Assembly: GCA_036262055.1 (NCBI GenBank)
Contig: DATAJP010000003.1
Location: 620,001-684,000 of the forward strand
Reading direction: 5' to 3'
Length of the DNA stretch: 64,000 bases
From: Ignavibacteria bacterium
Lineage (GTDB): Bacteria > Bacteroidota > Ignavibacteria > Tepidaquicellales > Tepidaquicellaceae
The position numbers and the translations under genes were made by a program. Under the pieces are notes generated by a model. That model saw only the letters and a list, made by a program, of their open reading frames with translations. It did not search any database and was not told the origin of the DNA. Positions 1 through 64,000 of this stretch are shown in pieces. Each line of letters begins with the position of its first letter. Position 1 is the stretch's first letter.

Positions 1-1
1 A

Positions 2-430
2 AATTTTGTTGAAAGTATTTTGGTTTTAAATGCAGGCAAGAAATTAACTTTGGACGATGTAAAGAAACATCTTCATATTGAGACATACAATTCCGCTCTT
101 CCGGTTCTCGTAAATAAAACCGGAGATAATTACGATAAGGAATTTTTTATACGTGCATTAATTGAATTAAAATCTGATATTATTGATGTAAAAAATTTCC
201 TGAACAAGCAGGAGATTTCAAAAATTCAGAACACATTTAATGAAGATGATTTTATTATCCCCAAAGAACAGGTTATGCATATGAACATCGATGAATTTGA
301 AAAAGAATATTTGAAATATTTACTCAGAAATAATAACTGGGACGTAAAAAAAGTTGCTGCAATCCTTAATCAATCTTTAAGAAGCGTCTATCGCAAAGTA
401 AAAAAATATGAGATACGTTTCGAAGATTAA
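2..430 (+). CDS. Sigma-54-dependent response regulator, C-terminal part (5' truncated by window edge)
   Basis: This is the 3' end of an NtrC-family transcriptional activator; the reading frame is open to the first base, so the start lies upstream of the window. The visible part begins with NFVESILVL, matching the end of the AAA+ domain where these proteins read roughly N-x-V-E-x-x-x-x-L. A linker follows, and the last ~45 residues (LKYLLRNNNWDVKKVAAIL...SLRSVYRKVKKY) form a Fis-type helix-turn-helix that binds upstream activating sequences. Such proteins use ATP to remodel RNA polymerase carrying sigma-54, and rpoN is also in this window (35839-37302). Its end overlaps lptE by 23 bases, so the two are translated from one transcript. 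The receiver or sensor domain, and hence the signal, cannot be seen. Confidence 0.85.
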   Translation, partial: NFVESILVLNAGKKLTLDDVKKHLHIETYNSALPVLVNKTGDNYDKEFFIRALIELKSDIIDVKNFLNKQEISKIQNTFNEDDFIIPKEQVMHMNIDEFEKEYLKYLLRNNNWDVKKVAAILNQSLRSVYRKVKKYEIRFED

Positions 431-923
431 TTTATTAATTCCGGTATTGCTTTTGTTTCTTTTCAGCGGGTGCGGAGTTTATGGTTTTCGCGGCAACAAC
501 CCTCCTGAGGGAATAAAGAGCATTAATATTCCTCTTTTCGAGGATGTTAGCGGGTTTTCACAACCGGGTGTGAAAGAGAGGTTTACCGAAACTCTGAAAA
601 ATCTTGTTATTTCTGATAATACTTTTCAATTGACCGATAGAACTTTAGCAGACGGTTTAGTAAGCGGAACAATAAAAACCATAACCGATGACCCTTTGGT
701 AATTTCAGGAAATGAAACTGTTACGAAAAGAAAAATTACCATTACAGTTGATGTGAATTTTCAGAATATTAAAAAACAAAGAAGCATCTGGAATAAAACT
801 TTCTCGAACTTCGGCGAATATAATTCAGACAACACAGGGTTTTCAAATCGCGATGCCGGCGTTATCGAAGCAACTAATAAAATATGTCAGGATATATTGA
901 ACGACTTAACCTCAAACTGGTAA
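408..923 (+). CDS. lptE: LptE-like outer-membrane LPS assembly lipoprotein
   Basis: This 171-residue lipoprotein has a signal peptide with the lipobox FSGC, so Cys22 should be lipidated. The next residues (GVYGFRGNNPPEGIKSINIPLFED) follow the LptE pattern, in which a short 'Y.F' stretch leads into a first beta strand of the form I-x-I-P-x-F. In this family LptE plugs the LptD barrel that places lipopolysaccharide on the outer leaflet. No lptD is seen nearby. The ATG lies inside the end of the sigma-54 activator, implying translational coupling. Two glycosyltransferase genes downstream on the same strand agree with a surface-glycan neighbourhood. The family call rests on length, lipobox and the N-terminal strand pattern; fine specificity is inferred. 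Confidence 0.8.
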   Translation: MRYVSKINLLIPVLLLFLFSGCGVYGFRGNNPPEGIKSINIPLFEDVSGFSQPGVKERFTETLKNLVISDNTFQLTDRTLADGLVSGTIKTITDDPLVISGNETVTKRKITITVDVNFQNIKKQRSIWNKTFSNFGEYNSDNTGFSNRDAGVIEATNKICQDILNDLTSNW

Positions 924-933
924 GCCACAATTA

Positions 934-2433
934 ATGAAGATTGAATCCATAATTTTAATTGTTTACATAGTCTCTCTTACCATACTTTTCTTTTTCAGCA
1001 CGCACGGCTTCTCAATGATTTATCATTATTTCAGAACTTTCCGCAAACGGACTGAAGACTTGAATCCCGAAGATTTTGATCTTAAAGAATTTCCTTTAAT
1101 AACAATCCAGCTCCCTCTCTACAACGAGCGGTATGTTATTTTGAGATTAATCAATGCAGCGATACGAATGGAATACCCCAAGGATAAAATTGAATTTCAA
1201 ATCCTCGATGATTCAACCGACGACACCACTGAAATAATTGCAGAACATATAAAGCCATTGATTGCCGAAGGATATGATATAAAACTTCTTCACAGAAAAG
1301 ACCGCAGTGGTTATAAAGCCGGTGCTTTAAAAGAAGGATTGAAAACTGCTAAGGGAGAGTTCGTTGCAATCTTTGACGCCGATTTTATTCCCAGAAAAAA
1401 ATTCTTATTAAGAACCATTCCTTATTTTTATAAATACCCAAAGCTTGGTCTTGTGCAAACAAGATGGGAGCACCTCAACCGTGATTACTCAATACTGACC
1501 AAAACGCAGGCAGTTGCTCTTGATGGACATTTTGTAATCGAGCAGGCAGTCCGCAACCGCGCAGGATTTTTTATAAACTTCAACGGCACCGCAGGCATCT
1601 GGCGCAAAGAATGCATATTCGATGCAGGTAACTGGGAAGCTGATACATTGACAGAAGACCTTGACCTGTCTTATCGCGCGCAGATGAAAGGATGGAATTT
1701 CAAATATCTAGTTAATTTCACTTCACCGGCAGAGCTTCCAGCGGAGATTAATTCACTGCGCTCCCAACAATTTCGCTGGACTAAAGGTGCAATTGAAACA
1801 GCAAAGAAAATTTTCCCAAAAGTTTTGAAATCCGACATGTCTGCAAAGTTAAAGTTTCAATCATTTGTCCATCTTTGCAGCAACATTGCTTACCCGTTCA
1901 TACTTTTATGCGCTCTTCTGCAGGTACCGGTTTTATTGATTAAACTAACCGGAGATTATGATGAAGTTTTTAAATTTATGTCGATTTTCATTTTTGCTTT
2001 TATAAGCTCATTTCTTTTTTATTTATACTCGCAGAAAGACATATATACTGATTGGCAAAAAAGAATTATTTATTTTCCTGTATTCATGGCGGGAAGCATG
2101 GGGCTTTCCGTAAACAATACCAAAGCCGTGTTTGAAGGTTTAATAAATAAGAAAAGTGAGTTTGTCCGCACACCTAAGTTTAAAATCACTAATGAAAAAG
2201 ACTCCTGGAAAGGAAAAACTTATGTGCCGAAGAAATTAAACTTTATTGTTTATATCGAAGCATTTCTCGCTCTATATTGCTTTGCAGGCGTCGTCATTGC
2301 CATTGCAAATGCGCAGATTGCCGCAATTCCCTTTCTGATGATGTTTACACTTGGATTCGGTTTAATTTCTTTTTTATCGATTAAACAAGTTGTAACGTCC
2401 AATAAACTTGCTAAATTAAGCTTGCAAAATTGA
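934..2433 (+). CDS. Membrane glycosyltransferase family 2 (cellulose synthase/CslA-like)
   Basis: A 499-residue processive-type GT2 enzyme. One N-terminal membrane helix precedes a cytosolic GT-A domain and about four C-terminal helices. The expected motifs are present in order: nucleotide-binding DDSTDD (residues 92-97), the metal-binding DAD (148-150), the catalytic-base motif TED (240-242) and QQFRW (278-282), the Q-x-x-R-W signature of processive beta-glycosyltransferases. It therefore probably polymerises and extrudes a beta-linked polysaccharide or transfers sugar to a membrane lipid. The overall form resembles CslA-type mannan synthases and ceramide glucosyltransferase-like bacterial proteins; the sugar cannot be read from sequence. 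It starts 10 bases after lptE and its TGA overlaps the TTG start of the next gene, so it is inside an operon. Confidence 0.85.
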   Translation: MKIESIILIVYIVSLTILFFFSTHGFSMIYHYFRTFRKRTEDLNPEDFDLKEFPLITIQLPLYNERYVILRLINAAIRMEYPKDKIEFQILDDSTDDTTEIIAEHIKPLIAEGYDIKLLHRKDRSGYKAGALKEGLKTAKGEFVAIFDADFIPRKKFLLRTIPYFYKYPKLGLVQTRWEHLNRDYSILTKTQAVALDGHFVIEQAVRNRAGFFINFNGTAGIWRKECIFDAGNWEADTLTEDLDLSYRAQMKGWNFKYLVNFTSPAELPAEINSLRSQQFRWTKGAIETAKKIFPKVLKSDMSAKLKFQSFVHLCSNIAYPFILLCALLQVPVLLIKLTGDYDEVFKFMSIFIFAFISSFLFYLYSQKDIYTDWQKRIIYFPVFMAGSMGLSVNNTKAVFEGLINKKSEFVRTPKFKITNEKDSWKGKTYVPKKLNFIVYIEAFLALYCFAGVVIAIANAQIAAIPFLMMFTLGFGLISFLSIKQVVTSNKLAKLSLQN

Positions 2434-3212
2434 ATAGTCTCGACAGTCATATTAATAATTTAAAAGAAAAGCTCGAAGAAGATTTTTTCTCCCCTTCTTT
2501 TTTGCGTTTAGCAAATATCTTTTATCTCAATAACAAGTTCGATGAGTGTATAAATATATGCAAAATAGGAATTGAGTTGATGCCTGATTATATTACTCCA
2601 AGAATACTTTTGATTAAAGCGTTATTAAAGCTTGAGTATATCAGTGAAGCTGAAACGGAACTACAAAAAATTGAGAATAAAATTTTGAAGACAGACATTT
2701 ACCAGATTTTCATAAATAAAATTTCGACTCTTAAAAAAACTTCCAGCCAGGAACGGATTTATTATTCCGGTAATTTATATAAATCCCTCGATTACAAAGC
2801 TTTTGAAAAACAAATTAAGAAAATTGTTAAAGATATTTCTTTCACTGAACCAAATGATGATACTAATGGAATAAATCTCGATAAATTTAATCCCAATTCA
2901 AATGAAGAGTTTGATATGAATACATATGATTTGTTTCTCGACAAATTGTCTGCATTAAAACTTGAAAAAGATTCTGATTCTAAATCAGAGTCGGAAACTG
3001 AACCTAAAGAAACGAGCGATTATGATGTAATGTCAAAAATGAAAATAATTACCGAAACTCTCGCCGATATTTATGCCAAACAAGGAAACTTCAAAGAAGC
3101 ATTTAATTCGTATAATTTTCTTATCAGAGCAGGTTCACCCAATAAAAAGCGCATAGAAGAAAAACTCATAGCTCTCGAAAGAAACTTCATAAAAGATTCT
3201 GAGTTTCAATAA
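2430..3212 (+). CDS. Hypothetical TPR-like protein
   Basis: I do not recognise a specific family. The 260 residues have no signal peptide or membrane helix. Residues ~15-65 and ~205-250 look like tetratricopeptide helix pairs (FLRLANIFYLNNKFDECINICKIGIEL; LADIYAKQGNFKEAFNSYNFLI), separated by a charged, Ser/Glu-rich low-complexity linker. TPRs mediate protein contacts, so a scaffold or assembly role beside the glycosyltransferases is plausible but not shown. The start is TTG, sharing bases with the TGA of the upstream gene (TTGA overlap), which supports both the start choice and translational coupling. The membrane glycosyltransferase downstream starts 12 bases after its stop, again with TTG. 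Confidence 0.7.
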   Translation: MNSLDSHINNLKEKLEEDFFSPSFLRLANIFYLNNKFDECINICKIGIELMPDYITPRILLIKALLKLEYISEAETELQKIENKILKTDIYQIFINKISTLKKTSSQERIYYSGNLYKSLDYKAFEKQIKKIVKDISFTEPNDDTNGINLDKFNPNSNEEFDMNTYDLFLDKLSALKLEKDSDSKSESETEPKETSDYDVMSKMKIITETLADIYAKQGNFKEAFNSYNFLIRAGSPNKKRIEEKLIALERNFIKDSEFQ

Positions 3213-3223
3213 ATCGTAACATA

Positions 3224-4438
3224 TTGGCATCCCTATTAGAAAATAAAAAAGTATACAATGGATTGCTTATAGCTATTCTTATGTGCGGATTATTTTACAT
3301 CTTCTCTCAATCTTCACAGCCATTCAAATTCACAGATGAACAAATTTATTATGATTTGACAAAAAATCTTGTTGAGCATAATGTATATGCGCTCGATAAT
3401 CTTGTCCCAACTGCAATAAAACCACCGGGATTTTCATTTGTTTTATATGCATTCTTCAAAATCTCAGACAATATTGATTTAATAAAATGCGTCAATTTTT
3501 TATTTTATCTCGCTGCTATTTTTACCGGTGGGTTAATCGCAAAAAAATATTCTTATAATACTTCTCCCACTTTATATGCAATTCTAATTTGTTTGTATCC
3601 GGTTTTATTTTACACAGCAGGAACTTTATATCCCCAGACATTAGCTTCACTTTTGCTTTTAGTAATATTATATGTGACTTTTAAGGATGTTTTGAACTTT
3701 AAAAAGGCAGTAGTGATTGGATTACTATGGGGAATTTTAATTTTATCAATTCCGACTTTTCTTATTATTTTCCTATTTTATTTATTATTTACAAGATTTT
3801 CTTTAAAACAAAAATATTTGGAGTGGGTTTTTATTATTGCTTCAATATTAATCGGTTCGTGGTTTTTGAGAAATTATTTTGTTTTTGGAAAACCTGTTAT
3901 ATTCTCAACCAACCTGAGTATTAATTTTTATTACGGAAATTCCCAGTTTGCAAATGACAATCCTTATGCGGTGGCAGATATTGATTACATGGATGAAGGG
4001 AAGTTTGCAAAAATAGAAAACGAAGTTGAAAGAGACTCAGCGTTGAAATCCGCTGCATTAACTTTCATAAAAGATAATCCATTCGCAGCACTAAAGTTAT
4101 ACTTTATTAAATTTCTGAATTATTTTAATTATAGAAATAATTTAAAAACAACAGAACAGCAAAGCATTTACTATGACATTATAATGTTTATAACTTACTA
4201 TTTTATTTTAATAATGATAATTATAAGAATTATAGACAGGAAAAGATTTCCTTTAAGCAAACTGGAAATTTTTATTTTAGGATGTTATGTATTAAATGCT
4301 TTGGTTACCTCTGTGTTCTTTACAAGAATACGGTTCCGCCTTCCTTTTGATTATTTGCTAATATTAATGAACGCAATCTATATTTCAAATTGGCTTCAGT
4401 ATAAGAAAGCTAAATTCCATCTTAGTAAAGGGGGTTAG
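3224..4438 (+). CDS. ArnT/PMT-like integral membrane glycosyltransferase (GT39/GT83 type)
   Basis: A 404-residue polytopic protein with roughly ten hydrophobic segments. The first periplasmic loop carries TDEQIYYDL (Asp38-Glu39), the acidic pair that PMT/ArnT-like enzymes use for catalysis with a polyprenyl-phosphate sugar donor, followed by the loop motif KPPGF typical of the superfamily. It therefore probably transfers a sugar from undecaprenyl phosphate to a lipid, glycan or protein on the periplasmic side. It ends the five-gene plus-strand run. Its TAG stop shares bases 4436-4437 with the stop of the convergent rqcH, so the two genes overlap tail to tail. The start is a TTG codon with no better alternative. 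Acceptor and sugar are unknown. Confidence 0.75.
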   Translation: MASLLENKKVYNGLLIAILMCGLFYIFSQSSQPFKFTDEQIYYDLTKNLVEHNVYALDNLVPTAIKPPGFSFVLYAFFKISDNIDLIKCVNFLFYLAAIFTGGLIAKKYSYNTSPTLYAILICLYPVLFYTAGTLYPQTLASLLLLVILYVTFKDVLNFKKAVVIGLLWGILILSIPTFLIIFLFYLLFTRFSLKQKYLEWVFIIASILIGSWFLRNYFVFGKPVIFSTNLSINFYYGNSQFANDNPYAVADIDYMDEGKFAKIENEVERDSALKSAALTFIKDNPFAALKLYFIKFLNYFNYRNNLKTTEQQSIYYDIIMFITYYFILIMIIIRIIDRKRFPLSKLEIFILGCYVLNALVTSVFFTRIRFRLPFDYLLILMNAIYISNWLQYKKAKFHLSKGG

Positions 4439-5997
4439 GGGGTTGTTTCCGGCAGTTTCGGATTCACAAAAATAACTTTTTCTCTTTCCATTATCACACT
4501 CCCAGCTTTAAATCCTTTTTTCTTTTTCACATATTTACGTTCGCAGTAAGCCACAGGAATATTTCTTCCTGCTCTTGCTTTGCTGTAATATGCAGCAATG
4601 CTCGCCGCCATTTCAACCATTTTTTTATCAGGTGATTCTTTTTTGTTTGCACGTTTCAAAACAGTATGAGAACCGCTTGCACCCCGTACGTGAAACCACA
4701 AATCTTCAGGTCCCGAAAACTTCATAGTCAGCAAATCATTCGAAACACTGTCCTTACCCACCCAAACCTCATAACTTTCATTCAGTTTAAATTTCCTCAA
4801 TCTGCTTGTTTCATCTTTTTCGTCAGCTCGTTTATTTTCTTTATCCATTTTCTTTATATCCTTAAAGTCTTCAGTTAACTTTGCTTTTTCGTATTCATCC
4901 TTTAATTCTTTTAACTCACTTTCAGTCGATTTAATTTTTGCTTTCAGAAAAGAAATATTATTTTTCTGATTTTTATACTTTTCAAAATATATCTGTGAGT
5001 TCTCAACGGGTGTTTTATCCTCTTTCAGTTTTATTTTCAGATTATCAATTTCAATCAGCTTATCCCCTGCTTTAATCTTATCGAGATTTGCTAAAATAAT
5101 ATTCCCAAACTGCATTAACTGTTCTGAATTCTCGCAATTAAACAACTGCATCTTCAGATTATCAATCTTTCTTTCCTTCTCCGCAATTTTTTTGTTCAGA
5201 TTTTTAAGCTTTTGTTCTTTTATGGCAGAAACATTTACAAAAGATTTATTTTTCCTGATGTAATCGGTGATAAGCTCATTTATATTATCATATTCTTTTA
5301 TTATATCTCCCTGAAAATATTTTGTGCTTAATAATGAAACTGAATATTGCTTGCCCTTCAACAAAGAGTAACCAGGTTTTCGCAATTCATTCTCTATATT
5401 CGAAAACCTATCATCAACTGATTTCTGCACTTTTGCATTAAGCTCCAAACTCAAATCATAATTTCTCGATACATAGCTTATTATTTCTTTACCGTATTTA
5501 AAGTACTTTGCAAAAATAAAATCTTGAATAGTTTTTGGTTCAGCAATTGTATCTGGTCTGGGGAATAACTCTTCAATATGCTTGCCTGTATAAATCTTGG
5601 CATTCTTTAAAGCATCAATCACTTTATTATCTAAAACAATAAAGCAATTTGCACTGTTTGTAATGAATGAAAATAAAATTTCATAATTGTCATTCAGTTT
5701 AAAAGAAACAACTCTATCATCACCATACAATGAAACCTTATCAATTATTTTGCCTGAAATCTCAGGAAATAAACTCAGCACATTCTTCCTGGCTTTGCCA
5801 AAACTATCTTTTAAAATCAGATATTCATAATTTTTCTCGATGCTGAATTCAAGAATTTTCTGTTCGACATCGTTTCTTAAAATCAGATTAAGAATATTCT
5901 TCTCCTGAGTAATTATTTCATCGATAATGCACCCTGTGATTTCTTTGTCAAAAAATTTTGCAGTTTCTTTTATTATGTAATAATTATTTACCTTCAT
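4435..5997 (-). CDS. rqcH: RqcH/NFACT-family ribosome quality-control protein
   Basis: A 520-residue NFACT protein (NEMF/Rqc2/RqcH family), which binds stalled 50S subunits with peptidyl-tRNA and recruits tRNA-Ala to add degradative alanine tails. Visible domains: NFACT-N at residues 1-~150 with the Asp94-Arg95 pair (YGDDRVVSF), matching the DR motif needed by Bacillus RqcH; a long Lys/Glu-rich coiled coil (~250-390); and a C-terminal NFACT-R domain with LWFHVRGASGSHTVLK. I place the start at the ATG at 5997; the frame extends to a TTG at 6024, but that would put the start inside the atp terminator hairpin. It follows the atp operon on the same strand but is separated from it by that terminator, so it probably has its own promoter. 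Confidence 0.85.
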   Translation of the reverse strand: MKVNNYYIIKETAKFFDKEITGCIIDEIITQEKNILNLILRNDVEQKILEFSIEKNYEYLILKDSFGKARKNVLSLFPEISGKIIDKVSLYGDDRVVSFKLNDNYEILFSFITNSANCFIVLDNKVIDALKNAKIYTGKHIEELFPRPDTIAEPKTIQDFIFAKYFKYGKEIISYVSRNYDLSLELNAKVQKSVDDRFSNIENELRKPGYSLLKGKQYSVSLLSTKYFQGDIIKEYDNINELITDYIRKNKSFVNVSAIKEQKLKNLNKKIAEKERKIDNLKMQLFNCENSEQLMQFGNIILANLDKIKAGDKLIEIDNLKIKLKEDKTPVENSQIYFEKYKNQKNNISFLKAKIKSTESELKELKDEYEKAKLTEDFKDIKKMDKENKRADEKDETSRLRKFKLNESYEVWVGKDSVSNDLLTMKFSGPEDLWFHVRGASGSHTVLKRANKKESPDKKMVEMAASIAAYYSKARAGRNIPVAYCERKYVKKKKGFKAGSVIMEREKVIFVNPKLPETTP

Positions 5998-6011
5998 AAA
6001 ATCTTTATAAA

Positions 6012-6044
6012 ACAAAAAAACCAACCCTGATAATGAGTTGGTTT
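6012..6044 (-). terminator. Rho-independent terminator of the atp operon
   Basis: An 8-bp perfect stem (AAACCAAC at 6018-6025 paired with GTTGGTTT at 6037-6044) with an 11-base loop, followed on the minus strand by a run of seven T. It sits about 50 bases after the atpG stop codon and just before the rqcH start. Confidence 0.85.
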
Positions 6045-6092
6045 AATTTAGTAAAACTATATTTATAAAAGAATGAACTCTAAAGTTAAAAA

Positions 6093-6953
6093 TTATGCTT
6101 CTTTAAGAGCTTCAGCACCGCCGACGATTTCGAGGATTTCCTTCGTAATCGCTTCCTGACGTGCCCTGTTATATTCTATCTCAAGTGATTTAATTAGATC
6201 AGTTGCATTTCGCGAAGCCGTTTCCATAGCAGTCATTCTTGCACCTTGCTCCGAGGCATTTGATTCCAAAAGTGCTTTCCAGAACTGAATTTTAAGCTGG
6301 CGTGGAATAAGTGTATTCAGAATACTTTCCATATCCGGCTCATAAATATAATATAAATTCTTAGCTTTTTTACCGTCGGTATCTTTGCTTACTATCGGCA
6401 AAAACTGTTCAATTCTTATTTCTTGTTTCACAACGGATTTAAATTCATTATAAATTATTTCAACTTTGCCATACTCCCTTTTCATATACCCATCTACTAT
6501 TCTATTCACGATTTCATTTGATGCTTCAACATTAAGATTGTTGAAAACACCAAGATATTTTTCATATAAATCAACGTTTCTGCTCTTAAAAAAATCAAAT
6601 CCTTTCTTGCCTACACATACAACTTTAGTTCCTGCACCAAGACGCTTTATATGGTTTCCGGCAACCTTCAAAAGATTAGTGTTAAACGAACCGCATAATC
6701 CTCTATCTGAAGTTACAACAACAACTAAAGTTGCTCCCTCTCTTCTTTCCATTAAAGGATTTTTAACCGTTTCAGAAGCAGAAACAAGATGAGTCAATAA
6801 TTCGTTTATCTTTCTTGCATAAGGTCTTGCAGAAATCATTCTGTCCTGAGCTCTTCTTAATTTTGCTGCCGCAACCATACGCATAGCTTTAGTAATCTTC
6901 TGCGTATTCTTTACAGCGCCTATCCTGACTTTTATTTCTTTTAAAGTTGCCAA
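6093..6953 (-). CDS. atpG: F1Fo ATP synthase subunit gamma
   Basis: The 286-residue rotor-shaft subunit of F1. The N-terminal coiled coil (MATLKEIKVRIGAVKNTQKITKAM...AAAKLRRAQ) and the matching C-terminal helix (ASRNATDLIKSLEIEYNRARQEAITKEILEIVGGAEAL) are textbook gamma sequences that pack inside the alpha3beta3 ring. TSDRGLCGSFN lies at about residues 82-92, as expected. Length is typical. It is the last gene of the atp operon here and is followed by a strong terminator; in most bacteria atpD and atpC would come next, but they are absent. The 67-base spacer from atpA contains two small hairpins. Confidence 0.97.
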   Translation of the reverse strand: MATLKEIKVRIGAVKNTQKITKAMRMVAAAKLRRAQDRMISARPYARKINELLTHLVSASETVKNPLMERREGATLVVVVTSDRGLCGSFNTNLLKVAGNHIKRLGAGTKVVCVGKKGFDFFKSRNVDLYEKYLGVFNNLNVEASNEIVNRIVDGYMKREYGKVEIIYNEFKSVVKQEIRIEQFLPIVSKDTDGKKAKNLYYIYEPDMESILNTLIPRQLKIQFWKALLESNASEQGARMTAMETASRNATDLIKSLEIEYNRARQEAITKEILEIVGGAEALKEA

Positions 6954-6971
6954 ATTCTTAAATCAATTTTT

Positions 6972-6988
6972 GGACAGTTTGACTGTCC
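6972..6988 (-). other. Intercistronic hairpin between atpA and atpG
   Basis: GGACAGT and ACTGTCC form a perfect 7-bp stem with a 3-base loop. A second, imperfect hairpin (GGCAGT/ACTGTC) lies just upstream on the transcript, near 6996-7013. Neither is followed by a T-run on the minus strand, so they are not terminators. They may affect mRNA processing or atpG translation. Confidence 0.5.
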
Positions 6989-7020
6989 TATTATTTCTGA
7001 CAGTAACGACTGCCTTGTTT

Positions 7021-8541
7021 TTATTGAACTGTAGTTTTAAATCTTTCAGTGAACTCTTTTAATACATCATTTAATCTCTTCTCGGTTTCATCACTCATCA
7101 CTTTCTTCTCAGCTATTTCTGTCAATATATCCTGGTTCATGCTTGTCAATTGAGTCAATAAATCAGCTTCATATTTTTTTACTGAGCTTACAGGTAATTC
7201 ATCCAGATAACCTTTTGTTGTTGCATAAATAATTGCAACCTGCTGTTCAACAGGCATCGGTGAATACTGTTTCTGTTTCAAAATCTCAACAAGTCTCTCA
7301 CCTCTTCTTAACTGCTGAAGTGTAGCTTTATCCAAATCAGAACCGAACTTTGCAAAAGCTTCAAGCTCACGATACTGAGCAAGCTCAAGTCTCAAGGTAC
7401 CTGCAATCTTTTTCATCGCTTTAATCTGTGCGTTACCGCCCACACGGGATACAGAAATACCTACGTTGATAGCGGGACGGACACCTGCGTTGAAAAGATT
7501 CGGCTCAAGATAAATCTGACCGTCAGTAATCGAAATTACGTTTGTCGGAATATATGCCGATACGTCACCTGCTTTTGTCTCGATAATCGGAAGCGCTGTT
7601 AAGCTTCCGCCGCCCAAATCATCCGAAAGCTTAGATGCTCTCTCAAGCAAACGTGAGTGCAAATAAAATACGTCACCCGGGTATGCTTCACGTCCCGGAG
7701 GTCTTCTTAAAAGAAGAGAAACTTCTCTGTATGCAGCTGCTTGTTTTGACAAATCATCATAAACAACCAATGCATGTTTTCCGTTGTCTCTAAAATACTC
7801 GCCCAAAGTTGCACCTGAGTAAGGAGCAATGAACTGCATAGGTGCAGGGTCGGAAGCGGTTGCTGAAACAATCGTAGTATATTCCATTGCACCTGCATCC
7901 TGTAAGCTTTTTAATACCTGTGCTACTGTCGAACCTTTCTGACCAATAGCAACATATATACAATAAACGCCTTTTCCTTTTTGATTGATGATGGCATCGA
8001 TAGCAACAGCAGTTTTACCTGTCTGTCTGTCACCGATTATAAGCTCTCTTTGACCTCTGCCAATCGGAATCATCGCATCAACAGATTTCAAACCTGTCTG
8101 CAGCGGCTCGGTAACCGGCTGTCTTTGAATAACACCAAGAGCTTTTCTTTCGATTGGTAAAAACTTATCGGTTTTGATTTCACCTTTACCGTCGATTGGC
8201 TGTCCAAGCGGATTTATAACTCTTCCAAGCATCGCTTCACCGACAGGCATTGATGCAATCTTTCCTGTTCTCTTAACAAGGTCACCTTCTTTTACCAATG
8301 ACGATTCACCGAACAAAATACATCCGACGTTATCTTCTTCAAGGTTAAGAGCAATTCCAACCACTCCGTTTGGAAACTCTATAAGCTCACTCGCCATACA
8401 GTTTGAAAGACCATAAACTCTCGCTACACCGTCACCGACATAAAGCACAGTTCCGACTTCATAAATGTCGAGCTCTCTTTCAAATCCTGATAATTGTTTC
8501 AGAAGTATCGAGGATACTTCATCTGATTTAACTTCAGCCAT
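7021..8541 (-). CDS. atpA: F1Fo ATP synthase subunit alpha
   Basis: The 506-residue non-catalytic nucleotide-binding subunit of F1. The Walker A GDRQTGKT is at residues 170-177, with Gln173 as usual for alpha. Other standard segments are [32 protein letters not shown] (Walker B) and the alpha signature region [17 protein letters not shown], which carries the arginine finger contributed to the neighbouring beta site. Length is normal. It lies between atpH (20-base gap) and atpG. The catalytic beta subunit gene is not in the window, so the enzyme depends on a second locus. Confidence 0.98.
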
Positions 8542-8561
8542 AACTTAAAATTTAATTTTCT

Positions 8562-9113
8562 TTAGTTTAAAATTAATTCGCCTTCTTTAAATTTCTTTTT
8601 CAACAGCTCCAATTGCCTTTTAATACTCGCATCCAGAATCACATCTGTAATCTTCACAACAAAACCGCCGATAAGACCCCTATCCAGTTTATAAACAGCT
8701 TTGCTCTTTAAGCCGGTATATTCATCTATTTTTTTCCTCAAAGACTCTTGTTCGTCTTTTGAAAGTTCAACCGCAGTAGTTATCTCAACTTTCACTATCC
8801 CGTTCTTCTGGTTTTCGAGATTCTGATAATCGTCAAGAATTTCCTTTACAAACTCTTCCCGTCCCCTTTCAATAAGCAAAAGTAAAAAGTTAAGACTTAA
8901 AGAATCAACTTTTTTGCCGAAAATAGCTTTAACGATTTCTTCTTTTTTTGTTTTATCTATAATCTGGCTCTTGAAGAAAAGCTCAAGCTCTCTCGAATTG
9001 TTCACCGCATCGAGAATAACTGCAGCATCTGAAGAAATTTTATCAAGTTTCTTGGTTGCTAAGGCATCTCCGTATAAAGCATTAGAATATCTGCGTGCTA
9101 TCTTTTGAAACAT
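8562..9113 (-). CDS. atpH: F1Fo ATP synthase subunit delta
   Basis: The 183-residue stator subunit that caps F1 and holds the b-subunit stalk. The helical N-terminal domain opens with IARRYSNALYGDA, the usual 'RYA.AL' start of delta. The C-terminal half contains VEITTAVELSKDEQESLRKKI and ends with GGFVVKITDVILDASIKRQLELLKK, the conserved delta tail (GG..I...D.v.D.S....L..L). The start codon is five bases after the atpF stop. Sequence similarity in this family is low, but position in the operon and the terminal motif make the call firm. Confidence 0.95.
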   Translation of the reverse strand: MFQKIARRYSNALYGDALATKKLDKISSDAAVILDAVNNSRELELFFKSQIIDKTKKEEIVKAIFGKKVDSLSLNFLLLLIERGREEFVKEILDDYQNLENQKNGIVKVEITTAVELSKDEQESLRKKIDEYTGLKSKAVYKLDRGLIGGFVVKITDVILDASIKRQLELLKKKFKEGELILN

Positions 9114-9118
9114 ATTTC

Positions 9119-9673
9119 TTAGTTTTTAGGAACCTGGGTTAAAAAATCTTTTATTAACTTTTTCTGCTTATCTTTATCAAGCGTTTCTGAAATAATTTTC
9201 TCCGCAGCATTAATTGCAATATCAGAAATCTTATCTTTCAAATCATTGAGAGCAGATTCCTTTTGCTGTTCAATTTCTTTTTTCGCCTGGTCAATAACTT
9301 TCCTTGAATCATCGTTAGCTTTCGAGATTATTTCGTCTCTTAGCTTGTTTGCCATATCCTTTGCTTCACCGATGATTTTCATTGACTGCGCATTTGCTTC
9401 AGCAAGATTTTTCTTATTCTCTTCAATCAGTCTCTGAGCTTCCTTGTTAAGATTCTCAGCGTTCTCAATTGCATTCTGAATCGTGTTCTCTCTGTCGTTT
9501 AATGCTTTAATCAACGGACCCCACGCAATTTTCTTAAGCAGAAGCAAGAGCAGCGTGAAGATGATAATAGTCCAGATGATAAGTCCCGGATTTGCAGAAA
9601 GCAAAGACGGTTTCTCTTCCGGTGCCATCAATAGCAGGATATTACTTGAATAAGCTATCAAATAATGTATCAT
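9119..9673 (-). CDS. atpF: F1Fo ATP synthase subunit b
   Basis: The 184-residue membrane-anchored peripheral stalk. [24 protein letters not shown] (residues ~29-52) is the single membrane helix with the typical 'P...W..I.F..L...L.k..W.P' pattern. The remainder is a long charged, Ala/Glu/Lys-rich helix that forms the dimeric coiled coil reaching up to delta. A second in-frame ATG at residue 16 could be the true start; the longer form would give a short hydrophobic N-terminal tail as seen in some Chlorobi-type b subunits. It lies 31 bases from atpE and 5 from atpH. Confidence 0.95.
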
Positions 9674-9704
9674 TTTAAAAAATATTTAAAATTTAAAATT
9701 AAGC

Positions 9705-9926
9705 TTACGCTTTAATAGCAAGCAATATACAGATAACCAATCCGAAAAGCGCAACACCTTCAACAAGAGCTGCGGCAATAATCATCGAAGTTCTGATACC
9801 GCCCATTGCCTCCGGCTGTCTTCCGATAGCTTCTAAAGCTGATGCAGCAAGCTTACCGATACCGATACCTGCTCCGATTACTGTTAATCCGGCTCCGAGA
9901 CCGGCTCCTAAATATGCTAAGTCCAT
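9705..9926 (-). CDS. atpE: F1Fo ATP synthase subunit c
   Basis: The 73-residue proteolipid of the rotor ring: two hydrophobic helices joined by the polar loop GRQPEA (residues 35-40). The first helix has the packed glycine pattern GAGLGAGLTVIGAGIGIG, and the ion carrier is Glu56 in AAALVEGVALF. The residue after the Glu is Gly, not the Ser/Thr common in sodium-binding c subunits, so proton use is likelier (inference). A strong ribosome-binding sequence (AAGGAG, 9937-9942) precedes the start by 10 bases, fitting the high copy number needed for the ring. The upstream spacer to atpB carries a palindromic repeat. Confidence 0.97.
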   Translation of the reverse strand: MDLAYLGAGLGAGLTVIGAGIGIGKLAASALEAIGRQPEAMGGIRTSMIIAAALVEGVALFGLVICILLAIKA

Positions 9927-9936
9927 TTAATTAATT

Positions 9937-9944
9937 CTCCTTTT
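9937..9944 (-). promoter_or_regulatory. Strong ribosome-binding site of atpE
   Basis: The minus strand reads AAAAGGAG ending 10 bases before the atpE ATG at 9926. It is one of the clearest Shine-Dalgarno sequences in a window where most starts lack one, and it matches the higher demand for subunit c. Confidence 0.6.
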
Positions 9945-9974
9945 AAGGTTTTGTTTTTTTTATTACTATTAAAA

Positions 9975-9998
9975 TGTAGCCGAACCATTTAGGGTTCG
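9975..9998 (-). repeat. Palindromic repeat of the TGTAGCCGAACC type in the atpB-atpE spacer
   Basis: TGTAGCCGAACC is followed by a short loop and GGTTCG, giving a 6-bp hairpin. The same TGTAGCCGAA core, with GAACC/GGTTC arms, occurs in the longer composite palindrome at 24887-24938, so this is a dispersed repeat and not a chance hairpin. It lies inside the operon and would be transcribed between atpB and atpE. Confidence 0.6.
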
Positions 9999-10004
9999 TA
10001 AAAA

Positions 10005-10916
10005 TTAATGTTCCTGATGCTCTGCCATATTGACATATAAGACCGCGAGCATCGTAAAAATATATGCTTGTAAAACTGCTACGAAAAGTTCAAGTATGTA
10101 AATGAATAATGTAAACGGAACAGCAATAACTATTCCTGCATAACCCATAATGAAAATCAATCCAATCAATGATAAAACTATAATAGAACCCGCTGTGATA
10201 TTCGCAAACAACCTGATCATGAGAGAGAACGGTTTAATGAACAATCCGATGAACTCAATGATAATCATAATCGGAAGAACGAATACCGGAATTCCATGAG
10301 GAACAAGCCCTTTGAAGTATCCTATAAATCCGTTTTGCTTTATGCCTTTTGCCTGAACGGTGAAGAATACTATTAATGCAAGCGCCGCTGTTACGTTAAT
10401 GTTCTTTGTCGGCTGCGCCATGAAAGGAAACAAACCGAACAGATTGGCAAAAAGAATAAAGAAAAATATTGTCAGAAAAAACGGGAGCATCTTAACGCCT
10501 GATTGTCCCATGCTCGGAACGACAATCTCATCACGGACAAACACGATGAGTGTTTCAATCATGTTGCCCAGTTTCTTAGGCACCCTATTCTTTGTGTTCG
10601 ACGATGCTGCTGCGCTTAAAACAATGACAAGAAGCAAGCTTGATAACATCATCATGAACAAACTCTTCGTAATCGAAAAATCGAAAGTAATGCCGCCGAT
10701 TGTTACGGGAGCAAAATGCGGCAAAGGAAGTTTACCCAGAAAATAAAAATCCACATAATGGTGGTCAACTACTTTATCTATTATGTCAACCTTACCTTCA
10801 TCTTCTGTCGGTGCATCGGATGCAAGCGCAGTTGATGAAAATAAAATAAAACAGAATAGAGCAGTAATTAAAAAACGAATGGAATTTGATTTAAAAGAAA
10901 AGTGAAAAGGCTTCAA
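10005..10916 (-). CDS. atpB: F1Fo ATP synthase subunit a
   Basis: The 303-residue stator channel subunit. Arg235 in SLMIRLFANITAGSI is the invariant arginine that faces the c-ring carboxylate. Preceding membrane segments (FFLTIFFFILFANLFGLFPF) and the last helices (AVLQAYIFTMLAVLYVNMAEHQEH) are standard. The N terminus is longer than in E. coli: a cleavable-looking signal peptide (ALFCFILFSSTALASDA) and about 40 residues predicted outside the membrane precede the first core helix, a form also known from Bacteroidetes/Chlorobi a subunits. It follows atpI by 9 bases. Confidence 0.97.
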   Translation of the reverse strand: MKPFHFSFKSNSIRFLITALFCFILFSSTALASDAPTEDEGKVDIIDKVVDHHYVDFYFLGKLPLPHFAPVTIGGITFDFSITKSLFMMMLSSLLLVIVLSAAASSNTKNRVPKKLGNMIETLIVFVRDEIVVPSMGQSGVKMLPFFLTIFFFILFANLFGLFPFMAQPTKNINVTAALALIVFFTVQAKGIKQNGFIGYFKGLVPHGIPVFVLPIMIIIEFIGLFIKPFSLMIRLFANITAGSIIVLSLIGLIFIMGYAGIVIAVPFTLFIYILELFVAVLQAYIFTMLAVLYVNMAEHQEH

Positions 10917-10925
10917 ATCTTTAGA

Positions 10926-11330
10926 TTAAATATTAGTTGTTTCCTTAAACTTGATAATAAAAAATAACTCGAGTATCAAATATGAAAAATATAAAGCAAA
11001 AAAAGTGATTGTAAAATATACAGGACTAAATTTAAAAACCAGCAAGCATACAATAAACACAGTCATAATAACGAACATCCGGACGCCAACGCTCAACAGC
11101 ATGTAAATAAAAAATGCTTTGTTTGATTTATGCAGAACCCGGACAATTACGAAAGCCCCCGCAAGAACATTTACCGTAGCAACAATGAATGATACAAGTA
11201 TATCTGCTGTCGGAAATGTTTTACTGTAATAGTTAACAATCAATCCTGAAATAAGACTGATACCAACTCCAAGTACTAATATCCAGATTATAAACTTGTT
11301 AAACTTCGCCTTTTCCTGAATCGTCATCAT
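10926..11330 (-). CDS. atpI: AtpI-like four-helix membrane protein of the atp operon
   Basis: A 134-residue protein with four hydrophobic segments (residues ~13-32, 39-61, 71-98, 102-128) and little else. Position between atpZ and atpB, with gaps of 2 and 9 bases, and the four-helix layout match AtpI/ATP synthase I proteins. These are implicated in assembly of the c ring and, together with AtpZ, in divalent cation handling. Sequence similarity within this family is weak, so the assignment depends mostly on context and topology. An ATG pair opens the frame (MMTIQEKAKF). Confidence 0.7.
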   Translation of the reverse strand: MMTIQEKAKFNKFIIWILVLGVGISLISGLIVNYYSKTFPTADILVSFIVATVNVLAGAFVIVRVLHKSNKAFFIYMLLSVGVRMFVIMTVFIVCLLVFKFSPVYFTITFFALYFSYLILELFFIIKFKETTNI

Positions 11331-11332
11331 AC

Positions 11333-11698
11333 TTACTTAATATATTTCTTTTCTGTTTTCTTTGCGTCCTCTTCCTTCGTGAGCTTGTTTATAGTCAGAA
11401 TGAAGCTATAAAACCCTCCGGCAAAACCGACAAATGTCAGAACCAAAGTCCAGATGAACTTTGTCCCGAACTCACCGTCAAGCCAGACACCAATAAAGAG
11501 AAACACCAGAATTGTACCTGCTAACTGGATTCCTAATCCCGAATATTGCAATGCTTTTGAGTCCGATTTTATTAACGGACTGACAAGAAATTTTTTCAAA
11601 GAACTCTCTTTCGAATTGTCTGAATTTCCTTGAGAACTGCTTGGGGATTGGCTCTTAGAAGAACCGTTATCCTTCAGTTTGTCAGAATTTATACCCAT
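11333..11698 (-). CDS. atpZ: AtpZ/AtpI-family protein (ATPase gene 1)
   Basis: A 121-residue protein that opens the atp operon. About 45 N-terminal residues are Ser/Lys/Gln-rich and look disordered. Then come two membrane helices with the family pattern: YSGLGIQLAGTILVFLFIGVWLDGEFGT and LTFVGFAGGFYSFI, where the conserved G.....G..lD in the first hairpin marks the AtpZ family. With AtpI it is thought to form a small channel or assembly factor for F-type ATPases. It is transcribed away from the radical SAM gene; the shared upstream region is 221 bases long and contains a palindromic repeat. Confidence 0.8.
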   Translation of the reverse strand: MGINSDKLKDNGSSKSQSPSSSQGNSDNSKESSLKKFLVSPLIKSDSKALQYSGLGIQLAGTILVFLFIGVWLDGEFGTKFIWTLVLTFVGFAGGFYSFILTINKLTKEEDAKKTEKKYIK

Positions 11699-11784
11699 AA
11701 ACAGACAAACATAAAAATACCAAAAATGCTTTATAAAATCAATTCAAGGAATGAGTAAGAGTGAGAAAAAATATTATTTCATAA

Positions 11785-11829
11785 GAAGTCATTCCCGCGA
11801 GGTACCCTATGGGTCACGCGGGAATCCCA
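11785..11829. repeat. Palindromic repeat, GTCATTCCCGCG family, with internal hairpin
   Basis: Arms GTCATTCCCGCG and CGCGGGAATCCCA enclose an insert that is itself a small hairpin (ACCC TAT GGGT). The left 15 bases (GAAGTCATTCCCGCG) are identical to those of copies at 16882 and 44462. It lies in the divergent gap between atpZ and the radical SAM gene, so it could sit near both promoters. Confidence 0.8.
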
Positions 11830-11919
11830 TTCTTGAAAATAAAATATATCTTGCTTCTCATAATTTTATACCATAAATTATTATGGGTATAAATTATTAA
11901 AATTTTAAGGAGAAAATTT

Positions 11920-12966
11920 ATGAAAGGACGAGGAACAGACTTAGCCCCGGGCAACAGGTTTGAAACAACTGAAGTAATCAAAGACATGGATTACTACGAG
12001 CAGTTTCCCGATGAACTTGATAAAAGAATTGAAACAACTTTTATCCGTGAGCATTCAAAAAATGTTTTATCACAAAACGACAGTCCCGATTTGGGATTTG
12101 GGTACAGCATTAATCCATACAAAGGTTGTGAGCACGGATGCATTTATTGTTACGCAAGACCCACACACGAATACTGGGGATTCAATCAGGGAGTTGATTT
12201 CGAAACCAAGATAATGTACAAACCTGACGCTGCAACCTTGCTTGAAAAAACTTTTCGCAAAGAATCCTGGCAGCCGCAGGTCGTTATTGTTTCAGGTAAT
12301 ACAGATTGCTACCAGCCGGGTGAAAGAAAATTCCAAATCACAAGAAGACTACTTGAAGTTTTTTTAAAATTCAGAAACCCTTTGGGAATGATAACAAAAA
12401 ATTCTTTAATCGAACGTGACCTTGACTTACTTGAAGAACTTGCCAAGCTTGAGTTAGTCAGCGTAACGATTTCAATCACAACACTCGACAGAAATTTAAC
12501 CGCCATAATGGAGCCGCGCACATCTCGTCCCGAACGAAGATTAAAAACAGTGGAAACACTTGCGAAAAGAGGAATAAGGGTGGGAGTGAATATCGCTCCC
12601 ATTGTTCCGGGCATTAATGATAAACAAATTCCCGAGATTATGAAAGCTGCAGCCGAAGCAGGAGCAAAAAGCGTCGGAAAAGTAATTCTCCGCCTGCCCT
12701 ACAAGAACAAAGATTTATTTGTCGATTGGGTAATAAAAAATTTTCCCGACAGAAAAGATAAAATCTTAAACCGCATAAAAAGCTTAATGAGCGGAAAACT
12801 TTATAACTCGGAGTTTCATGAAAGATTCAGAGGCAGCGGACAATGGGCGGAAACAATAAACCAGATTTTTTATCTGAACGTAAAAAAATATAAGCTCAAT
12901 CAGGAACGAAGTCCGCTTAGAACAGATTTATTCATCCGCAACCCCGACCAGATGGATTTGTTTTAA
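11920..12966 (+). CDS. SPL-type radical SAM protein (PA0069 family)
   Basis: A 348-residue radical SAM enzyme of the spore-photoproduct-lyase-like group. The iron-sulfur motif is Cys70-x3-Cys74-x2-Cys77 (KGCEHGCIYCYARPTHEY), and the flanking phrase GRGTDLAPGNRF at the N terminus and HEYWGFNQGVDFETKI after the cluster are hallmarks of the PA0069/Rv2578c family. The reaction is not known for this family, though the resemblance to SplB suggests radical chemistry on nucleic acid. It has a good ribosome-binding site (AAGGAG, 11907-11912) and stands alone on its strand. A photolyase is encoded separately at 25985, so DNA-damage roles should not be assumed for this gene. Confidence 0.88.
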   Translation: MKGRGTDLAPGNRFETTEVIKDMDYYEQFPDELDKRIETTFIREHSKNVLSQNDSPDLGFGYSINPYKGCEHGCIYCYARPTHEYWGFNQGVDFETKIMYKPDAATLLEKTFRKESWQPQVVIVSGNTDCYQPGERKFQITRRLLEVFLKFRNPLGMITKNSLIERDLDLLEELAKLELVSVTISITTLDRNLTAIMEPRTSRPERRLKTVETLAKRGIRVGVNIAPIVPGINDKQIPEIMKAAAEAGAKSVGKVILRLPYKNKDLFVDWVIKNFPDRKDKILNRIKSLMSGKLYNSEFHERFRGSGQWAETINQIFYLNVKKYKLNQERSPLRTDLFIRNPDQMDLF

Positions 12967-12979
12967 ATATGCTCACTTA

Positions 12980-13007
12980 GTAGAGACGCAAAATTTTGCG
13001 TCTCTAC
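12980..13007. repeat. Perfect 28-bp palindrome (GTAGAGACGC family)
   Basis: GTAGAGACGCAAAA and its exact reverse complement TTTTGCGTCTCTAC sit between the convergent radical SAM and YbjQ-like genes. Such sequences recur in many bacterial genomes as dispersed palindromes. Here it could also end transcription of one or both genes, although there is no clear T-run. Confidence 0.75.
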
Positions 13008-13022
13008 ACATTCATGAATAAA

Positions 13023-13355
13023 TCATTGAGATGACACCAGCACTACCGCTGTTCCATATGCAAGAACTTCCGTAACGCCTGACATAACTTCATTCGCATC
13101 ATATCTCATCCCGATAATCCCGTTTGCGCCAAGCTGTTCGGCATGCTTGATCATAATTTCATAAGCTTCCTGTCTGGCGTGTTCGCAAAGCTCGGTATAT
13201 AAAGTTATGTTACCACCGACAAGAGTCTGGAAACCTGCGCCGATGTTAGCAAAGAAATTTCTTGAGCGCACTGTGATACCTCTCACTATTCCCAGATTAT
13301 GTGAAATCCTGCATCCCGGAAGCTCAAACGCCGTTGTAATAAATCTTGTATCCAT
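13023..13355 (-). CDS. YbjQ/UPF0145-family protein
   Basis: A 110-residue protein of the YbjQ/UPF0145 family (annotated in databases as heavy-metal-binding, without firm biochemical proof). The diagnostic features are GIVRGITVRSRNFFANIGAGFQTLVGGN (residues ~22-50), then ARQEAYEIMIKHAEQLGANGIIGMRYD and a C-terminal VLAYGTAVVL strand. The fold forms a pentameric beta sandwich in known structures. Length and motifs are complete. A shorter paralogue lies 31 bases upstream on the same strand (13387-13647), so the two are probably cotranscribed. Confidence 0.88.
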   Translation of the reverse strand: MDTRFITTAFELPGCRISHNLGIVRGITVRSRNFFANIGAGFQTLVGGNITLYTELCEHARQEAYEIMIKHAEQLGANGIIGMRYDANEVMSGVTEVLAYGTAVVLVSSQ

Positions 13356-13386
13356 AATTATTTTATAAATTGTTTTTTAAATTTTT

Positions 13387-13647
13387 TTATAAAGCTTCTA
13401 CAATCACAGCAGTTCCATAAACGAAAAATTGTGAGGTCAGACCCGGGTTATCTATGGTAACTTTCAAGCCGACAATTGCGTTGGCTCCGAGCTGTTCTGC
13501 ATAATTAATCATTTGATGAAATGCCTCGTCATATGAACTTGTTCCGAATTTTCCCCAGCCATTTCCATATCCGCACGCCATCCCAAGATAGCGGGTGATT
13601 TTATACCCGTGAAAATCAGGAGTCGTAGTTATAAATTTTGAATCCAT
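13387..13647 (-). CDS. Short YbjQ/UPF0145-like paralogue
   Basis: An 86-residue relative of the gene downstream. It shares the start (MDSKFITTTPDFHGYKITRYLGM), the helix NYAEQLGANAIVGLKV and the end VYGTAVIVEAL. It lacks about 20-25 residues of the central loop, including the GAGFQTLVGGN segment, which is replaced by CGYGNGWGKFGTSS. The frame is intact and its start is conserved, so it looks like a diverged small paralogue and not a pseudogene. Function unknown; mixed oligomers with the longer protein are possible. Confidence 0.75.
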   Translation of the reverse strand: MDSKFITTTPDFHGYKITRYLGMACGYGNGWGKFGTSSYDEAFHQMINYAEQLGANAIVGLKVTIDNPGLTSQFFVYGTAVIVEAL

Positions 13648-13677
13648 AATTCAATATTTTAAAATTCATTTATAAAC

Positions 13678-13699
13678 AAATGGGGCTTTCGCCCCATTT
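13678..13699 (-). terminator. Hairpin terminator after the 992-residue T9SS protein
   Basis: AAATGGGGC and GCCCCATTT form a 9-bp stem with a TTTC loop, about 30 bases after the T9SS gene stop. The T-run on the minus strand is short and broken, so termination may be partial. Confidence 0.6.
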
Positions 13700-13730
13700 A
13701 ATTTTTGCTTTTTTACTTTTTACTTTTGCT

Positions 13731-16709
13731 TTATTTCACAAGAACCATTCGTCTTACTGAACTGAATGAACCCGCTTCAAGCTTATAAAAATAGATTCCG
13801 CTTGAAACTGCAGAAGCATCAAACTTAAATTCATAATTTCCTGCGTTGAGATTTTCATTTACCAAAGTTTGGATTTCTCTTCCAAGCATATCATAAATTT
13901 TCAGCTTAACCATTTCAGCTTTCGGAATTCCAAACTTAATTGTGGTCACAGGATTAAACGGATTCGGATAATTCTGTTGAAGCTCATATTTTTCAGGTAC
14001 ACCCGTTCCAGTATTTTGGATATTAACCTCAACATGATTTCCGCCTGAGAAGCATTTTATTCTTCCGTCTCTGCACTGCGCAAGAATTTCATCCGAATTA
14101 TTAACTTGCCCCAAATTAAAATTAATATTTTTAAGACCTATTACTCTCTCAGCCGCAAAATCCGTATTACCGCTTCCAAACTCATAAGTCCACTGTGTTA
14201 CACCGGATTCATTCATCACAAAAACCTTATTTCCAAGAGTAGCAGCTGCAACGTCAGTGCCTGCTGCAGTAAATATTTTTCCTAAAATTGCAGCACCAAG
14301 TATATATGTGTTATCTACGGGATTTGACCATACTACATCGCCACCGCGGTAATCTATTTTATAAAATGTTTTAGGACCTGCCAGAAGAAGATTAGGCTCC
14401 CCTGTGAAAGGAATTACCTGTCCATAAACTTTTTGTCCGTAATTTTTTCTCCACAGGACTCCGCCGTTGCTTGAATTTATGCAGAACAAAACTCCGAACA
14501 GATTAATTGTTGAATCTGCAAGACCAAAAATCTCAGGATTTCCGTCCCCGTCAACATCAGGCAGCAATTTTAAACTGTATATGTTTCCTGTTACAGGTGT
14601 CTGCCAGGTTGCAGAGCCGGAATTGTTAAAACCATTAATATAATAAGGACCGCCGCTGTTATTATTTGCAACAGCGCCACCCGTAGGCGATGATATCACA
14701 CCATACTGGAAATTCGTTCCAAGAACATACTGGAACAATACATTTCCGTTTAATCCGTTCAGGCAAAATACTGAATGTCTTCCCGGAGGACTTGCGCCGG
14801 TTCCGCTTGCTGAAACGACAACGTCATTTATTCCGTCGTTGTTATAATCTTTTAATACGTCAACTGCGTTTATGTCACCGTCAGAAAATCCGAGTGAATC
14901 ACCATATGCCCATATTTGTCTTCCTGTTCTTCCGGATAATGTATAAACCATTTCATTTCCGCCGGCGCAGCCAATTACAACATCCTGAATGCCATCACCG
15001 TCAATATCGGTTCTTATCTGCATTGCATCATCATAAGGAACAGCCCCTGTGTTATTGTCGTCAATACCCGAATTAAACGACCATAGAATATCTGCTGTTA
15101 CCGATGCATTGCCATTATAACATAGCGTTAAATAATTTCCTGCTGAAAGAATAAAATCATTAACACCGTCGCCGTTCACATCGTTTATCTGCTTCATACT
15201 GTTTGCAGATTTATCCTGAATGCTTGTGAAAGGATTGTTCGGAACGACACCCTCCCACCATTGATAGCCAACTGCCGAATTTGTATCTGAAACTGTTCCG
15301 CTCAATTGCAGTTTTGCCTGCGGCAAATTGACTGCATTAGAATTTATTCTCAATGAATCTTTAACCTGTAGACCAACCAATGAAAAATTATTCGGTCTAA
15401 ACCATACTCTGAAGCTTCGCGTTCTTTGCGTATCTATTACAACCGGGAAAGTTAATCCCACAGTGTCAAACATATAATATGATGAGCTTAAATTTACAGA
15501 ACTTATTGAGAGCGGAGCCGAACCCTGATTTGTAATATCAAATGTATAACCTGTTAAACAATGAACTCTGCGCTGCGCGTAATCGTAACTTGAAGTCGAA
15601 AGCGAAATGAAGCTTCCGTTCTGAACACCCTTTCCGTAAAGCTTAACAGTTTTAACAGGTACTCCACCGTCATTGCTTGAAATGTTCAACGTTGCAGAAT
15701 CATTCCCGAATGCAAGCGGTGAAAATCTGACTGAATAATCTTTCCCCGTTCCGGGATTTATTGTATCAGGCGTAGCGGAGGGGAGAATTGAAAATCTTGC
15801 GTTGTTAATTGCAAAATTACTTATAATTAATTTTGCAGTTCCGATATTATTAATTGTCAGAGTCTGGCTTCCTGTTTGATTTACTATCACATTTCCCAGA
15901 TTCATGGTATTTGATGAAGTCTGAATGGTCGGATTACCTGCTCCTGTTAAAGTGTATTTATAAAGACTTCTATATTGACCTACATTGTTTCCAACTCTAT
16001 AAGCAATTAAAAATAAATTTTGTCCGTCCCAAGCCATTCCGCGCGGGTCGCAATCATTATCAGGGTCTGGAGCCGGGAAAGAAAATACTGTATCGCCTAC
16101 AGCTTTTCTGTATCCGTAAATTCTTTCGTTATCTGCCTGAAAATTATCTGTAACATAAATTATTGTGTCACCTTTCATTGTAATGCTGTGAACCTGTTTG
16201 CCTCTTAGAGGAATTGAGTCAACTATCTGTTTTGTTGTAATGTCAACTTTATATGCCTTGGTGAAAGGATAAGTCGGGAAATCGGGATAATAAGACGCGT
16301 ACCACAGACCGTTTCCTTCTTTATAAAGACCGCCGATTCCCTGTGAGTGAGAAGGAAGATAAATACTATCCATTCTCACACCGAATCTGTTAACTTTATA
16401 TAAACGTGCTCCGTTTGAAAACACATTGCTTGCTATCCAGAAGCCGGTACCGTCCCATGCAAGCCCCTGATTATATGTAAATGGAACACTGAAACTGTCG
16501 AGAAATTGCCCCGTTTTTGAAATCTTCCAGATTTTTTGAGCGTTCCCGCTTCCGACAAAAAGAGTATCGTCTTTCAGAGTCAGCCCCCACATCGCATTAT
16601 AAGGAGTTGACGCCGGAAAAGGATAAGAAGCTACCAAAGTTTGAGAATAAACCTTGTTCAGACCCAAACCAAAAATAGCGAGGAAAGTAAGTAAAAATAA
16701 TTTTTTCAT
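13731..16709 (-). CDS. T9SS-exported multidomain protein (choice-of-anchor-D and FG-GAP/PQQ-like repeats)
   Basis: A 992-residue secreted protein. Order: signal peptide (1-22); propeller-like region (~25-260); two immunoglobulin-like choice-of-anchor-D segments (~265-475, marked by NIGTAKLIISNFAI and PVKTVKLYGKG); then FG-GAP/PQQ-like blades with Asp-rich loops (DVNGDGVNDF, DIDGDGIQDV, DYNNDGINDV, DVDGDGNPEI), probably calcium-binding; and a C-terminal type A sorting domain (~905-992) containing LQQNYPNPFNP, LKIYDMLGREI and SSGIYFYKL. T9SS cargo is carried across the outer membrane and then anchored or released. No enzyme active site is apparent, so surface adhesion or binding is the best guess. 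It is divergent from the 971-residue exported protein, 64 bases away. Confidence 0.88.
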   Translation of the reverse strand: MKKLFLLTFLAIFGLGLNKVYSQTLVASYPFPASTPYNAMWGLTLKDDTLFVGSGNAQKIWKISKTGQFLDSFSVPFTYNQGLAWDGTGFWIASNVFSNGARLYKVNRFGVRMDSIYLPSHSQGIGGLYKEGNGLWYASYYPDFPTYPFTKAYKVDITTKQIVDSIPLRGKQVHSITMKGDTIIYVTDNFQADNERIYGYRKAVGDTVFSFPAPDPDNDCDPRGMAWDGQNLFLIAYRVGNNVGQYRSLYKYTLTGAGNPTIQTSSNTMNLGNVIVNQTGSQTLTINNIGTAKLIISNFAINNARFSILPSATPDTINPGTGKDYSVRFSPLAFGNDSATLNISSNDGGVPVKTVKLYGKGVQNGSFISLSTSSYDYAQRRVHCLTGYTFDITNQGSAPLSISSVNLSSSYYMFDTVGLTFPVVIDTQRTRSFRVWFRPNNFSLVGLQVKDSLRINSNAVNLPQAKLQLSGTVSDTNSAVGYQWWEGVVPNNPFTSIQDKSANSMKQINDVNGDGVNDFILSAGNYLTLCYNGNASVTADILWSFNSGIDDNNTGAVPYDDAMQIRTDIDGDGIQDVVIGCAGGNEMVYTLSGRTGRQIWAYGDSLGFSDGDINAVDVLKDYNNDGINDVVVSASGTGASPPGRHSVFCLNGLNGNVLFQYVLGTNFQYGVISSPTGGAVANNNSGGPYYINGFNNSGSATWQTPVTGNIYSLKLLPDVDGDGNPEIFGLADSTINLFGVLFCINSSNGGVLWRKNYGQKVYGQVIPFTGEPNLLLAGPKTFYKIDYRGGDVVWSNPVDNTYILGAAILGKIFTAAGTDVAAATLGNKVFVMNESGVTQWTYEFGSGNTDFAAERVIGLKNINFNLGQVNNSDEILAQCRDGRIKCFSGGNHVEVNIQNTGTGVPEKYELQQNYPNPFNPVTTIKFGIPKAEMVKLKIYDMLGREIQTLVNENLNAGNYEFKFDASAVSSGIYFYKLEAGSFSSVRRMVLVK

Positions 16710-16773
16710 TCTAATGTTTTAATACTTTTAATTAAAAAATAAAATTAGTAATCTGATAATCTACTTTTTTTAT

Positions 16774-19689
16774 ATGTTTAATAAAATCCTAAAAATGAGA
16801 TTTTTGCACGAAAAAGAACTGAAAAACAAGCCACGAATTAACACAAATTCTTCTGAAGTAGCTACTATTAACCAAATTAAGGAAGTCATTCCCGCGCAGG
16901 CGGGAATCCCAGTTTTTTTTATAATAGTTCTTACATTATTTTTCTCTAACATTTCATTCGCTCAACAAAACATCAATGATGTTTTCGAAAAAACCCTCTC
17001 CTACCGCGGACTTATAAAAGAAGATTTCACTTTCCCGATTAATTTCGAAGAACCTTCTCCCACCAACAACTCAAAATTAATTTTACCGCTCGTAAAAGAC
17101 TTGATGATAAATCCTTTGAAGTCAGAGGAAGTATTGAACAAAATTTCAGTTAACCAGCAATATGAACAAGAATATGATATTGCAGAACTAATAAATTTAT
17201 TTGCTTTTAATGATAATCGATTGGTTGTGAGAACAGGAAGTATTTTAAGAACTTATTCTGAAATCTATAATTATTTAATCAAGCTTTTAAATTTTGATTA
17301 CCATTATAAAAATGATAGATTTAAAGAATTGGGTGAAACTTCTTCAAATTTTCTTCTCGCTAATTATCAAAAAATTCTTTCAGATGATGAAGGAGGAAAT
17401 TCAAATGATATATTTGAGTTTAATCGTAACAGAGATTCATCTTGGTCTTTGACCAAAAGAATTTATGATGTCTTAAGTATATTCGATAAAGAAAGAACAT
17501 TGTCCCAGCCCGCTGAGAATTTAATTACAATACGAGAGATTAGAAATTTTTTTAAAGGTTTAGATGATTTAGGAAAGTTTAAAGAGTTTCTTGAAGAATG
17601 CAAACTTGAGAATAGTTATTTCAAAATTGTAATCGGTAGTTTTGAAAATGAAACTCACAAATTTGATGCTTCAGAAAAGATTATAATGGTTATAGATTTT
17701 GGTGGCAGCGATACTTATGAATTAAATAAAAACGTCAAATATATCCTCGACCTCGGTGGGAATGATACTTATGAGTCCGACAAAGACGGATGCGTTGCTT
17801 CGGCGTTTTTTGATAACTCATTTATATATGATAAATCGGGTGATGATAAATATATCGGAAAGAATTTCTCTGTAGGAGCGGCAATTTGCGGAATGGCTGG
17901 AATAATCGATGAAGAAGGAAATGATTTTTACTCAGGACAGACTTTCACACAAGGCGCAGGATTGTTTGGTGTTGGGTTTATTCTTGATAATAACGGTAAT
18001 GATATTTACAACGGCATTTCTTACTCGCAGGGTTTTTCTATGACTCAGGGAATCGGAATGCTCATCGACAACAAAGGTAACGATTCTTATTTGATTGACT
18101 CGCGTTCGCTTGATGTTACGCGATACAGCGATCATTATATTTCCATGAATCAGGGTTTCTCATACGGTCTTCGACCGTTTTATGCGGGTGGTATCGGACT
18201 GCTTCTCGATAATGAAGGCAATGATATTTATAACTCCGATATTTTCGGACAAGGAAGTGCTTACTGGTATGCGCTTGGAATTTTAATGGACAAAAACGGC
18301 AATGATAAATATAACGGCTATCAATACTCGCAAGGTGGAGGAATTCATTTTGCGGTCGGCTTGCTGAAGGATTATAACGGAACGGATTTTTATTCTACTA
18401 ATGGAGTCTCGCAGGGCTGCGGGCATGATGTCGGATTTGGAATGCTTCATGATGTTGCAGGCGATGATAATTATTCTGCAATAGGACTCTCGCAAGGCGC
18501 AGGAAACGCAAACGGCATTGGTGTATTCATTGATGAAAACGGGTCGGATGGTTATTTGAATCGCACACCGTCGAATACGCGTGGTTACGGAAATTACCGC
18601 CGTGATTACGGAAGCTTGGGAGTTTTTCTCGATGCCTCGGGAACGGATTTTTATTCAATGCCCGGTCAGGACAGCACGGTAATATCAGGTTCGACCTATG
18701 GAATAAGCGATGATTATTTTTTGCAGAACTTACAAGAACCGCTAACAACGAATAGTCAAACTCAAAATTCCGGCAATTCCCTATCACCTGATTTAAACAA
18801 AGATTATTCACAAGATGAATTATTCATAATGGCAAAAACCATCGAACCCATGTTTGCAGAGTATCAGAAATACGGATTTAATAAGCTTATTCGGGATAGC
18901 ACAAACACTGCGAGATATATTTTGAAATATCTCGGAAGCAGTGACCATCGTGATTTGCTTGTGCTGACAAATCTTGTGCAGAAAATCGGCTACTCAATGG
19001 CAATGGTTTTCAAAGATGAAATAAATAAATACCTGAACGGACAAAATAATTTAAACAGATTTGAGCTCGCTTATATATGCGGATTAATCGGCTTCACACG
19101 AAATGCAGAGTTAAAAAATGAGTTGCTCCAACTTACATTTGATAACAGCGACAGGGTTATATCCGAAGCAATAAATGCTTTAGGAAAAATCGACTATGAT
19201 AAAAACGATACTCAATTCATTGAAGACGTATCAATCAGATTTTCTGAAATTGTCGATGTCGGAACCCTGAACAAAGGCATGCTAAAAAATATCGCGTTCG
19301 CTATTAATAATTATTATTCCCAAACTAACTTTAATACACTTTTGAATTTAGCAGCATATGATTACTATGGAATACGTTTCAACGCTGCCGACGCATTGAA
19401 AAAATATGCGAGTGATTATTACAATGATTTATCAACCGGAATCAATTCAACGAATATAGTTTTTGTTCAACAGGCATTGCTGAACGGCTTTCAAAATTTA
19501 GATGATAATTTATTTATGAATTTTGTAAATGCAAATAAAGAAAATTTATTACTGACAGATGCAATGAAAATTACAACAGCTCAAATTATCCTTCTCAAAT
19601 CCAAATCAAGCTCAAATCCCGGCTTTCTGAATTGGGGGATTACTTTAATTAAAGAGATTGAAGCTTCTACAAATTTAAAAATCCGCTAA
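16774..19689 (+). CDS. Exported protein with G-x-D-x-Y repeats and C-terminal HEAT-like repeats
   Basis: The 971-residue product matches no family I can name. Residues ~46-65 (PVFFIIVLTLFFSNISFAQQ) are a signal-peptide core with a cleavage-like FAQ. Residues ~300-630 hold about ten units of ~33 residues, each with D-x-x-G-[NDST]-D-x-Y followed by a YSQG-x-G stretch and hydrophobic strands, suggesting a beta solenoid with acidic, perhaps calcium-binding turns. Residues ~690-960 are helical and HEAT-like (DRVISEAINALGKI; YGIRFNAADALKKYA). Oddly, codons 38-46 (VIPAQAGIP) are the translation of a palindromic repeat that also occurs between genes, so the repeat separates the ATG from the signal peptide. 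The true start is uncertain: no in-frame ATG lies between the repeat and the hydrophobic core. Confidence 0.75.
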   Translation: MFNKILKMRFLHEKELKNKPRINTNSSEVATINQIKEVIPAQAGIPVFFIIVLTLFFSNISFAQQNINDVFEKTLSYRGLIKEDFTFPINFEEPSPTNNSKLILPLVKDLMINPLKSEEVLNKISVNQQYEQEYDIAELINLFAFNDNRLVVRTGSILRTYSEIYNYLIKLLNFDYHYKNDRFKELGETSSNFLLANYQKILSDDEGGNSNDIFEFNRNRDSSWSLTKRIYDVLSIFDKERTLSQPAENLITIREIRNFFKGLDDLGKFKEFLEECKLENSYFKIVIGSFENETHKFDASEKIIMVIDFGGSDTYELNKNVKYILDLGGNDTYESDKDGCVASAFFDNSFIYDKSGDDKYIGKNFSVGAAICGMAGIIDEEGNDFYSGQTFTQGAGLFGVGFILDNNGNDIYNGISYSQGFSMTQGIGMLIDNKGNDSYLIDSRSLDVTRYSDHYISMNQGFSYGLRPFYAGGIGLLLDNEGNDIYNSDIFGQGSAYWYALGILMDKNGNDKYNGYQYSQGGGIHFAVGLLKDYNGTDFYSTNGVSQGCGHDVGFGMLHDVAGDDNYSAIGLSQGAGNANGIGVFIDENGSDGYLNRTPSNTRGYGNYRRDYGSLGVFLDASGTDFYSMPGQDSTVISGSTYGISDDYFLQNLQEPLTTNSQTQNSGNSLSPDLNKDYSQDELFIMAKTIEPMFAEYQKYGFNKLIRDSTNTARYILKYLGSSDHRDLLVLTNLVQKIGYSMAMVFKDEINKYLNGQNNLNRFELAYICGLIGFTRNAELKNELLQLTFDNSDRVISEAINALGKIDYDKNDTQFIEDVSIRFSEIVDVGTLNKGMLKNIAFAINNYYSQTNFNTLLNLAAYDYYGIRFNAADALKKYASDYYNDLSTGINSTNIVFVQQALLNGFQNLDDNLFMNFVNANKENLLLTDAMKITTAQIILLKSKSSSNPGFLNWGITLIKEIEASTNLKIR
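16882..16913. repeat. Palindromic repeat (GTCATTCCCGCG family) inside a coding region
   Basis: All 32 bases from GAAGTCATT to CCCAGT are identical to the reverse complement of 44431-44462. The arms ATTCCCGC(G) and GCGGGAAT form the palindrome. Here the repeat is in frame with the 971-residue protein and encodes EVIPAQAGIPV just upstream of its signal-peptide core. Confidence 0.85.
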
Positions 19690-19800
19690 TGGGATTCTTA
19701 ACTTAATTCAGAATGGTACATTTTTATAATGCAAGTTCTTCATTGAATTTCCTGTCTTAAAAAACTAATTTCACTCTCAAATCAAACCAAGGAGTAAAGA

Positions 19801-20472
19801 ATGAAATTTTTATCTAAAAATTTTGCTTATCTCTTAGTTCTCACCGTTTTAATGATTTTTGCTTCCGGCTGCGTTAACGTTGACCAAAAGACAGTAATAA
19901 ACAACGATGGAACCGGAAACATTACATTACATTACTGGACAAAAAATTCAAATCTCAGCATGGGAGATGAAGTCGGCGGATTTGCTTTTGCCGATTCCAA
20001 AGTCCGCGAAAATTATTCTTCCGGAAACACGGAAGTTACAGATGTTAAAATCGAGAAAAATGATGTGGACTCTACTTCTCATGTAAATGTTAATCTTAAG
20101 TTCAAAGATTTCAATAAGCTCAGTGAAGCAAAAGCTTACTCAAAAGTTACTCCTGTGTGGACAAAAGGCGACAATGGAATGACTTTCAGTTACACGATTG
20201 CAAAAGATACTGCTAACGCCGGCAACATGGGAATGAGCGAATATAAGCTCACCTACGCATTTGAATTCCCCGGTGATGTTCTCGAAACTAACGGCAGAAA
20301 AGACGGCTCTAACAAAGTTGTATGGGAAAAAACCGTTGCTGATTTAAAAGATGATTTAGTGTTTACCGCAACAGTAAAGGGCGGAGGAAAAGGATGCGGA
20401 TTATTCGGAATCGAGCTTCCGATTGTGATTTTATTAGGTTCAGTTTTAGCATATAGAAGATTTAAAAAATAA
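19801..20472 (+). CDS. Lipoprotein with a C-terminal Cys-Gly/hydrophobic/basic anchor
   Basis: A 223-residue lipoprotein. The signal peptide ends in the lipobox FASGC, so Cys24 is likely lipidated. The body (VNVDQKTVINNDGTGNITLHYW...) resembles LppM/DUF3153-like bacterial lipoproteins in its opening strand pattern, but I cannot assign it firmly. The C terminus is notable: GGGKGCGLFG, a hydrophobic stretch (IELPIVILLGSVLAY) and RRFKK, the tripartite layout of CTERM-type sorting tags, with a Cys as in MYXO-CTERM. It would thus have lipid attachment at one end and a processed or membrane-bound tail at the other. A good ribosome-binding site (AAGGAG, 19789-19794) and a strong terminator bracket this single-gene unit. 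Confidence 0.7.
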   Translation: MKFLSKNFAYLLVLTVLMIFASGCVNVDQKTVINNDGTGNITLHYWTKNSNLSMGDEVGGFAFADSKVRENYSSGNTEVTDVKIEKNDVDSTSHVNVNLKFKDFNKLSEAKAYSKVTPVWTKGDNGMTFSYTIAKDTANAGNMGMSEYKLTYAFEFPGDVLETNGRKDGSNKVVWEKTVADLKDDLVFTATVKGGGKGCGLFGIELPIVILLGSVLAYRRFKK

Positions 20473-20489
20473 GAATTTTTACAATCTTT

Positions 20490-20519
20490 AAATCCCCCCT
20501 TTCTGAGGGGGGATTTTTC
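20490..20519. terminator. Strong Rho-independent terminator
   Basis: AAATCCCCCCT and AGGGGGGATTT form an 11-bp stem with a 5-base loop, followed by T5. It lies 18 bases after the lipoprotein stop. The A/T flanks also allow function in the opposite direction. Confidence 0.9.
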
Positions 20520-20591
20520 TGTTTGTTTTAATTCGATTAGGAAACCTTTCTAAATTGAAGATAAAACGATATTTGGGTATATTTATAATTG

Positions 20592-21773
20592 ATGAAAAAA
20601 CATACCTTAATATCGTTTTTTTTACTCACCTTTTTTATAACAAGTCATAATACATCATTTTCATCAGACTCAACTGCTGAAACCCAAATAGATAACTTTA
20701 TTTCAAACGGGGTTATGAGCAGTGTCTTTCCCGGCGGACAGCTTTTAATTGCGAAAAGCGGAATTGTTATTTACGATAAAGTCTTTGGAAGTTATACATA
20801 TGATGAAAACAGTCCGCATGTAACCAAATCAACTTTATATGATTTGGCTTCTCTGACAAAAGTCGTTGCTACAACCCCTGCAATTATGAAGCTTTATGAA
20901 ATGAAAAAACTTGATGTAAATGATAAGGTTGCAGGTTACATTCCCGAATTTGCGAACAACGGAAAGGAAGATATTACGATAAAGAATTTGCTTTTGCATA
21001 ACTCTGGTTTGAAAGCATGGATTCCTTTTTATCAAACTTGTTCAGGGAAAGAAGATGTTTTAAATACAATTTATAATATTTCGTTGGATTATACTCCCGA
21101 AACCAAAACTGTTTATAGCGACTTGAATGCAGTTTTACTTGGAGAAATAGTTGAAAGAGTTTCCGGGAAAAGTCTGGAAGAATTCTGCAGAGAATATATT
21201 TTTAAAGAGCTTGATATGCAAAACACTGGATTTAATCTTAACTCAACCCAGAAAGGTTTAGCTGCTCCAACTGAGAATGATGTTTATTGGAGAAAGAAAC
21301 AATTGCAGGGTGAAGTTCATGATGAATGCGCTTATTTAATGGGCGGAGTTTCAGGCAACGCAGGCTTGTTTTCAAATGCAGAGGATTTGTATAAATATAT
21401 GAATATGTTGATTAAGCGCGGTGAATATTATAACCCTCACAGTAATCGTTTAGTCATCGAAGAAATGTTTAAGCCTGAAACCGTGGATTTATTCACAACA
21501 AGATTTTCAAATTTTTCCTATTATAATTCCCGCGCTCTTGGCTGGGACACAAAACCTGAACCTAAGGGTTCGACACGCACACAATGCGGTGAGATGATGT
21601 CAGAGAACTGTTTCGGACATACCGGATATACAGGCACAAGCATATGGTATGATAAAGACAGAGAGCTTCTGATTATTTTTTTAACTAATCGAGTTTATCC
21701 GACGAGAGATAACACTGCAATGAGGGACTTTCGTCCGGATTTGCATAATAAGATAATTGAATTATATAACTAA
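20592..21773 (+). CDS. Beta-lactamase-family serine hydrolase (class C/AmpC-like fold)
   Basis: A 393-residue exported penicillin-binding/beta-lactamase-like hydrolase. The signal peptide is MKKHTLISFFLLTFFITSHNTSFS. Motifs: nucleophile SLTK in LASLTKVVATT, the second element YSDLN (Tyr as general base) and GHTGYTGT (third, HTG). These fit the 'serine hydrolase' group related to esterase EstB, D-aminopeptidases and beta-lactamase-like proteins; true penicillin hydrolysis is not implied. I use the ATG at 20592; a TTG sits directly before it. It begins a plus-strand run of metabolic genes, 14 bases before the P5C dehydrogenase gene, but no functional link is apparent. Confidence 0.87.
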   Translation: MKKHTLISFFLLTFFITSHNTSFSSDSTAETQIDNFISNGVMSSVFPGGQLLIAKSGIVIYDKVFGSYTYDENSPHVTKSTLYDLASLTKVVATTPAIMKLYEMKKLDVNDKVAGYIPEFANNGKEDITIKNLLLHNSGLKAWIPFYQTCSGKEDVLNTIYNISLDYTPETKTVYSDLNAVLLGEIVERVSGKSLEEFCREYIFKELDMQNTGFNLNSTQKGLAAPTENDVYWRKKQLQGEVHDECAYLMGGVSGNAGLFSNAEDLYKYMNMLIKRGEYYNPHSNRLVIEEMFKPETVDLFTTRFSNFSYYNSRALGWDTKPEPKGSTRTQCGEMMSENCFGHTGYTGTSIWYDKDRELLIIFLTNRVYPTRDNTAMRDFRPDLHNKIIELYN

Positions 21774-21787
21774 TTAAGAATACAAAA

Positions 21788-23344
21788 ATGTCGATACCAA
21801 AATTTAAGAATGAACCTTTTACGGATTTTTCGGAAAAGAAAAACAGAAAAGATTTTCAAAAAGCATTAGAAAAAGTTTCTTTGCGGTTCAATCAGGAATA
21901 TCCGATTGTAATCGGCGGAGAAAAAATTTATACTGATGAAAAATTAGCTGATAGAAACCCGTCTGATCCTGACCAGGTTATCGGAACGTTTCAAAAAGGA
22001 ACAACAGAACTTGCAATAAAAGCAATTGATACTGCCAATGAAGCTTTTAAAGCATGGAAAAGTGTTTCAGCGAAGAAAAGAGCTGAATACCTTTTTAAAG
22101 CGGCAAAAATAATGCGCAAAAGAAAACATGAATTTTCTGCAATGATGGTTTATGACGTAGGTAAAAACTGGGCTGAAGCCGATGGCGATACTGCAGAGGC
22201 AATTGATTTTATGGAGTATTATGCACGGGAGATTTTAAGATATTCAAAAGGATATGACCTTACGAAAATCAAAGGCGAAAAAAACGAAATCGAATATATC
22301 CCGCTTGGCGTTGGCGTTGTAATTCCGCCGTGGAATTTCCCTCTTGCGATTTTAGTGGGTATGACAACAGCTGCGATTGTTTCAGGCAATACTGTTGTAT
22401 TAAAGCCGTCAAGCGACTCACCTGCCATTGCGCAGATGTTTGTCGAGCTGATGGAAGAAATAAAACTTCCTGCAGGTGTTTTAAACTTCATAACCGGAAG
22501 CGGTGGTTCAATCGGTGATGTACTTGTTCAGCATCACTTAACGAGGTTCGTTTCTTTCACAGGTTCGATGGAAATCGGTTTGCGAATTAACGAGCTTGCA
22601 TCAAAAGCACAGCCGGGTCAAATCTGGATTAAACGTGTAGTTGCAGAAATGGGTGGCAAGGATTCTATTGTCGTTGATAAAGAGTTAAAAGATTTTGACG
22701 ATACAGTTAATGGAGTCGTTCAGGCAGCGTTTGGCTTCCAGGGACAAAAATGTTCTGCGTGTTCACGCGTGATTGTGGATGAAAGTATTTATGATGAATT
22801 TTGTGAGGCTCTTGTAGATAAAACAAGATTCATTAAAGTTGATGACGCAAAGGATAATCCTAATATGGGTCCTGTCATTAATCAGCGTTCAAAAAACAAA
22901 ATTCTTGATTACATAAAAAAAGCTGTTGACGAAGGCGGTGAGGTGATTTACGGCGGTAACGAGCTACCTAAATCAGGATATTTCATTGAACCAACGATAA
23001 TTAAAAACGTTGGTCCGACAGATACTATCGCTCAGGAAGAAATTTTCGGACCTGTGCTTGCTGTAATAAAATCTCCAGGCTTCGATGAAAGCATGAAGAT
23101 TGCAAACAATACCATGTTCGGATTGACAGGCGCTGTTTATACAAAGAGCAAAAAGAAGCTTGAAAGAGCTGCGAAAGATTTTCATGTAGGTAATTTGTAT
23201 CTTAATAGAAAATGTACAGGCGCATTGGTTGGAGTTCACCCATTCGGTGGATTTAATATGAGCGGAACAGATTCAAAAGCAGGCGGAAGAGATTATCTCG
23301 GATTGTTCCTACAGGCAAAAGTAGTTTCTGAGAAAGTAAAATAA
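21788..23344 (+). CDS. pruA: L-glutamate gamma-semialdehyde (1-pyrroline-5-carboxylate) dehydrogenase
   Basis: A 518-residue NAD-dependent aldehyde dehydrogenase that oxidises glutamate semialdehyde to glutamate in proline and arginine breakdown. Catalytic Cys322 is in FGFQGQKCSACSR, and the general base is Glu287 in VVAEMGGKDS, both in the RocA/PruA form. The N-terminal arm (DFSEKKNRKDFQKALEKV...YPIVIGGEKI) and PWNFPLAILVGM agree with the stand-alone Bacillus-type enzyme. Proline dehydrogenase is not in the window, so the first step must be encoded elsewhere. The gene lies between the serine hydrolase and a small lipoprotein with gaps of about 15 bases, suggesting cotranscription. Confidence 0.92.
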   Translation: MSIPKFKNEPFTDFSEKKNRKDFQKALEKVSLRFNQEYPIVIGGEKIYTDEKLADRNPSDPDQVIGTFQKGTTELAIKAIDTANEAFKAWKSVSAKKRAEYLFKAAKIMRKRKHEFSAMMVYDVGKNWAEADGDTAEAIDFMEYYAREILRYSKGYDLTKIKGEKNEIEYIPLGVGVVIPPWNFPLAILVGMTTAAIVSGNTVVLKPSSDSPAIAQMFVELMEEIKLPAGVLNFITGSGGSIGDVLVQHHLTRFVSFTGSMEIGLRINELASKAQPGQIWIKRVVAEMGGKDSIVVDKELKDFDDTVNGVVQAAFGFQGQKCSACSRVIVDESIYDEFCEALVDKTRFIKVDDAKDNPNMGPVINQRSKNKILDYIKKAVDEGGEVIYGGNELPKSGYFIEPTIIKNVGPTDTIAQEEIFGPVLAVIKSPGFDESMKIANNTMFGLTGAVYTKSKKKLERAAKDFHVGNLYLNRKCTGALVGVHPFGGFNMSGTDSKAGGRDYLGLFLQAKVVSEKVK

Positions 23345-23359
23345 AATTTAATCCAAATA

Positions 23360-23644
23360 ATGAAATCTAAAATCTTATTTTTAATAATAAGCGGTGTTCT
23401 TTGTGCGCAATTTTTCGGATGCAACAAAATTGCAGATAAGCTTAATGAAAAAGCAAACGAACAGATTGAAGAGCAATTGCAAAGAGTCGATTCATCTTTA
23501 AAGGCTTCTCAAAAAATGATTGACTCGATGAAGAGCCTTAACCAGATGGATTCAGTAGCTGTTAAACTTGATTCTGCAAGCAAGGAAATTGAAGCGCTTA
23601 TCAAGATGCAAGAACAAAAAATTAACGAACTTAAAAACAAATAA
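23360..23644 (+). CDS. Small coiled-coil lipoprotein
   Basis: A 94-residue protein with signal peptide and lipobox FFGC (Cys21), followed by an almost wholly helical, heptad-like chain (NEKANEQIEEQLQRVDSSLKASQKMIDSMKSL) ending in Lys/Glu. No known family is recognised. A short outer-membrane lipoprotein resembling Lpp-like spacers is a reasonable picture, but nothing shows attachment to peptidoglycan. Its TAA overlaps the sucC ATG by one base (TAATG), so translation of sucC is probably coupled to it, an unexpected partnership. Confidence 0.7.
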   Translation: MKSKILFLIISGVLCAQFFGCNKIADKLNEKANEQIEEQLQRVDSSLKASQKMIDSMKSLNQMDSVAVKLDSASKEIEALIKMQEQKINELKNK

Positions 23645-24879
23645 TGAAACTACACGAGTATCAGGCAAAACAGATTTTAAAATCTTACGGCGTTCCCGTA
23701 CAGGATGGTGTTGCAATTCAATCAAGCGAGCATTTCGATCGCGCAATTCAGGAGTTGCAGGACAAAGGAATTTCACAATTTGTAGTTAAGTCGCAAATTC
23801 ACGCGGGTGGAAGAGGAAAAGGAACTGTTTATCATAAGCACAATAGAAATGAAAAAGTCGTAGAGGGCGGTGTGAAATTTTTCGGAGGTGATGTTGACCG
23901 TGCAAAAGAATATGCAGGAAAAATTTTAGGCAATATTCTTGTAACTCACCAGACAGGACCTGAAGGAAAAGAAGTCCAGACTCTCTTCATCACTGAAGGA
24001 CTGGATTACAAGAAAGAACTATATCTTGGAATACTTCTCGATAGAAACGTTTCAAAAAATGTCATCATGGCATCTACCGAGGGCGGTGTTGAAATCGAAA
24101 AGGTTGCTGAAGAAACGCCCGAAAAAATTATTAAAGTATGGATTGAACCCGCACTTGGTTTAACTCAGTTTCAGGCAAGAGAGCTTGCATTCGGTCTCGG
24201 ACTTGAAGGTGATGCTTTCAAAAATTTCATAAAGTTTATTACAACTCTGTATAATGCTTATGAGCAAACCGACTCATCCTTAATGGAAATTAACCCTATG
24301 ATTATCACAAATGACGACAAAATCGTTGCGCTTGATGCAAAAGTTACGATTGATGACAATGCGTCTTACAGACATAAAGATTATATGGACTTACGTGACC
24401 TCAACGAAGAAGACCCGCTTGAGATTGAAGCTTCAAAATATAATCTGAATTACATTAAACTGGACGGTAACGTTGGCTGTATGGTGAACGGAGCCGGACT
24501 TGCAATGGCGACAATGGATTTGATTAAGCTTGCGGGTGGAGAGCCGGCAAACTTTTTGGACGTTGGAGGTACTGCTTCTGCAGAAACAGTTGAAAATGGT
24601 TTCAGAATTATTTTATCGGATAAAAACGTTAAAGCAATTTTGATTAACGTGTTCGGCGGTATTGTTCGTTGCGACAGAGTTGCAAACGGTGTTATTCAGG
24701 CAGCAAAAAATATTAACATCAGTGTTCCTGTTGTTGTTAGATTGCAGGGAACAAATGCAGTAGAAGCAAGAAAAATACTTGATGAATCAGGATTGAACTT
24801 GATTTCAGCCGATACTCTTCAGGATGCTGCGCAAAAAGTTACTGAAGCGCTTAGTGCTTCACAGCAAAATTATGTTTAG
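23644..24879 (+). CDS. sucC: Succinate-CoA ligase (ADP-forming) subunit beta
   Basis: A 411-residue TCA-cycle subunit that carries the nucleotide- and succinate-binding sites for the succinyl-CoA/succinate conversion with substrate-level ATP formation. It starts with MKLHEYQAKQILKSYGVPVQDG and has the ATP-grasp loop VKSQIHAGGRGKGT, the metal-site region SSLMEINPMIITND and the C-terminal NVFGGIVRCDRVANGV with GTNAVEARKIL, all standard for SucC. sucD, usually adjacent, is not present; the next gene is a GuaB/GuaC-type enzyme after a composite palindrome. Split sucC and sucD loci are known in related phyla. Confidence 0.96.
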   Translation: MKLHEYQAKQILKSYGVPVQDGVAIQSSEHFDRAIQELQDKGISQFVVKSQIHAGGRGKGTVYHKHNRNEKVVEGGVKFFGGDVDRAKEYAGKILGNILVTHQTGPEGKEVQTLFITEGLDYKKELYLGILLDRNVSKNVIMASTEGGVEIEKVAEETPEKIIKVWIEPALGLTQFQARELAFGLGLEGDAFKNFIKFITTLYNAYEQTDSSLMEINPMIITNDDKIVALDAKVTIDDNASYRHKDYMDLRDLNEEDPLEIEASKYNLNYIKLDGNVGCMVNGAGLAMATMDLIKLAGGEPANFLDVGGTASAETVENGFRIILSDKNVKAILINVFGGIVRCDRVANGVIQAAKNINISVPVVVRLQGTNAVEARKILDESGLNLISADTLQDAAQKVTEALSASQQNYV

Positions 24880-24886
24880 TTAAACT

Positions 24887-24938
24887 TTGTAGCCGAAAGC
24901 TTTAGCTTTCGTTCGAACCCTGAAGGGTTCGGCTACAA
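24887..24938. repeat. Composite palindrome (TTGTAGCCGAA family)
   Basis: The ends TTGTAGCCGAA and TTCGGCTACAA are inverted repeats. Between them lie two nested hairpins, GAAAGC/GCTTTC and GAACCC/GGGTTC, giving a cruciform-like 52-base unit. It shares TGTAGCCGAA and the GAACC...GGTTC hairpin with the repeat at 9975-9998. It lies between sucC and the GuaB-like gene and could slow or end transcription. Confidence 0.75.
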
Positions 24939-24950
24939 TAAAATAAGATT

Positions 24951-25985
24951 ATGAATCACGAAAACATTATTCAGGATTATTCATTAACGTATGACGATAT
25001 ATCTTTGCTTCCTGATAAAATATCGGACATCGAACACCGCGCTGAGTGCGATACGTCGGTTGACTTTTTGGGATTAACACTCGACATACCGATTATCGCA
25101 TCACCTATGAACACAGTTTGCGGAGGCAGAATGAGCCGTGCACTCGCGGATATGAACACTCTTGGCATTGTCCACAGATTCAATTCAATTGATGAACAGG
25201 TTTTTGAATTTAAAAATAATGATTTAGACAATACCCCTTTCAAAGGTGCGGCAATCGGAATTAATTCCGAGACTGATACTTTACGCTTGCGAAAGCTTGC
25301 AGATGCAGGAGTAAAAATTTTCTGTATAGATGTTGCCAATGGCGGTTCGAGAATGCTCGAAAGATTTTTGAACAGCATTCAGCCAATGATAACCGAATAT
25401 GATTTGAAAATAATTGCAGGCAACGTTGCAAGTTATGAGACAACAAAATTTTTAATCGAGCTTGAGGTTGATGCAATTCGTGTCGGCATCGGCAACGGGG
25501 CAATGTGCTCTACTTCGATTAAATCAGGCATAGGCATTGGTCAGGTTGATGCTATATTGCGTGCATTGAGCGCAAAAAGAGATTTAAACTCAAATGTTAA
25601 AATCATTGCAGACGGCGGTATCAATACTCCGGGAGCAATGTGCAAATCTATTGCTCTCGGCTGCGATGCGGTTATGTTTGGAAGAATTCTTGCAGGGAGC
25701 GAACAGGCACCGGGTGAAGTTCTGAAATACAACAACATGCTTTTCAAAAAATATTGCGGAAGCGCTTCGTTTGCTGTTAAGCAGGAAAAGAAAAATTATA
25801 TTGAAGGTGAAGAGTCACTTGTTCCCTATCGCGGTGACGTGAAAAAAATTATTCAGGAATACAAAGAAGGTTTGCAGTCATCTATGAGTTATATTAATTC
25901 AAGAACTCTTGATGAATATAAAAACAACGCAACATTCGTTCGTCTGACAAGTCATTCATTCAACGAAAGAAAGCCGCAGGTTTAA
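24951..25985 (+). CDS. IMP dehydrogenase/GMP reductase-family enzyme without CBS domains
   Basis: A 344-residue TIM-barrel enzyme of the GuaB/GuaC family. It has LTYDDISLLP near the start, NVASYETTKFLIE, the loop GIGNGAMCSTSIKSGIG with presumed catalytic Cys186, and IADGGINTPGAMCKSIALGCDAVMFGRILAG. The ~120-residue CBS pair of ordinary IMP dehydrogenase is absent, the size of GMP reductase. The active loop (GNGAMCST) differs from both common forms (GPGSICTT in GuaB, GPGSVCTT in GuaC), so IMP versus GMP specificity cannot be settled. If it is GMP reductase, it deaminates GMP to IMP. Its stop overlaps the start of the photolyase gene (TAATG). Confidence 0.8.
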   Translation: MNHENIIQDYSLTYDDISLLPDKISDIEHRAECDTSVDFLGLTLDIPIIASPMNTVCGGRMSRALADMNTLGIVHRFNSIDEQVFEFKNNDLDNTPFKGAAIGINSETDTLRLRKLADAGVKIFCIDVANGGSRMLERFLNSIQPMITEYDLKIIAGNVASYETTKFLIELEVDAIRVGIGNGAMCSTSIKSGIGIGQVDAILRALSAKRDLNSNVKIIADGGINTPGAMCKSIALGCDAVMFGRILAGSEQAPGEVLKYNNMLFKKYCGSASFAVKQEKKNYIEGEESLVPYRGDVKKIIQEYKEGLQSSMSYINSRTLDEYKNNATFVRLTSHSFNERKPQV

Positions 25986-27406
25986 TGCTCAAGGTTTTCT
26001 GGTTCAGGAAAGACCTGAGACTATACGACAACAGAAGCTTATTTGAATTTGCAAATTCAATATCACCTTCAGACCAATTTTGTTTCTTATACATAAAGAA
26101 TAAGAATTCTTTTAATTATTTTGGCGAGCCCAGAATAAGATTTTTATATGAATGTCTTGAAGAATTATCAGAGGGGTTAAATAATAAAGGATTTAAACTT
26201 CAGATAATCGAAGGAAATAGTAAAGAAGTTTTTGAAAAAATTTGTAAGAACTCAGGAAGTATTGATGTATATGCCTCAGAGCAATGCGAACCGTACTGTA
26301 GAAAGCGCGATGATGAGATAAGAGATGTTATAGAAAAGAATAACGGAAGATTTCATTTATTTGCAGATAGCACGATTTTTGATTTAAGTGAAGTATTGAA
26401 AGATGACGGAAAACCTTATACGGTTTATACTCCGTTCAGAAATAAAGCTTTAAAGATTTTAAATCAGAAAGAACTTAAAAAATATAAGATAAATTTTTCA
26501 AAATTTGAGAGTTCTAACGAATTTATTCTTAAAAAATTTAGGAGTTTAAACTATGCTTCTGAAAAGGATAAGTTTAAGAAATCACCTGAGTTTTCAGGCG
26601 GTAGAAGAGAAGCAATAAAGAAATTAAATCGTTTTTTGAAATCGGGAATTAAAAACTATCAACCAGATAGAGACTTTCCTGCCGTTAACGGAACAAGCAA
26701 GCTTTCTCCTTATCTTCATTTCGGAATTATCGGCATAAGAGAAGTTTTCCGAAATATTAATGTAAATAAAAATGCTTCCAAATGGTTAGATGAATTATTG
26801 TGGAGAGAATTTTATTACAATATAGGCTTTCATTTTCCGCATATTGAAAAAGAATCTTTCAAACGGCAATATGATAAGTTAAACTGGAACAAGAACGAGA
26901 AAGATTTTCAAAAGTGGTGTAACGGAAGAACCGGATATCCGATAGTCGATGCAGGAATGAGACAGTTGAATAACGAAGGATGGATGCACAATAGAGTGCG
27001 GATGATTACCGCAATGTTCCTTACAAAAGATTTGATGATTGACTGGCGCAAAGGCGAAAAATACTTTGCTGACAAATTGATTGACATGGATTTTGCGAAC
27101 AATAACGGAGGTTGGCAGTGGAGTGCTTCAACAGGATGCGACGCACAGCCGTATTTCAGAATTTTCAACCCTGTTTCACAAAGCAAGAAATTTGATTCAG
27201 ATGGAAAATATATTAAAAAATATATTCCCGAATTGAAAAATGTCGATGCTAAGTTTATTCATGCTCCCTGGGAAATGACAAAAGAAGAACAAGCAAAATG
27301 CGGATTGATAATCGGGAAAGATTATCCGAAGCCGGTGGTCGAGCATTTGATCGCAAGAGAAATTGCAATAAAAGAATATAAAAGAGTTTCAAAAAATTTA
27401 ACCTAA
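25985..27406 (+). CDS. phrB: Deoxyribodipyrimidine photolyase (class I-like)
   Basis: A 473-residue cryptochrome/photolyase-family flavoprotein that repairs UV-induced cyclobutane dimers with blue light. The N-terminal Rossmann antenna domain begins VFWFRKDLRLYDN, and the helical FAD domain has WLDELLWREFYYNI, GRTGYPIVDAGMRQLNNEGWMHNRVRM and the strongly conserved GGWQWSASTGCDAQPYFRIFNP. The residues flanking the flavin (e.g. the Asn-Asn-Gly-Gly-Trp-Gln-Trp stretch) are those of CPD photolyases, favouring repair over signalling. Length is normal. It is translationally coupled to the upstream GuaB-like gene and 14 bases ahead of gatB. Confidence 0.94.
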   Translation: MLKVFWFRKDLRLYDNRSLFEFANSISPSDQFCFLYIKNKNSFNYFGEPRIRFLYECLEELSEGLNNKGFKLQIIEGNSKEVFEKICKNSGSIDVYASEQCEPYCRKRDDEIRDVIEKNNGRFHLFADSTIFDLSEVLKDDGKPYTVYTPFRNKALKILNQKELKKYKINFSKFESSNEFILKKFRSLNYASEKDKFKKSPEFSGGRREAIKKLNRFLKSGIKNYQPDRDFPAVNGTSKLSPYLHFGIIGIREVFRNINVNKNASKWLDELLWREFYYNIGFHFPHIEKESFKRQYDKLNWNKNEKDFQKWCNGRTGYPIVDAGMRQLNNEGWMHNRVRMITAMFLTKDLMIDWRKGEKYFADKLIDMDFANNNGGWQWSASTGCDAQPYFRIFNPVSQSKKFDSDGKYIKKYIPELKNVDAKFIHAPWEMTKEEQAKCGLIIGKDYPKPVVEHLIAREIAIKEYKRVSKNLT

Positions 27407-27420
27407 ATTGAAGTTATATA

Positions 27421-28887
27421 TTGAAGTTATATAAAGATAAATATGAACCTGTAATCGGACTTGAAGTTCACGCGCAGATGAAGACGCACTCGAAGGCGTT
27501 TTGCAGATGCTCGACTGAGTTCAGCGCGCCCGCAAATTCAAACATATGTCCCGTTTGTCTCGGACATCCCGGAACTCTGCCCGTTTTGAATCATGATTTG
27601 GTTACGTTCATTTTAAAAATGGGGCTTGCATTAAACTGCAAGATTCGTGAACGTTCGATGTTCGCTCGTAAAAATTATTTTTACCCCGACCTTTCAAAAG
27701 GATATCAGATAACTCAGTTTGATACTCCGATTTGCTATGATGGATTTTTGAATATTAATCTGAAAGATGGTGAGGCAAAGAGAATCGACATTACCCGAAT
27801 CCACATGGAAGAAGATGCAGGAAAATCCATTCATGATTTTTCCGATGATGACTCATTAATTGATTTTAATCGTTGCGGAGTTCCGCTTATTGAAATCGTT
27901 AGCGAACCCGATATCCGCTCGACCGAAGAAGCTGTTGCATATTTACAAAAAATCAGACAGCTATTGGTTTATCTTGACATAAACGACGGCAATATGGAAG
28001 AGGGTTCTTTGCGATGTGATGCAAATATTTCTATTCGCGAGTATGGAACGCAAAAATTTGGGACAAGAACAGAAATTAAAAATCTTAATTCTTTTAGGAA
28101 TGTTTCCGATGCGCTTGAAGCAGAGATAACCCGACAAATCGAAGTAATCGAATCAGGTCAAAAAGTATTTTACAATACCATGACTTTCGATTCTGTTCAT
28201 AAAAAAACTTCATCTACACGGACAAAGGAAGAAGCGCATGATTACAGATATTTTCCCGAGCCGGATTTAGTTTATGTTGAAGTAACTGAAAAATGGCTGA
28301 GTGAAATAAAATCAGGACTACCTGAATTCCCTGAAGCAAAGAAAGAAAGATTTAAGAAAGAATATAAGCTTTCAGATTATGATGCAGATATTCTGATTCA
28401 GAGCAAAGAGCTAAGTAAATATTATGAAGATGTCGTGAACTCACTCGAAGCAAAAAATGAAAATTCATTCAAAACTGTAAGCAACTGGGTTCAGACTGAA
28501 ATTTTGAGAATATTAAATGAAAATAAACTTGAGCTTCATGACTTAAAATTGAAACCTGCTAATCTTTCTGAGCTTATCAATTATTTGAATCGAAAAGAAA
28601 TAAATAATAATACCGCTAAAGAAGTCTTAGCAGAAATGTATGAGACAGGTAAAAGTGCAAGTGAGATTATAAAAGAAAAAAATTTAATTCAGGTTTCCGA
28701 TGATGGTTTCATAAATGATATTATCAAAAAGATTTTAAGTGAAAATTCATCAGAAGTCAGCAGATACAAAGCCGGTGAGAAAAAATTAATAGGAGTTTTT
28801 GTCGGTAAGATTATGAAAGAAAGCAAAGGCAAAGCTAACCCCCAAAAAGTTAATGAGCTGTTAATAAAAAATTTAGAAGAAGCATAA
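27421..28887 (+). CDS. gatB: Aspartyl/glutamyl-tRNA amidotransferase subunit B
   Basis: The 488-residue kinase/transamidase subunit of GatCAB, which converts misacylated Glu-tRNA-Gln or Asp-tRNA-Asn to the amide form. Diagnostic stretches are VIGLEVHAQ, NICPVCLGHPGTLPVLN, YFYPDLSKGYQITQ, GSLRCDANIS and RTEIKNLNSFRNV; the C-terminal YqeY-like tail (~345-488) that contacts tRNA is complete, ending ESKGKANPQKVNELL. The start is TTG. gatA and gatC are not in the window, so the complex is encoded at several loci. tpiA follows after 14 bases. Confidence 0.97.
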   Translation: MKLYKDKYEPVIGLEVHAQMKTHSKAFCRCSTEFSAPANSNICPVCLGHPGTLPVLNHDLVTFILKMGLALNCKIRERSMFARKNYFYPDLSKGYQITQFDTPICYDGFLNINLKDGEAKRIDITRIHMEEDAGKSIHDFSDDDSLIDFNRCGVPLIEIVSEPDIRSTEEAVAYLQKIRQLLVYLDINDGNMEEGSLRCDANISIREYGTQKFGTRTEIKNLNSFRNVSDALEAEITRQIEVIESGQKVFYNTMTFDSVHKKTSSTRTKEEAHDYRYFPEPDLVYVEVTEKWLSEIKSGLPEFPEAKKERFKKEYKLSDYDADILIQSKELSKYYEDVVNSLEAKNENSFKTVSNWVQTEILRILNENKLELHDLKLKPANLSELINYLNRKEINNNTAKEVLAEMYETGKSASEIIKEKNLIQVSDDGFINDIIKKILSENSSEVSRYKAGEKKLIGVFVGKIMKESKGKANPQKVNELLIKNLEEA

Positions 28888-28901
28888 CATAAAAATACTG
28901 A

Positions 28902-29660
28902 ATGAGAAAAAAACTGATTGCAGGCAACTGGAAAATGAATTTGGACATAACCGAATCGCGTGAGCTTGCAAAGACGATTTTAGAAAAAACCGATAAAAAA
29001 TATTTTGAATATACCGACGTTCTTCTCTGTCCTACTTTTGTTTCTTTGAATGCGGTCGAGGATGTAATTAAAGATTCTCAAATTTTGCTTGGCGCACAGA
29101 ATTTATCTTATGAAAATAATGGCGCATACACAGGAGAAATTTCTGCTTCAATGCTTAAAGTAATCGGATGTGAATATGCAATCATCGGACACAGCGAACG
29201 CCGAAAATATTTCGGCGAGAACGATGAAATCGTTAATAAAAAAATAATTAAAGCATTAGAGTTTGACTTAAAACCAATTTTATGTGTCGGTGAAACTCTT
29301 GAAGAACGAAATAGCGGAAAGCAGAATGAAGTTGTTGAAAATCAGCTTATTAAAGGTTTAAAAGATATTTCAGACTTAAACAATGTTGTGATAGCTTATG
29401 AACCTGTTTGGGCAATCGGCACTGGACAAAATGCAACTCCCCAGCAGGCAAACGAAATGCACAAACATATACGTTCGGTCATTGCAAAGTTGTATAATCA
29501 AAATAATGCCGACAACATAAAGATTTTATACGGCGGAAGCTTAAACGATAAAAACTGTAAAGAGCTTTTATCGGAATCCGACATCGACGGCGGATTAATC
29601 GGCGGAGCAAGCTTAAAAGCAGACAGCTTTATTGAGATAATTAAAGCAACACAGCCATAA
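28902..29660 (+). CDS. tpiA: Triosephosphate isomerase
   Basis: A 252-residue glycolytic TIM-barrel enzyme that interconverts dihydroxyacetone phosphate and glyceraldehyde 3-phosphate. Catalytic residues are all present: Lys11 in AGNWKMN, His97 in IIGHSERR and Glu167 in IAYEPVWAIGTG, which begins the mobile phosphate lid. The phosphate-binding end YGGSL...GGLIGGASL is also intact. It closes the gatB-tpiA pair; the spacer after it holds two inverted half-repeats before the thiolase gene. Confidence 0.98.
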   Translation: MRKKLIAGNWKMNLDITESRELAKTILEKTDKKYFEYTDVLLCPTFVSLNAVEDVIKDSQILLGAQNLSYENNGAYTGEISASMLKVIGCEYAIIGHSERRKYFGENDEIVNKKIIKALEFDLKPILCVGETLEERNSGKQNEVVENQLIKGLKDISDLNNVVIAYEPVWAIGTGQNATPQQANEMHKHIRSVIAKLYNQNNADNIKILYGGSLNDKNCKELLSESDIDGGLIGGASLKADSFIEIIKATQP

Positions 29661-29666
29661 TTTACT

Positions 29667-29737
29667 GTCATCCTGAGTGAAACGAAGGATCCCATTCCCA
29701 AAGTTAGGGGGATTCTTCGCTCCGCTCAGAATGACAC
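29667..29737. repeat. Inverted pair of GTCAT(T/C)CTGAG-type repeats
   Basis: Two ~27-31 base units face each other: GTCATCCTGAGTG...GGATCCC (29667-29693) and the reverse complement of GTGTCATTCTGAGCGG...CCCCC (29707-29737), 13 bases apart. A third copy, single and in the same orientation as the second unit, lies at 41064-41094. They fill most of the tpiA-thiolase gap. Confidence 0.7.
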
Positions 29738-29768
29738 AAAGAAGAATTTAAAATTAAATAATAATAAA

Positions 29769-30944
29769 ATGAAAGAAGTAGTAATAGTATCGGCAGCAAG
29801 AACACCGATTGGAAGTTTTCAAGGGTCACTGTCATCATTATCATCACCAAAGCTTGGCGCAATTGCAATTAAAGAAGCAATCAAAAAAGCTGGAATAAAA
29901 CCTGAAGATGTTTCAGAAGTCATAATGGGATGCGTTCTCCCTGCCGGACTCGGTCAGGCACCTGCAAGACAGGCAGCGATTTATTCGGGCATTCCCGATT
30001 CAGTTCCGTGCATGACAATCAACAAAGTTTGCGGTTCAGGTTTAAAAGCTGTAATGCTTGCTGACCAGGCAATCAAATGCGGTGATGCTGAAATTGTTGT
30101 TGCAGGCGGATTTGAATCTATGAGCAATGTTCCCTATTATCTCGATAAAGCACGAACCGGTTACAGAATGGGTAACTCAAAAATCATCGACGGTATGGTT
30201 CATGACGGTTTGTGGGATGTATATAATGATTTTCACATGGGAACAGCAGCAGAAAAAACTGCAGCCGACATGAAAATTTCACGAGCTGAGCAGGATGAAT
30301 TTGCAATCGAAAGTTATAATCGCGCCTTGAAAGCACAAAAGGAAGGTTTGTTTAAAGAAGAAATCGTTCCTGTTGAAATCACAGACAGAAAAGGAACAAC
30401 AGTTGTTGCGGAAGATGATGAACTTAAACGTGTTGATTTTGAAAAAGGCAAAGGATTAAAACCTGCTTTTGATAAGCAAGGAACTGTAACTGCCTTTAAC
30501 TCTTCGAAGATTAACGACGGCGCTGCTGCTTTGGTTATAATGTCTGCTGATAAAGCAAAAGAGCTTGGCTTGAAACCACTCGCCAAAATTGTTGCACAGG
30601 ATTCATTCGCTCAAAAACCTGAACTGTTCACCACAGCGCCTGCTTATGCAATTCAAAAAGTTCTTAAAAAAGCAGGACTTGAAGTAAAAGATTTGGATTT
30701 AATTGAAGCAAACGAAGCTTTCGCCGTTCAGGCACATGCAGTTAATAAAATCGCAGGACTTGACCCTGCAAAAGTAAACGTTAATGGCGGAGCGGTTGCA
30801 CTCGGGCATCCTATCGGCGGAAGCGGCGCGAGAATTTTGACTACGCTTCTTTATGCAATGAAAAATCGCGGAGCAAAACGTGGTCTTGCGACACTCTGCA
30901 TCGGTGGTGGTGAAGCAAGCGCAATTATTGTTGAAGCTGTTTAA
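29769..30944 (+). CDS. Acetyl-CoA C-acetyltransferase (thiolase)
   Basis: A 391-residue thiolase with complete active site: nucleophile Cys88 in [11 protein letters not shown], His347 in [12 protein letters not shown] and proton-transfer Cys377 in LCIGGGEA. Length and the motif [18 protein letters not shown] fit the biosynthetic type II (AtoB/PhbA) class, which condenses two acetyl-CoA or cleaves acetoacetyl-CoA. It is followed by 3-hydroxyacyl-CoA dehydrogenase and acyl-CoA dehydrogenase genes, so it belongs to a C4 acyl-CoA module that can run towards butyryl-CoA or oxidise fatty acids; direction cannot be read from sequence. A repeat-filled gap separates it from tpiA. Confidence 0.95.
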
Positions 30945-30953
30945 ATATTAATT

Positions 30954-30977
30954 GTTGTTGGTGAAAACACCAACAAC
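30954..30977. repeat. Perfect inverted repeat between thiolase and hydroxyacyl-CoA dehydrogenase genes
   Basis: GTTGTTGGTG and CACCAACAAC form a 10-bp stem with an AAAA loop. No T-run follows, so simple termination is unlikely. It may stabilise the upstream mRNA or be another dispersed palindrome; only one copy occurs in this window. Confidence 0.6.
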
Positions 30978-30993
30978 GGCAAAACTAACATAA

Positions 30994-31851
30994 ATGGAAA
31001 TAAAAAACATAACAGTCATAGGTTCGGGAACGATGGGCAATGGGATTGCTCACGTGTTCGCGCAGTTCGGATATAAAGTAAATTTAATTGACATCAAACA
31101 GGAATTTCTTGATAGAGCTTTGAAAACCATTTCAGGAAACATTGACAGGCAGATAAAAAAAGGAACTGTAACCGAAGAACAAAAGAATGCTACTCTCGCA
31201 AATATCAAAACATCGCTTGATTTAAAAGATGCAAAAGATTCTGATTTAGTTATTGAGGCAGCTTCTGAAAATTTCGATATAAAGAAAAAAATATTTCAAG
31301 ATTTAGATTCAGCATGCAAACCTGAAACAATTCTTGCATCAAATACGTCTTCAATATCTATAACTGAGATTGCAGCGGTTACAAAACGAGCCGATAAGGT
31401 TATCGGTATGCACTTCATGAATCCTGTTCCGTTGATGAAGCTGGTGGAAATAATACGCGGGCTTGCAACTTCACAGGAAACTTATGACACGATTAAAACT
31501 TTGACGGAGAAAATCGAAAAAGTACCGGTCGAGGTACAGGATTATCCCGGCTTTATTTCAAACAGAATTTTGCTTCCGATGCTGAACGAAGCTATGTATT
31601 GCGTTATGGAAGGTGTTGCAACACCCGAAGCAATCGATACCGTAATGAAGCTTGGAATGAATCATCCTATGGGACCTTTGACGCTCGCTGATTTTATCGG
31701 GCTTGATGTTTGCTTGTCCATTATGGAAGTTTTACATAACGGTCTTGGAGATTCAAAATACAGACCTTGTCCCCTGCTCAAAAAAATGGTAGCAGCCGGA
31801 TATCTCGGAAGAAAATCGGGACGAGGATTTTATGACTATTCTCAAAAATAA
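30994..31851 (+). CDS. hbd: 3-hydroxybutyryl-CoA dehydrogenase
   Basis: A 285-residue NAD(P)-dependent enzyme converting 3-hydroxyacyl-CoA to 3-ketoacyl-CoA and back. The N-terminal Rossmann motif is [14 protein letters not shown] (from residue 10), followed by VIEAASEN and the substrate region [18 protein letters not shown] with the catalytic His; the helical domain contains [18 protein letters not shown] and [16 protein letters not shown]. Single-domain form and length match Hbd/PaaH from butyrate pathways and not the fused FadB. Located between thiolase and acyl-CoA dehydrogenase genes. No enoyl-CoA hydratase is nearby. Confidence 0.95.
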
Positions 31852-31917
31852 TTAAAAACTAAATTGATATTCCTGCTTTGCGGGAAAACTTCATTAAATT
31901 AAATCCTTATTACTCAA

Positions 31918-33063
31918 ATGAATTTCGAACTCACTGAAGAGCAAATACAAATACGAGATGCGGCAAAAGATTTTGCCGAGAATGAAATTGCTCCAACGCA
32001 AATACAGCGTGACATTAAAGCCGAGTTTCCATATGACATCGTCAAAAAAATGGGAGAACTTGGGTTCATGGGCATGATGGTTCCTCCCGAGTGGGGTGGC
32101 GCAGGTCTTGATACTATGTGCTATGTTCTTGCACTTGAAGAAATCTCTAAAGTTGACGCTTCTGTGGGCGTAATAATGTCTGTTAATAATTCTCTTGTTT
32201 GTTACGGTATTAACAAATGGGGAACCAATGACCAAAAGGAAAGATACCTGAAACCTCTTGCCTCAGGACAAATGCTCGGAGCATTTTGCTTGTCAGAACC
32301 CGAAGCAGGAAGTGATGCGACAGCTCAGCGAACAACAGGTGTACGTGAAGGTGATTATTTCGTTCTAAATGGAATGAAAAACTGGATAACAAACGGCAGC
32401 ACAGCTGATGTTTATTTTATGCAGGCAATGACACAACCTGATAAAGGACATAAGGGCATTTCTACTTTTCTTGTCGAGAAAAATTTTCCCGGTGTAGAAA
32501 TTGGTGTTAAAGAAGATAAACTCGGAATCAGAGGTTCTGATACTACATCAATAGGTTTGAATAATGTCCGTGTTCCGGTTGCAAATCTTCTCGGTGAAGA
32601 AGGTCAGGGATTTAAGTTTGCGATGGAAACCCTTAACGGAGGAAGAATAGGTATCGGGGCTCAGGCGCTTGGTATTGCTCAAGCATCGCTCGAAGCTGCG
32701 GTGAAATATTCAAAACAGAGAAAAGCATTTGATAAACCGATTGCTGACCTGCAGGCAATCCAATTCAAGCTTGCCGATATGGCAGTAAACACACAAGCTG
32801 CAAGATTATTGCTTTATAAAGCTGCTCTTGCTAAAGACGAAGGTGAAGCATACATAAAAGAGGCTGCAATGGCAAAGCTTTATACAAGTAAAGTTGCGGT
32901 CGCTAATACGCTTGAGGCAATTCAGGTTCACGGTGGTTATGGTTATGTAAGAGAATATTTAGTTGAAAGATATTTGCGAGATGCAAAGATTACGGAAATT
33001 TATGAAGGCACAAGCGAAATTCAGAGAATTGTAATTGCAAGAGAGCTTTTAAGAAACCATTAA
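31918..33063 (+). CDS. Acyl-CoA dehydrogenase (short-chain/butyryl type)
   Basis: A 381-residue FAD enzyme that oxidises acyl-CoA to trans-2-enoyl-CoA (or reduces crotonyl-CoA when paired with an electron-transfer flavoprotein). Key segments: CLSEPEAGSDA, NGMKNWITNG, the RKAFDKPIADLQAIQFKLADMA region and the catalytic base Glu363 in IYEGTSEIQRI. Length and the base position in the YEGTSE motif fit the short/medium-chain and butyryl-CoA group. No etfAB lies adjacent. Its TAA overlaps the stop of the convergent outer-membrane protein gene, so the two transcripts meet tail to tail. Confidence 0.94.
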   Translation: MNFELTEEQIQIRDAAKDFAENEIAPTQIQRDIKAEFPYDIVKKMGELGFMGMMVPPEWGGAGLDTMCYVLALEEISKVDASVGVIMSVNNSLVCYGINKWGTNDQKERYLKPLASGQMLGAFCLSEPEAGSDATAQRTTGVREGDYFVLNGMKNWITNGSTADVYFMQAMTQPDKGHKGISTFLVEKNFPGVEIGVKEDKLGIRGSDTTSIGLNNVRVPVANLLGEEGQGFKFAMETLNGGRIGIGAQALGIAQASLEAAVKYSKQRKAFDKPIADLQAIQFKLADMAVNTQAARLLLYKAALAKDEGEAYIKEAAMAKLYTSKVAVANTLEAIQVHGGYGYVREYLVERYLRDAKITEIYEGTSEIQRIVIARELLRNH

Positions 33064-33773
33064 AAATTAAATGTTATCCTTGCGGATAAATTAACGGAGT
33101 TGAAATTATTCGCAAGAGAGGACACAACGGGTTTCTGATTATCAGGACTAAGAGGTACCAACCTATACGATACCTCAAAGTTATATCCGAATCTTGAAAG
33201 CGAACCATATCCGACTCCCATCGAGTAATGAGCTTTCCACATTGAGTTCTCAGCCGTCTGAATATCAACAAAACCGGTAAAATTACTGTTTGTGTATCTG
33301 TAGTTTGTATATTTTTCTTTGATGTATATCGGACCGCCTCCACCGGTAAAATAAATATTGCTTACAAAAAATAACATATCAGCAGTGAACGGGTATACTT
33401 TTACGTTAAAATTAATCGGCAGGGAGAATAAACTTGTCTCGCTCGGAAGATAATATAATGTTTGATTGTTCTGAGTAAATGCAAAACCTTTATTGCTGTG
33501 GGCAGTCGTAAAAACAAATGAGGGCGATAACTCAACTGCAACTTTTTCATTTATTCTTACTCCAAAAAATGGGTTTATTTCACTTAAGAAGCTATTATTA
33601 TTAAAATCCAAAAATGGATAAATATCAGAAACTTTGGAATCTGTAAAGATTACAAATGAATATCCGATACCGGCATAAGGATATGAGCTGCTCGAACGTT
33701 CTTTAACTTGCGCCTGTAAGTTGCAGAAAAATAATCCGGTTATGAGGAATATGTTAAAGCAAAATTTTATCAT
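33060..33773 (-). CDS. Hypothetical outer-membrane beta-barrel protein
   Basis: A 237-residue protein with a clear signal peptide (FNIFLITGLFFCNLQAQ) and alternating hydrophobic strands rich in Tyr, Phe and Ser, ending in Phe (NLSARITFNF), the usual C-terminal signal for outer-membrane barrels. The strands suggest a small eight- to ten-strand barrel such as those in PorT/OmpW-like groups, but I cannot name the family. The start is four bases after the hslU stop, so it is probably cotranscribed with hslVU without an obvious functional link. Confidence 0.65.
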   Translation of the reverse strand: MIKFCFNIFLITGLFFCNLQAQVKERSSSSYPYAGIGYSFVIFTDSKVSDIYPFLDFNNNSFLSEINPFFGVRINEKVAVELSPSFVFTTAHSNKGFAFTQNNQTLYYLPSETSLFSLPINFNVKVYPFTADMLFFVSNIYFTGGGGPIYIKEKYTNYRYTNSNFTGFVDIQTAENSMWKAHYSMGVGYGSLSRFGYNFEVSYRLVPLSPDNQKPVVSSLANNFNSVNLSARITFNF

Positions 33774-33777
33774 ATTA

Positions 33778-35250
33778 TTACAATATATATCTGCTTAAAT
33801 CTCTATCTTTCACAATTGTTCCTAATTTTTTCAATACTAATTCCCTGTCGATTTCAATCTTTTTCTTTTTGTTTTTATCAGGTATTTCAAACAATAAATC
33901 TTCCAATAGATTAGACAAAATGGTGTGCAATCTTCTTGCCCCGATGTTTTCTACATTCTCATTAACTTCGGCAGCAATTTTCGCTACTTCCATAATACTG
34001 TCATCTTTGAAAACAATATCAACACCCTCTGTTTTCAGAAGCGCGGTATATTGTTTTATCAAAGCATTTTCAGGTTGTGTAAGTATCTGATAAAATTCTT
34101 CATAACCAAGACTATCAAGCTCGACTCTTATCGGAAATCTTCCCTGAAGTTCGGGAATTAAATCGCTTGGCTTTGAAACGTGAAACGCACCTGATGCAAT
34201 GAATAATACATGGTCAGTTTTGACTGAGCCGTATTTTGTAACTACCGTTGAACCTTCTACAATCGGAAGCAAATCTCTCTGCACACCTTCACGTGAAACG
34301 TCGGGATTAGAGTTTTGGCTTTGCTTGCCTGCAATCTTGTCAATTTCATCTATAAAGATAATTCCTGAATTTTGAACTTTATCAATTGCTTCTTTTATAA
34401 CGCTGTCCATATCAATAAGCTTACCTGATTCTTCCTGAGTAAGAACTTTTTTAGCTTCAGAAACAGTGAGTTTTCTTTTCTTTTGTTTTTTCGGCATCAT
34501 ATTCCCGAACATTTCTCCTAAATTTAATCCCATATCATCTAATCCGACAGGTCCCAATACCTGAAGCATAGGAAAATTTTCAGCAGTTATATCAAGCTCA
34601 ATCTGTCTGCTTTCAAGCTTTCCCTGAAGAAGCTGTTCGCGCAGCTTAGCTCTTGTATTTTGATATGAATCTTCTTCATTGTGAGTTTCGACAGCATTGT
34701 CCGAAGCTGCAACTGCCGCTTCTCCTGCTTTTTTTCTGACAGGTGGAAGTAAAATATCCAGGATTCTTTCAATTGCATTTTCTTCAGCTTTCTTCTGGAC
34801 TTCTTTCATCCTGTCTGTCTTCACCATATTTACCGACTGGTCGGTGATTTCACGAACCATAGACTCAACGTCACGTCCGACATAACCGACTTCTGTAAAT
34901 TTTGATGCCTCTACTTTCAAAAACGGAGCGTTAGCAAGTTTAGAGATTCTCCTTGCTATTTCAGTTTTTCCGACTCCTGTTGGTCCAATCATAATAATAT
35001 TATTCGGCATAATCTCATCACGCAGTTTATCCGTTACGGATTGTCTTCGCCATCTGTTTCGCAGAGCAATAGCAACAGATTTTTTCGCATTTCTCTGACC
35101 GATTATATATTTATCCAATTCAGCGACGATTTCTGAAGGTGTCAGCTGGTTTATGGATATATTTTTTGAATTACCGTTTTTTATAACTGAACTCAAACTT
35201 ATTTTTTTAGTTTTGTCTTTTGGTTTTTCTGTCGTTTTTTCTAATTCCAT
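33778..35250 (-). CDS. hslU: ATP-dependent protease ATPase subunit HslU
   Basis: A 490-residue AAA+ unfoldase that feeds proteins to HslV. Walker A is GPTGVGKT (89-96) and Walker B is [11 protein letters not shown]; the I domain (~150-280) with the [12 protein letters not shown] segment and the C-terminal tail ending SRYIL, which docks into HslV, are present. The family normally starts at about [17 protein letters not shown]; here some 36 extra Lys/Ser-rich residues precede it and no internal Met offers a shorter start, so the N-terminal extension seems real. The gene follows hslV by 17 bases. Confidence 0.96.
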
Positions 35251-35267
35251 TTTTATAATTCAATTCC

Positions 35268-35831
35268 TCAATTTAATTCTTCAATTGATATGTTATTGTT
35301 CGTATATATGCAAATGTCTGCAGCTTGATTTAAAGATTCTTCGACTACTTGCTTGGCGGAAAGTTTCGAATATTTTATCAGCATTCTTGCAGCAACAAGT
35401 GCAAATTGTCCGCCAGAACCTATTGCAACAATCTTATCATCCGGTTCAATTATATCACCTGTTCCGGAGATTATCAAAGCTTTTTCTTTGTCTAAAACAG
35501 CAAGCAATGCTTCAAGTTTTCTTAAATACTTATCAGTTCTCCACTCCTTGGCAAGTTCAACTGCGGCTCTCGATAAATTTCCCTTATATTCGTTTAATTT
35601 GCTTTCAAACCTTTCAAACAATGTAAATGCATCAGAAGTTGCACCGGCAAATCCTGCAAGCACCCTGTCATTATAAAGCTTTCTAACTTTTTTTGTTGTG
35701 TGTTTCATAACGGTATTGCCCATAGTAACCTGACCGTCACTGCCGATTACTGCCTTCCCGTCTTTAATGACACCTATAACAGTTGTAGAACGTATTCTCA
35801 ATTTTTGTTTTTTGTTTTCTTTTTTACTCAT
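35268..35831 (-). CDS. hslV: ATP-dependent protease subunit HslV
   Basis: A 187-residue proteasome-beta-like peptidase that forms a double hexamer with HslU caps. The N-terminal nucleophile should be Thr16 in [25 protein letters not shown]. Unlike in E. coli, where Thr follows Met directly, a 15-residue basic propeptide precedes it and must be removed for activity. [20 protein letters not shown] and [15 protein letters not shown] are standard. Gene order rpoN-hslV-hslU is tight (7 and 17 bases). Confidence 0.96.
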
Positions 35832-35838
35832 AATTTTC

Positions 35839-37302
35839 TTATAACTTTCTTCTTAATCTCGCTTTCTGAATGTTCATTGCTTCCCGGTATTTAGCGACCG
35901 TTCTTCGTGCAATTTTATATCCGGATTTCGAAAGTTCTTTTGCAAGCTCATCATCAGTGAACGGTTTTGCGCTGTCTTCACCCTCGATTATAGCTTTAAT
36001 TTTATTTTTAATTTCTTTTGTAGAGACATCATCACCTTCTTCGTTTGTAAGATAATTACTGAAGAAGAATTTCAATTCATAAATTCCAAAATCAGTCTGG
36101 ACATATTTTCCACGAACAGTCCTGCTGACTGTAGAAATATCCATTTGAATATCTTCCGCGACGTCTTTTTCATACATAGGCTTCAATCCCTCACCCATTT
36201 TTTCAAAAAAATCATACTGTCTTATAAGGATGCTGTTCATAACTTTGATCATCGTCTCACGTCTTGATTTTATCGCATCTATAAACCATTTAGCCCGCTC
36301 AAAGTTATTTGCAACAAAATCTTTCGTTTCCTTATTTAAGTTCTGCTTATCATTGAGAATCATATTCTTGTAAGCATTGTTCAGTCTTAAATTCGGAACA
36401 CCCTTATCATTTAATGAAACAACATATTCATCATTTTGTTTCGTAACAATCAAATCAGGATAAATATATCCCTGCTCTGATCCCGTCTGCGCAGCTCCAG
36501 GTTTTGGATTCAGTTTTGATATGGTTTCAAAAATCTTGTTGACGGTGTTTTGATCAACATCAAGCTCCTTACATATTTTTTCATAATTCTTTAATCTGAA
36601 TTCCTCAAAATATTCATTCAAAACTTTATCGCACAATTTTTTGATCCTTGAATCAAGTGCAAGTTCATCAAGCTGAATCAGTAAACACTCAACAAGATTT
36701 CTTGAAGCAATTCCGATGGGTTCAAATTTCTTTATGACTTCTAGAACTTCACAAATTTCTTCAACGGTAAAGCTTTCATTCTCAAATTCCGTTCCCGACT
36801 TTGCAACTTCAAGCTCAACTTTAAGCTCTTCATCCGTTTCTCTTAAATAGCCGTCATCATCAAGATTACCTATAATATGTTCACCTATAAAAGTTTGCTT
36901 ATCTGAAAGATTAGACGTGTATAATTGTGAGGTAAGACTATCAGTTAGCGAAAAATCTTCCTTTATCATGTTATCATAATTCACGGTATCATTCGACTGC
37001 GGTTCGTTCTGTGTTTTATATCCATCCGATTCATTTTCAAAATAATCGTCCCAATTATATTCGTCATCCTTGCTGGCTTCTTCAGGAGCTTCCTGCTCAT
37101 CCGCAGTAGTTTCTTTTTCTTCTGTCTGTTGTGTATCTTCTGTCTCAAGAGTTTCACCGTCTTCCAAAAAAGGATTAAGTTCCATCTCAGCTTTCATTAA
37201 TTGTTCAAGAGCCATAGTCGGAACAGCAAGAAGACTCTGTCTCTGGATGATCTGCGGAAGTATTTTCTGGCTTAACTTTTGTGATTGTGTTTGTTTTAAC
37301 AT
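35839..37302 (-). CDS. rpoN: RNA polymerase sigma-54 factor
   Basis: A 487-residue alternative sigma factor that recognises -24/-12 promoters and needs an AAA+ activator such as the one at the left edge of the window. The Gln/Leu-rich region I ([36 protein letters not shown]) is followed by an acidic region II (~50-110), the core-binding domain and the C-terminal RpoN box [12 protein letters not shown], which reads the -24 element. All regions are complete. Upstream, the DUF3109 gene ends one base before its ATG. Confidence 0.96.
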
Positions 37303-37857
37303 CTAATTTTTATTAATTAATTTTAATTCATTATAAGTATCTTCGCCTAATTCATTTATTAATCCGTCTTTTACAAATTCATAAATCGTAACATTTTCTT
37401 TTTCGCCTTCAGTTAATGCATCACTGCATTCACTGAATTTTTCATATCGCAATATATTTCGTTCATCTCCGGAAATTCTTATGGGAAACAAACTGCACGA
37501 TATTGGTTTCCTAAAGTGTATCTCTCCTTTATAAAATGCTTTCTCAAATGAACATTTTGCAACTCCGTTTTCATACAAAGAAAATACACAATCTCTGTCA
37601 TTAACATTATTAAGGTAATATTTATCTTCATATTTAATATAAAAACCTTCCGAATTAATAATATTCATATTTTTATTCTTAAGATATTTCGACACTGCTT
37701 CAACATTCTTTCTTATTATATCAATCTCTTTTTCCAGAATCGGAGCCCCAAGCTCGCTGTACATTGTGCAGCATGCTCCTTTGCATACACCGAGATTGCA
37801 TTTGAACTTTACAGAAAAAATCCTGTCATCAATTATATATTTCGAAATATCAATCAC
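37303..37857 (-). CDS. DUF3109-family cysteine-rich protein
   Basis: A 184-residue protein with a conserved Cys cluster near the start (KFKCNLGVCKGACCTMYSELGAP) and further Cys later (DRDCVFSLYENGVAKCSF; RKPISCSLFPIRI; CSDAL). This arrangement matches DUF3109/YkgJ-like proteins, where the cysteines probably bind zinc or an iron-sulfur cluster. Function is not established. The gene lies between dprA (16-base gap) and rpoN (adjacent), and is often found with housekeeping genes in Bacteroidetes-related genomes. Confidence 0.8.
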   Translation of the reverse strand: MIDISKYIIDDRIFSVKFKCNLGVCKGACCTMYSELGAPILEKEIDIIRKNVEAVSKYLKNKNMNIINSEGFYIKYEDKYYLNNVNDRDCVFSLYENGVAKCSFEKAFYKGEIHFRKPISCSLFPIRISGDERNILRYEKFSECSDALTEGEKENVTIYEFVKDGLINELGEDTYNELKLINKN

Positions 37858-37873
37858 TTTTATATCAGTTTAA

Positions 37874-39004
37874 TTAAACCCTGGTAAAAAATTTTCCCGG
37901 ATGCTGTCTTACCAATCCTTTGAACTCAAGCATCAATAAATGCACAAGACATTCAGAAATATTTATTCCTGTTTTGTCATTTATCACGTCAATATTAACG
38001 GGTTCGGAATTTAATAAACTCAAAATTGTTTTTTCATCTTTTGATAAATCCACATGCGCAGGAATTGCTTCTTTCTTTTCAGATTTATTTTCAAGTTTAT
38101 GTTTCAACTTGTTTTGAAGCTCAGCAAGAATATCATCAACATTATTTATCAGCTTCGCCGTGCCTTTCTTAATTAAATCATTCGTGCCCTGCGATTGCTT
38201 TGAATTTACATTTCCCGGAACCGCAAACAATTCTCTGTTCTGGTCTAATGCAAACTCAGCAGTTATCAACGAACCACCTTTTATTCCTGTTTCTATAATT
38301 ACTGTCCCTAAACTTATTCCACTTATTAACCTGTTGCGTTTCGGAAAATTAACTTTTTCAGGACCCGTGCCGGGCTCAAATTCGGAAATCACAGCACCCG
38401 TTTCAATTATTTCATTATAAAGCTTTCTATTTTCAGCAGGATAAACAACGTCAACACCGCTTCCGAAAACCGCATAAGTCAGGTTTCCGTTATCAATGCA
38501 TTTTTTGTGAGCAATTGAATCAATTCCCTTTGCGAAACCGCTGATTACAGGAATTTCATATTTTGAAAGCGAATCGACAAGCTTGCTGCAAACAGATTTT
38601 CCATACTCGGTTGCAATTCTTGTCCCGACAATGCTTATTGAATATTTGTCCTCTTGAGTTAATTTCCCCCTATAGTAAAGAACAATTGGCGGGTCGAAAA
38701 TATTCCTCAAATTTGCAGGATACTCCTCATCAAATATCGTTAAAATATTTATATTTTTCTTAGCACAAATTTCTATCAGATTTTCAGCTTCTGACCTGAA
38801 TTTTTTATAATGATTTTGTGCTTTTAAAATCTCATTCGCAATTTTCTCATCGATTCTTTCGATTCTTCTAAGTTCTCTTATTGAAAGACCTGCAAGCTTC
38901 TCATAAGTATCTGCAGAACTCAAAATATTCAGAATTCTGACATTGCCTAACCTGTTAATTTTGCTTAAAAAATATAAATATATAAACTGTTCGGATTTTT
39001 TCAC
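37874..39004 (-). CDS. dprA: DNA-processing protein DprA
   Basis: A 376-residue protein that binds incoming single-stranded DNA and loads RecA during natural transformation. The N-terminal helix-hairpin-helix/SAM-like region (~1-85) precedes the Rossmann-like core with SIVGTRIATEYGKSV, SGFAKGIDSIAHK, VFGSGVDVVYPAEN and FPKRNRLISGIS, followed by a C-terminal winged helix (~310-376). All are characteristic of DprA/Smf. No other competence gene is in the window. It lies between a dipeptide permease gene and the DUF3109 gene with small gaps. Confidence 0.95.
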   Translation of the reverse strand: MKKSEQFIYLYFLSKINRLGNVRILNILSSADTYEKLAGLSIRELRRIERIDEKIANEILKAQNHYKKFRSEAENLIEICAKKNINILTIFDEEYPANLRNIFDPPIVLYYRGKLTQEDKYSISIVGTRIATEYGKSVCSKLVDSLSKYEIPVISGFAKGIDSIAHKKCIDNGNLTYAVFGSGVDVVYPAENRKLYNEIIETGAVISEFEPGTGPEKVNFPKRNRLISGISLGTVIIETGIKGGSLITAEFALDQNRELFAVPGNVNSKQSQGTNDLIKKGTAKLINNVDDILAELQNKLKHKLENKSEKKEAIPAHVDLSKDEKTILSLLNSEPVNIDVINDKTGINISECLVHLLMLEFKGLVRQHPGKFFTRV

Positions 39005-39010
39005 AACAGG

Positions 39011-40129
39011 TTAGCTTTTTAGTTTCGGGTCAAGCGCATCACGGATACCATCACCAAAAAGATTGACTGAAAATACGGTTATCATAATTGCTATCGAAGG
39101 AAATACTGCAAGTCCCCAGTTAGAGCCGGCAATTAAATATTTATATCCGTCATAAATCATATTTCCCCAGCTTGCAGTCGGCGGCTGAACACCAAGTCCT
39201 AAAAAGCTTAAGCTTGCTTCGAATATAATCGCTGTTGCAAGTCCTACTGTTCCGGTAATAATAACGGGACCTAAGCAGTTTGGCAAAATATGTCTGATAA
39301 TTATTCTTGGTGATTTAAAACCCACTGCTTTAGTTGCTTCAATATACTCACTTTCCCTTATTGAAAAAATTTGTCCTCTTACAATTCTCGCAACATCAAC
39401 CCATGCCGTTAAACCAATTGCAACAAATGCCTGCCAGAAACCTTTTCCCAAAACAACTGAAATTGCAATTACAAATAAAATAGAAGGAAACGCCCATACG
39501 ACGTTTATTAACCACATAATAAATTTATCCGCAGGTCCTCTGAAAAATCCCGCAATCGAACCGAACAGTAACCCTAATATGATTGCAATGCTTTCAGAAA
39601 TCAATCCGACAGTTAAGCTGATTCTGCTTCCGTAAATTAACCTGCTTAATACATCTCTGCCAAATCTATCCGTACCGAGCAAAAATGTTAATTGCTTGTA
39701 TGGATTTTCTGGATTTAACTCTGCTTTTGAAATCGTCTGCTGCTGATTGTTATAATCTGTATATGTTATTGAATTATCAGTCTGGCTAATTATGCCTTTT
39801 ATGGCTATATACTGTGTCTCGCCGTTCTGGTCTAATTCTTTTTTTACAAGCACATCACCTTTGAAACCGATTGGTTTTGTCGAGAACTCTAAAATTTGGT
39901 CATTGGGGTTAAATGGAGCGATAAACGGCGCAAAGATTGCAACGATTACAAGCATCACAAGAACCCACAAACCTGACATTGCAAGCTTATTACGTTTGAG
40001 CCGCTTCCATGAATAATACCATAAACTATGACCTATGCCATCATCAGGAATAACGACCATCTTGTCATTAGCTTCATCTTTCGCTTCGTTCTTAAGTTCC
40101 TGGTTTAGCTCTGTTCCTATATCCGTCAT
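39011..40129 (-). CDS. dppC: Peptide ABC transporter permease, DppC/OppC type
   Basis: A 372-residue inner-membrane permease with about six helices. The first helix (MSGLWVLVMLVIVAIFAPFIAPF) and the EAA loop (EYIEATKAVGFKSPRIIIRHILPNCLGPVI) that contacts the ATPase are typical. The periplasmic loop between helices 1 and 2 is larger than usual (~90 residues, with tandem beta-type sequence). I place the start at the ATG at 40129, which overlaps the dppB stop as ATGA; an upstream in-frame codon at 40156 would extend into dppB. Together with DppB it imports di- or oligopeptides. Confidence 0.92.
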   Translation of the reverse strand: MTDIGTELNQELKNEAKDEANDKMVVIPDDGIGHSLWYYSWKRLKRNKLAMSGLWVLVMLVIVAIFAPFIAPFNPNDQILEFSTKPIGFKGDVLVKKELDQNGETQYIAIKGIISQTDNSITYTDYNNQQQTISKAELNPENPYKQLTFLLGTDRFGRDVLSRLIYGSRISLTVGLISESIAIILGLLFGSIAGFFRGPADKFIMWLINVVWAFPSILFVIAISVVLGKGFWQAFVAIGLTAWVDVARIVRGQIFSIRESEYIEATKAVGFKSPRIIIRHILPNCLGPVIITGTVGLATAIIFEASLSFLGLGVQPPTASWGNMIYDGYKYLIAGSNWGLAVFPSIAIMITVFSVNLFGDGIRDALDPKLKS

Positions 40130-41052
40130 GACAATTTTACCTTTGGATCTAACCACGCATAAATAATATCAACAAAGAAATTTATTACAACGAATATTAC
40201 TGCGCTGAATAAAACCGTTCCCTGAATAACCGGAAAATCAAGTTTTAAAATTGCATCAACCGCAAGCAGTCCGATGCCGGGCCAGTTGAAAATATATTCT
40301 ATAAAAAATGCTCCGCCAAGTGTCGCCGCAAGTGATGCGCTAAGAGTCGTTATAACGGGATTAAGTGCATTTCTCAATGTATGCTTGAAAATAACTTTTC
40401 CGCTGCTAAGTCCTTTTGCCTTTGCCGTTCGCACATAATCAGAGCTCATCACATCCATCATTGAAGACCGCGTCATTCGCGCGATAATCGCAAGCGGTCT
40501 TAACGCAAGAGTTACCATTGGTAAAATTAAATGGTCCCAGCCCTGAGTTATATATCCAGATATTGGAAACCATTTCAAAACTGCACCGAAAATCAAGACC
40601 ATTATAAGAGCAAACACAAATTGAGGTATTGATATACCAATAAGTGCAAAAATCATCGACGCGTTATCTATAATGGAATACCGTTTAATTGACGATATAA
40701 TTCCTATTAAAACACCTAAAATTGTTGAAAGAAATAACGCGCTTGTTGCAAGAAGTGCAGTTGCAGGAAATTTATCCAGAATTGTCTTTACTACTTCCCT
40801 GTTTGTTGAATATGACCTGCCGAGGTTTCCCTGAACAGCTTTATATAAAAAATCCACATACTGAACATAAATCGGTTTGTTTAAGCCAAGCTCTTCTTTT
40901 ACTGCTTCAACAGATTTCACGTCAGCCCTCTGCCCTAAAAGCATTCTTGCAGGGTCGCCCGGAATTACATAAAGAAGACAAAACGTGACCGTAATTACGC
41001 CGATTATTATTAAAATTGAATAGAGAAAATTCTTAGTTATGTAAACCCACAT
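40126..41052 (-). CDS. dppB: Peptide ABC transporter permease, DppB/OppB type
   Basis: A 308-residue permease that opens with YITKNFLYSILIIIGVITVTFCLLYVIPGDPARMLLGQRA, the standard DppB first helix and GDPA motif. The EAA loop is SSDYVRTAKAKGLSSGKVIFKHTLRNALNPVIT. Six helices are seen, ending YAWLDPKVKLS. It is coupled to dppC by an ATGA overlap. The substrate-binding protein gene lies upstream, separated by a peptidase gene and a terminator, so dppBC probably has its own promoter in 41053-41100, next to a dispersed repeat. Confidence 0.93.
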   Translation of the reverse strand: MWVYITKNFLYSILIIIGVITVTFCLLYVIPGDPARMLLGQRADVKSVEAVKEELGLNKPIYVQYVDFLYKAVQGNLGRSYSTNREVVKTILDKFPATALLATSALFLSTILGVLIGIISSIKRYSIIDNASMIFALIGISIPQFVFALIMVLIFGAVLKWFPISGYITQGWDHLILPMVTLALRPLAIIARMTRSSMMDVMSSDYVRTAKAKGLSSGKVIFKHTLRNALNPVITTLSASLAATLGGAFFIEYIFNWPGIGLLAVDAILKLDFPVIQGTVLFSAVIFVVINFFVDIIYAWLDPKVKLS

Positions 41053-41063
41053 ATCATCAATAA

Positions 41064-41094
41064 GGGGATTCTTCGCTTGCGCTCAGAATGACAC
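41064..41094. repeat. Single GTCATTCTGAG-type repeat upstream of dppB
   Basis: Reading on the minus strand, GTGTCATTCTGAGCGCAAG leads to GAATCCCC. It differs at few positions from the unit at 29707-29737 and is directly beside the NlpC/P60 terminator, 12 bases before the dppB start. Confidence 0.65.
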
Positions 41095-41134
41095 AAAAAA
41101 AAAGTCTCACCATTATACTAATTAGTGAGACTTT
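41093..41134 (-). terminator. Rho-independent terminator after the NlpC/P60 gene
   Basis: AAAGTCTCAC (41101-41110) pairs with GTGAGACTTT (41125-41134) in a 10-bp stem, followed on the minus strand by about ten T. It lies 26 bases after the peptidase stop and separates it from dppB. Confidence 0.88.
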
Positions 41135-41159
41135 ATTAAGTTCAAATTTTAAGTATTAC

Positions 41160-41789
41160 TCAATTTTGCTGCGGTTCTTCGATAACTCTTTTAGCTTTTA
41201 AAAAAGTCCTTGTATAGAATTCACTGCCGAGCTCAGCTACTGCAACTCCGGTTCTTGAACCTGAGTGCACAAAATATCCATCCTGTAGATAAATACCTAC
41301 GTGGGTTACTCTTCCTTTGTTCATTGTATCGAAAAACAACAAGTCTCCGAATTTCAACTCTTCGGTTGAAACATCGACACCTACACCTGACTGCTCAAGT
41401 GAGGTTCTCGGAATAGAAACGCCTAATGCCTGATACATAACAGATTGAACAAAAGCAGAACAATCGATACCGCGTTTGGAGGTTCCACCCCAGAGATATG
41501 GAGTGTTTAGATATTCAATAACTTTGTACATTACTTCGTCTCTGTCAGCAGTGTTGCTTTCCAATTTCGGAACGAATCTGCTTAGAGAGCTTGAAAGGGA
41601 CTCGAGATTAACCTTATCTATCTTAACTTTATCTGCTAAGGTGTTGCTGGCGACTAATTTAGAATTTTTGTTACCGGTAACACCCTTTTTAAGGTTAGCA
41701 CTCGATTCCTGAGCTGAGGAACTTCCTGTCATCATTACCAAGAAAAAAACGATTGATAATATTGATAGGAAAGATTTTTTTAAGTGCAT
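41160..41789 (-). CDS. NlpC/P60-family cell-wall peptidase
   Basis: A 209-residue exported cysteine peptidase. After the signal peptide (FLSILSIVFFLVMMTGSSSAQ) a ~60-residue linker leads to the NlpC/P60 domain (~85-205): catalytic Cys in TSKRGIDCSAFVQSVM, His in GRVTHVGIYLQDGYFVHSG and the LKFGDLLFF strand. Such enzymes cut gamma-D-Glu-diamino acid bonds in peptidoglycan stems. It lies between the peptide-binding protein gene and dppB, which hints at uptake of released wall peptides; Bacillus pairs a similar enzyme (YkfC) with Dpp. The substrate is inference. Confidence 0.88.
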   Translation of the reverse strand: MHLKKSFLSILSIVFFLVMMTGSSSAQESSANLKKGVTGNKNSKLVASNTLADKVKIDKVNLESLSSSLSRFVPKLESNTADRDEVMYKVIEYLNTPYLWGGTSKRGIDCSAFVQSVMYQALGVSIPRTSLEQSGVGVDVSTEELKFGDLLFFDTMNKGRVTHVGIYLQDGYFVHSGSRTGVAVAELGSEFYTRTFLKAKRVIEEPQQN

Positions 41790-41872
41790 TTAATTTCCTT
41801 TTTTTAATTAAGTGAAAATGTAAAATAAAGAACATTTTACGACTTTGGTTAATAAAAATATGACAAAAATAT

Positions 41873-43600
41873 CTATTTATCAAGCCATAAATGTCGGAAA
41901 TTGACACGGTGCATAGGGTCTAAAACATACCCTCTCACGAACGGCTGGAGCATTCTGTAATCTTCATCATAATAAATATACAGCATTGGTGCCTGAGAAA
42001 CCGCTATTTGCTCTGCCTGTTCATATAAACGGTATCTGGCTGCCTTATCCTGTGTTACAATTGCCTGTTCAAAAAGACGGTCAAACTCAGCATTTATATA
42101 CCTGGTTGAGTTAACTGGGCTTAAATCATTCGGATTTGCAGGCACATTTTTGCCATAATATAGATTCAGGAAAGTTTCGGGGTCTGGATAATCAGCAATC
42201 CACCCTAAACGGTAAAAATCTGCTTTTCCTTCGTCGATATTATTCAAATGCTGAGCAAATGGCGTTTGTTGCAATTTCATATTTATACCAACATCTTTTA
42301 ACATATTTTGGATTGCTTCGGCAATCTGAATATTTCTATCACCACCTGAATTAATATTTAATGTTATATCCAGCCCTTTACCATCAGGATAGCCCGCTTC
42401 AGCAAGAAGCTGTTTTGCCTTTGCCAAGTCATATGAATAACCTTTTATAAGCTTATAATTATAATCAGGCATTGCAGGAGGAACGATTCCGTAAATTGCT
42501 CCCATAAATCCCTGACCGTTCAGAACATATTTAATAATCTTTTCTCTGTCGACTGCATAGTTTATTGCCTGACGAAGTTTTTCGTTATTGAAAGGACTTT
42601 TTATTACAAGAAATCCGTAAAACTGAAGTGCAAGCGATGGTGTTCTTTGCAGAACAAACTGTGAATACTCCGGAGTCAGTTGCTTATTGTCATCGACAAT
42701 AGTTTTGAAAATTGCATTCGGGATTCTATAGCTTTCATCTAAATTTCCGTTTTTGAATTCGAGCAGCTGCTGGTCAAGGTCTTTTATAAACTTGAATTTA
42801 GCACCGTCGATATAAGGTATCTGATTTCCGGCAGCATCCTTTTCCCAGTAATTAGGATTACGCTTTAAATTTAATTCCTGGTCAGGAATCCAGTTCACAA
42901 AACTGAATGGTCCGCTTCCAACCGGGTTCTGGAAAAAATCTTTTCCGTATTTGTCGATAGCTTCCTTCGGGACAATATATGCAACCGCGAGAGTAACATA
43001 ATAAATAAACGGAGCAAAAGGTTTTATAAGCTTAATCTGATATGTCGAATCATTCACATAAATGAATCCTGAAACACCATTTACTTTTGGAGTTCCTGTC
43101 TGACCTGCTGCCACTGTAGCGTCGTAATATGCCTGCGCTCCTTCAACGTAATTTACAAAATAATTGAAACCTCTTGAGCTTGTCCTTGCATCGCAAATCC
43201 TGTCATGAGAATATTTTACATCCTTTGCAGTTACTTTTCTACCTTTGCCGTCAGGGAAACAGGCATTGTCCTGAAAGAATGAATTATCTCTTAAATGAAA
43301 AGTATATAAAGTCCCATCGGGAGAAATATCATAGCTTTGAGCCAATTGGGGAACGATTTGAAGATTAGTATCCAAATCAAGCAAAGCATCATATATCTGG
43401 TGACCAACATGATGAGAAACTACATCGGTAATTCCAACAGGGTCTAAGCTTCTGATGTCTTCAAGCTCATTTATTTTATAAATGCCTCCGCCTTTTATTC
43501 CTCCTTGAAGCGATGTCGTTGTTGTAGTTTCTTCTTTTCCGCACCCGTATAAAAAAATGAATGAGAGGAGAAATGACGCTATGATTGATTTTTTCATCAT
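41873..43600 (-). CDS. Peptide ABC transporter substrate-binding lipoprotein (DppA/OppA type, SBP family 5)
   Basis: A 575-residue periplasmic-side lipoprotein. The signal peptide ends in the lipobox FLYGC, and a Thr-rich linker (EETTTTT) follows. Family 5 features include LDPVGITDVVSHHVGHQIYDALL, YTFHLRDNSFFQD, KDVKYSHDRI, NEKLRQAINYAVDREKII and RLGWIADYPDPETFLNLYY. These proteins deliver oligopeptides, dipeptides or similar ligands to the permease. The start may be either of two consecutive ATGs. It follows pyrF by 7 bases and precedes the NlpC/P60 gene. The ligand is unknown. Confidence 0.92.
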   Translation of the reverse strand: MMKKSIIASFLLSFIFLYGCGKEETTTTTSLQGGIKGGGIYKINELEDIRSLDPVGITDVVSHHVGHQIYDALLDLDTNLQIVPQLAQSYDISPDGTLYTFHLRDNSFFQDNACFPDGKGRKVTAKDVKYSHDRICDARTSSRGFNYFVNYVEGAQAYYDATVAAGQTGTPKVNGVSGFIYVNDSTYQIKLIKPFAPFIYYVTLAVAYIVPKEAIDKYGKDFFQNPVGSGPFSFVNWIPDQELNLKRNPNYWEKDAAGNQIPYIDGAKFKFIKDLDQQLLEFKNGNLDESYRIPNAIFKTIVDDNKQLTPEYSQFVLQRTPSLALQFYGFLVIKSPFNNEKLRQAINYAVDREKIIKYVLNGQGFMGAIYGIVPPAMPDYNYKLIKGYSYDLAKAKQLLAEAGYPDGKGLDITLNINSGGDRNIQIAEAIQNMLKDVGINMKLQQTPFAQHLNNIDEGKADFYRLGWIADYPDPETFLNLYYGKNVPANPNDLSPVNSTRYINAEFDRLFEQAIVTQDKAARYRLYEQAEQIAVSQAPMLYIYYDEDYRMLQPFVRGYVLDPMHRVNFRHLWLDK

Positions 43601-43607
43601 TTTAAAA

Positions 43608-44411
43608 TTATTTTATTTTAACCGAATTTATTTTACTGTTCAACTCTTTTGCTGCATTATAAACGCAGTCTTCAAATTCTCTCTGCTTGCAATTCTTAGG
43701 AGCGGAGTAAATTATTCCCCTGCTTGAGTTTATAAGAAATAATTTATTGTGCAGGGATTTCAGAAGCTTGCTTGCGTCACCATGCTGAGTACCAACGCCC
43801 GGTATAAGCAAAGACGTATTTTTGTTTTTCTTTGTGAACTCATCTATTTCTTTTTCATAATTTGCGCCGAACACATACCCAAGGTTGTTTCCCCACTTCT
43901 TGCTTCTATCTATAACCCATTGATATAAATATTTTGTTCCTGCTTTCAGATATTGAAAATCTTTCCCTCCCGGATTTGAAGTCAAAGCAAGAAGATATAC
44001 ATATTTGTCCTTTCTTTTAAGAAAAGGTTTAATCGAATCTTCACCCATATATGGAGCCGCAGTTATTGCATCGAAATCATACATATCGAAATATGTTCTT
44101 GCGTAAAGCTCAGATGTATTTTCAATGTCGCCGCGTTTTGCATCTGCAATTTTTATCATATGTGATGGAATATTCACAAGTAACTTTTCTAACGACCTGA
44201 GACCGTTAGGTGTTTCATAAAAAGCTATGTTTATTTTATATCCTGCAACCATCCTTGAGGTAATTGCAACTATATAATTATTAAACGCATAAACGGGGTC
44301 TTTAGCTTTTTTGAAGAAATCGGGGATTTTTTCGACGTCTGTGTCAAGACCAATAACAACATTGGAGTTGTTGTTTTTAATGACTTTTCTAAGTTTGGCT
44401 ATATATGGCAC
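43608..44411 (-). CDS. pyrF: Orotidine 5'-phosphate decarboxylase (type 2)
   Basis: A 267-residue TIM-barrel enzyme that makes UMP from OMP, the last step of de novo pyrimidine synthesis. Motifs: VIGLDTDVEKIP near the start, INIAFYET, the catalytic KIADAKRGDIENTS (Asp-x-Lys-x-x-Asp) and PGVGTQHGD. The longer form and the DAKRGDI motif mark the type 2 (mycobacterial-like) subfamily. The frame starts with GTG. Upstream, between dcd and pyrF, is a 32-base copy of the palindromic repeat. Other pyrimidine genes except dcd are absent from the window. Confidence 0.94.
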   Translation of the reverse strand: MPYIAKLRKVIKNNNSNVVIGLDTDVEKIPDFFKKAKDPVYAFNNYIVAITSRMVAGYKINIAFYETPNGLRSLEKLLVNIPSHMIKIADAKRGDIENTSELYARTYFDMYDFDAITAAPYMGEDSIKPFLKRKDKYVYLLALTSNPGGKDFQYLKAGTKYLYQWVIDRSKKWGNNLGYVFGANYEKEIDEFTKKNKNTSLLIPGVGTQHGDASKLLKSLHNKLFLINSSRGIIYSAPKNCKQREFEDCVYNAAKELNSKINSVKIK

Positions 44412-44430
44412 TATTTGATAATTGATAAGT

Positions 44431-44462
44431 ACTGGGATTCCCGCCTGCGCGGGAATGACTTC
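44431..44462. repeat. Palindromic repeat (GTCATTCCCGCG family) between dcd and pyrF
   Basis: This is the exact reverse complement of 16882-16913 over 32 bases. The arms ATTCCCGC and GCGGGAAT make an 8- to 9-bp stem. It lies in the 66-base gap of an otherwise tight minus-strand cluster. Confidence 0.85.
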
Positions 44463-44477
44463 ACAAGTAAAAGAAAT

Positions 44478-45014
44478 TTAGAATTTATTTTTCCACATCA
44501 TTGATTCAACGGGATGAACAGTTTTTTTGTTATACTTTGCAGAAGATTTTTTATCATAAGGAGTCAGAACATCTCCATCGACTGCGAAGTAAATCAATTG
44601 ACCAATCGGCATTCCGTAATAAACCTTTACAGGCATTTTTACGGATATTTCAAGTGTCCAGTAATTTTTAAATCCAACATCGCCTTTTCCTGCAGTTGCG
44701 TGAATGTCTATTCCTAAACGTCCGACGCTCGACTTACCCTCAAGAAACGGAACGGTTGTCAATGTTTCTGTATATTCTTTTGTAACTCCAAGATATAAAT
44801 GAGTCGGCAAAAGAACATATCCTTCTTTTGGAATTTTAAATTTTTTTATCTTATTGTGTTTCTTTGCATCGATTATTTCATCTTCATAAGTTGCAAGCCA
44901 TTCACCAAGATGAACGTCATAGCTGTTGGTTCCGAGATTTTTTCTGTCATATGGCTTTATGACGATATTTTTTTTCTTTATCTCGGCTAAAATCTGTTTG
45001 TCGGATAATATCAT
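44478..45014 (-). CDS. dcd: dCTP deaminase
   Basis: A 178-residue trimeric enzyme that converts dCTP to dUTP, feeding dTMP synthesis. The start MILSDKQILAEI and the segments NSYDVHLG, GKSSVGRLGIDIHATAG, GFKNYWTLEI (with the catalytic Glu region) and MPIGQLIYFAV are those of Dcd; a bifunctional dCTP deaminase/dUTPase cannot be excluded from sequence alone. It lies 7 bases after rodA on the same strand, extending the cell-shape cluster with nucleotide genes. Confidence 0.93.
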   Translation of the reverse strand: MILSDKQILAEIKKKNIVIKPYDRKNLGTNSYDVHLGEWLATYEDEIIDAKKHNKIKKFKIPKEGYVLLPTHLYLGVTKEYTETLTTVPFLEGKSSVGRLGIDIHATAGKGDVGFKNYWTLEISVKMPVKVYYGMPIGQLIYFAVDGDVLTPYDKKSSAKYNKKTVHPVESMMWKNKF

Positions 45015-45021
45015 TTATATT

Positions 45022-46248
45022 TTATATGTAAATGTTTCTGTTTCTGTATGCATTCATCCCGATGCCTATCATAATCATAAATGATAGCAGGGATGAAACC
45101 CCATAACTCACAAGAGGAAGAGGAATACCGATAACTGGCATCAACCCAATCGTCATTCCGATGTTAATGAATAAATGAAAAAGAAAAATACTCGCAAAAC
45201 CTATGCAGCAAATTCCAAGAAATCCATTCCGGCAGAGATATGCATTATTAATTAACCGTATTATAAGAATAACATAAAGTATAATTATAAGCAGTGCTCC
45301 AATGAAACCAAACTCTTCTCCAATCATACAGAAAATAAAATCTGTCCATTGCTCGGGAATAAATTTAAGCTGCGTCTGTGTTCCCTGCAAATAACCTTTG
45401 CCGAAAATTCCGCCTGAGCCGATTGCCACCTTTGATTGAATAACGTTATAACCGCTGCCGAGCGGGTCGGTAGTAGGGTCAAATACTGCCATTATTCTTC
45501 GTTGTTGATATGGCTGAAGCTTACTATAAGCATAATTTGTCGAAAAGCCGACAGCAAGATTTATTACAATTATAATAGACGTAAGTATAATGTTCTTTTT
45601 GAATGAGAAAAACACCAGCGCTAAAATGCCAAGCAAGATGAAGAAATAAATATTTCCGAAAAATGCGGCGATTGCAATTATTATCGGGGCTATAAATGTC
45701 AAAATCCAGTATGGAGATAAGCCCGCCCAAAAGAAAACGGGGATTATAAATGAAAGAAATACAAGTGCAGTTCCCATGTCAGGTTGTTTCATTATCAGAC
45801 CAACGGGAAGTAAAACTATACCAATTGCAATAAGAAAATTTTTAAGACTACCTAACTTCAATTCTCCTTCTTCAGTAGAAAGAAAAGTTGCAAGCGCCAT
45901 TATGGTTGTGAGCTTTGCAAACTCGGACGGTTGAATTCCAAACCCACCAACGCTAAACCAGCTCCTTTGTCCCGAAATTTTCTTTCCCATTATCAGAACA
46001 AGAGCAAGAAGAACTATTGAAAGCCCGTAAAGATAATATGTTATTTTACTGATGTACTTCGGAGGCAGATAAGAAATTACAATCATAATTACTGCACCAA
46101 TGCAGGCAAATAAAAGCTGACGTGAAAAATAATCAGAACCTGAATCACTCGTGAACGTTGCACTATAGATTGCGACAAGCCCGACCGATACAATCGAGAA
46201 TGCTACAAGCATCAACAACGCATCAAATCTTTTTATAAAATCTTTCAA
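45022..46248 (-). CDS. rodA: Rod-shape SEDS glycosyltransferase RodA
   Basis: A 408-residue SEDS-family peptidoglycan polymerase with about ten membrane helices, working with the class B PBP encoded just upstream. Signature parts: IYSATF in the first helix, GKKISGQRSWFSVGGFGIQPSEFAKL, KQPDMGTALVFLSF, DPLGSGYNVIQSKVAIGSGG with FGKGYLQGTQTQLKFIPEQWTDFIF, and VIGIPLPLVSYGVSSLLSFM. The Asp and Pro positions expected for catalysis (QPSEF and the large periplasmic loop) are present. It is followed closely by dcd. Confidence 0.95.
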   Translation of the reverse strand: MKDFIKRFDALLMLVAFSIVSVGLVAIYSATFTSDSGSDYFSRQLLFACIGAVIMIVISYLPPKYISKITYYLYGLSIVLLALVLIMGKKISGQRSWFSVGGFGIQPSEFAKLTTIMALATFLSTEEGELKLGSLKNFLIAIGIVLLPVGLIMKQPDMGTALVFLSFIIPVFFWAGLSPYWILTFIAPIIIAIAAFFGNIYFFILLGILALVFFSFKKNIILTSIIIVINLAVGFSTNYAYSKLQPYQQRRIMAVFDPTTDPLGSGYNVIQSKVAIGSGGIFGKGYLQGTQTQLKFIPEQWTDFIFCMIGEEFGFIGALLIIILYVILIIRLINNAYLCRNGFLGICCIGFASIFLFHLFINIGMTIGLMPVIGIPLPLVSYGVSSLLSFMIMIGIGMNAYRNRNIYI

Positions 46249-46268
46249 TAAATTTAAATTATAAATTT

Positions 46269-48053
46269 TTAATCTCTTACGTTAAATACTGTCTGATCAT
46301 CCGGATTAAATACATCTCTTCCGCTTAAATACTTAATCATAATTGCGCCTGCAGTAGGAGCACCAAAAGACGCACCCCACCCGAGGTTTTCACCAAGAAC
46401 ACAAATTGCAATTTTGGGATTATCGTAAGGAGCAAACCCCACGAACCAGGAGTGGTTATTACCCTGTGTTTGTGCAGTTCCTGTTTTGCCAGCAAGTATA
46501 AACTCTTCATTTTTTATACCGCGTGCAGTTCCCTCGCCATTTACAGCAAGATACATTCCTTTTTTAACAGCTTCATACCATTTTTGAGGAAAATCAATTT
46601 TGCGGCTATCAAACTTAGGGTAAATCTCTTCTTTAGTATTTGTGTTAACAATTTTATTCACAAAATGCGGAGTATTATATAAACCATTCATAGCAATCGC
46701 GGCAGTATATGCTACCATCTGAACGGGAGTAACCCCGAGTTCACCCTGTCCGATGCCTAAGCTTACAAGATAACCTTCAGTCCATTTTCCAACACCGTAC
46801 ACTTTGTTATAATATTCAGTTGATGGCAGTCTCCCCGGAAGTTCTTCCGGAATATCAATCCCCGTTTTTTGTCCGAAGCCAAACATGCTGCTGTATTTAT
46901 AATAATTATCGAGCCCTATATCAAGAACAAGCTTATAAAAAAATACGTTTGCAGAAACTTCTAAAGCGCGTGTAAGATTTATTGAGCCATATGCGCCATG
47001 GTCTTCGAACGCTCTGTTGCCAAATACAAATCCGCCGGGACAGTTTATTAAAGAAGTCGGAGTAATTTTTCCCGATGCAAATCCTGCCATTCCCATCATC
47101 ATCTTCCAGGTTGAGCCGGGAGGATAGTTTGTCATCGTAACGCGGTTAAATAACGGCTTATCTTTATCATTCATTAAATCATTTAAAACTTTTGGGTCTG
47201 TCGGTCCTGAAAAAATATTTAAATCAAAATCAGGATTTGAAACCATGCATAATATGTCGCCATTGTTCGGATCCACTGCAATAACCGCACCGCGTTTATC
47301 CTTCATAAGGCGCTCAGCATAACTTTGTAAATCCCTGTCAATTGTTAAATATAAGTCGGAACCGTTAATTGGGATTATATCATCCCTTCCGTCATTAACA
47401 CTTCCAATTTCTCTTCCATTCACGTCAACATTAACAAAACGATAACCTTTTTCGCCGCGTAAATAATTTTCATAAGATTTTTCAATTCCCTTTATTCCAA
47501 TCATATCACCCTGCTTGTAATAATCACCGACCTGATTTTCAAGCTGCTTTTCAGAAATTTCCTTTGCATAACCGAATATATGCGCAGCTCTGAAATCATT
47601 CGGGTAATATCTTAATGCTTCAACCTGAAAGTCTACTCCTTTCAGATATTTTTCATTTTCACTTATGTAAGCAATGGTTTTAAAATCAACATCACGTTTT
47701 ATTCGCTGAGGATTGAAGCGGTTTGTTCCTTTAACTTCTTTTAGTTTTGCGCGGAGCTCTTCTTCGGAAATGCCTAACAACATTGAAACCTCTTTGTATC
47801 TCAATGTGTCAAATTCATTCGGAGTGATTGTAACTGTATATGTTGGTCTGTTATCGACAACAACGTGACCATTTTTATCAAACATTAAACCGCGTGCAGG
47901 CGTAAGAGTAATGGTCTTAACCGCATTTTTTTGTGATTCTTTTCCGTATTCTTCCTGATTGAAAAATTGAAGCTGCACAAGACGCACAATCAAAACAATT
48001 GCTGCAACAACGCAGACACCAAATAAAATTAATTTTCTTGTTAACAACTCCAT
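46269..48053 (-). CDS. mrdA: Penicillin-binding protein 2 (cell elongation transpeptidase)
   Basis: A 594-residue class B PBP that crosslinks lateral-wall peptidoglycan. One N-terminal membrane helix, a PBP dimerisation region (~50-215) and a transpeptidase domain with Ser314 in YPPGSTWKMM, the SxN motif in LEVSANVFFY and KTG in LAGKTGTAQTQGN. Overlap of one base with mreD and a 21-base gap to rodA place it inside the rod-shape operon. Complete and of normal length. Confidence 0.96.
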   Translation of the reverse strand: MELLTRKLILFGVCVVAAIVLIVRLVQLQFFNQEEYGKESQKNAVKTITLTPARGLMFDKNGHVVVDNRPTYTVTITPNEFDTLRYKEVSMLLGISEEELRAKLKEVKGTNRFNPQRIKRDVDFKTIAYISENEKYLKGVDFQVEALRYYPNDFRAAHIFGYAKEISEKQLENQVGDYYKQGDMIGIKGIEKSYENYLRGEKGYRFVNVDVNGREIGSVNDGRDDIIPINGSDLYLTIDRDLQSYAERLMKDKRGAVIAVDPNNGDILCMVSNPDFDLNIFSGPTDPKVLNDLMNDKDKPLFNRVTMTNYPPGSTWKMMMGMAGFASGKITPTSLINCPGGFVFGNRAFEDHGAYGSINLTRALEVSANVFFYKLVLDIGLDNYYKYSSMFGFGQKTGIDIPEELPGRLPSTEYYNKVYGVGKWTEGYLVSLGIGQGELGVTPVQMVAYTAAIAMNGLYNTPHFVNKIVNTNTKEEIYPKFDSRKIDFPQKWYEAVKKGMYLAVNGEGTARGIKNEEFILAGKTGTAQTQGNNHSWFVGFAPYDNPKIAICVLGENLGWGASFGAPTAGAIMIKYLSGRDVFNPDDQTVFNVRD

Positions 48054-48553
48054 TACGCTAATTTTTCCTTACCGGTTCTTTTAGGAATAATTATAAATAT
48101 CAGACTAATTATTGTCGTATAAACCGTGCTTGTTAAAATAAACTTAAACATCATATCAAAAAATCCCAACTGCAAACCCTGCAGATATATTAAATAATAT
48201 ATAAAATTGCTTAACAATGTGCACGGAAATACTACATATAAAAAATTAAATTTATATAAAAATTTTTCATCATCAGGTCTGAAGAAATATCCTGCTGTAA
48301 ATCCCGCAATCGTATAACATAAAGTGCTCAAGCCAAGAAATGAACCGCTTAAAATATCTATAAGCAAACCACCAAAGAATCCATATAACGCACCTTCTAT
48401 CTGTCCGTTTTTTAAGCCTACATAAATAATAAAAATTATGACTATATCCGGTGAAATATTATATTCCGAAACTGACAGAAGCCATATAAAAGTTTTCTGA
48501 ATAAATACTAAGATTATTAATATTGCAATATATTTCAGGTAGGAAACTATCAA
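48053..48553 (-). CDS. mreD: Rod-shape-determining protein MreD
   Basis: A 166-residue membrane protein with five or six hydrophobic segments. It has the MreD-type pattern NISPDIVIIFIIYVGLKNGQIEGALYGFFGGLLIDILSGSFLGLSTL, where G.....G...GL..D is conserved, and occupies the usual slot between mreC and the PBP2 gene. MreD pairs with MreC in the elongasome. Similarity within this family is low, so operon position adds much of the confidence. Confidence 0.92.
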   Translation of the reverse strand: MIVSYLKYIAILIILVFIQKTFIWLLSVSEYNISPDIVIIFIIYVGLKNGQIEGALYGFFGGLLIDILSGSFLGLSTLCYTIAGFTAGYFFRPDDEKFLYKFNFLYVVFPCTLLSNFIYYLIYLQGLQLGFFDMMFKFILTSTVYTTIISLIFIIIPKRTGKEKLA

Positions 48554-48563
48554 TAATCTTTTT

Positions 48564-49394
48564 TCATTTAGTATTTATAAATTTTTTTTCAAGCTCCAAT
48601 CTTTCTGCGTCAGATATATATTTAAGAACAAAAACTTCTTCAAGTGTTTTGAAGTTCACACTCGGAGATATTACAATTCTTTTAAATAAATTATCGACCG
48701 TTCCTTCTTCAACAACTTTACCGACCGGAATACCCGCAGGAAAATTGTTGCTGTATTCGGATGTAATGATTATATCACCAACTTTCACATCAGCACTCTT
48801 TGGAACATTTGTCATTAACAAATTCCCTGCTCCGTCATAATTAAGAATACCATCAACTCTCGAACGCTGTGACTTAACGCTAAATTTTAAATCTTTATTA
48901 TATAAAATCTGAACAATTGAATAATTTTTGCTTGTTGCGGCAATTTTACCCACAAGACCGTCATCAGTGATAACAGGCATATTCAATTTTACGCTGTCTT
49001 TATCCCCGACATTGATGGTAATAGTGTTTCTTGTCTGCGTTAAACTTTTGTTTACAATTTTTCCGCTGATAACACCAAGCTCAACTTTATCTTTTAATAA
49101 GATTAATTTATTTAAACGTATGTTTTCAAGCTTAGATTCTTTCAAGTTGCTTACTTCGTTTGAAAGCTTGATGTTGCTCTCACGGAGATATTTATTTTCT
49201 TGTTCAAGTTCGAAGATATTAGGGATAGCAGAAAAACCGCTCTGCACTGCTCCGAATGAGCCGATTGCAATAGCACGGATAAAACGTATCTGTGTATTAT
49301 CATTCGAAAACAAAAGTATCAATGAGATTACTATGAGAAGTGTTAAAAGAAGATATTCTTTTATAGATACAACTATTTCACCGAGTTTCTTCAA
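48564..49394 (-). CDS. mreC: Rod-shape-determining protein MreC
   Basis: A 276-residue bitopic protein: membrane helix (~13-30), coiled coil (IFELEQENKYLRESNIKLSNEVSNLKE, ~60-90) and a periplasmic double beta-barrel with the hallmark VGKIAATSKNYSIVQILYNKDLKFSVKSQRSRVDGIL and DIIITSEYSNNFPAGIPVGKV. It links cytoskeletal MreB to the periplasmic PBP2. Normal length, 27 bases after mreB. Confidence 0.95.
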   Translation of the reverse strand: MKKLGEIVVSIKEYLLLTLLIVISLILLFSNDNTQIRFIRAIAIGSFGAVQSGFSAIPNIFELEQENKYLRESNIKLSNEVSNLKESKLENIRLNKLILLKDKVELGVISGKIVNKSLTQTRNTITINVGDKDSVKLNMPVITDDGLVGKIAATSKNYSIVQILYNKDLKFSVKSQRSRVDGILNYDGAGNLLMTNVPKSADVKVGDIIITSEYSNNFPAGIPVGKVVEEGTVDNLFKRIVISPSVNFKTLEEVFVLKYISDAERLELEKKFINTK

Positions 49395-49421
49395 TTAATA
49401 GAAGAAGTAAAAATTTTTATA

Positions 49422-50438
49422 TTATCTTTTTAGTGTTACTCTCGAGTAATAGTCAAGGTCTTCAAGAACCTTTCCTGTTCCTCTTACTACTGCTGTCAAG
49501 GGGTCTTCTGCAACGTGCACAGGTACACCCGTTTCCATTTTAATTCTTTCATCAAGTCCCCGAATAAGTGCACCGCCTCCTGTTAAAAATATTCCGCGCT
49601 CAAGAATGTCTGATGATAGCTCAGGAGCAGTTTTTTCAAGTGCTACTTTCACTGCTTCAACCATTTGTTTAATAGAGCTGTCCATTGCTTCTCTGATTTC
49701 AACAGAGCTGACTTCTGTTTCTTTCGGAACACCTGCAACCAAGTCACGACCTCTTACCTGAATAATTTCTTCTTCGGATAAAGGCATTGCAGAGCCGGCT
49801 TTCTTTTTAATGTCTTCAGCAGTCTTTGCCCCGATTAAAATATTCTGATATGCTCTGAAATATCTTATGATTGATTCCGTCAATTCATCACCTGCAACTC
49901 TGATTGAATATCCTGTCGTTATTCCTGAAAGAGCAATAACAGCAATTTCAGTTGTTCCGCCACCAATGTCGATAATCATATTCCCTGTCGGTGCCATAAC
50001 GTCAAGACCGATACCTATTGCAGCTGCCATCGGCTCGGTTATAAGATAAACCTCTTTTGCACCTGCATGTTCCGCAGTATCACGGACAGCGCGCTTTTCA
50101 ACCTCGGTTATGCCGCTTGGAACGCAAATAACGATTCTTTTTGCAGGCATAAAATTCTTACTGATTTGTTTTATAAACATTCTCAGCATTCCCTCGGCTA
50201 TCTCAAAATCTGCAATTACACCGTCTTTTAGAGGTCTTATAGTTTCATACCCCTTCGGAGTTTTCCCTTCCTGTCTTTTGGCATCTTCACCGATTGCTGT
50301 GATTTTTTTATTTTCAATATGGTAGGTAACGTATGAAGGCTGGTTCAAAATGATGCCTTTGCCCTTCATATATATGAGTGTGTTAGCGGTTCCTAAGTCT
50401 ATTGCTAAGTCGCTTGAGAACATTCCGAATAACGGCAT
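49422..50438 (-). CDS. mreB: Actin-like cytoskeletal protein MreB
   Basis: A 338-residue actin homologue that positions the elongation machinery. Nucleotide-binding motifs are DLAIDLGTANTLIY (phosphate 1), NMIIDIGGGTTEIAVIAL (phosphate 2) and LTGGGALIRGLDERI (adenosine). It ends with VEDPL-like AEDPLTAVVRGTGKVLED as usual. It heads mreBCD-mrdA-rodA; purH lies 50 bases upstream on the same strand, so the cluster may be read through from the purine genes. Confidence 0.97.
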   Translation of the reverse strand: MPLFGMFSSDLAIDLGTANTLIYMKGKGIILNQPSYVTYHIENKKITAIGEDAKRQEGKTPKGYETIRPLKDGVIADFEIAEGMLRMFIKQISKNFMPAKRIVICVPSGITEVEKRAVRDTAEHAGAKEVYLITEPMAAAIGIGLDVMAPTGNMIIDIGGGTTEIAVIALSGITTGYSIRVAGDELTESIIRYFRAYQNILIGAKTAEDIKKKAGSAMPLSEEEIIQVRGRDLVAGVPKETEVSSVEIREAMDSSIKQMVEAVKVALEKTAPELSSDILERGIFLTGGGALIRGLDERIKMETGVPVHVAEDPLTAVVRGTGKVLEDLDYYSRVTLKR

Positions 50439-50487
50439 TTATTAATTCCTCTTAAAAAGTATATTTTAAAATTTTAAAATTTTTATT

Positions 50488-52017
50488 TTAGTGTTTGAAA
50501 TGTCTTATTCCTGAAAACGCCATAATTAAATTTGCTTTGTCAGCAGCTTCGATAACTTCCTTATCTTTCACAGAACCACCCGGCTGAATAATTGCTTTCG
50601 CTCCGGTCTTTGCAATCATCTCGACTCCATCAGGAAACGGAAAGAATGCATCGGATGCTGCAACGCTGCCGTGCAAATCATTTTTATAATACTCTGCTTT
50701 GTTGATTGCAATTTTTGTCGATTCGATTCGTGATGGCTGTCCCCCGCCAATGCCTAAAGTTTTTTTATCCTTCACAAAAACAATTGCGTTTGATTTTACA
50801 TGCTTCACAATTTTATTTGCAAAGCTCATGTCTTCCAAAACTTTCTCATCGGGTTTCAACGTAGTAACAAATTTTAATTCACCTGAATTAAAATTTATAT
50901 TATCTTTTTCCTGATATAAAAATCCGCCTGTAATTTTTCTCAACTCAAAATTTTCAGGAACAAATTTAAATTCTATTAACCTGCGATTTTTCTTTTGGCT
51001 TAATAAATCGTATGCCTCTTTTTCAAAACCGGGAGCTAATAAAATCTCAAAAAACAATGTATTAACTTCCATTGAAGTTTTAAAGTCAATAATGTCATTA
51101 AATACCAAAATTCCGCCAAACGGGGAGTCCGTATCGGTGCTGAACGCCTTTTGGTATGCCTCGACCTGAGTTTCTGCAGTTGCTACCCCGCAAGGGTTGC
51201 CATGTTTTATTATGGCACAAGTCGGCTTGTCGTTTTGAAACTCATTTATGATACCATAAGCAGCATCTATGTCCAGAAGATTGTTATATGAAAGCTCTTT
51301 CCCGCTTTTCACGGTAAAAATTTCATCAAAATTATCTTTGATAAGGAAAGCACTCTGATGAGGATTCTCACCATACCTTAAAGATGATTTGTTATTCAGA
51401 CCAATAAATGAGGGAGATAAATTTTTAGATGAACTCTTCTGAAAATAATTCGAAATCTGAAAATCATACTCAGCAATATTTGCGAATGCTTCAGATGCAA
51501 GTTCTTTGGAGTATGTTTCCGAAATATTATTACTTGTATTTTTTAGTTCGGTCAAGTAGCTTTCATACTGCTCAACTTTCACAAGCACATTGACTGAATT
51601 AAAATTCTTTGCTGCTGCTCTTATGAGACTAACTCCGCCAATATCAATTTCTTCGATTATTTCTTTTTCCGTTACATTATCTTTTGCAACGGTTTCTGCA
51701 AATGGATATAAATTCACGACAACCAAATCAATCGGATTGATATTATTTTGTTTAAGCTCGTCGAGATGCTGAGAAATATTCTTGTCTGCAAGTATGCCTC
51801 CGAAAATATCAGGATGCAAAGTTTTAACTCTGCCGTTCAAGATTTCAGGAAATCTTGTAATATCCGAAACAGAAACAACATCGATGTTATTTTTCTTTAG
51901 GAGATTATATGTGCCGCCTGTAGATATAATCCTAATGCCAAGCTCTGTTAAGCTTTTAGCAAACTCAACTATTCCTGTTTTATCATAAACACTTATAAGA
52001 GCAGTTTGTATTTTCAT
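50488..52017 (-). CDS. purH: Bifunctional AICAR formyltransferase/IMP cyclohydrolase
   Basis: A 509-residue bifunctional enzyme for the last two steps of IMP synthesis. The N-terminal cyclohydrolase domain (MKIQTALISVYDKTGIVEFAKSL; RVKTLHPDIFGGIL) precedes the formyltransferase with SLRYGENPHQSA, CAIIKHGNPCGVA and DAFFPFPDGVEMIAKTGAKAIIQPGGSVKD, which holds the catalytic Lys-His. I set the start at the ATG at 52017; the frame runs on to 52041, but those eight codons are translation of a dispersed palindrome. purN is just upstream. Confidence 0.96.
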   Translation of the reverse strand: MKIQTALISVYDKTGIVEFAKSLTELGIRIISTGGTYNLLKKNNIDVVSVSDITRFPEILNGRVKTLHPDIFGGILADKNISQHLDELKQNNINPIDLVVVNLYPFAETVAKDNVTEKEIIEEIDIGGVSLIRAAAKNFNSVNVLVKVEQYESYLTELKNTSNNISETYSKELASEAFANIAEYDFQISNYFQKSSSKNLSPSFIGLNNKSSLRYGENPHQSAFLIKDNFDEIFTVKSGKELSYNNLLDIDAAYGIINEFQNDKPTCAIIKHGNPCGVATAETQVEAYQKAFSTDTDSPFGGILVFNDIIDFKTSMEVNTLFFEILLAPGFEKEAYDLLSQKKNRRLIEFKFVPENFELRKITGGFLYQEKDNINFNSGELKFVTTLKPDEKVLEDMSFANKIVKHVKSNAIVFVKDKKTLGIGGGQPSRIESTKIAINKAEYYKNDLHGSVAASDAFFPFPDGVEMIAKTGAKAIIQPGGSVKDKEVIEAADKANLIMAFSGIRHFKH

Positions 52018-52027
52018 ATTTTTAAAA

Positions 52028-52077
52028 ATCCCCTCTACCAAGAGGGGTGGCTCCGGCTCAGCCGGAGACGGGGTGTG
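52028..52077. repeat. Double-hairpin repeat spanning the purN 3' end and purN-purH gap
   Basis: Two adjacent palindromes: CCCCTCT/AGAGGGG (52030-52047) and CTCCGGC/GCCGGAG (52051-52067), the latter with TCA as its loop. Together with flanking ACACCCCGTC this resembles a compound dispersed repeat. The purN TGA stop is the loop of the second hairpin. Confidence 0.75.
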
Positions 52078-52669
52078 TTAAAGTTGTTTTAATTTTTCCT
52101 TCTTCAAATAATCTTATCACCTCAGGATAATATTTATATTCCAATGCTTGAATCTTTTCCATCAAAGAGTTTTCATCATCATTTTCTACATCTATTGTTT
52201 TCTGAAAAATAATTTCACCTGAATCATAATCGCGTGTAACATAATGTATGGTAATTCCGGAATGCTTCTCCCCGGCATTTATAACAGCACGATGAACATT
52301 CATTCCATACATTCCTTTTCCCCCGTATGCAGGCAAAAGCGATGGATGGATGTTTATTATTTTATGTTCATATTTATCCACGACAGAATCAGGAAGTTTT
52401 TTGATATAACCCGCCATAACGATTAAATCTATGTTATGTTCATTCAGAAAATTCAGAAAAACATCTTCATAGTTTTTTGAATCAGGAAATAAATCTTTAT
52501 TAATTATTTCGACAGGAATGCCGTTTTCGCGAGCGATTTGTACTGCGTAAGAATCGGGTTTATCAGAAATCAAAAGCACAACTTTTGATTTAAGAAAACC
52601 TTCCGAAATTTTTTTTAAAATGTTATTAAAGTTCGAGCCCTTGCCGGACGCTAAAACACAGATATTCAA
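52058..52669 (-). CDS. purN: Phosphoribosylglycinamide formyltransferase (PurN)
   Basis: A 203-residue folate-dependent transformylase for the third purine step. NICVLASGKGSNFNNI binds the phosphate; catalytic Asn-His-Asp appear in NIHPSLLPAYGGKGMYG, HSGITIHYVTRDYDSGEII. The last residues (LTHPVSG) are encoded by a palindromic repeat and the stop codon is in its hairpin loop, so the original C terminus was probably a few codons different; the folded core is complete. purH follows after 40 bases. The 155-base gap upstream (52670-52824) is AT-rich, divergent towards a T9SS gene, and probably holds both promoters. Confidence 0.94.
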   Translation of the reverse strand: MNICVLASGKGSNFNNILKKISEGFLKSKVVLLISDKPDSYAVQIARENGIPVEIINKDLFPDSKNYEDVFLNFLNEHNIDLIVMAGYIKKLPDSVVDKYEHKIINIHPSLLPAYGGKGMYGMNVHRAVINAGEKHSGITIHYVTRDYDSGEIIFQKTIDVENDDENSLMEKIQALEYKYYPEVIRLFEEGKIKTTLTHPVSG

Positions 52670-52824
52670 TTATTTATTTGAGGTAAGTGTGAAATACAAA
52701 AATAACCGAATTTCAAACTTTTTTCAATGGAATAATGGGGAATAATTGAAAAATAAAGCTTGATATAATAATTTATTCTATATAAGTTTAAAAAGCATAA
52801 ATTTAAACAGCGCAAAATAAAATT

Positions 52825-53748
52825 ATGCACCAAACCTCAACCGCCATGGAAAAACGAGAAATACAAATCTTAATATCATTTTTTTTTATTTACCTAACAT
52901 TTAGTTGTAATGATTTAAGTGCTCAAAACAACAATTATTTTCCTCTTTCTGTGGGCAATAAATTTGTGTACACTTACCAACAAACTGGGACGCCTCCTAT
53001 TGTAACACATACATTAGTTACAAAAGACTCAATTATTAACACAAAAAAATATTTCTATTGTTCAGGAATTTTTAATTTATGGTTACGAGTAGACAGTATT
53101 GATGGGAATTTATATGCATTTAAAAATGGAGACACTTGTTTACATCATATAAATGAGATTTTAATGGATAGTTTGAGAATTATGAAAGGTATTGCGCACT
53201 CTTGTTATTATTTATCCCAAAATGGGACTAATGGTGATTCTATCCTTTTCGGAATACAAAATAATATAAAAACATTTAATTTTTATATTATGATTCCGGG
53301 AGGCGGGATATTACATAAAAGAATTTATTCTCAAAAATTTGGATTATTTCTTGATGAGACTAATACCTCTTCCTACAGTGAAAGATTGAATCTAAAAGGA
53401 TGTTATATTGATGGTATATTATATGGTGATACTAGTATGCCTTCTATAATAATTAAATTAAATTCCTTTGTTAAAAACTTCTCCCTTTCCCAAAACTACC
53501 CCAATCCTTTCAATCCGCAGACAAAGATAAGATTTGCAATTCCTGTTAATTCCAAGAATGCATTGGTGAACATTAAAATTTATGATATTGTGGGGAAAGA
53601 AGTTGCTAAGATTGTTAATGAAACTTTAACTGATGGAGAATATGAAGTAACATTTAATGGAAGCAATTTACCGTCCGGAATTTATTTTTATAGCTTGAAT
53701 ATAGACGGACAGTTTATTGATTCAAAAAAAATGATGTTGATAAAATAA
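52825..53748 (+). CDS. T9SS-sorted exported protein
   Basis: A 307-residue protein with a signal peptide (ILISFFFIYLTFSCNDLSAQ), a unique middle region and a C-terminal type A sorting domain (~220-307: LSQNYPNPFNP, VNIKIYDIVGKEVAKIV, LPSGIYFYSLN, KKMMLIK). The middle (YFPLSVGNKFVYTYQQTG...) is shared in style with many FCB-group cargo proteins of unknown role. A second ATG at codon 8 (52846) would give a more typical signal peptide. It stands alone on the plus strand, convergent with the TonB-dependent receptor gene one base away. Function unknown. Confidence 0.8.
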   Translation: MHQTSTAMEKREIQILISFFFIYLTFSCNDLSAQNNNYFPLSVGNKFVYTYQQTGTPPIVTHTLVTKDSIINTKKYFYCSGIFNLWLRVDSIDGNLYAFKNGDTCLHHINEILMDSLRIMKGIAHSCYYLSQNGTNGDSILFGIQNNIKTFNFYIMIPGGGILHKRIYSQKFGLFLDETNTSSYSERLNLKGCYIDGILYGDTSMPSIIIKLNSFVKNFSLSQNYPNPFNPQTKIRFAIPVNSKNALVNIKIYDIVGKEVAKIVNETLTDGEYEVTFNGSNLPSGIYFYSLNIDGQFIDSKKMMLIK

Positions 53749-53749
53749 A

Positions 53750-56074
53750 TCAAAACCTTGCGCTGAAACCTATGGTTGGGAGAATGGGAATCATTGCGAC
53801 GGTTTTGCGTGTGATTATCAGGTTGTCTGTTAAGTCGAAATTATATCCCAGCATATTCGTGCGGTTATAAACGTTCATTACATCAAGGTAGAACGACCAA
53901 TCGGCGTTCCAGAATTTGGTATAAGCAGTAAAACGCAGGTCAAGACGGTGATAATCGGGTTTATGTGATGAGTATTTGTTGGCATCTCCTCCGAAATCAA
54001 GATTAAATATAACTTCTTGAGTAATCGGATTAACTATTATACTGTCATTATAAACACGCGGTGTGATTCCGACCGGATATGTGAACGGAAATCCGCTTGC
54101 GTAAGACCATCTCGCTCCGAATTCAAGCCATGAATTCACACGATAATTTAAAACAACATTCACCATATGCCGCTGGTCAAACCTGAAAGGTTTTTCCAAA
54201 CCATAACTCTGACGATTTGCAAAAGACATAGAGTAATTCACCCATCCATAAAATTTGGTTTTGGAATTAACATATTTCTTCTCAAGACTTACCTCAAAGC
54301 CATACGCATTCCCATTTCCGATATTTACTGGATTGGTCGTTAAAGAATCGTAAGGGATTTCAGTTGAACTTTTTATCCAGTTTTTAGGGTCTTTTATATA
54401 AACAGGGTCAGTGCTCGTGGGGTCAGCAAGATAATATTCATACCTTGCAGAACGAATTCTTTCCTGAACAATAAGATTATCAAATTTTTTATAATATCCT
54501 TCAACCTTTGCGTGCCATTCATTGTCAATCCACCTGTCAACTCCAAGAACAAAATGCATGGACCTTTCAGCTTTAAGGTTCTCACCTATTTCAGGAGTAA
54601 TAGTAAAAAAAGTCTGCCCATCGATAAGTTTTTCATAACCCGGAGATTGATAGTATAGTCCTGCCGATGTTCTTATTGTCGTAAGCGGGTCAATAATATA
54701 TCCGAAATTTATTCTTGGTGAAACATAAATTTTCTTTAGCAATGAATAATAATCAACTCTGACTGAAGGTTGATAGAAAAAATTATCACCTGCTTTCAGG
54801 CGCACCTGCGCATAGCCGTTTGCTTTGTAATTGTTGTTGCCGTCAATAGAAAAATCATCAAGCAGAGCATTTGAGTTTGGAAAGCTTTGAATAATTGCCC
54901 TGAAACGGTCATCCATTCGCAGTCTATATGTCAAATCCGTAGTCACCATATCAACACCCGCGCCAAATTCAAACTTGTTTTTGTTTCTGTCTAGATATTC
55001 ATTTTTATTTGACAATGAATATTTTCTGAAGAAATATTTTGAATCAAATTCTATTCCGAGAAGTGCGCCGATTTGTTTTAAGCTGTCGCGCTGTGCGGGT
55101 GATAAATTTTCTCCATCTATTAACGGGTCAAGTATATCTCCTTCAAACTCGTTTTCGCCTGAGTTTCTGTACCAAGATGCTGTTGTTTTAGATAAAAAAT
55201 TCGCATTCGGAAGATAATGCCATGATGCCGAAACCACATCGTTTTTTGTGACGTCATTTACCTGAACGCTGTCGGGATTATTTCTGTCTTTTCCGGGTAT
55301 AATAGCAACACCGTCTTTTGAGAAAATCCCGTTAATAAAAAATTTATGTTTTCCGAAATTTCCAAAGGTTAGTCTGAATTGCAAATCCTCAAACGACGGA
55401 AAAGAAGAATCTTCATCAACAAGTCCTGCATTCTTTGCAAATGGTCCGAGAATTAAATCATAATATGTTCTTCTTGTTGAAACCAGCCACGAGCCCGGAA
55501 TCTTAAAAGGGTTTCTGCCCTCAAGAATAATATTTGCATTAGCTATATTCACATTTGTTATACCCGCGAAAGAATAGTTTTTATCGCCTTCCCTATTTTT
55601 CACGTCGAGCACTGCAGACAACCTGTCTCCATACATAGAAGGAAATCCTCCGGTTATAAGAGTTATATCATTTACAGTTTCAGGATTGAACATACTGACT
55701 AAGCCATATAATCTATAAGGGTTAAAAATCTCAACATCATCCATGATAATTAAATTTTGGTCAGGTCCTGAACCGCGGATTATCAACTGCGAGGTAAAAT
55801 CATGAGGCGAGGAAACACCAGGGAGTGAACGCAAAGACCGCAGCACATCTTCAATTGCACCGGGCAAAATTTTGACACCTTTTGGGTCTATGTTCATCAT
55901 ACTCGTTCGCAAGTCATTTTGCGCTTGCCTATTGGCTTCAACTTTTATCTCTTCGGTTGTGAATTTTGTGGAATCTTTGGAATTAGAAGTGTCTGTTTGT
56001 GCCTGAATATTGAGGGTGCAAACAAATGAAAGTAAAACGAAAAACGGCATGAAAAATCTCAAAATAAGTATCAA
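53750..56074 (-). CDS. TonB-dependent outer-membrane receptor
   Basis: A 774-residue receptor: signal peptide (MPFFVLLSFVCTLNIQAQ), short linker, plug domain (~40-160) with VLRSLRSLPGVSSPHDFTSQLIIRGSGPDQNLIIMDDVEIFNPYRL and GGFPSMYGDRLSAVLDVKNREG, then a barrel of ~22 strands ending in Phe (TIGFSARF). The barrel has Tyr/Trp-rich strands and long loops. There is no carboxypeptidase-like N-terminal domain and no SusD partner nearby, which argues against a SusCD glycan importer. The ligand could be a siderophore, cobalamin or a peptide; nothing in the neighbourhood tells which. Confidence 0.88.
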   Translation of the reverse strand: MILILRFFMPFFVLLSFVCTLNIQAQTDTSNSKDSTKFTTEEIKVEANRQAQNDLRTSMMNIDPKGVKILPGAIEDVLRSLRSLPGVSSPHDFTSQLIIRGSGPDQNLIIMDDVEIFNPYRLYGLVSMFNPETVNDITLITGGFPSMYGDRLSAVLDVKNREGDKNYSFAGITNVNIANANIILEGRNPFKIPGSWLVSTRRTYYDLILGPFAKNAGLVDEDSSFPSFEDLQFRLTFGNFGKHKFFINGIFSKDGVAIIPGKDRNNPDSVQVNDVTKNDVVSASWHYLPNANFLSKTTASWYRNSGENEFEGDILDPLIDGENLSPAQRDSLKQIGALLGIEFDSKYFFRKYSLSNKNEYLDRNKNKFEFGAGVDMVTTDLTYRLRMDDRFRAIIQSFPNSNALLDDFSIDGNNNYKANGYAQVRLKAGDNFFYQPSVRVDYYSLLKKIYVSPRINFGYIIDPLTTIRTSAGLYYQSPGYEKLIDGQTFFTITPEIGENLKAERSMHFVLGVDRWIDNEWHAKVEGYYKKFDNLIVQERIRSARYEYYLADPTSTDPVYIKDPKNWIKSSTEIPYDSLTTNPVNIGNGNAYGFEVSLEKKYVNSKTKFYGWVNYSMSFANRQSYGLEKPFRFDQRHMVNVVLNYRVNSWLEFGARWSYASGFPFTYPVGITPRVYNDSIIVNPITQEVIFNLDFGGDANKYSSHKPDYHRLDLRFTAYTKFWNADWSFYLDVMNVYNRTNMLGYNFDLTDNLIITRKTVAMIPILPTIGFSARF

Positions 56075-56138
56075 ATGATATTGGTATATCTATACAACGT
56101 CTAAATGCATCCGGAAGTTTCAGCTGAAAATACTAAAA

Positions 56139-57128
56139 TTAAGCAGCAGCAGTAGTTTTTGGGTAAGACTCAGGATACAGTAAACACCTTACTTGATGCT
56201 CCCCTGCAAGAACCGGTGATATGACCGGGCAATCTTCAAATGCTTTCGGGCACCTCGGGTGGAAATAGCATCCTGAAGGCACGTTTGCAGGAGAAGGAAT
56301 GTCCCCTTTAAGAATTATGCGGGAAGATTTCTGTTCCGGGTCGGGAACAGGAGCGGCTGAAAGCAGAGCTTGCGTATATGGATGTTTTGGATGTTCATAA
56401 ACATTTTGAACTCCTGCACTTTCCACAATTTTTCCAAGATACATAATCGAAACGTTATCGGAAATATGCTCAACAACTGAAAGGTCATGCGAAATGAAAA
56501 GATAAGTCAGGTTCATTTCTTTTTGAAGTTCAATTAACAAATTTAAAATCTGAGATTGAATGGAAACATCAAGTGCCGAGACCGGTTCGTCGCAAACAAT
56601 AAACTTTGGTTCAACCGATAATGCACGTGCAATGCCGATTCTTTGTCTTTGTCCGCCTGAAAACTCATGAGGATATCTTCTCGCATGAATTTTTCTTAAT
56701 CCGACTTTTTCAAGAAGTTCTTCAACTCTTTTTTCTGCGGCTGCTCCTTCAGCTATGTGATGGAATTTTAAAATTTCTGTCAACATACCCCCGACTGTTA
56801 TTCTGGGGTTCAGTGAAGAATATGGGTCCTGAAAAATAATCTGCATTTGCTTTCTCATATCTTTCAGCTCGTCCTGAGACATTGCGGTTATATTCTTTCC
56901 GTCAAAATAAACTTCCCCCCCGGTCGGTTCGATTAATCGCAAAATACTTCTTCCTACAGTAGTTTTTCCGCAGCCGGATTCACCAACAAGCCCTAATGTT
57001 TGCCCGCGTTTTATAGTGAACGAAACATCATCAACGGCTTTTACATAGCCAATTGTTTTTGAGAAAAGACCTTTTTTAATAGGAAAGAATTTCTGCAAGT
57101 TTTTTACTTCAAGAAGTGTATCTGACAT
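56139..57128 (-). CDS. Peptide ABC transporter ATP-binding protein, OppF/DppF type
   Basis: A 329-residue ABC ATPase. Walker [10 protein letters not shown]-loop [14 protein letters not shown], signature [15 protein letters not shown] and Walker [13 protein letters not shown] are intact, and the C-terminal oligopeptide-transporter motif [17 protein letters not shown] with three Cys is the usual OppF/DppF iron-sulfur-like segment. The start is the ATG at 57128; 21 codons upstream in frame come from a palindromic repeat. Partner genes dppB and dppC are 16 kb away and no DppD-type ATPase is seen. The GIY-YIG gene with its flanking palindromes lies directly upstream. Confidence 0.93.
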
Positions 57129-57152
57129 TATTGTGTAATTAAAATTTAATAT

Positions 57153-57179
57153 GTCATTCCAGCGAAAGCTGGAATCTAG
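57153..57179. repeat. Left palindromic end of the GIY-YIG unit
   Basis: GTCATTCCAGC-GAA-AGCTGGAATC: arms ATTCCAGC and GCTGGAAT around a short loop. It lies between the GIY-YIG stop and the oppF start. Confidence 0.85.
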
Positions 57180-57180
57180 G

Positions 57181-57474
57181 CTAAATGCCACCTAATTCAT
57201 AATATAAATCTTTCCAACCAAGATTTATAGACTCAATTAATTCTATTTTCCATTTTCTTTGCCATGTTTTCATTTGTTTTTCACGTTCTATTGCAGCTAG
57301 TACGCTGTTAGTTTCTTCATAATAAACTAATTTATCAATTCCATATTTTTTAGAAAATCCATCAATTAATTTTTTCTTATGCTGTTCAACTCGTTGGAGT
57401 AAATTATTAGTAACCCCTATATAAAGAGTTCCATTTCTTTTGTTTGCCAAGATATAAACATAATAGCTTCTCAA
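57181..57474 (-). CDS. Stand-alone GIY-YIG endonuclease
   Basis: A 97-residue single-domain GIY-YIG nuclease. The GIY element is YYVYIL (residues 4-9) and YIG is 18-20; the catalytic set includes Arg28 in NNLLQRVEQH, His32 and a Glu in IEREKQMKTWQRKWKIELIE (Glu63/Glu65). This is the small UPF0213/YhbQ-like kind, without a DNA-binding domain such as those in homing enzymes. In-frame start is TTG at 57474; an ATG at 57479 is out of frame. The gene interrupts a minus-strand run between oppF and a T9SS gene. Flanking inverted palindromes suggest the enzyme may act on, or spread with, that repeat. Confidence 0.88.
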   Translation of the reverse strand: MRSYYVYILANKRNGTLYIGVTNNLLQRVEQHKKKLIDGFSKKYGIDKLVYYEETNSVLAAIEREKQMKTWQRKWKIELIESINLGWKDLYYELGGI

Positions 57475-57484
57475 ATCATAATGT

Positions 57485-57511
57485 CTGGATTCCAGCTTTC
57501 GCTGGAATGAC
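57485..57511. repeat. Right palindromic end of the GIY-YIG unit
   Basis: Reverse complement of the left copy with one mismatch (TCCAG versus TCTAG). It is 10 bases upstream of the GIY-YIG start codon and stays in frame with it. Confidence 0.85.
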
Positions 57512-57534
57512 AGAAATATTATTGAAATAGATAA

Positions 57535-57567
57535 AATAAAAAAGCCCTTTCAGATTACTAAAAGGGC
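57535..57567 (-). terminator. Rho-independent terminator of the 423-residue T9SS gene
   Basis: AGCCCTTT (57542-57549) pairs with AAAGGGCT (57560-57567) around a 10-base loop, followed on the minus strand by TTTTTTATTTT. It isolates the GIY-YIG unit from upstream transcription. Confidence 0.85.
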
Positions 57568-57616
57568 TGATTACTCAAATCATCCGCATCACCTTGTTAG
57601 GTGAAATCGAAGTGGA

Positions 57617-58888
57617 TTATTTTATTAAACTTATTTTTTTAATCGAAGTATAATTGCCCGCAATTAATCTTACAAAATATATACCTGATGATATATTTGT
57701 CCCGTTAAATTCTGCAACATGATATCCTGCGGTTTTATTACCATTCACGAGTTCAGCAACTTCCCTGCCTATTAAGTCATAAACTTTCATAGATACATTT
57801 AAGTCCTCAGGAATTTCATAACTTATTTTTGTTACAGGATTGAACGGATTTGGATAATTTTGTGATAAAGCAAATTTATTAGGCACGCCGACAATTATTT
57901 CGGTGCTTAACCAGAAATATTGATTGTTACCGTTATAGTCAACCTGATTCAATCTATATAAATATTTTCCTGTTTCAAGGTTTCTATCAATATATTTATA
58001 ACGTGTTATGTTATTGGTTGTTCCTGCACCCTGCATCATTGCAACCTCACCAAAGTCACCCTGGTATTCACCGCCTGAATTTAATCTTACTCTTTCAATT
58101 ACAAAATGAGAATTATTAAGCTCATGTCCTGTAACCCAGTCAAGTATAACTTCATTTTTTATTGTGCTCGCAATAAATTCATCAAGCTCAATCGGAAGCG
58201 GGGAGGAAACATCGGAAATTGTCCATTCAGAAACAGGATTTGAAACCACCGGACCGGTTACATAAGGGTCACCCATAGCAGAGTAAGAAGGATTACCTAC
58301 CTGATTCCAATTGTTGCCATCAAACTTCCATATTGTTGATAGAGAATGATTTTTTCCATTACCAAGGCTTTCGAGCCATAAGAAACTTATTTCTCTTGCA
58401 GTGCGGTCGCCTTTAGATGAAGATATATTCCATCGGCAATTAATTCCGGATGATGAACCTAAAATAACTCTGCCGCTTGCTCCGGTTATTCTTGTAACAG
58501 AAACATTCCCTAAGTCAGAGCCTGAAGCCATTCTTATTCCCAAAAATTCAAAACTTTGTGTGCCAATTGCTCTTTCCTGCATAACTGCCGTGCCAATTAT
58601 ATATCCTTTGGCACTGCTTTCAACAGGGGTTGATGAAGTATTTGAAAATGTAATTCTGAATGAACCTGTATTTATCACAGATGCATCTGCAAAAGTTAAC
58701 GAACCTTTTATTGTTATATTTCCCGTTAAAGTTGCAACAGAGGAACCCGATATGTTCACATCATCATAAATTCCCGGCGGAATATCACCCGATGATGTAA
58801 CATTTAAATCCTGTGCGGAAACTTTTACCGAATTTAAAATTGAAAAAACAAATAATGCGGAAAGTAAAATCAGTAATTTAATTTTCAT
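57617..58888 (-). CDS. T9SS-sorted exported protein
   Basis: A 423-residue protein with signal peptide (LLILLSALFVFSILNSVKVSAQ) and C-terminal sorting domain (~340-423: LSQNYPNPFNP, MKVYDLIGREVAELV, SSGIYFVRL, KKISLIK). The N-terminal part begins with a repetitive beta-strand region (GDIPPGIYDDVNISGSSVATLTGNITIKGSLTFADASV), probably a small parallel beta-helix; a second domain (~240-335) with EVILDWVTGHELNNSHFVIERV is the fibronectin-like segment that often precedes this sorting tag. No catalytic motif is seen. A terminator follows its stop. Confidence 0.82.
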   Translation of the reverse strand: MKIKLLILLSALFVFSILNSVKVSAQDLNVTSSGDIPPGIYDDVNISGSSVATLTGNITIKGSLTFADASVINTGSFRITFSNTSSTPVESSAKGYIIGTAVMQERAIGTQSFEFLGIRMASGSDLGNVSVTRITGASGRVILGSSSGINCRWNISSSKGDRTAREISFLWLESLGNGKNHSLSTIWKFDGNNWNQVGNPSYSAMGDPYVTGPVVSNPVSEWTISDVSSPLPIELDEFIASTIKNEVILDWVTGHELNNSHFVIERVRLNSGGEYQGDFGEVAMMQGAGTTNNITRYKYIDRNLETGKYLYRLNQVDYNGNNQYFWLSTEIIVGVPNKFALSQNYPNPFNPVTKISYEIPEDLNVSMKVYDLIGREVAELVNGNKTAGYHVAEFNGTNISSGIYFVRLIAGNYTSIKKISLIK

Positions 58889-59005
58889 TATAATTCTTTT
58901 TATATAATGATAAAGTATTTTGTTGGTATTACTGAACTTATATGTGAAATCTATATAAAATTTTCATCATATAAAATACAATACTTTAATGCCGAATTAT
59001 GGATT

Positions 59006-60010
59006 TTATAGCTTATCCTTGAGTTTAATATTTTCCTTAATAGAATAATAAAAGCCGATTCCGACAAGAAAAATGAAGTTTAGAAGGTGGGTTATGGTAG
59101 CATAAGTAAGTGCAGTCTCACGGTTTATACCATAGCTTACCAAAACTGCTGTGCAGAAGAAGTGATACGCCCCGGCAGAATTTCCGGGGAGAGGAAGGAC
59201 GAGTGTGAATGTTATAATAGTAAGAAGAAAATTTGCATCAAAAATCGTGAGGTTAATTCCAACTGCCCAGAAGCTGACATAAGCAGACACTACATATGAA
59301 GTCCAGAGTAAAACGGTAAGCACACCAATCATAAAGTAACTTCGCGGATTTCTGATGAACAAAAATCCGTTTATAAGTGAAATGAAAATTTTATGAATTT
59401 TTTCTTGAAACCTCTCAGGTAAAAATTTAACCGTCAGCTTATTTATTATGCGTTCAGATTTTTCAAGATTAAATATCATCAGAATCATAACCAAAACAAT
59501 TATAAGGACAATTATCGAAGCATACAAAGCGTATTGTTCCAGGTTATATCCTTCAAATGCTAAAGAAATTTCCGCCTTAAAAAAGAACAGACAAAACCCA
59601 AACGAAATCAAAAGCGAAAGCATGTCAAAAACTCTTTCAACAATAATTGTTCCAAACGATGCGGCTTTTGATATATCTTCCATCTTTGCAATAATGACAG
59701 GACGTGATATTTCACCTGACTTAGGAACGATGCTATTCATCATATAGCCAATCATCATCGATGAAAAAAGATTCTGAAAACCAATATCTTTTTTAATTGG
59801 ATTAAGAAAATACCTCCAGCGATAAGCACGGATTGCGCCTCCTATCAGGACACCAATTAGCGAACCAATTATAGCCCAGAAATAATTTGTCTTTTTTAAT
59901 TCCTCAAGTAGTTCGGAAAATGAAATATCCTTGAACGCGAGATACATAAAAAAGAAAATCAACAGGAAAAAGAATAAAAACTTTAATATCTTTTTTTTAT
60001 TTTGGCTCAC
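59006..60010 (-). CDS. Flippase-like membrane protein (LPG-synthase TM region/UPF0104 family)
   Basis: A 334-residue polytopic protein with about eight helices. GALIGVLIGGAIRAYRWRYFLNPI near the start and the segment MMIGYMMNSIVPKSGEISRPVIIAK, with ASFGTIIVERVFDMLSLL, are the family's characteristic second and third helix region, and PLPGNSAGAYHFFC follows later. It corresponds to the flippase half of MprF without the synthase domain. Such proteins (AglD/YbhN-like) are linked to lipid or polyprenyl-glycan movement. Its neighbour lolA suggests an envelope role, but the substrate is unknown. Confidence 0.82.
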   Translation of the reverse strand: MSQNKKKILKFLFFFLLIFFFMYLAFKDISFSELLEELKKTNYFWAIIGSLIGVLIGGAIRAYRWRYFLNPIKKDIGFQNLFSSMMIGYMMNSIVPKSGEISRPVIIAKMEDISKAASFGTIIVERVFDMLSLLISFGFCLFFFKAEISLAFEGYNLEQYALYASIIVLIIVLVMILMIFNLEKSERIINKLTVKFLPERFQEKIHKIFISLINGFLFIRNPRSYFMIGVLTVLLWTSYVVSAYVSFWAVGINLTIFDANFLLTIITFTLVLPLPGNSAGAYHFFCTAVLVSYGINRETALTYATITHLLNFIFLVGIGFYYSIKENIKLKDKL

Positions 60011-60109
60011 AAAGGTATCTGAGAATGAATCTTATTATGAAAATAAAAATAGTTATTCCGCACAAGTCGAAATAACTTTTAAAAAATTTTTAAGTATTAT
60101 GAAAAACTT

Positions 60110-60724
60110 TTATCTGAGATCAATTACCTCAACTCCCGATGGCGGGCTAAAAGTAAACTTCGATGAACTCAAACCCGGATTTAAATCAATATTGTTTAAA
60201 GTATAAGTCGATGTAGATTCAGAACTTGAAATAGTAATTTTTCTAATGATATAGTCATTTTTATCAATCCAGATTTTAGCAGATTTAATCGAACCTTTAC
60301 TTCTTGGAGTTAATTTAAGAACAAAGCAGTCAACACCACCGGCTTTCTCTTCACCCTCCAAATCCGAATAGAACTCTTCAGGATAATTGAACAAAAATTT
60401 ATTCGGTGAGAAAGTATTTTTATCATTTTTGTAATTATCTATTACAACCTGATTTTTCTTAGGTGAATAAGACCACGATGTAACACCATCCGTTACAATT
60501 GTCTGACCTTTGGTTTCAATTCTGTATTTATCCTGTTTTTGAATATAAATTGTACCTGAAGAACTGCCTCCCGGCTTAACTGATTGGCTGAAGGTTGCTT
60601 TTGCATCACTTATGTCTCTGTAAGTATCCTGCGTTTTTTTTATAATTTCCTGTGCATCCTGTGCTAAGGTTACGCCGGTGAATGCTAAGGCAAAAAACAC
60701 AAAAATAATTTGATATAGTTTCAT
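60110..60724 (-). CDS. lolA: Outer-membrane lipoprotein carrier protein LolA
   Basis: A 204-residue periplasmic chaperone that ferries lipoproteins to the outer membrane. Signal peptide (IIFVFFALAFTGVTLAQ), then TYRDISDAKATFSQSVKPGGSSSGTIYIQKQDKYRIETKGQTIVTDGVTSWSYSPKKNQVVI, the LolA core strand pattern, and a later DNIDLNPG-like NNIDLNPGLSSSKFTF typical of the C-terminal sheet. With several lipoproteins in the window (lptE, DppA-like, others), it fits a diderm. The 99-base gap to the flippase-like gene contains no clear signal. Confidence 0.88.
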   Translation of the reverse strand: MKLYQIIFVFFALAFTGVTLAQDAQEIIKKTQDTYRDISDAKATFSQSVKPGGSSSGTIYIQKQDKYRIETKGQTIVTDGVTSWSYSPKKNQVVIDNYKNDKNTFSPNKFLFNYPEEFYSDLEGEEKAGGVDCFVLKLTPRSKGSIKSAKIWIDKNDYIIRKITISSSESTSTYTLNNIDLNPGLSSSKFTFSPPSGVEVIDLR

Positions 60725-60813
60725 AATGGTAAAAATCTATAATTTTAGTTAAATTTTCAATTTATTTAATCGGAATATTGTGATTTTAGTTCCCGCAGGG
60801 TGGAAAAAGGGAT

Positions 60814-61632
60814 TTATTCGAATTTCGGGGCTGTCCAGTTAGTGCGCTTATAATTGATTAGCTCGAGAGTAATGCTGCCAATTATTACGTTAAATGAAGC
60901 TTTTAACGGTATTCTGTAGTCGTCAGCCGAAAGCCATCCCGCAAACTCCCCAGTTAACCCCATAACTCCCACAAAGTCTGCTACACCTGCAATTTTTATT
61001 GCTTTAACATCATAGTCAAACATATCTATATCGACTATATCTTCGTTTATATTAAATGAATATTTTAATGATGACACTTTGTCGTTAACAAATACGGGCA
61101 TATTGTAATTTTTATTCGAAAATGACTGAAGACGGGCGTTATAAAAAATGCTAAGTCCATCCTGGTAGCGGATGTTCTCATCAAACTTTACTTTCATCGA
61201 ATCGCTTATCTCGTTGTCGGTTTCTTTCATTACTTTAATTTCGCGTTTATCATAATCAAAATCATACTCGATTCTTGAAATAGATTTATTCTTAAACTCG
61301 GTTGAATAAAATGAGGTTGAGAATACTTCCTTCTTCTCATTTTTAACATCCTGTTTATCATTTTGCATAGTCGTTTCAAAAATGTAATTGACATTTACTA
61401 AAGGGACGCCTTCATAGCTTTTCATTTCCGCTTTGGCGGTGTAAAATTCTTTTTTATTTTCGGTAAAAGTGTTTGTAACTTTGAAATTAACTTTTCCAAG
61501 CTTAATAAACCCAAAGTAAACTTCATAAGTCAGCTCCTCGCCAACTTCAAGAACTTTTTCCTGAGCATTAAGCGAGGCAGAGTTTAGCAAAACAAGAAGT
61601 ATTGCGATATTTAAGCAGGGAAATTTATTCAT
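60814..61632 (-). CDS. DUF3108-domain exported protein
   Basis: A 272-residue exported protein. Signal peptide (LNIAILLVLLNSASLNAQ), followed by VGEELTYEVYFGFIKLGKVNFKV, the opening of DUF3108, and the beta-strand-rich body ending with SADDYRIPLKASFNVIIGSITLELINYKRTNW. The family resembles the periplasmic LolA/LolB-like half-barrel, with roles not established. The Lol relation is a structural guess. It lies between lolA and the S41 protease gene. Confidence 0.8.
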   Translation of the reverse strand: MNKFPCLNIAILLVLLNSASLNAQEKVLEVGEELTYEVYFGFIKLGKVNFKVTNTFTENKKEFYTAKAEMKSYEGVPLVNVNYIFETTMQNDKQDVKNEKKEVFSTSFYSTEFKNKSISRIEYDFDYDKREIKVMKETDNEISDSMKVKFDENIRYQDGLSIFYNARLQSFSNKNYNMPVFVNDKVSSLKYSFNINEDIVDIDMFDYDVKAIKIAGVADFVGVMGLTGEFAGWLSADDYRIPLKASFNVIIGSITLELINYKRTNWTAPKFE

Positions 61633-61655
61633 TCTATTTTACAACCGTGCAGTAT

Positions 61656-61690
61656 GCAAAAGAAACCCCGACGTATCGGGGTTTCTTTAT
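61656..61690 (-). terminator. Rho-independent terminator after the S41 protease gene
   Basis: AAAGAAACCCCGA and TCGGGGTTTCTTT form a 13-bp stem with a 4-base loop; the A/T ends make it work on either strand. It lies 22 bases after the protease stop, so the DUF3108 gene downstream needs its own promoter. Confidence 0.88.
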
Positions 61691-61712
61691 GTTCAATATG
61701 TAAATATACAAC

Positions 61713-63347
61713 TTATTTACTTAAGTTTGCAAGTTTAATTGCATCATCAAATAATGTAATAGCTTTTCTGAATTGATCATCAGTGTGAACGAAAACTGCA
61801 TAGCTTCCTTCATTGCCCCATATGTCTCTTGCGATTTGAGATTTTACTGCAGTCTTCAGATACTCAACATCTCTCTGGAAATCTTCGCTTACATAAGGAA
61901 TGTTCTTCTGAGCAGCAAGGTCGGTTAATGCAGTAAGCATTTGTTCATCAACCACAAACCTGTCTCTGAAATCATTGTATGATGAATAACCTGTCTCAAC
62001 TTTCTTTCTGTTTTCTTTCATCCAGTTCTCGACATATTCATAAATCAAATTTACTCTCCTCATTTGAACTGTATAAAGGGCTAATGTATCTAATCTGACA
62101 ACAAAGTCAGGTGTAATTCCACCGCCGCCGTAAACTGTTCTTCCGCCAAAAGTTTTGAATACAGGTCTTGTTGAATCAGCATTATCATTATTATGGAAAA
62201 TATTTTCGCCTTCTGTTAATTCTTCAAGCAATTGGTTTTTATATGTTCCGCCGTCATAAGGCTTTTGAATCAATCTTCCGACAGGAGTGTAATATCTTGC
62301 CGTAGTTACTCTGAATGCAGAACCATCCGATAGGTCGAATTGTCTCTGAACCAAACCTTTCCCGAAAGTATTTTCACCAACTATCAAACCCCTGTCCCAA
62401 TCCTGCATTGCACCGGAAACAATCTCGCTTGCTGATGCTGAACCGCCGTTTACAAGAACAATTAACGGAATATCGGCATAAGGTCCACCTTGGGAATCAT
62501 ACTGCTCATTAAACTCAGGAACTCTACTCTTTGTATAAACAATTTTCTTTCCTTTTGGGATAAACAAACTTGCCATTTTAAATGACTGGTCGAGATACCC
62601 GCCGGGATTACCGCGCAAATCAAGAAGAAGTTTTTTCATTCCCTGAGAACTTAGCTTATTCATTGCCTGAACAAACTCATCGTAAGTGGTTGCAGAAAAC
62701 TTCGATACTTTTATATATCCGATTTCGTTGTCATACATAAATGATGCATCAACACTGTAAAGCGGAATTTTATCTCTTGTAATTTCAAACTCAAGCGGCT
62801 GCGCAGTTCCTGCTCTTTTTATTGTAACATTAACTTTTGTGCCTTTTTGACCGCGAAGCTTTTTAGGAACATCCTCACGAGTCATTTTTATTGCATTTGT
62901 GCCGTCAATTTTTATGATTTTATCACCTGCTTGGATGCCAAGTTTTTCGGAAGGACCTCCGCTGATTGGAGAAACAATTGTAATTGTATCATTAATTATA
63001 TCAAACTCAACTCCGATTCCTTCAAAACTTCCCTGAAAATCTTCGTTAACTCTTTTTAACTGCTCGGGAGTAATATAAACTGAGTGCGGGTCTAAATCCT
63101 GAAGCATTCCTTTTATTGCTTCCTCGGTCAGCTTCTGAGAATCAACTTCATCAACATAATATCTTGAAGTAATATTAAGAACTTCATTAAATTTTCTTAC
63201 TTGTCCGCCTATTTTATCATCAGATTGAGCAACCTGAATTTTCATTCCAACAAAAATGCTCAGTCCGATAAGAATTATTATAAAGGGAATTAAAATTTTT
63301 TTATTTGTCATAAAATTCCATATATTATTTAACTTATTATTAAACAT
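61713..63347 (-). CDS. S41-family C-terminal processing protease (CtpA-like)
   Basis: A 544-residue periplasmic serine protease. An N-terminal membrane helix (ILIPFIIILIGLSIFVGMKI) is followed by a small helical region, a PDZ domain (~95-190: FEGIGVEFDII, GIQAGDKIIKIDG) and the S41 catalytic domain with Ser in NGGSASASEIVSGAM and Lys in GENTFGKGLVQRQF. A C-terminal helical extension (~430-544) is found in many Bacteroidetes homologues. A second ATG at 63311 is the likelier start because it puts the membrane helix close to the N terminus. It follows nuoM by 21 bases. Confidence 0.92.
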   Translation of the reverse strand: MFNNKLNNIWNFMTNKKILIPFIIILIGLSIFVGMKIQVAQSDDKIGGQVRKFNEVLNITSRYYVDEVDSQKLTEEAIKGMLQDLDPHSVYITPEQLKRVNEDFQGSFEGIGVEFDIINDTITIVSPISGGPSEKLGIQAGDKIIKIDGTNAIKMTREDVPKKLRGQKGTKVNVTIKRAGTAQPLEFEITRDKIPLYSVDASFMYDNEIGYIKVSKFSATTYDEFVQAMNKLSSQGMKKLLLDLRGNPGGYLDQSFKMASLFIPKGKKIVYTKSRVPEFNEQYDSQGGPYADIPLIVLVNGGSASASEIVSGAMQDWDRGLIVGENTFGKGLVQRQFDLSDGSAFRVTTARYYTPVGRLIQKPYDGGTYKNQLLEELTEGENIFHNNDNADSTRPVFKTFGGRTVYGGGGITPDFVVRLDTLALYTVQMRRVNLIYEYVENWMKENRKKVETGYSSYNDFRDRFVVDEQMLTALTDLAAQKNIPYVSEDFQRDVEYLKTAVKSQIARDIWGNEGSYAVFVHTDDQFRKAITLFDDAIKLANLSK

Positions 63348-63368
63348 AAAAATATCTTATTTGTTTCA

Positions 63369-64000
63369 TTATTTACCTGAATTCGTATTTTCAGATACCA
63401 TTCTTGTCTTTGCCTGCTCAAAATTAACTAAAATATTTTTAACACTGTTTTCGGTAATTTTTAAGAAAGTATTCGGAGAAACTCCAATCCATACTATAAA
63501 AACAATAATCGGGATAATCGATGCAAGCTCCATTTTTGAAATATCTTTTAAGCCCTTGTTCTCTTCTTTATCAACCGGTCCCAACATAACACGCTGGTAT
63601 AACCATAACAAATATACGGCAGATAAAATTACCGCGGTTGTAGATATAATTACGTAAACATTGGTTCCAAGGTTAGGGGCATTGAACGCGCCAATGAGAA
63701 CCAAAAATTCTCCTATGAAACCGTTTAAACCGGGCAAACCAATTGAGGAAAATACAACGACAAGAAATATTATTGAAAAAATCGGCATAACTTTCATTAA
63801 TCCGCCGAATTGTGCGATTTCTTTGGTATGTCTGCGTTCATAGATCATTCCCACAATTAAGAACAGAGCACCCGTAGATAAACCGTGGTTTATCATCTGG
63901 ATTACACCTCCCTGAACTGCCTCAGTGGTCAAAGCAAAAATTCCCAAAACTATAAACCCAAGGTGGCTGACGGATGAATAAGCAACCAACTTTTTCATGT
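63369..64000 (-). CDS. nuoM: NADH-quinone oxidoreductase subunit M, C-terminal part (5' truncated by window edge)
   Basis: The last ~210 residues of the proton-pumping antiporter-like subunit of complex I; the frame runs off the right edge. KKLVAYSSVSHLGFIVLG, GVIQMINHGLSTGALFLIVGMIYERRHTKEIAQFGGLMKVMP and GLPGLNGFIGEFLVLIGAF are NuoM hallmarks: the first is the Lys-bearing helix, the second the conserved His-rich segment, the third the broken helix. NuoM and not NuoN or NuoL is indicated by HTKEIAQFGGLMK. nuoN or an operon partner may follow upstream outside the window; downstream is the S41 protease gene. Confidence 0.93.
   Translation of the reverse strand, partial: MKKLVAYSSVSHLGFIVLGIFALTTEAVQGGVIQMINHGLSTGALFLIVGMIYERRHTKEIAQFGGLMKVMPIFSIIFLVVVFSSIGLPGLNGFIGEFLVLIGAFNAPNLGTNVYVIISTTAVILSAVYLLWLYQRVMLGPVDKEENKGLKDISKMELASIIPIIVFIVWIGVSPNTFLKITENSVKNILVNFEQAKTRMVSENTNSGK

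Follow-up and report, generated by a model that had tools for sequence, protein, structure and literature searches.

Rickettsia palindromic elements (RPEs) are inserted in frame into protein genes, at regions that tolerate the added residues. REPtrons are RAYT (Y1_Tnp) genes flanked by GTAG REPs. According to Di Nocera et al. 2013 (PMC3733652), dRS3 of Neisseria and RPE-6 of Rickettsia conorii are CGTC-1 REPs. That study already places CGTC REPs inside genes, including R. conorii dnaE, and cautions that REPs found at the predicted N terminus of a gene may in many cases be extragenic; it lists CGTC REPs without a transposase association and concludes that they have no dedicated transposase (PMC3733652). 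Here we describe a putative CGTC-1-type REP lying in frame in the gene for an exported protein, between the available ATG codons and the hydrophobic core of the signal peptide, and consider how translation of that gene may start.

A palindrome in frame ahead of a signal-peptide core

The window, by which we mean the whole 64,000-nucleotide stretch of DNA analysed, contains a forward-strand ORF of 971 residues (16774–19689) for an exported protein with a GGNDxY β-strand repeat region and, at the C terminus, a helical region resembling HEAT repeats. Searches of Pfam, NCBIfam and the PDB with this protein gave no identity beyond weak HEAT matches. At 16882–16913, on the forward strand, the ORF contains the 32-base repeat GAAGTCATTCCCGCGCAGGCGGGAATCCCAGT, with an 8-bp stem (ATTCCCGC) and the 4-nt loop GCAG. 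An earlier note on this DNA regarded the repeat as a copy of an intergenic sequence at 44431–44462, and the two are indeed identical, as exact reverse complements; the second copy is on the reverse strand, upstream of a pyrF-like gene (43608–44411). The note also held that the repeat encodes EVIPAQAGIPV in frame, that ATG codons occur only upstream of it and that none lies between it and the hydrophobic core. Translation bears this out: EVIPAQAGIPV constitutes residues 37–47, in-frame ATGs are present at 16774–16776 and 16795–16797 (with a TTG at 16804), and from the repeat to the end of the core not only ATG but also GTG and TTG are absent. The hydrophobic core and c-region of the signal peptide, VFFIIVLTLFFSNISFA, occupy positions ~16912–16962. 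The note could not show that the palindrome is of a known REP class, nor that it is immediately preceded by a second dispersed repeat.

Distribution and class of the repeat

Exact ATTCCCGCNNNNGCGGGAAT palindromes number 106 in the 2.87-Mb genome, against 0 in the control, and a 24-mer REP core allowed up to 3 mismatches finds 146 copies (70 and 76 in the two strand orientations), against 0 for the reversed control; the repeat is thus not a product of chance. The consensus of 111 copies examined is GAAG-TCATTCCCGCG(C/A)AGGCGGGAATCC-CAGT; a minority of copies form the subfamily NTGTCATTCCC...GGAATCCAAAC. Very few of these copies are intragenic, the family being dispersed and mainly intergenic.

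Judged by its sequence, the genome-wide repeat corresponds to a CGTC-1-type REP of the dRS3/RPE-6 kind. Its stem is an 8-bp palindrome (ATTCCCGC/GCGGGAAT) with complementary AT at the first and second positions, and its loop has 4 nt, GCAG here and mostly GCAG, GAAG or GAAA in other copies. The unpaired tag is AGTC in the copy at 16882–16913 and TGTC in other genome copies, CGTC, TGTC and CCTC being the tags listed for the class (PMC3733652). The short tail is CCC in this copy, and the class-type CCA is found in the minority subfamily. With 146 dispersed copies the repeat is also of high copy number, as CGTC-1 REPs are.

As in CGTC-1, no association with RAYTs is seen in this genome. RAYTs were considered as mobilisers and rejected: the genome has four Y1_Tnp genes, none of them between an inverted pair of the CGTC-1-type REP. 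Three of the four (L076, L078 and L079) have palindromic terminal repeats of their own, that of L079 beginning with GTAG, and a single degenerate REP copy lies 382 nt from one Y1_Tnp gene. A search of the window against Rfam found no RNA family, and folding of the 5′ region of the 971-residue gene revealed nothing unusual beyond the REP hairpin (z −1.56).

The placement of the repeat relative to start codons is not uniform. For 24 of 84 REPs the hairpin edge is 13–22 nt 5′ of a start codon, versus 13.5 expected from uniform placement within the same intergenic spaces (P ~0.0005), and just one of the 84 is closer than 13 nt. Examples of this pile-up are found at L003, L005, L009, L081, L091, L103, L116 and L132. 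At L090:1536 a REP copy provides an ATG for a downstream ORF (MDSCLRRND-KVIKQ...). Within the window, the reverse-strand ORF at 56139–57191, an ABC-transporter gene, extends upstream over 57129–57191 through a REP (read as SLDSSFRWND), and probably has its true start at the ATG of 57128.

Homologues of the 971-residue protein

Homologues are present in 37 of 59 relatives (E ≤ 0.001). Full-length alignments with them begin at residues 21–56, nearly all at 43–56, i.e. after the repeat, and at that place the majority of homologues carry a signal peptide of the short MKK type, with SQ or AQ at its end. Because the alignments start after the repeat, EVIPAQAGIPV is an addition; the repeat-derived residues are present in no homologue among the relatives searched. 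A contig scan with the 971-residue protein gave no match, and an alignment-based scan gave homologues of at most ~52% identity and no close relative with an uninterrupted gene. In AlphaFold predictions (20 sequences), residues 1–44 of the protein are outside the fold, with pLDDT under 50.

Four homologues (L017, L027, L032 and L043) have no ATG at the N terminus and probably start at TTG, which suggests that non-ATG starts are normal in this group. Unlike these genes, the gene in the window does not have even a TTG after the repeat. The homologue at L020 (genome G018) contains three in-frame TAA codons and is probably a pseudogene. Additional in-frame inserts that resemble repeats (PPLTKGGQRGV, TPSRQGE) are found in the L039–L041 homologues, in a loop ahead of FSCIIDL.

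In-frame palindromes in sister species and in other genes

In L023, L033 and L037, from three species of a sister family, the homologue of this protein has another palindrome in frame at the equivalent position, and its n-region reads MKKLINN-INPRSQ...VWER-KIFNLIIF. The outer form of this palindrome is GTTCCCAAAC...GTTTGGGAAC. The L023 insert is encoded by CGTTCCCAAACTCTGGTTTGGGAACG, and those of L033 and L037 have the same outer palindrome plus a nested TCCGCCTGYGGYGGA. The palindrome is absent from the closely similar homologues L024, L036 and L039, and is itself dispersed in the sister genomes, with 5–6 places in each of three of them.

The 111 REP copies examined include four that lie in an open frame and are not separated from the body of the protein by a start codon, namely those in the 971-residue gene, a gene at L083, a TonB-receptor-like gene at L085 and dnaE (L129). 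In three of the four the REP is in or beside the signal peptide. The L083 gene (L083:14137-15012) begins MNKTYGI-GIPAFAGMT-SLILFIVLIFPFEAKSQ, or MNKTYGI[GIPAFAGMT]SLILFIVLIF with the repeat bracketed. The L085 gene (L085:1504-3000) reads MKKLFVFFVNLFFLSVII-GIPAFAGMT-SQNG, and here the REP frame GIPAFAGMT could furnish a signal-peptidase cleavage site. In dnaE (L129:1580) the REP lies in frame in a loop that has just three residues in the Thermus enzyme. Compared with its homologues without the insert, the 971-residue gene has an in-frame insertion, as expected of an RPE-like intragenic element.

The second repeat and the upstream reading frame

The second dispersed repeat, CCACGAATTAACACAAATT, is located at 16831–16849 on the forward strand, directly 5′ of the REP and in the same open frame. 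The genome contains 24 copies of it (CACGAATTAACACAAAT, up to 2 mismatches; control 0), and the order of a CACGAATT repeat followed ~25 nt later by a REP recurs at L231 and L227. Given this second repeat, roughly residues 11–47 would derive from imported repeat DNA; on sequence grounds, the segment from ~16807 to 16913, between ATG AGA TTT TTG and TTT TTT ATA ATA, looks like such an import. This dispersed repeat, CACGAATTAACAC(A/G)AAT, for which we know of no name, reaches up to 80 copies in one relative and is arranged in tandem in G014.

If the insert is removed in thought, what remains would be an unremarkable signal peptide of the MRF(F/L)FIIVLTLFFSNISFA type, comparable with MKIFFFLVFILGINISYS (L035) and MKKVLFLLFLAFRTLYS (L026). 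The uninterrupted ancestral sequence is a reconstruction rather than an observed sequence, since the nearest homologue is only ~52% identical.

The frame that contains the repeat is open for 50 codons before it, and several stops close the other two. With mononucleotide shuffling, an open frame of 50 codons has a chance of 0.007 and one of the 36 codons from the ATG a chance of 0.035, and 36 open codons upstream are reached by 6.6% of the open frames that run through other REPs. The open upstream frame thus favours translation from an upstream ATG without amounting to proof. Codon usage is uninformative in this respect, with a score of −3.7 for the upstream 36 codons yet −13 for the true signal-peptide region. 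Lysine and arginine are absent from the ten residues before the core; they are retained in L037.

How translation may start

We favour a model, to which we assign a probability of about two in three, in which the signal peptide has been split by the REP and the second repeat while the old upstream ATG continues to serve as the start, giving a longer n-region. A CGTC-1-type REP, with a second dispersed repeat ahead of it, would have been inserted between the start codon and the signal-peptide core, and the total insert would have preserved the reading frame. As the frame was kept, translation would still start at the old upstream ATG, preferably 16795 (ATG AGA TTT TTG), otherwise 16774. The resulting n-region would span ~40–46 residues, including EVIPAQAGIPV, and because n-region and signal peptide are removed on export, the mature protein would be unchanged. 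The model takes the codon used to be one of these two ATGs, the long n-region to support export and the insertion to have come about by REP mobility, not by recombination between repeat tracts. It draws on the multicopy nature of the REP, the homologues without the insert, the open frame and the comparable in-frame palindromes in sister species and in other genes. The main doubt concerns export, which may be weaker because the ten residues before the core include no Lys or Arg.

The earlier note had left a choice between a new N terminus and a non-standard start codon after the repeat. A new N terminus is the better supported of the two, by the frame that is open to an ATG, the closure of the other frames and the parallel insertions, but only in modified form: the start is most likely the original upstream ATG of a signal peptide that has been split, and not a newly created one. 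The weaker rival, in which the REP belongs to the 5′ untranslated leader and translation begins after it at a non-AUG codon, is unlikely in our view. Its likeliest codons would be the two ATAs at 16921–16926 (forward strand), 13 and 16 nt past the hairpin and so within the genome-wide REP-to-start peak of 13–22 nt; at L081 a REP precedes ATGATG at the same distance, and the published caution about extragenic REPs at N termini (PMC3733652) points the same way. However, AUA is a very weak start, the open upstream frame would be left unexplained and the product, MIVLTLFFSNISFA, would have ~14 residues versus 17–19 in homologues. It would also have no basic n-region, which is the reason for our low estimate.

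A gene whose original start was destroyed by the insertion, so that it is no longer properly expressed or exported and is an incipient pseudogene, would fit the lack of a canonical start beside the core, the lack of basic residues nearby and the three in-frame stops already present in the G018 homologue. We consider this quite unlikely given that the remaining 920 codons are intact, contain no stop and keep the conserved positions. The real start could likewise be concealed by misassembly of the T8 tract or of the ATAs; a run of eight T does follow the repeat, and the genome is assembled into only 4 contigs, which suggests long reads. The correct frame, however, is open as given, and a shift in the T-run would not recover an upstream start because both other frames contain several stops just upstream of the repeat, making such an error very improbable. 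We consider the probability close to nil that the residues encoded by the repeat belong to the protein as a normal conserved element. The earlier note proposed to look for them in distant homologues as evidence of this; none of the relatives searched has them, an outcome that favours the note, and the alignments begin directly 3′ of the repeat.

A GIY-YIG unit between inverted REPs

A candidate source or mobiliser of the REP is a 361-bp unit elsewhere in the window (57152–57512, reverse strand), where two REP variants in inverted orientation enclose an ORF for a GIY-YIG nuclease (57181–57474, TTG start, 97 residues). An inverted pair of tagged REPs within 220 bp was found at 15 of 68 loci of GIY-YIG genes in or near this subfamily, and at 12 of the 36 loci of the motif-defined subfamily; only 0.9% of control windows from the same loci contain such a pair (Fisher P ~5e-16, with windows that overlap and are not independent). 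In Shinella, Neorhizobium, Rhizobium, Azospirillum, Aeromonas and Neisseria, the GIY-YIG gene is bordered on both sides by CGTC-tagged REPs, which belong to different stem families. Among 395 genomes of the Bacteroidota phylum, this GIY-YIG is found in 27 of the 30 that have an exact CGTC-1 REP and in 134 of the 365 that do not, a comparison that ignores kinship.

Besides the unit at 57152–57512, loci from several phyla have a small GIY-YIG gene with CGTC-tagged REPs, usually an inverted pair, on its flanks: L244, L263, L266, L281, L286, L290, L295, L305, L307, L309, L312, L313, L317 and L318. The Azospirillum unit (L313) is situated between sufB and sufC. None of the papers searched joins GIY-YIG with REPs.

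It may be that the nuclease moves REPs, or that REP pairs are a homing site for its gene; the data are an association and not proof. Tentatively, and with somewhat less than even confidence, we suggest that CGTC REPs, the copy in the 971-residue gene included, are the terminal repeats or homing target of a minimal mobile unit with a single small GIY-YIG gene between inverted REPs, that the nuclease is the missing mobiliser and that each REP family has its own GIY-YIG. If so, signal-peptide n-regions would be among the few in-gene landing sites that survive selection.

Implications

Intragenic REP insertion is already known, and the 971-residue gene is a new example with a clear anatomy and a parallel case. 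It illustrates how a mobile palindrome can be absorbed by a working gene, with the mature protein untouched, by way of a segment that is cleaved from the exported protein. For gene calling, REP-derived N-terminal peptides such as VIPAQAGIP may be a real leader in some genes and an untranslated leader in others. The GIY-YIG unit is a more novel lead than the signal-peptide insertion. As a concrete candidate for the transposase that is lacking in the account of Di Nocera et al. (PMC3733652), a GIY-YIG gene between inverted CGTC REPs, seen in Bacteroidota, Alphaproteobacteria, Aeromonas and Neisseria, makes the question of the CGTC REP mobiliser testable.

Comparison with known systems

The insertion resembles RPEs in that a palindrome is read as protein in a tolerant region and leaves the gene unbroken. 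It differs in that the host is an exported protein and the site is a signal-peptide n-region, which is removed on export. The unit at 57152–57512 resembles REPtrons in consisting of one small nuclease gene between inverted REPs, but the enzyme is GIY-YIG (PF01541) and not Y1_Tnp.

The closest likeness is to the CGTC-1 REPs (PMC3733652), with which the repeat shares the 8-bp stem ATTCCCGC, the 4-nt loop, a GTC-tagged end and a CC tail, as well as a high copy number and a mostly intergenic location with some copies in frame in genes, dnaE among them as in R. conorii. In contrast, the copy in the 971-residue gene has AGTC instead of CGTC and a CCC tail instead of CCA, and its host is of an Ignavibacteria-like lineage, the term Ignavi being absent from PMC3733652. 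Finally, whereas that study reports no associated transposase, in this genome the repeats flank a GIY-YIG gene.
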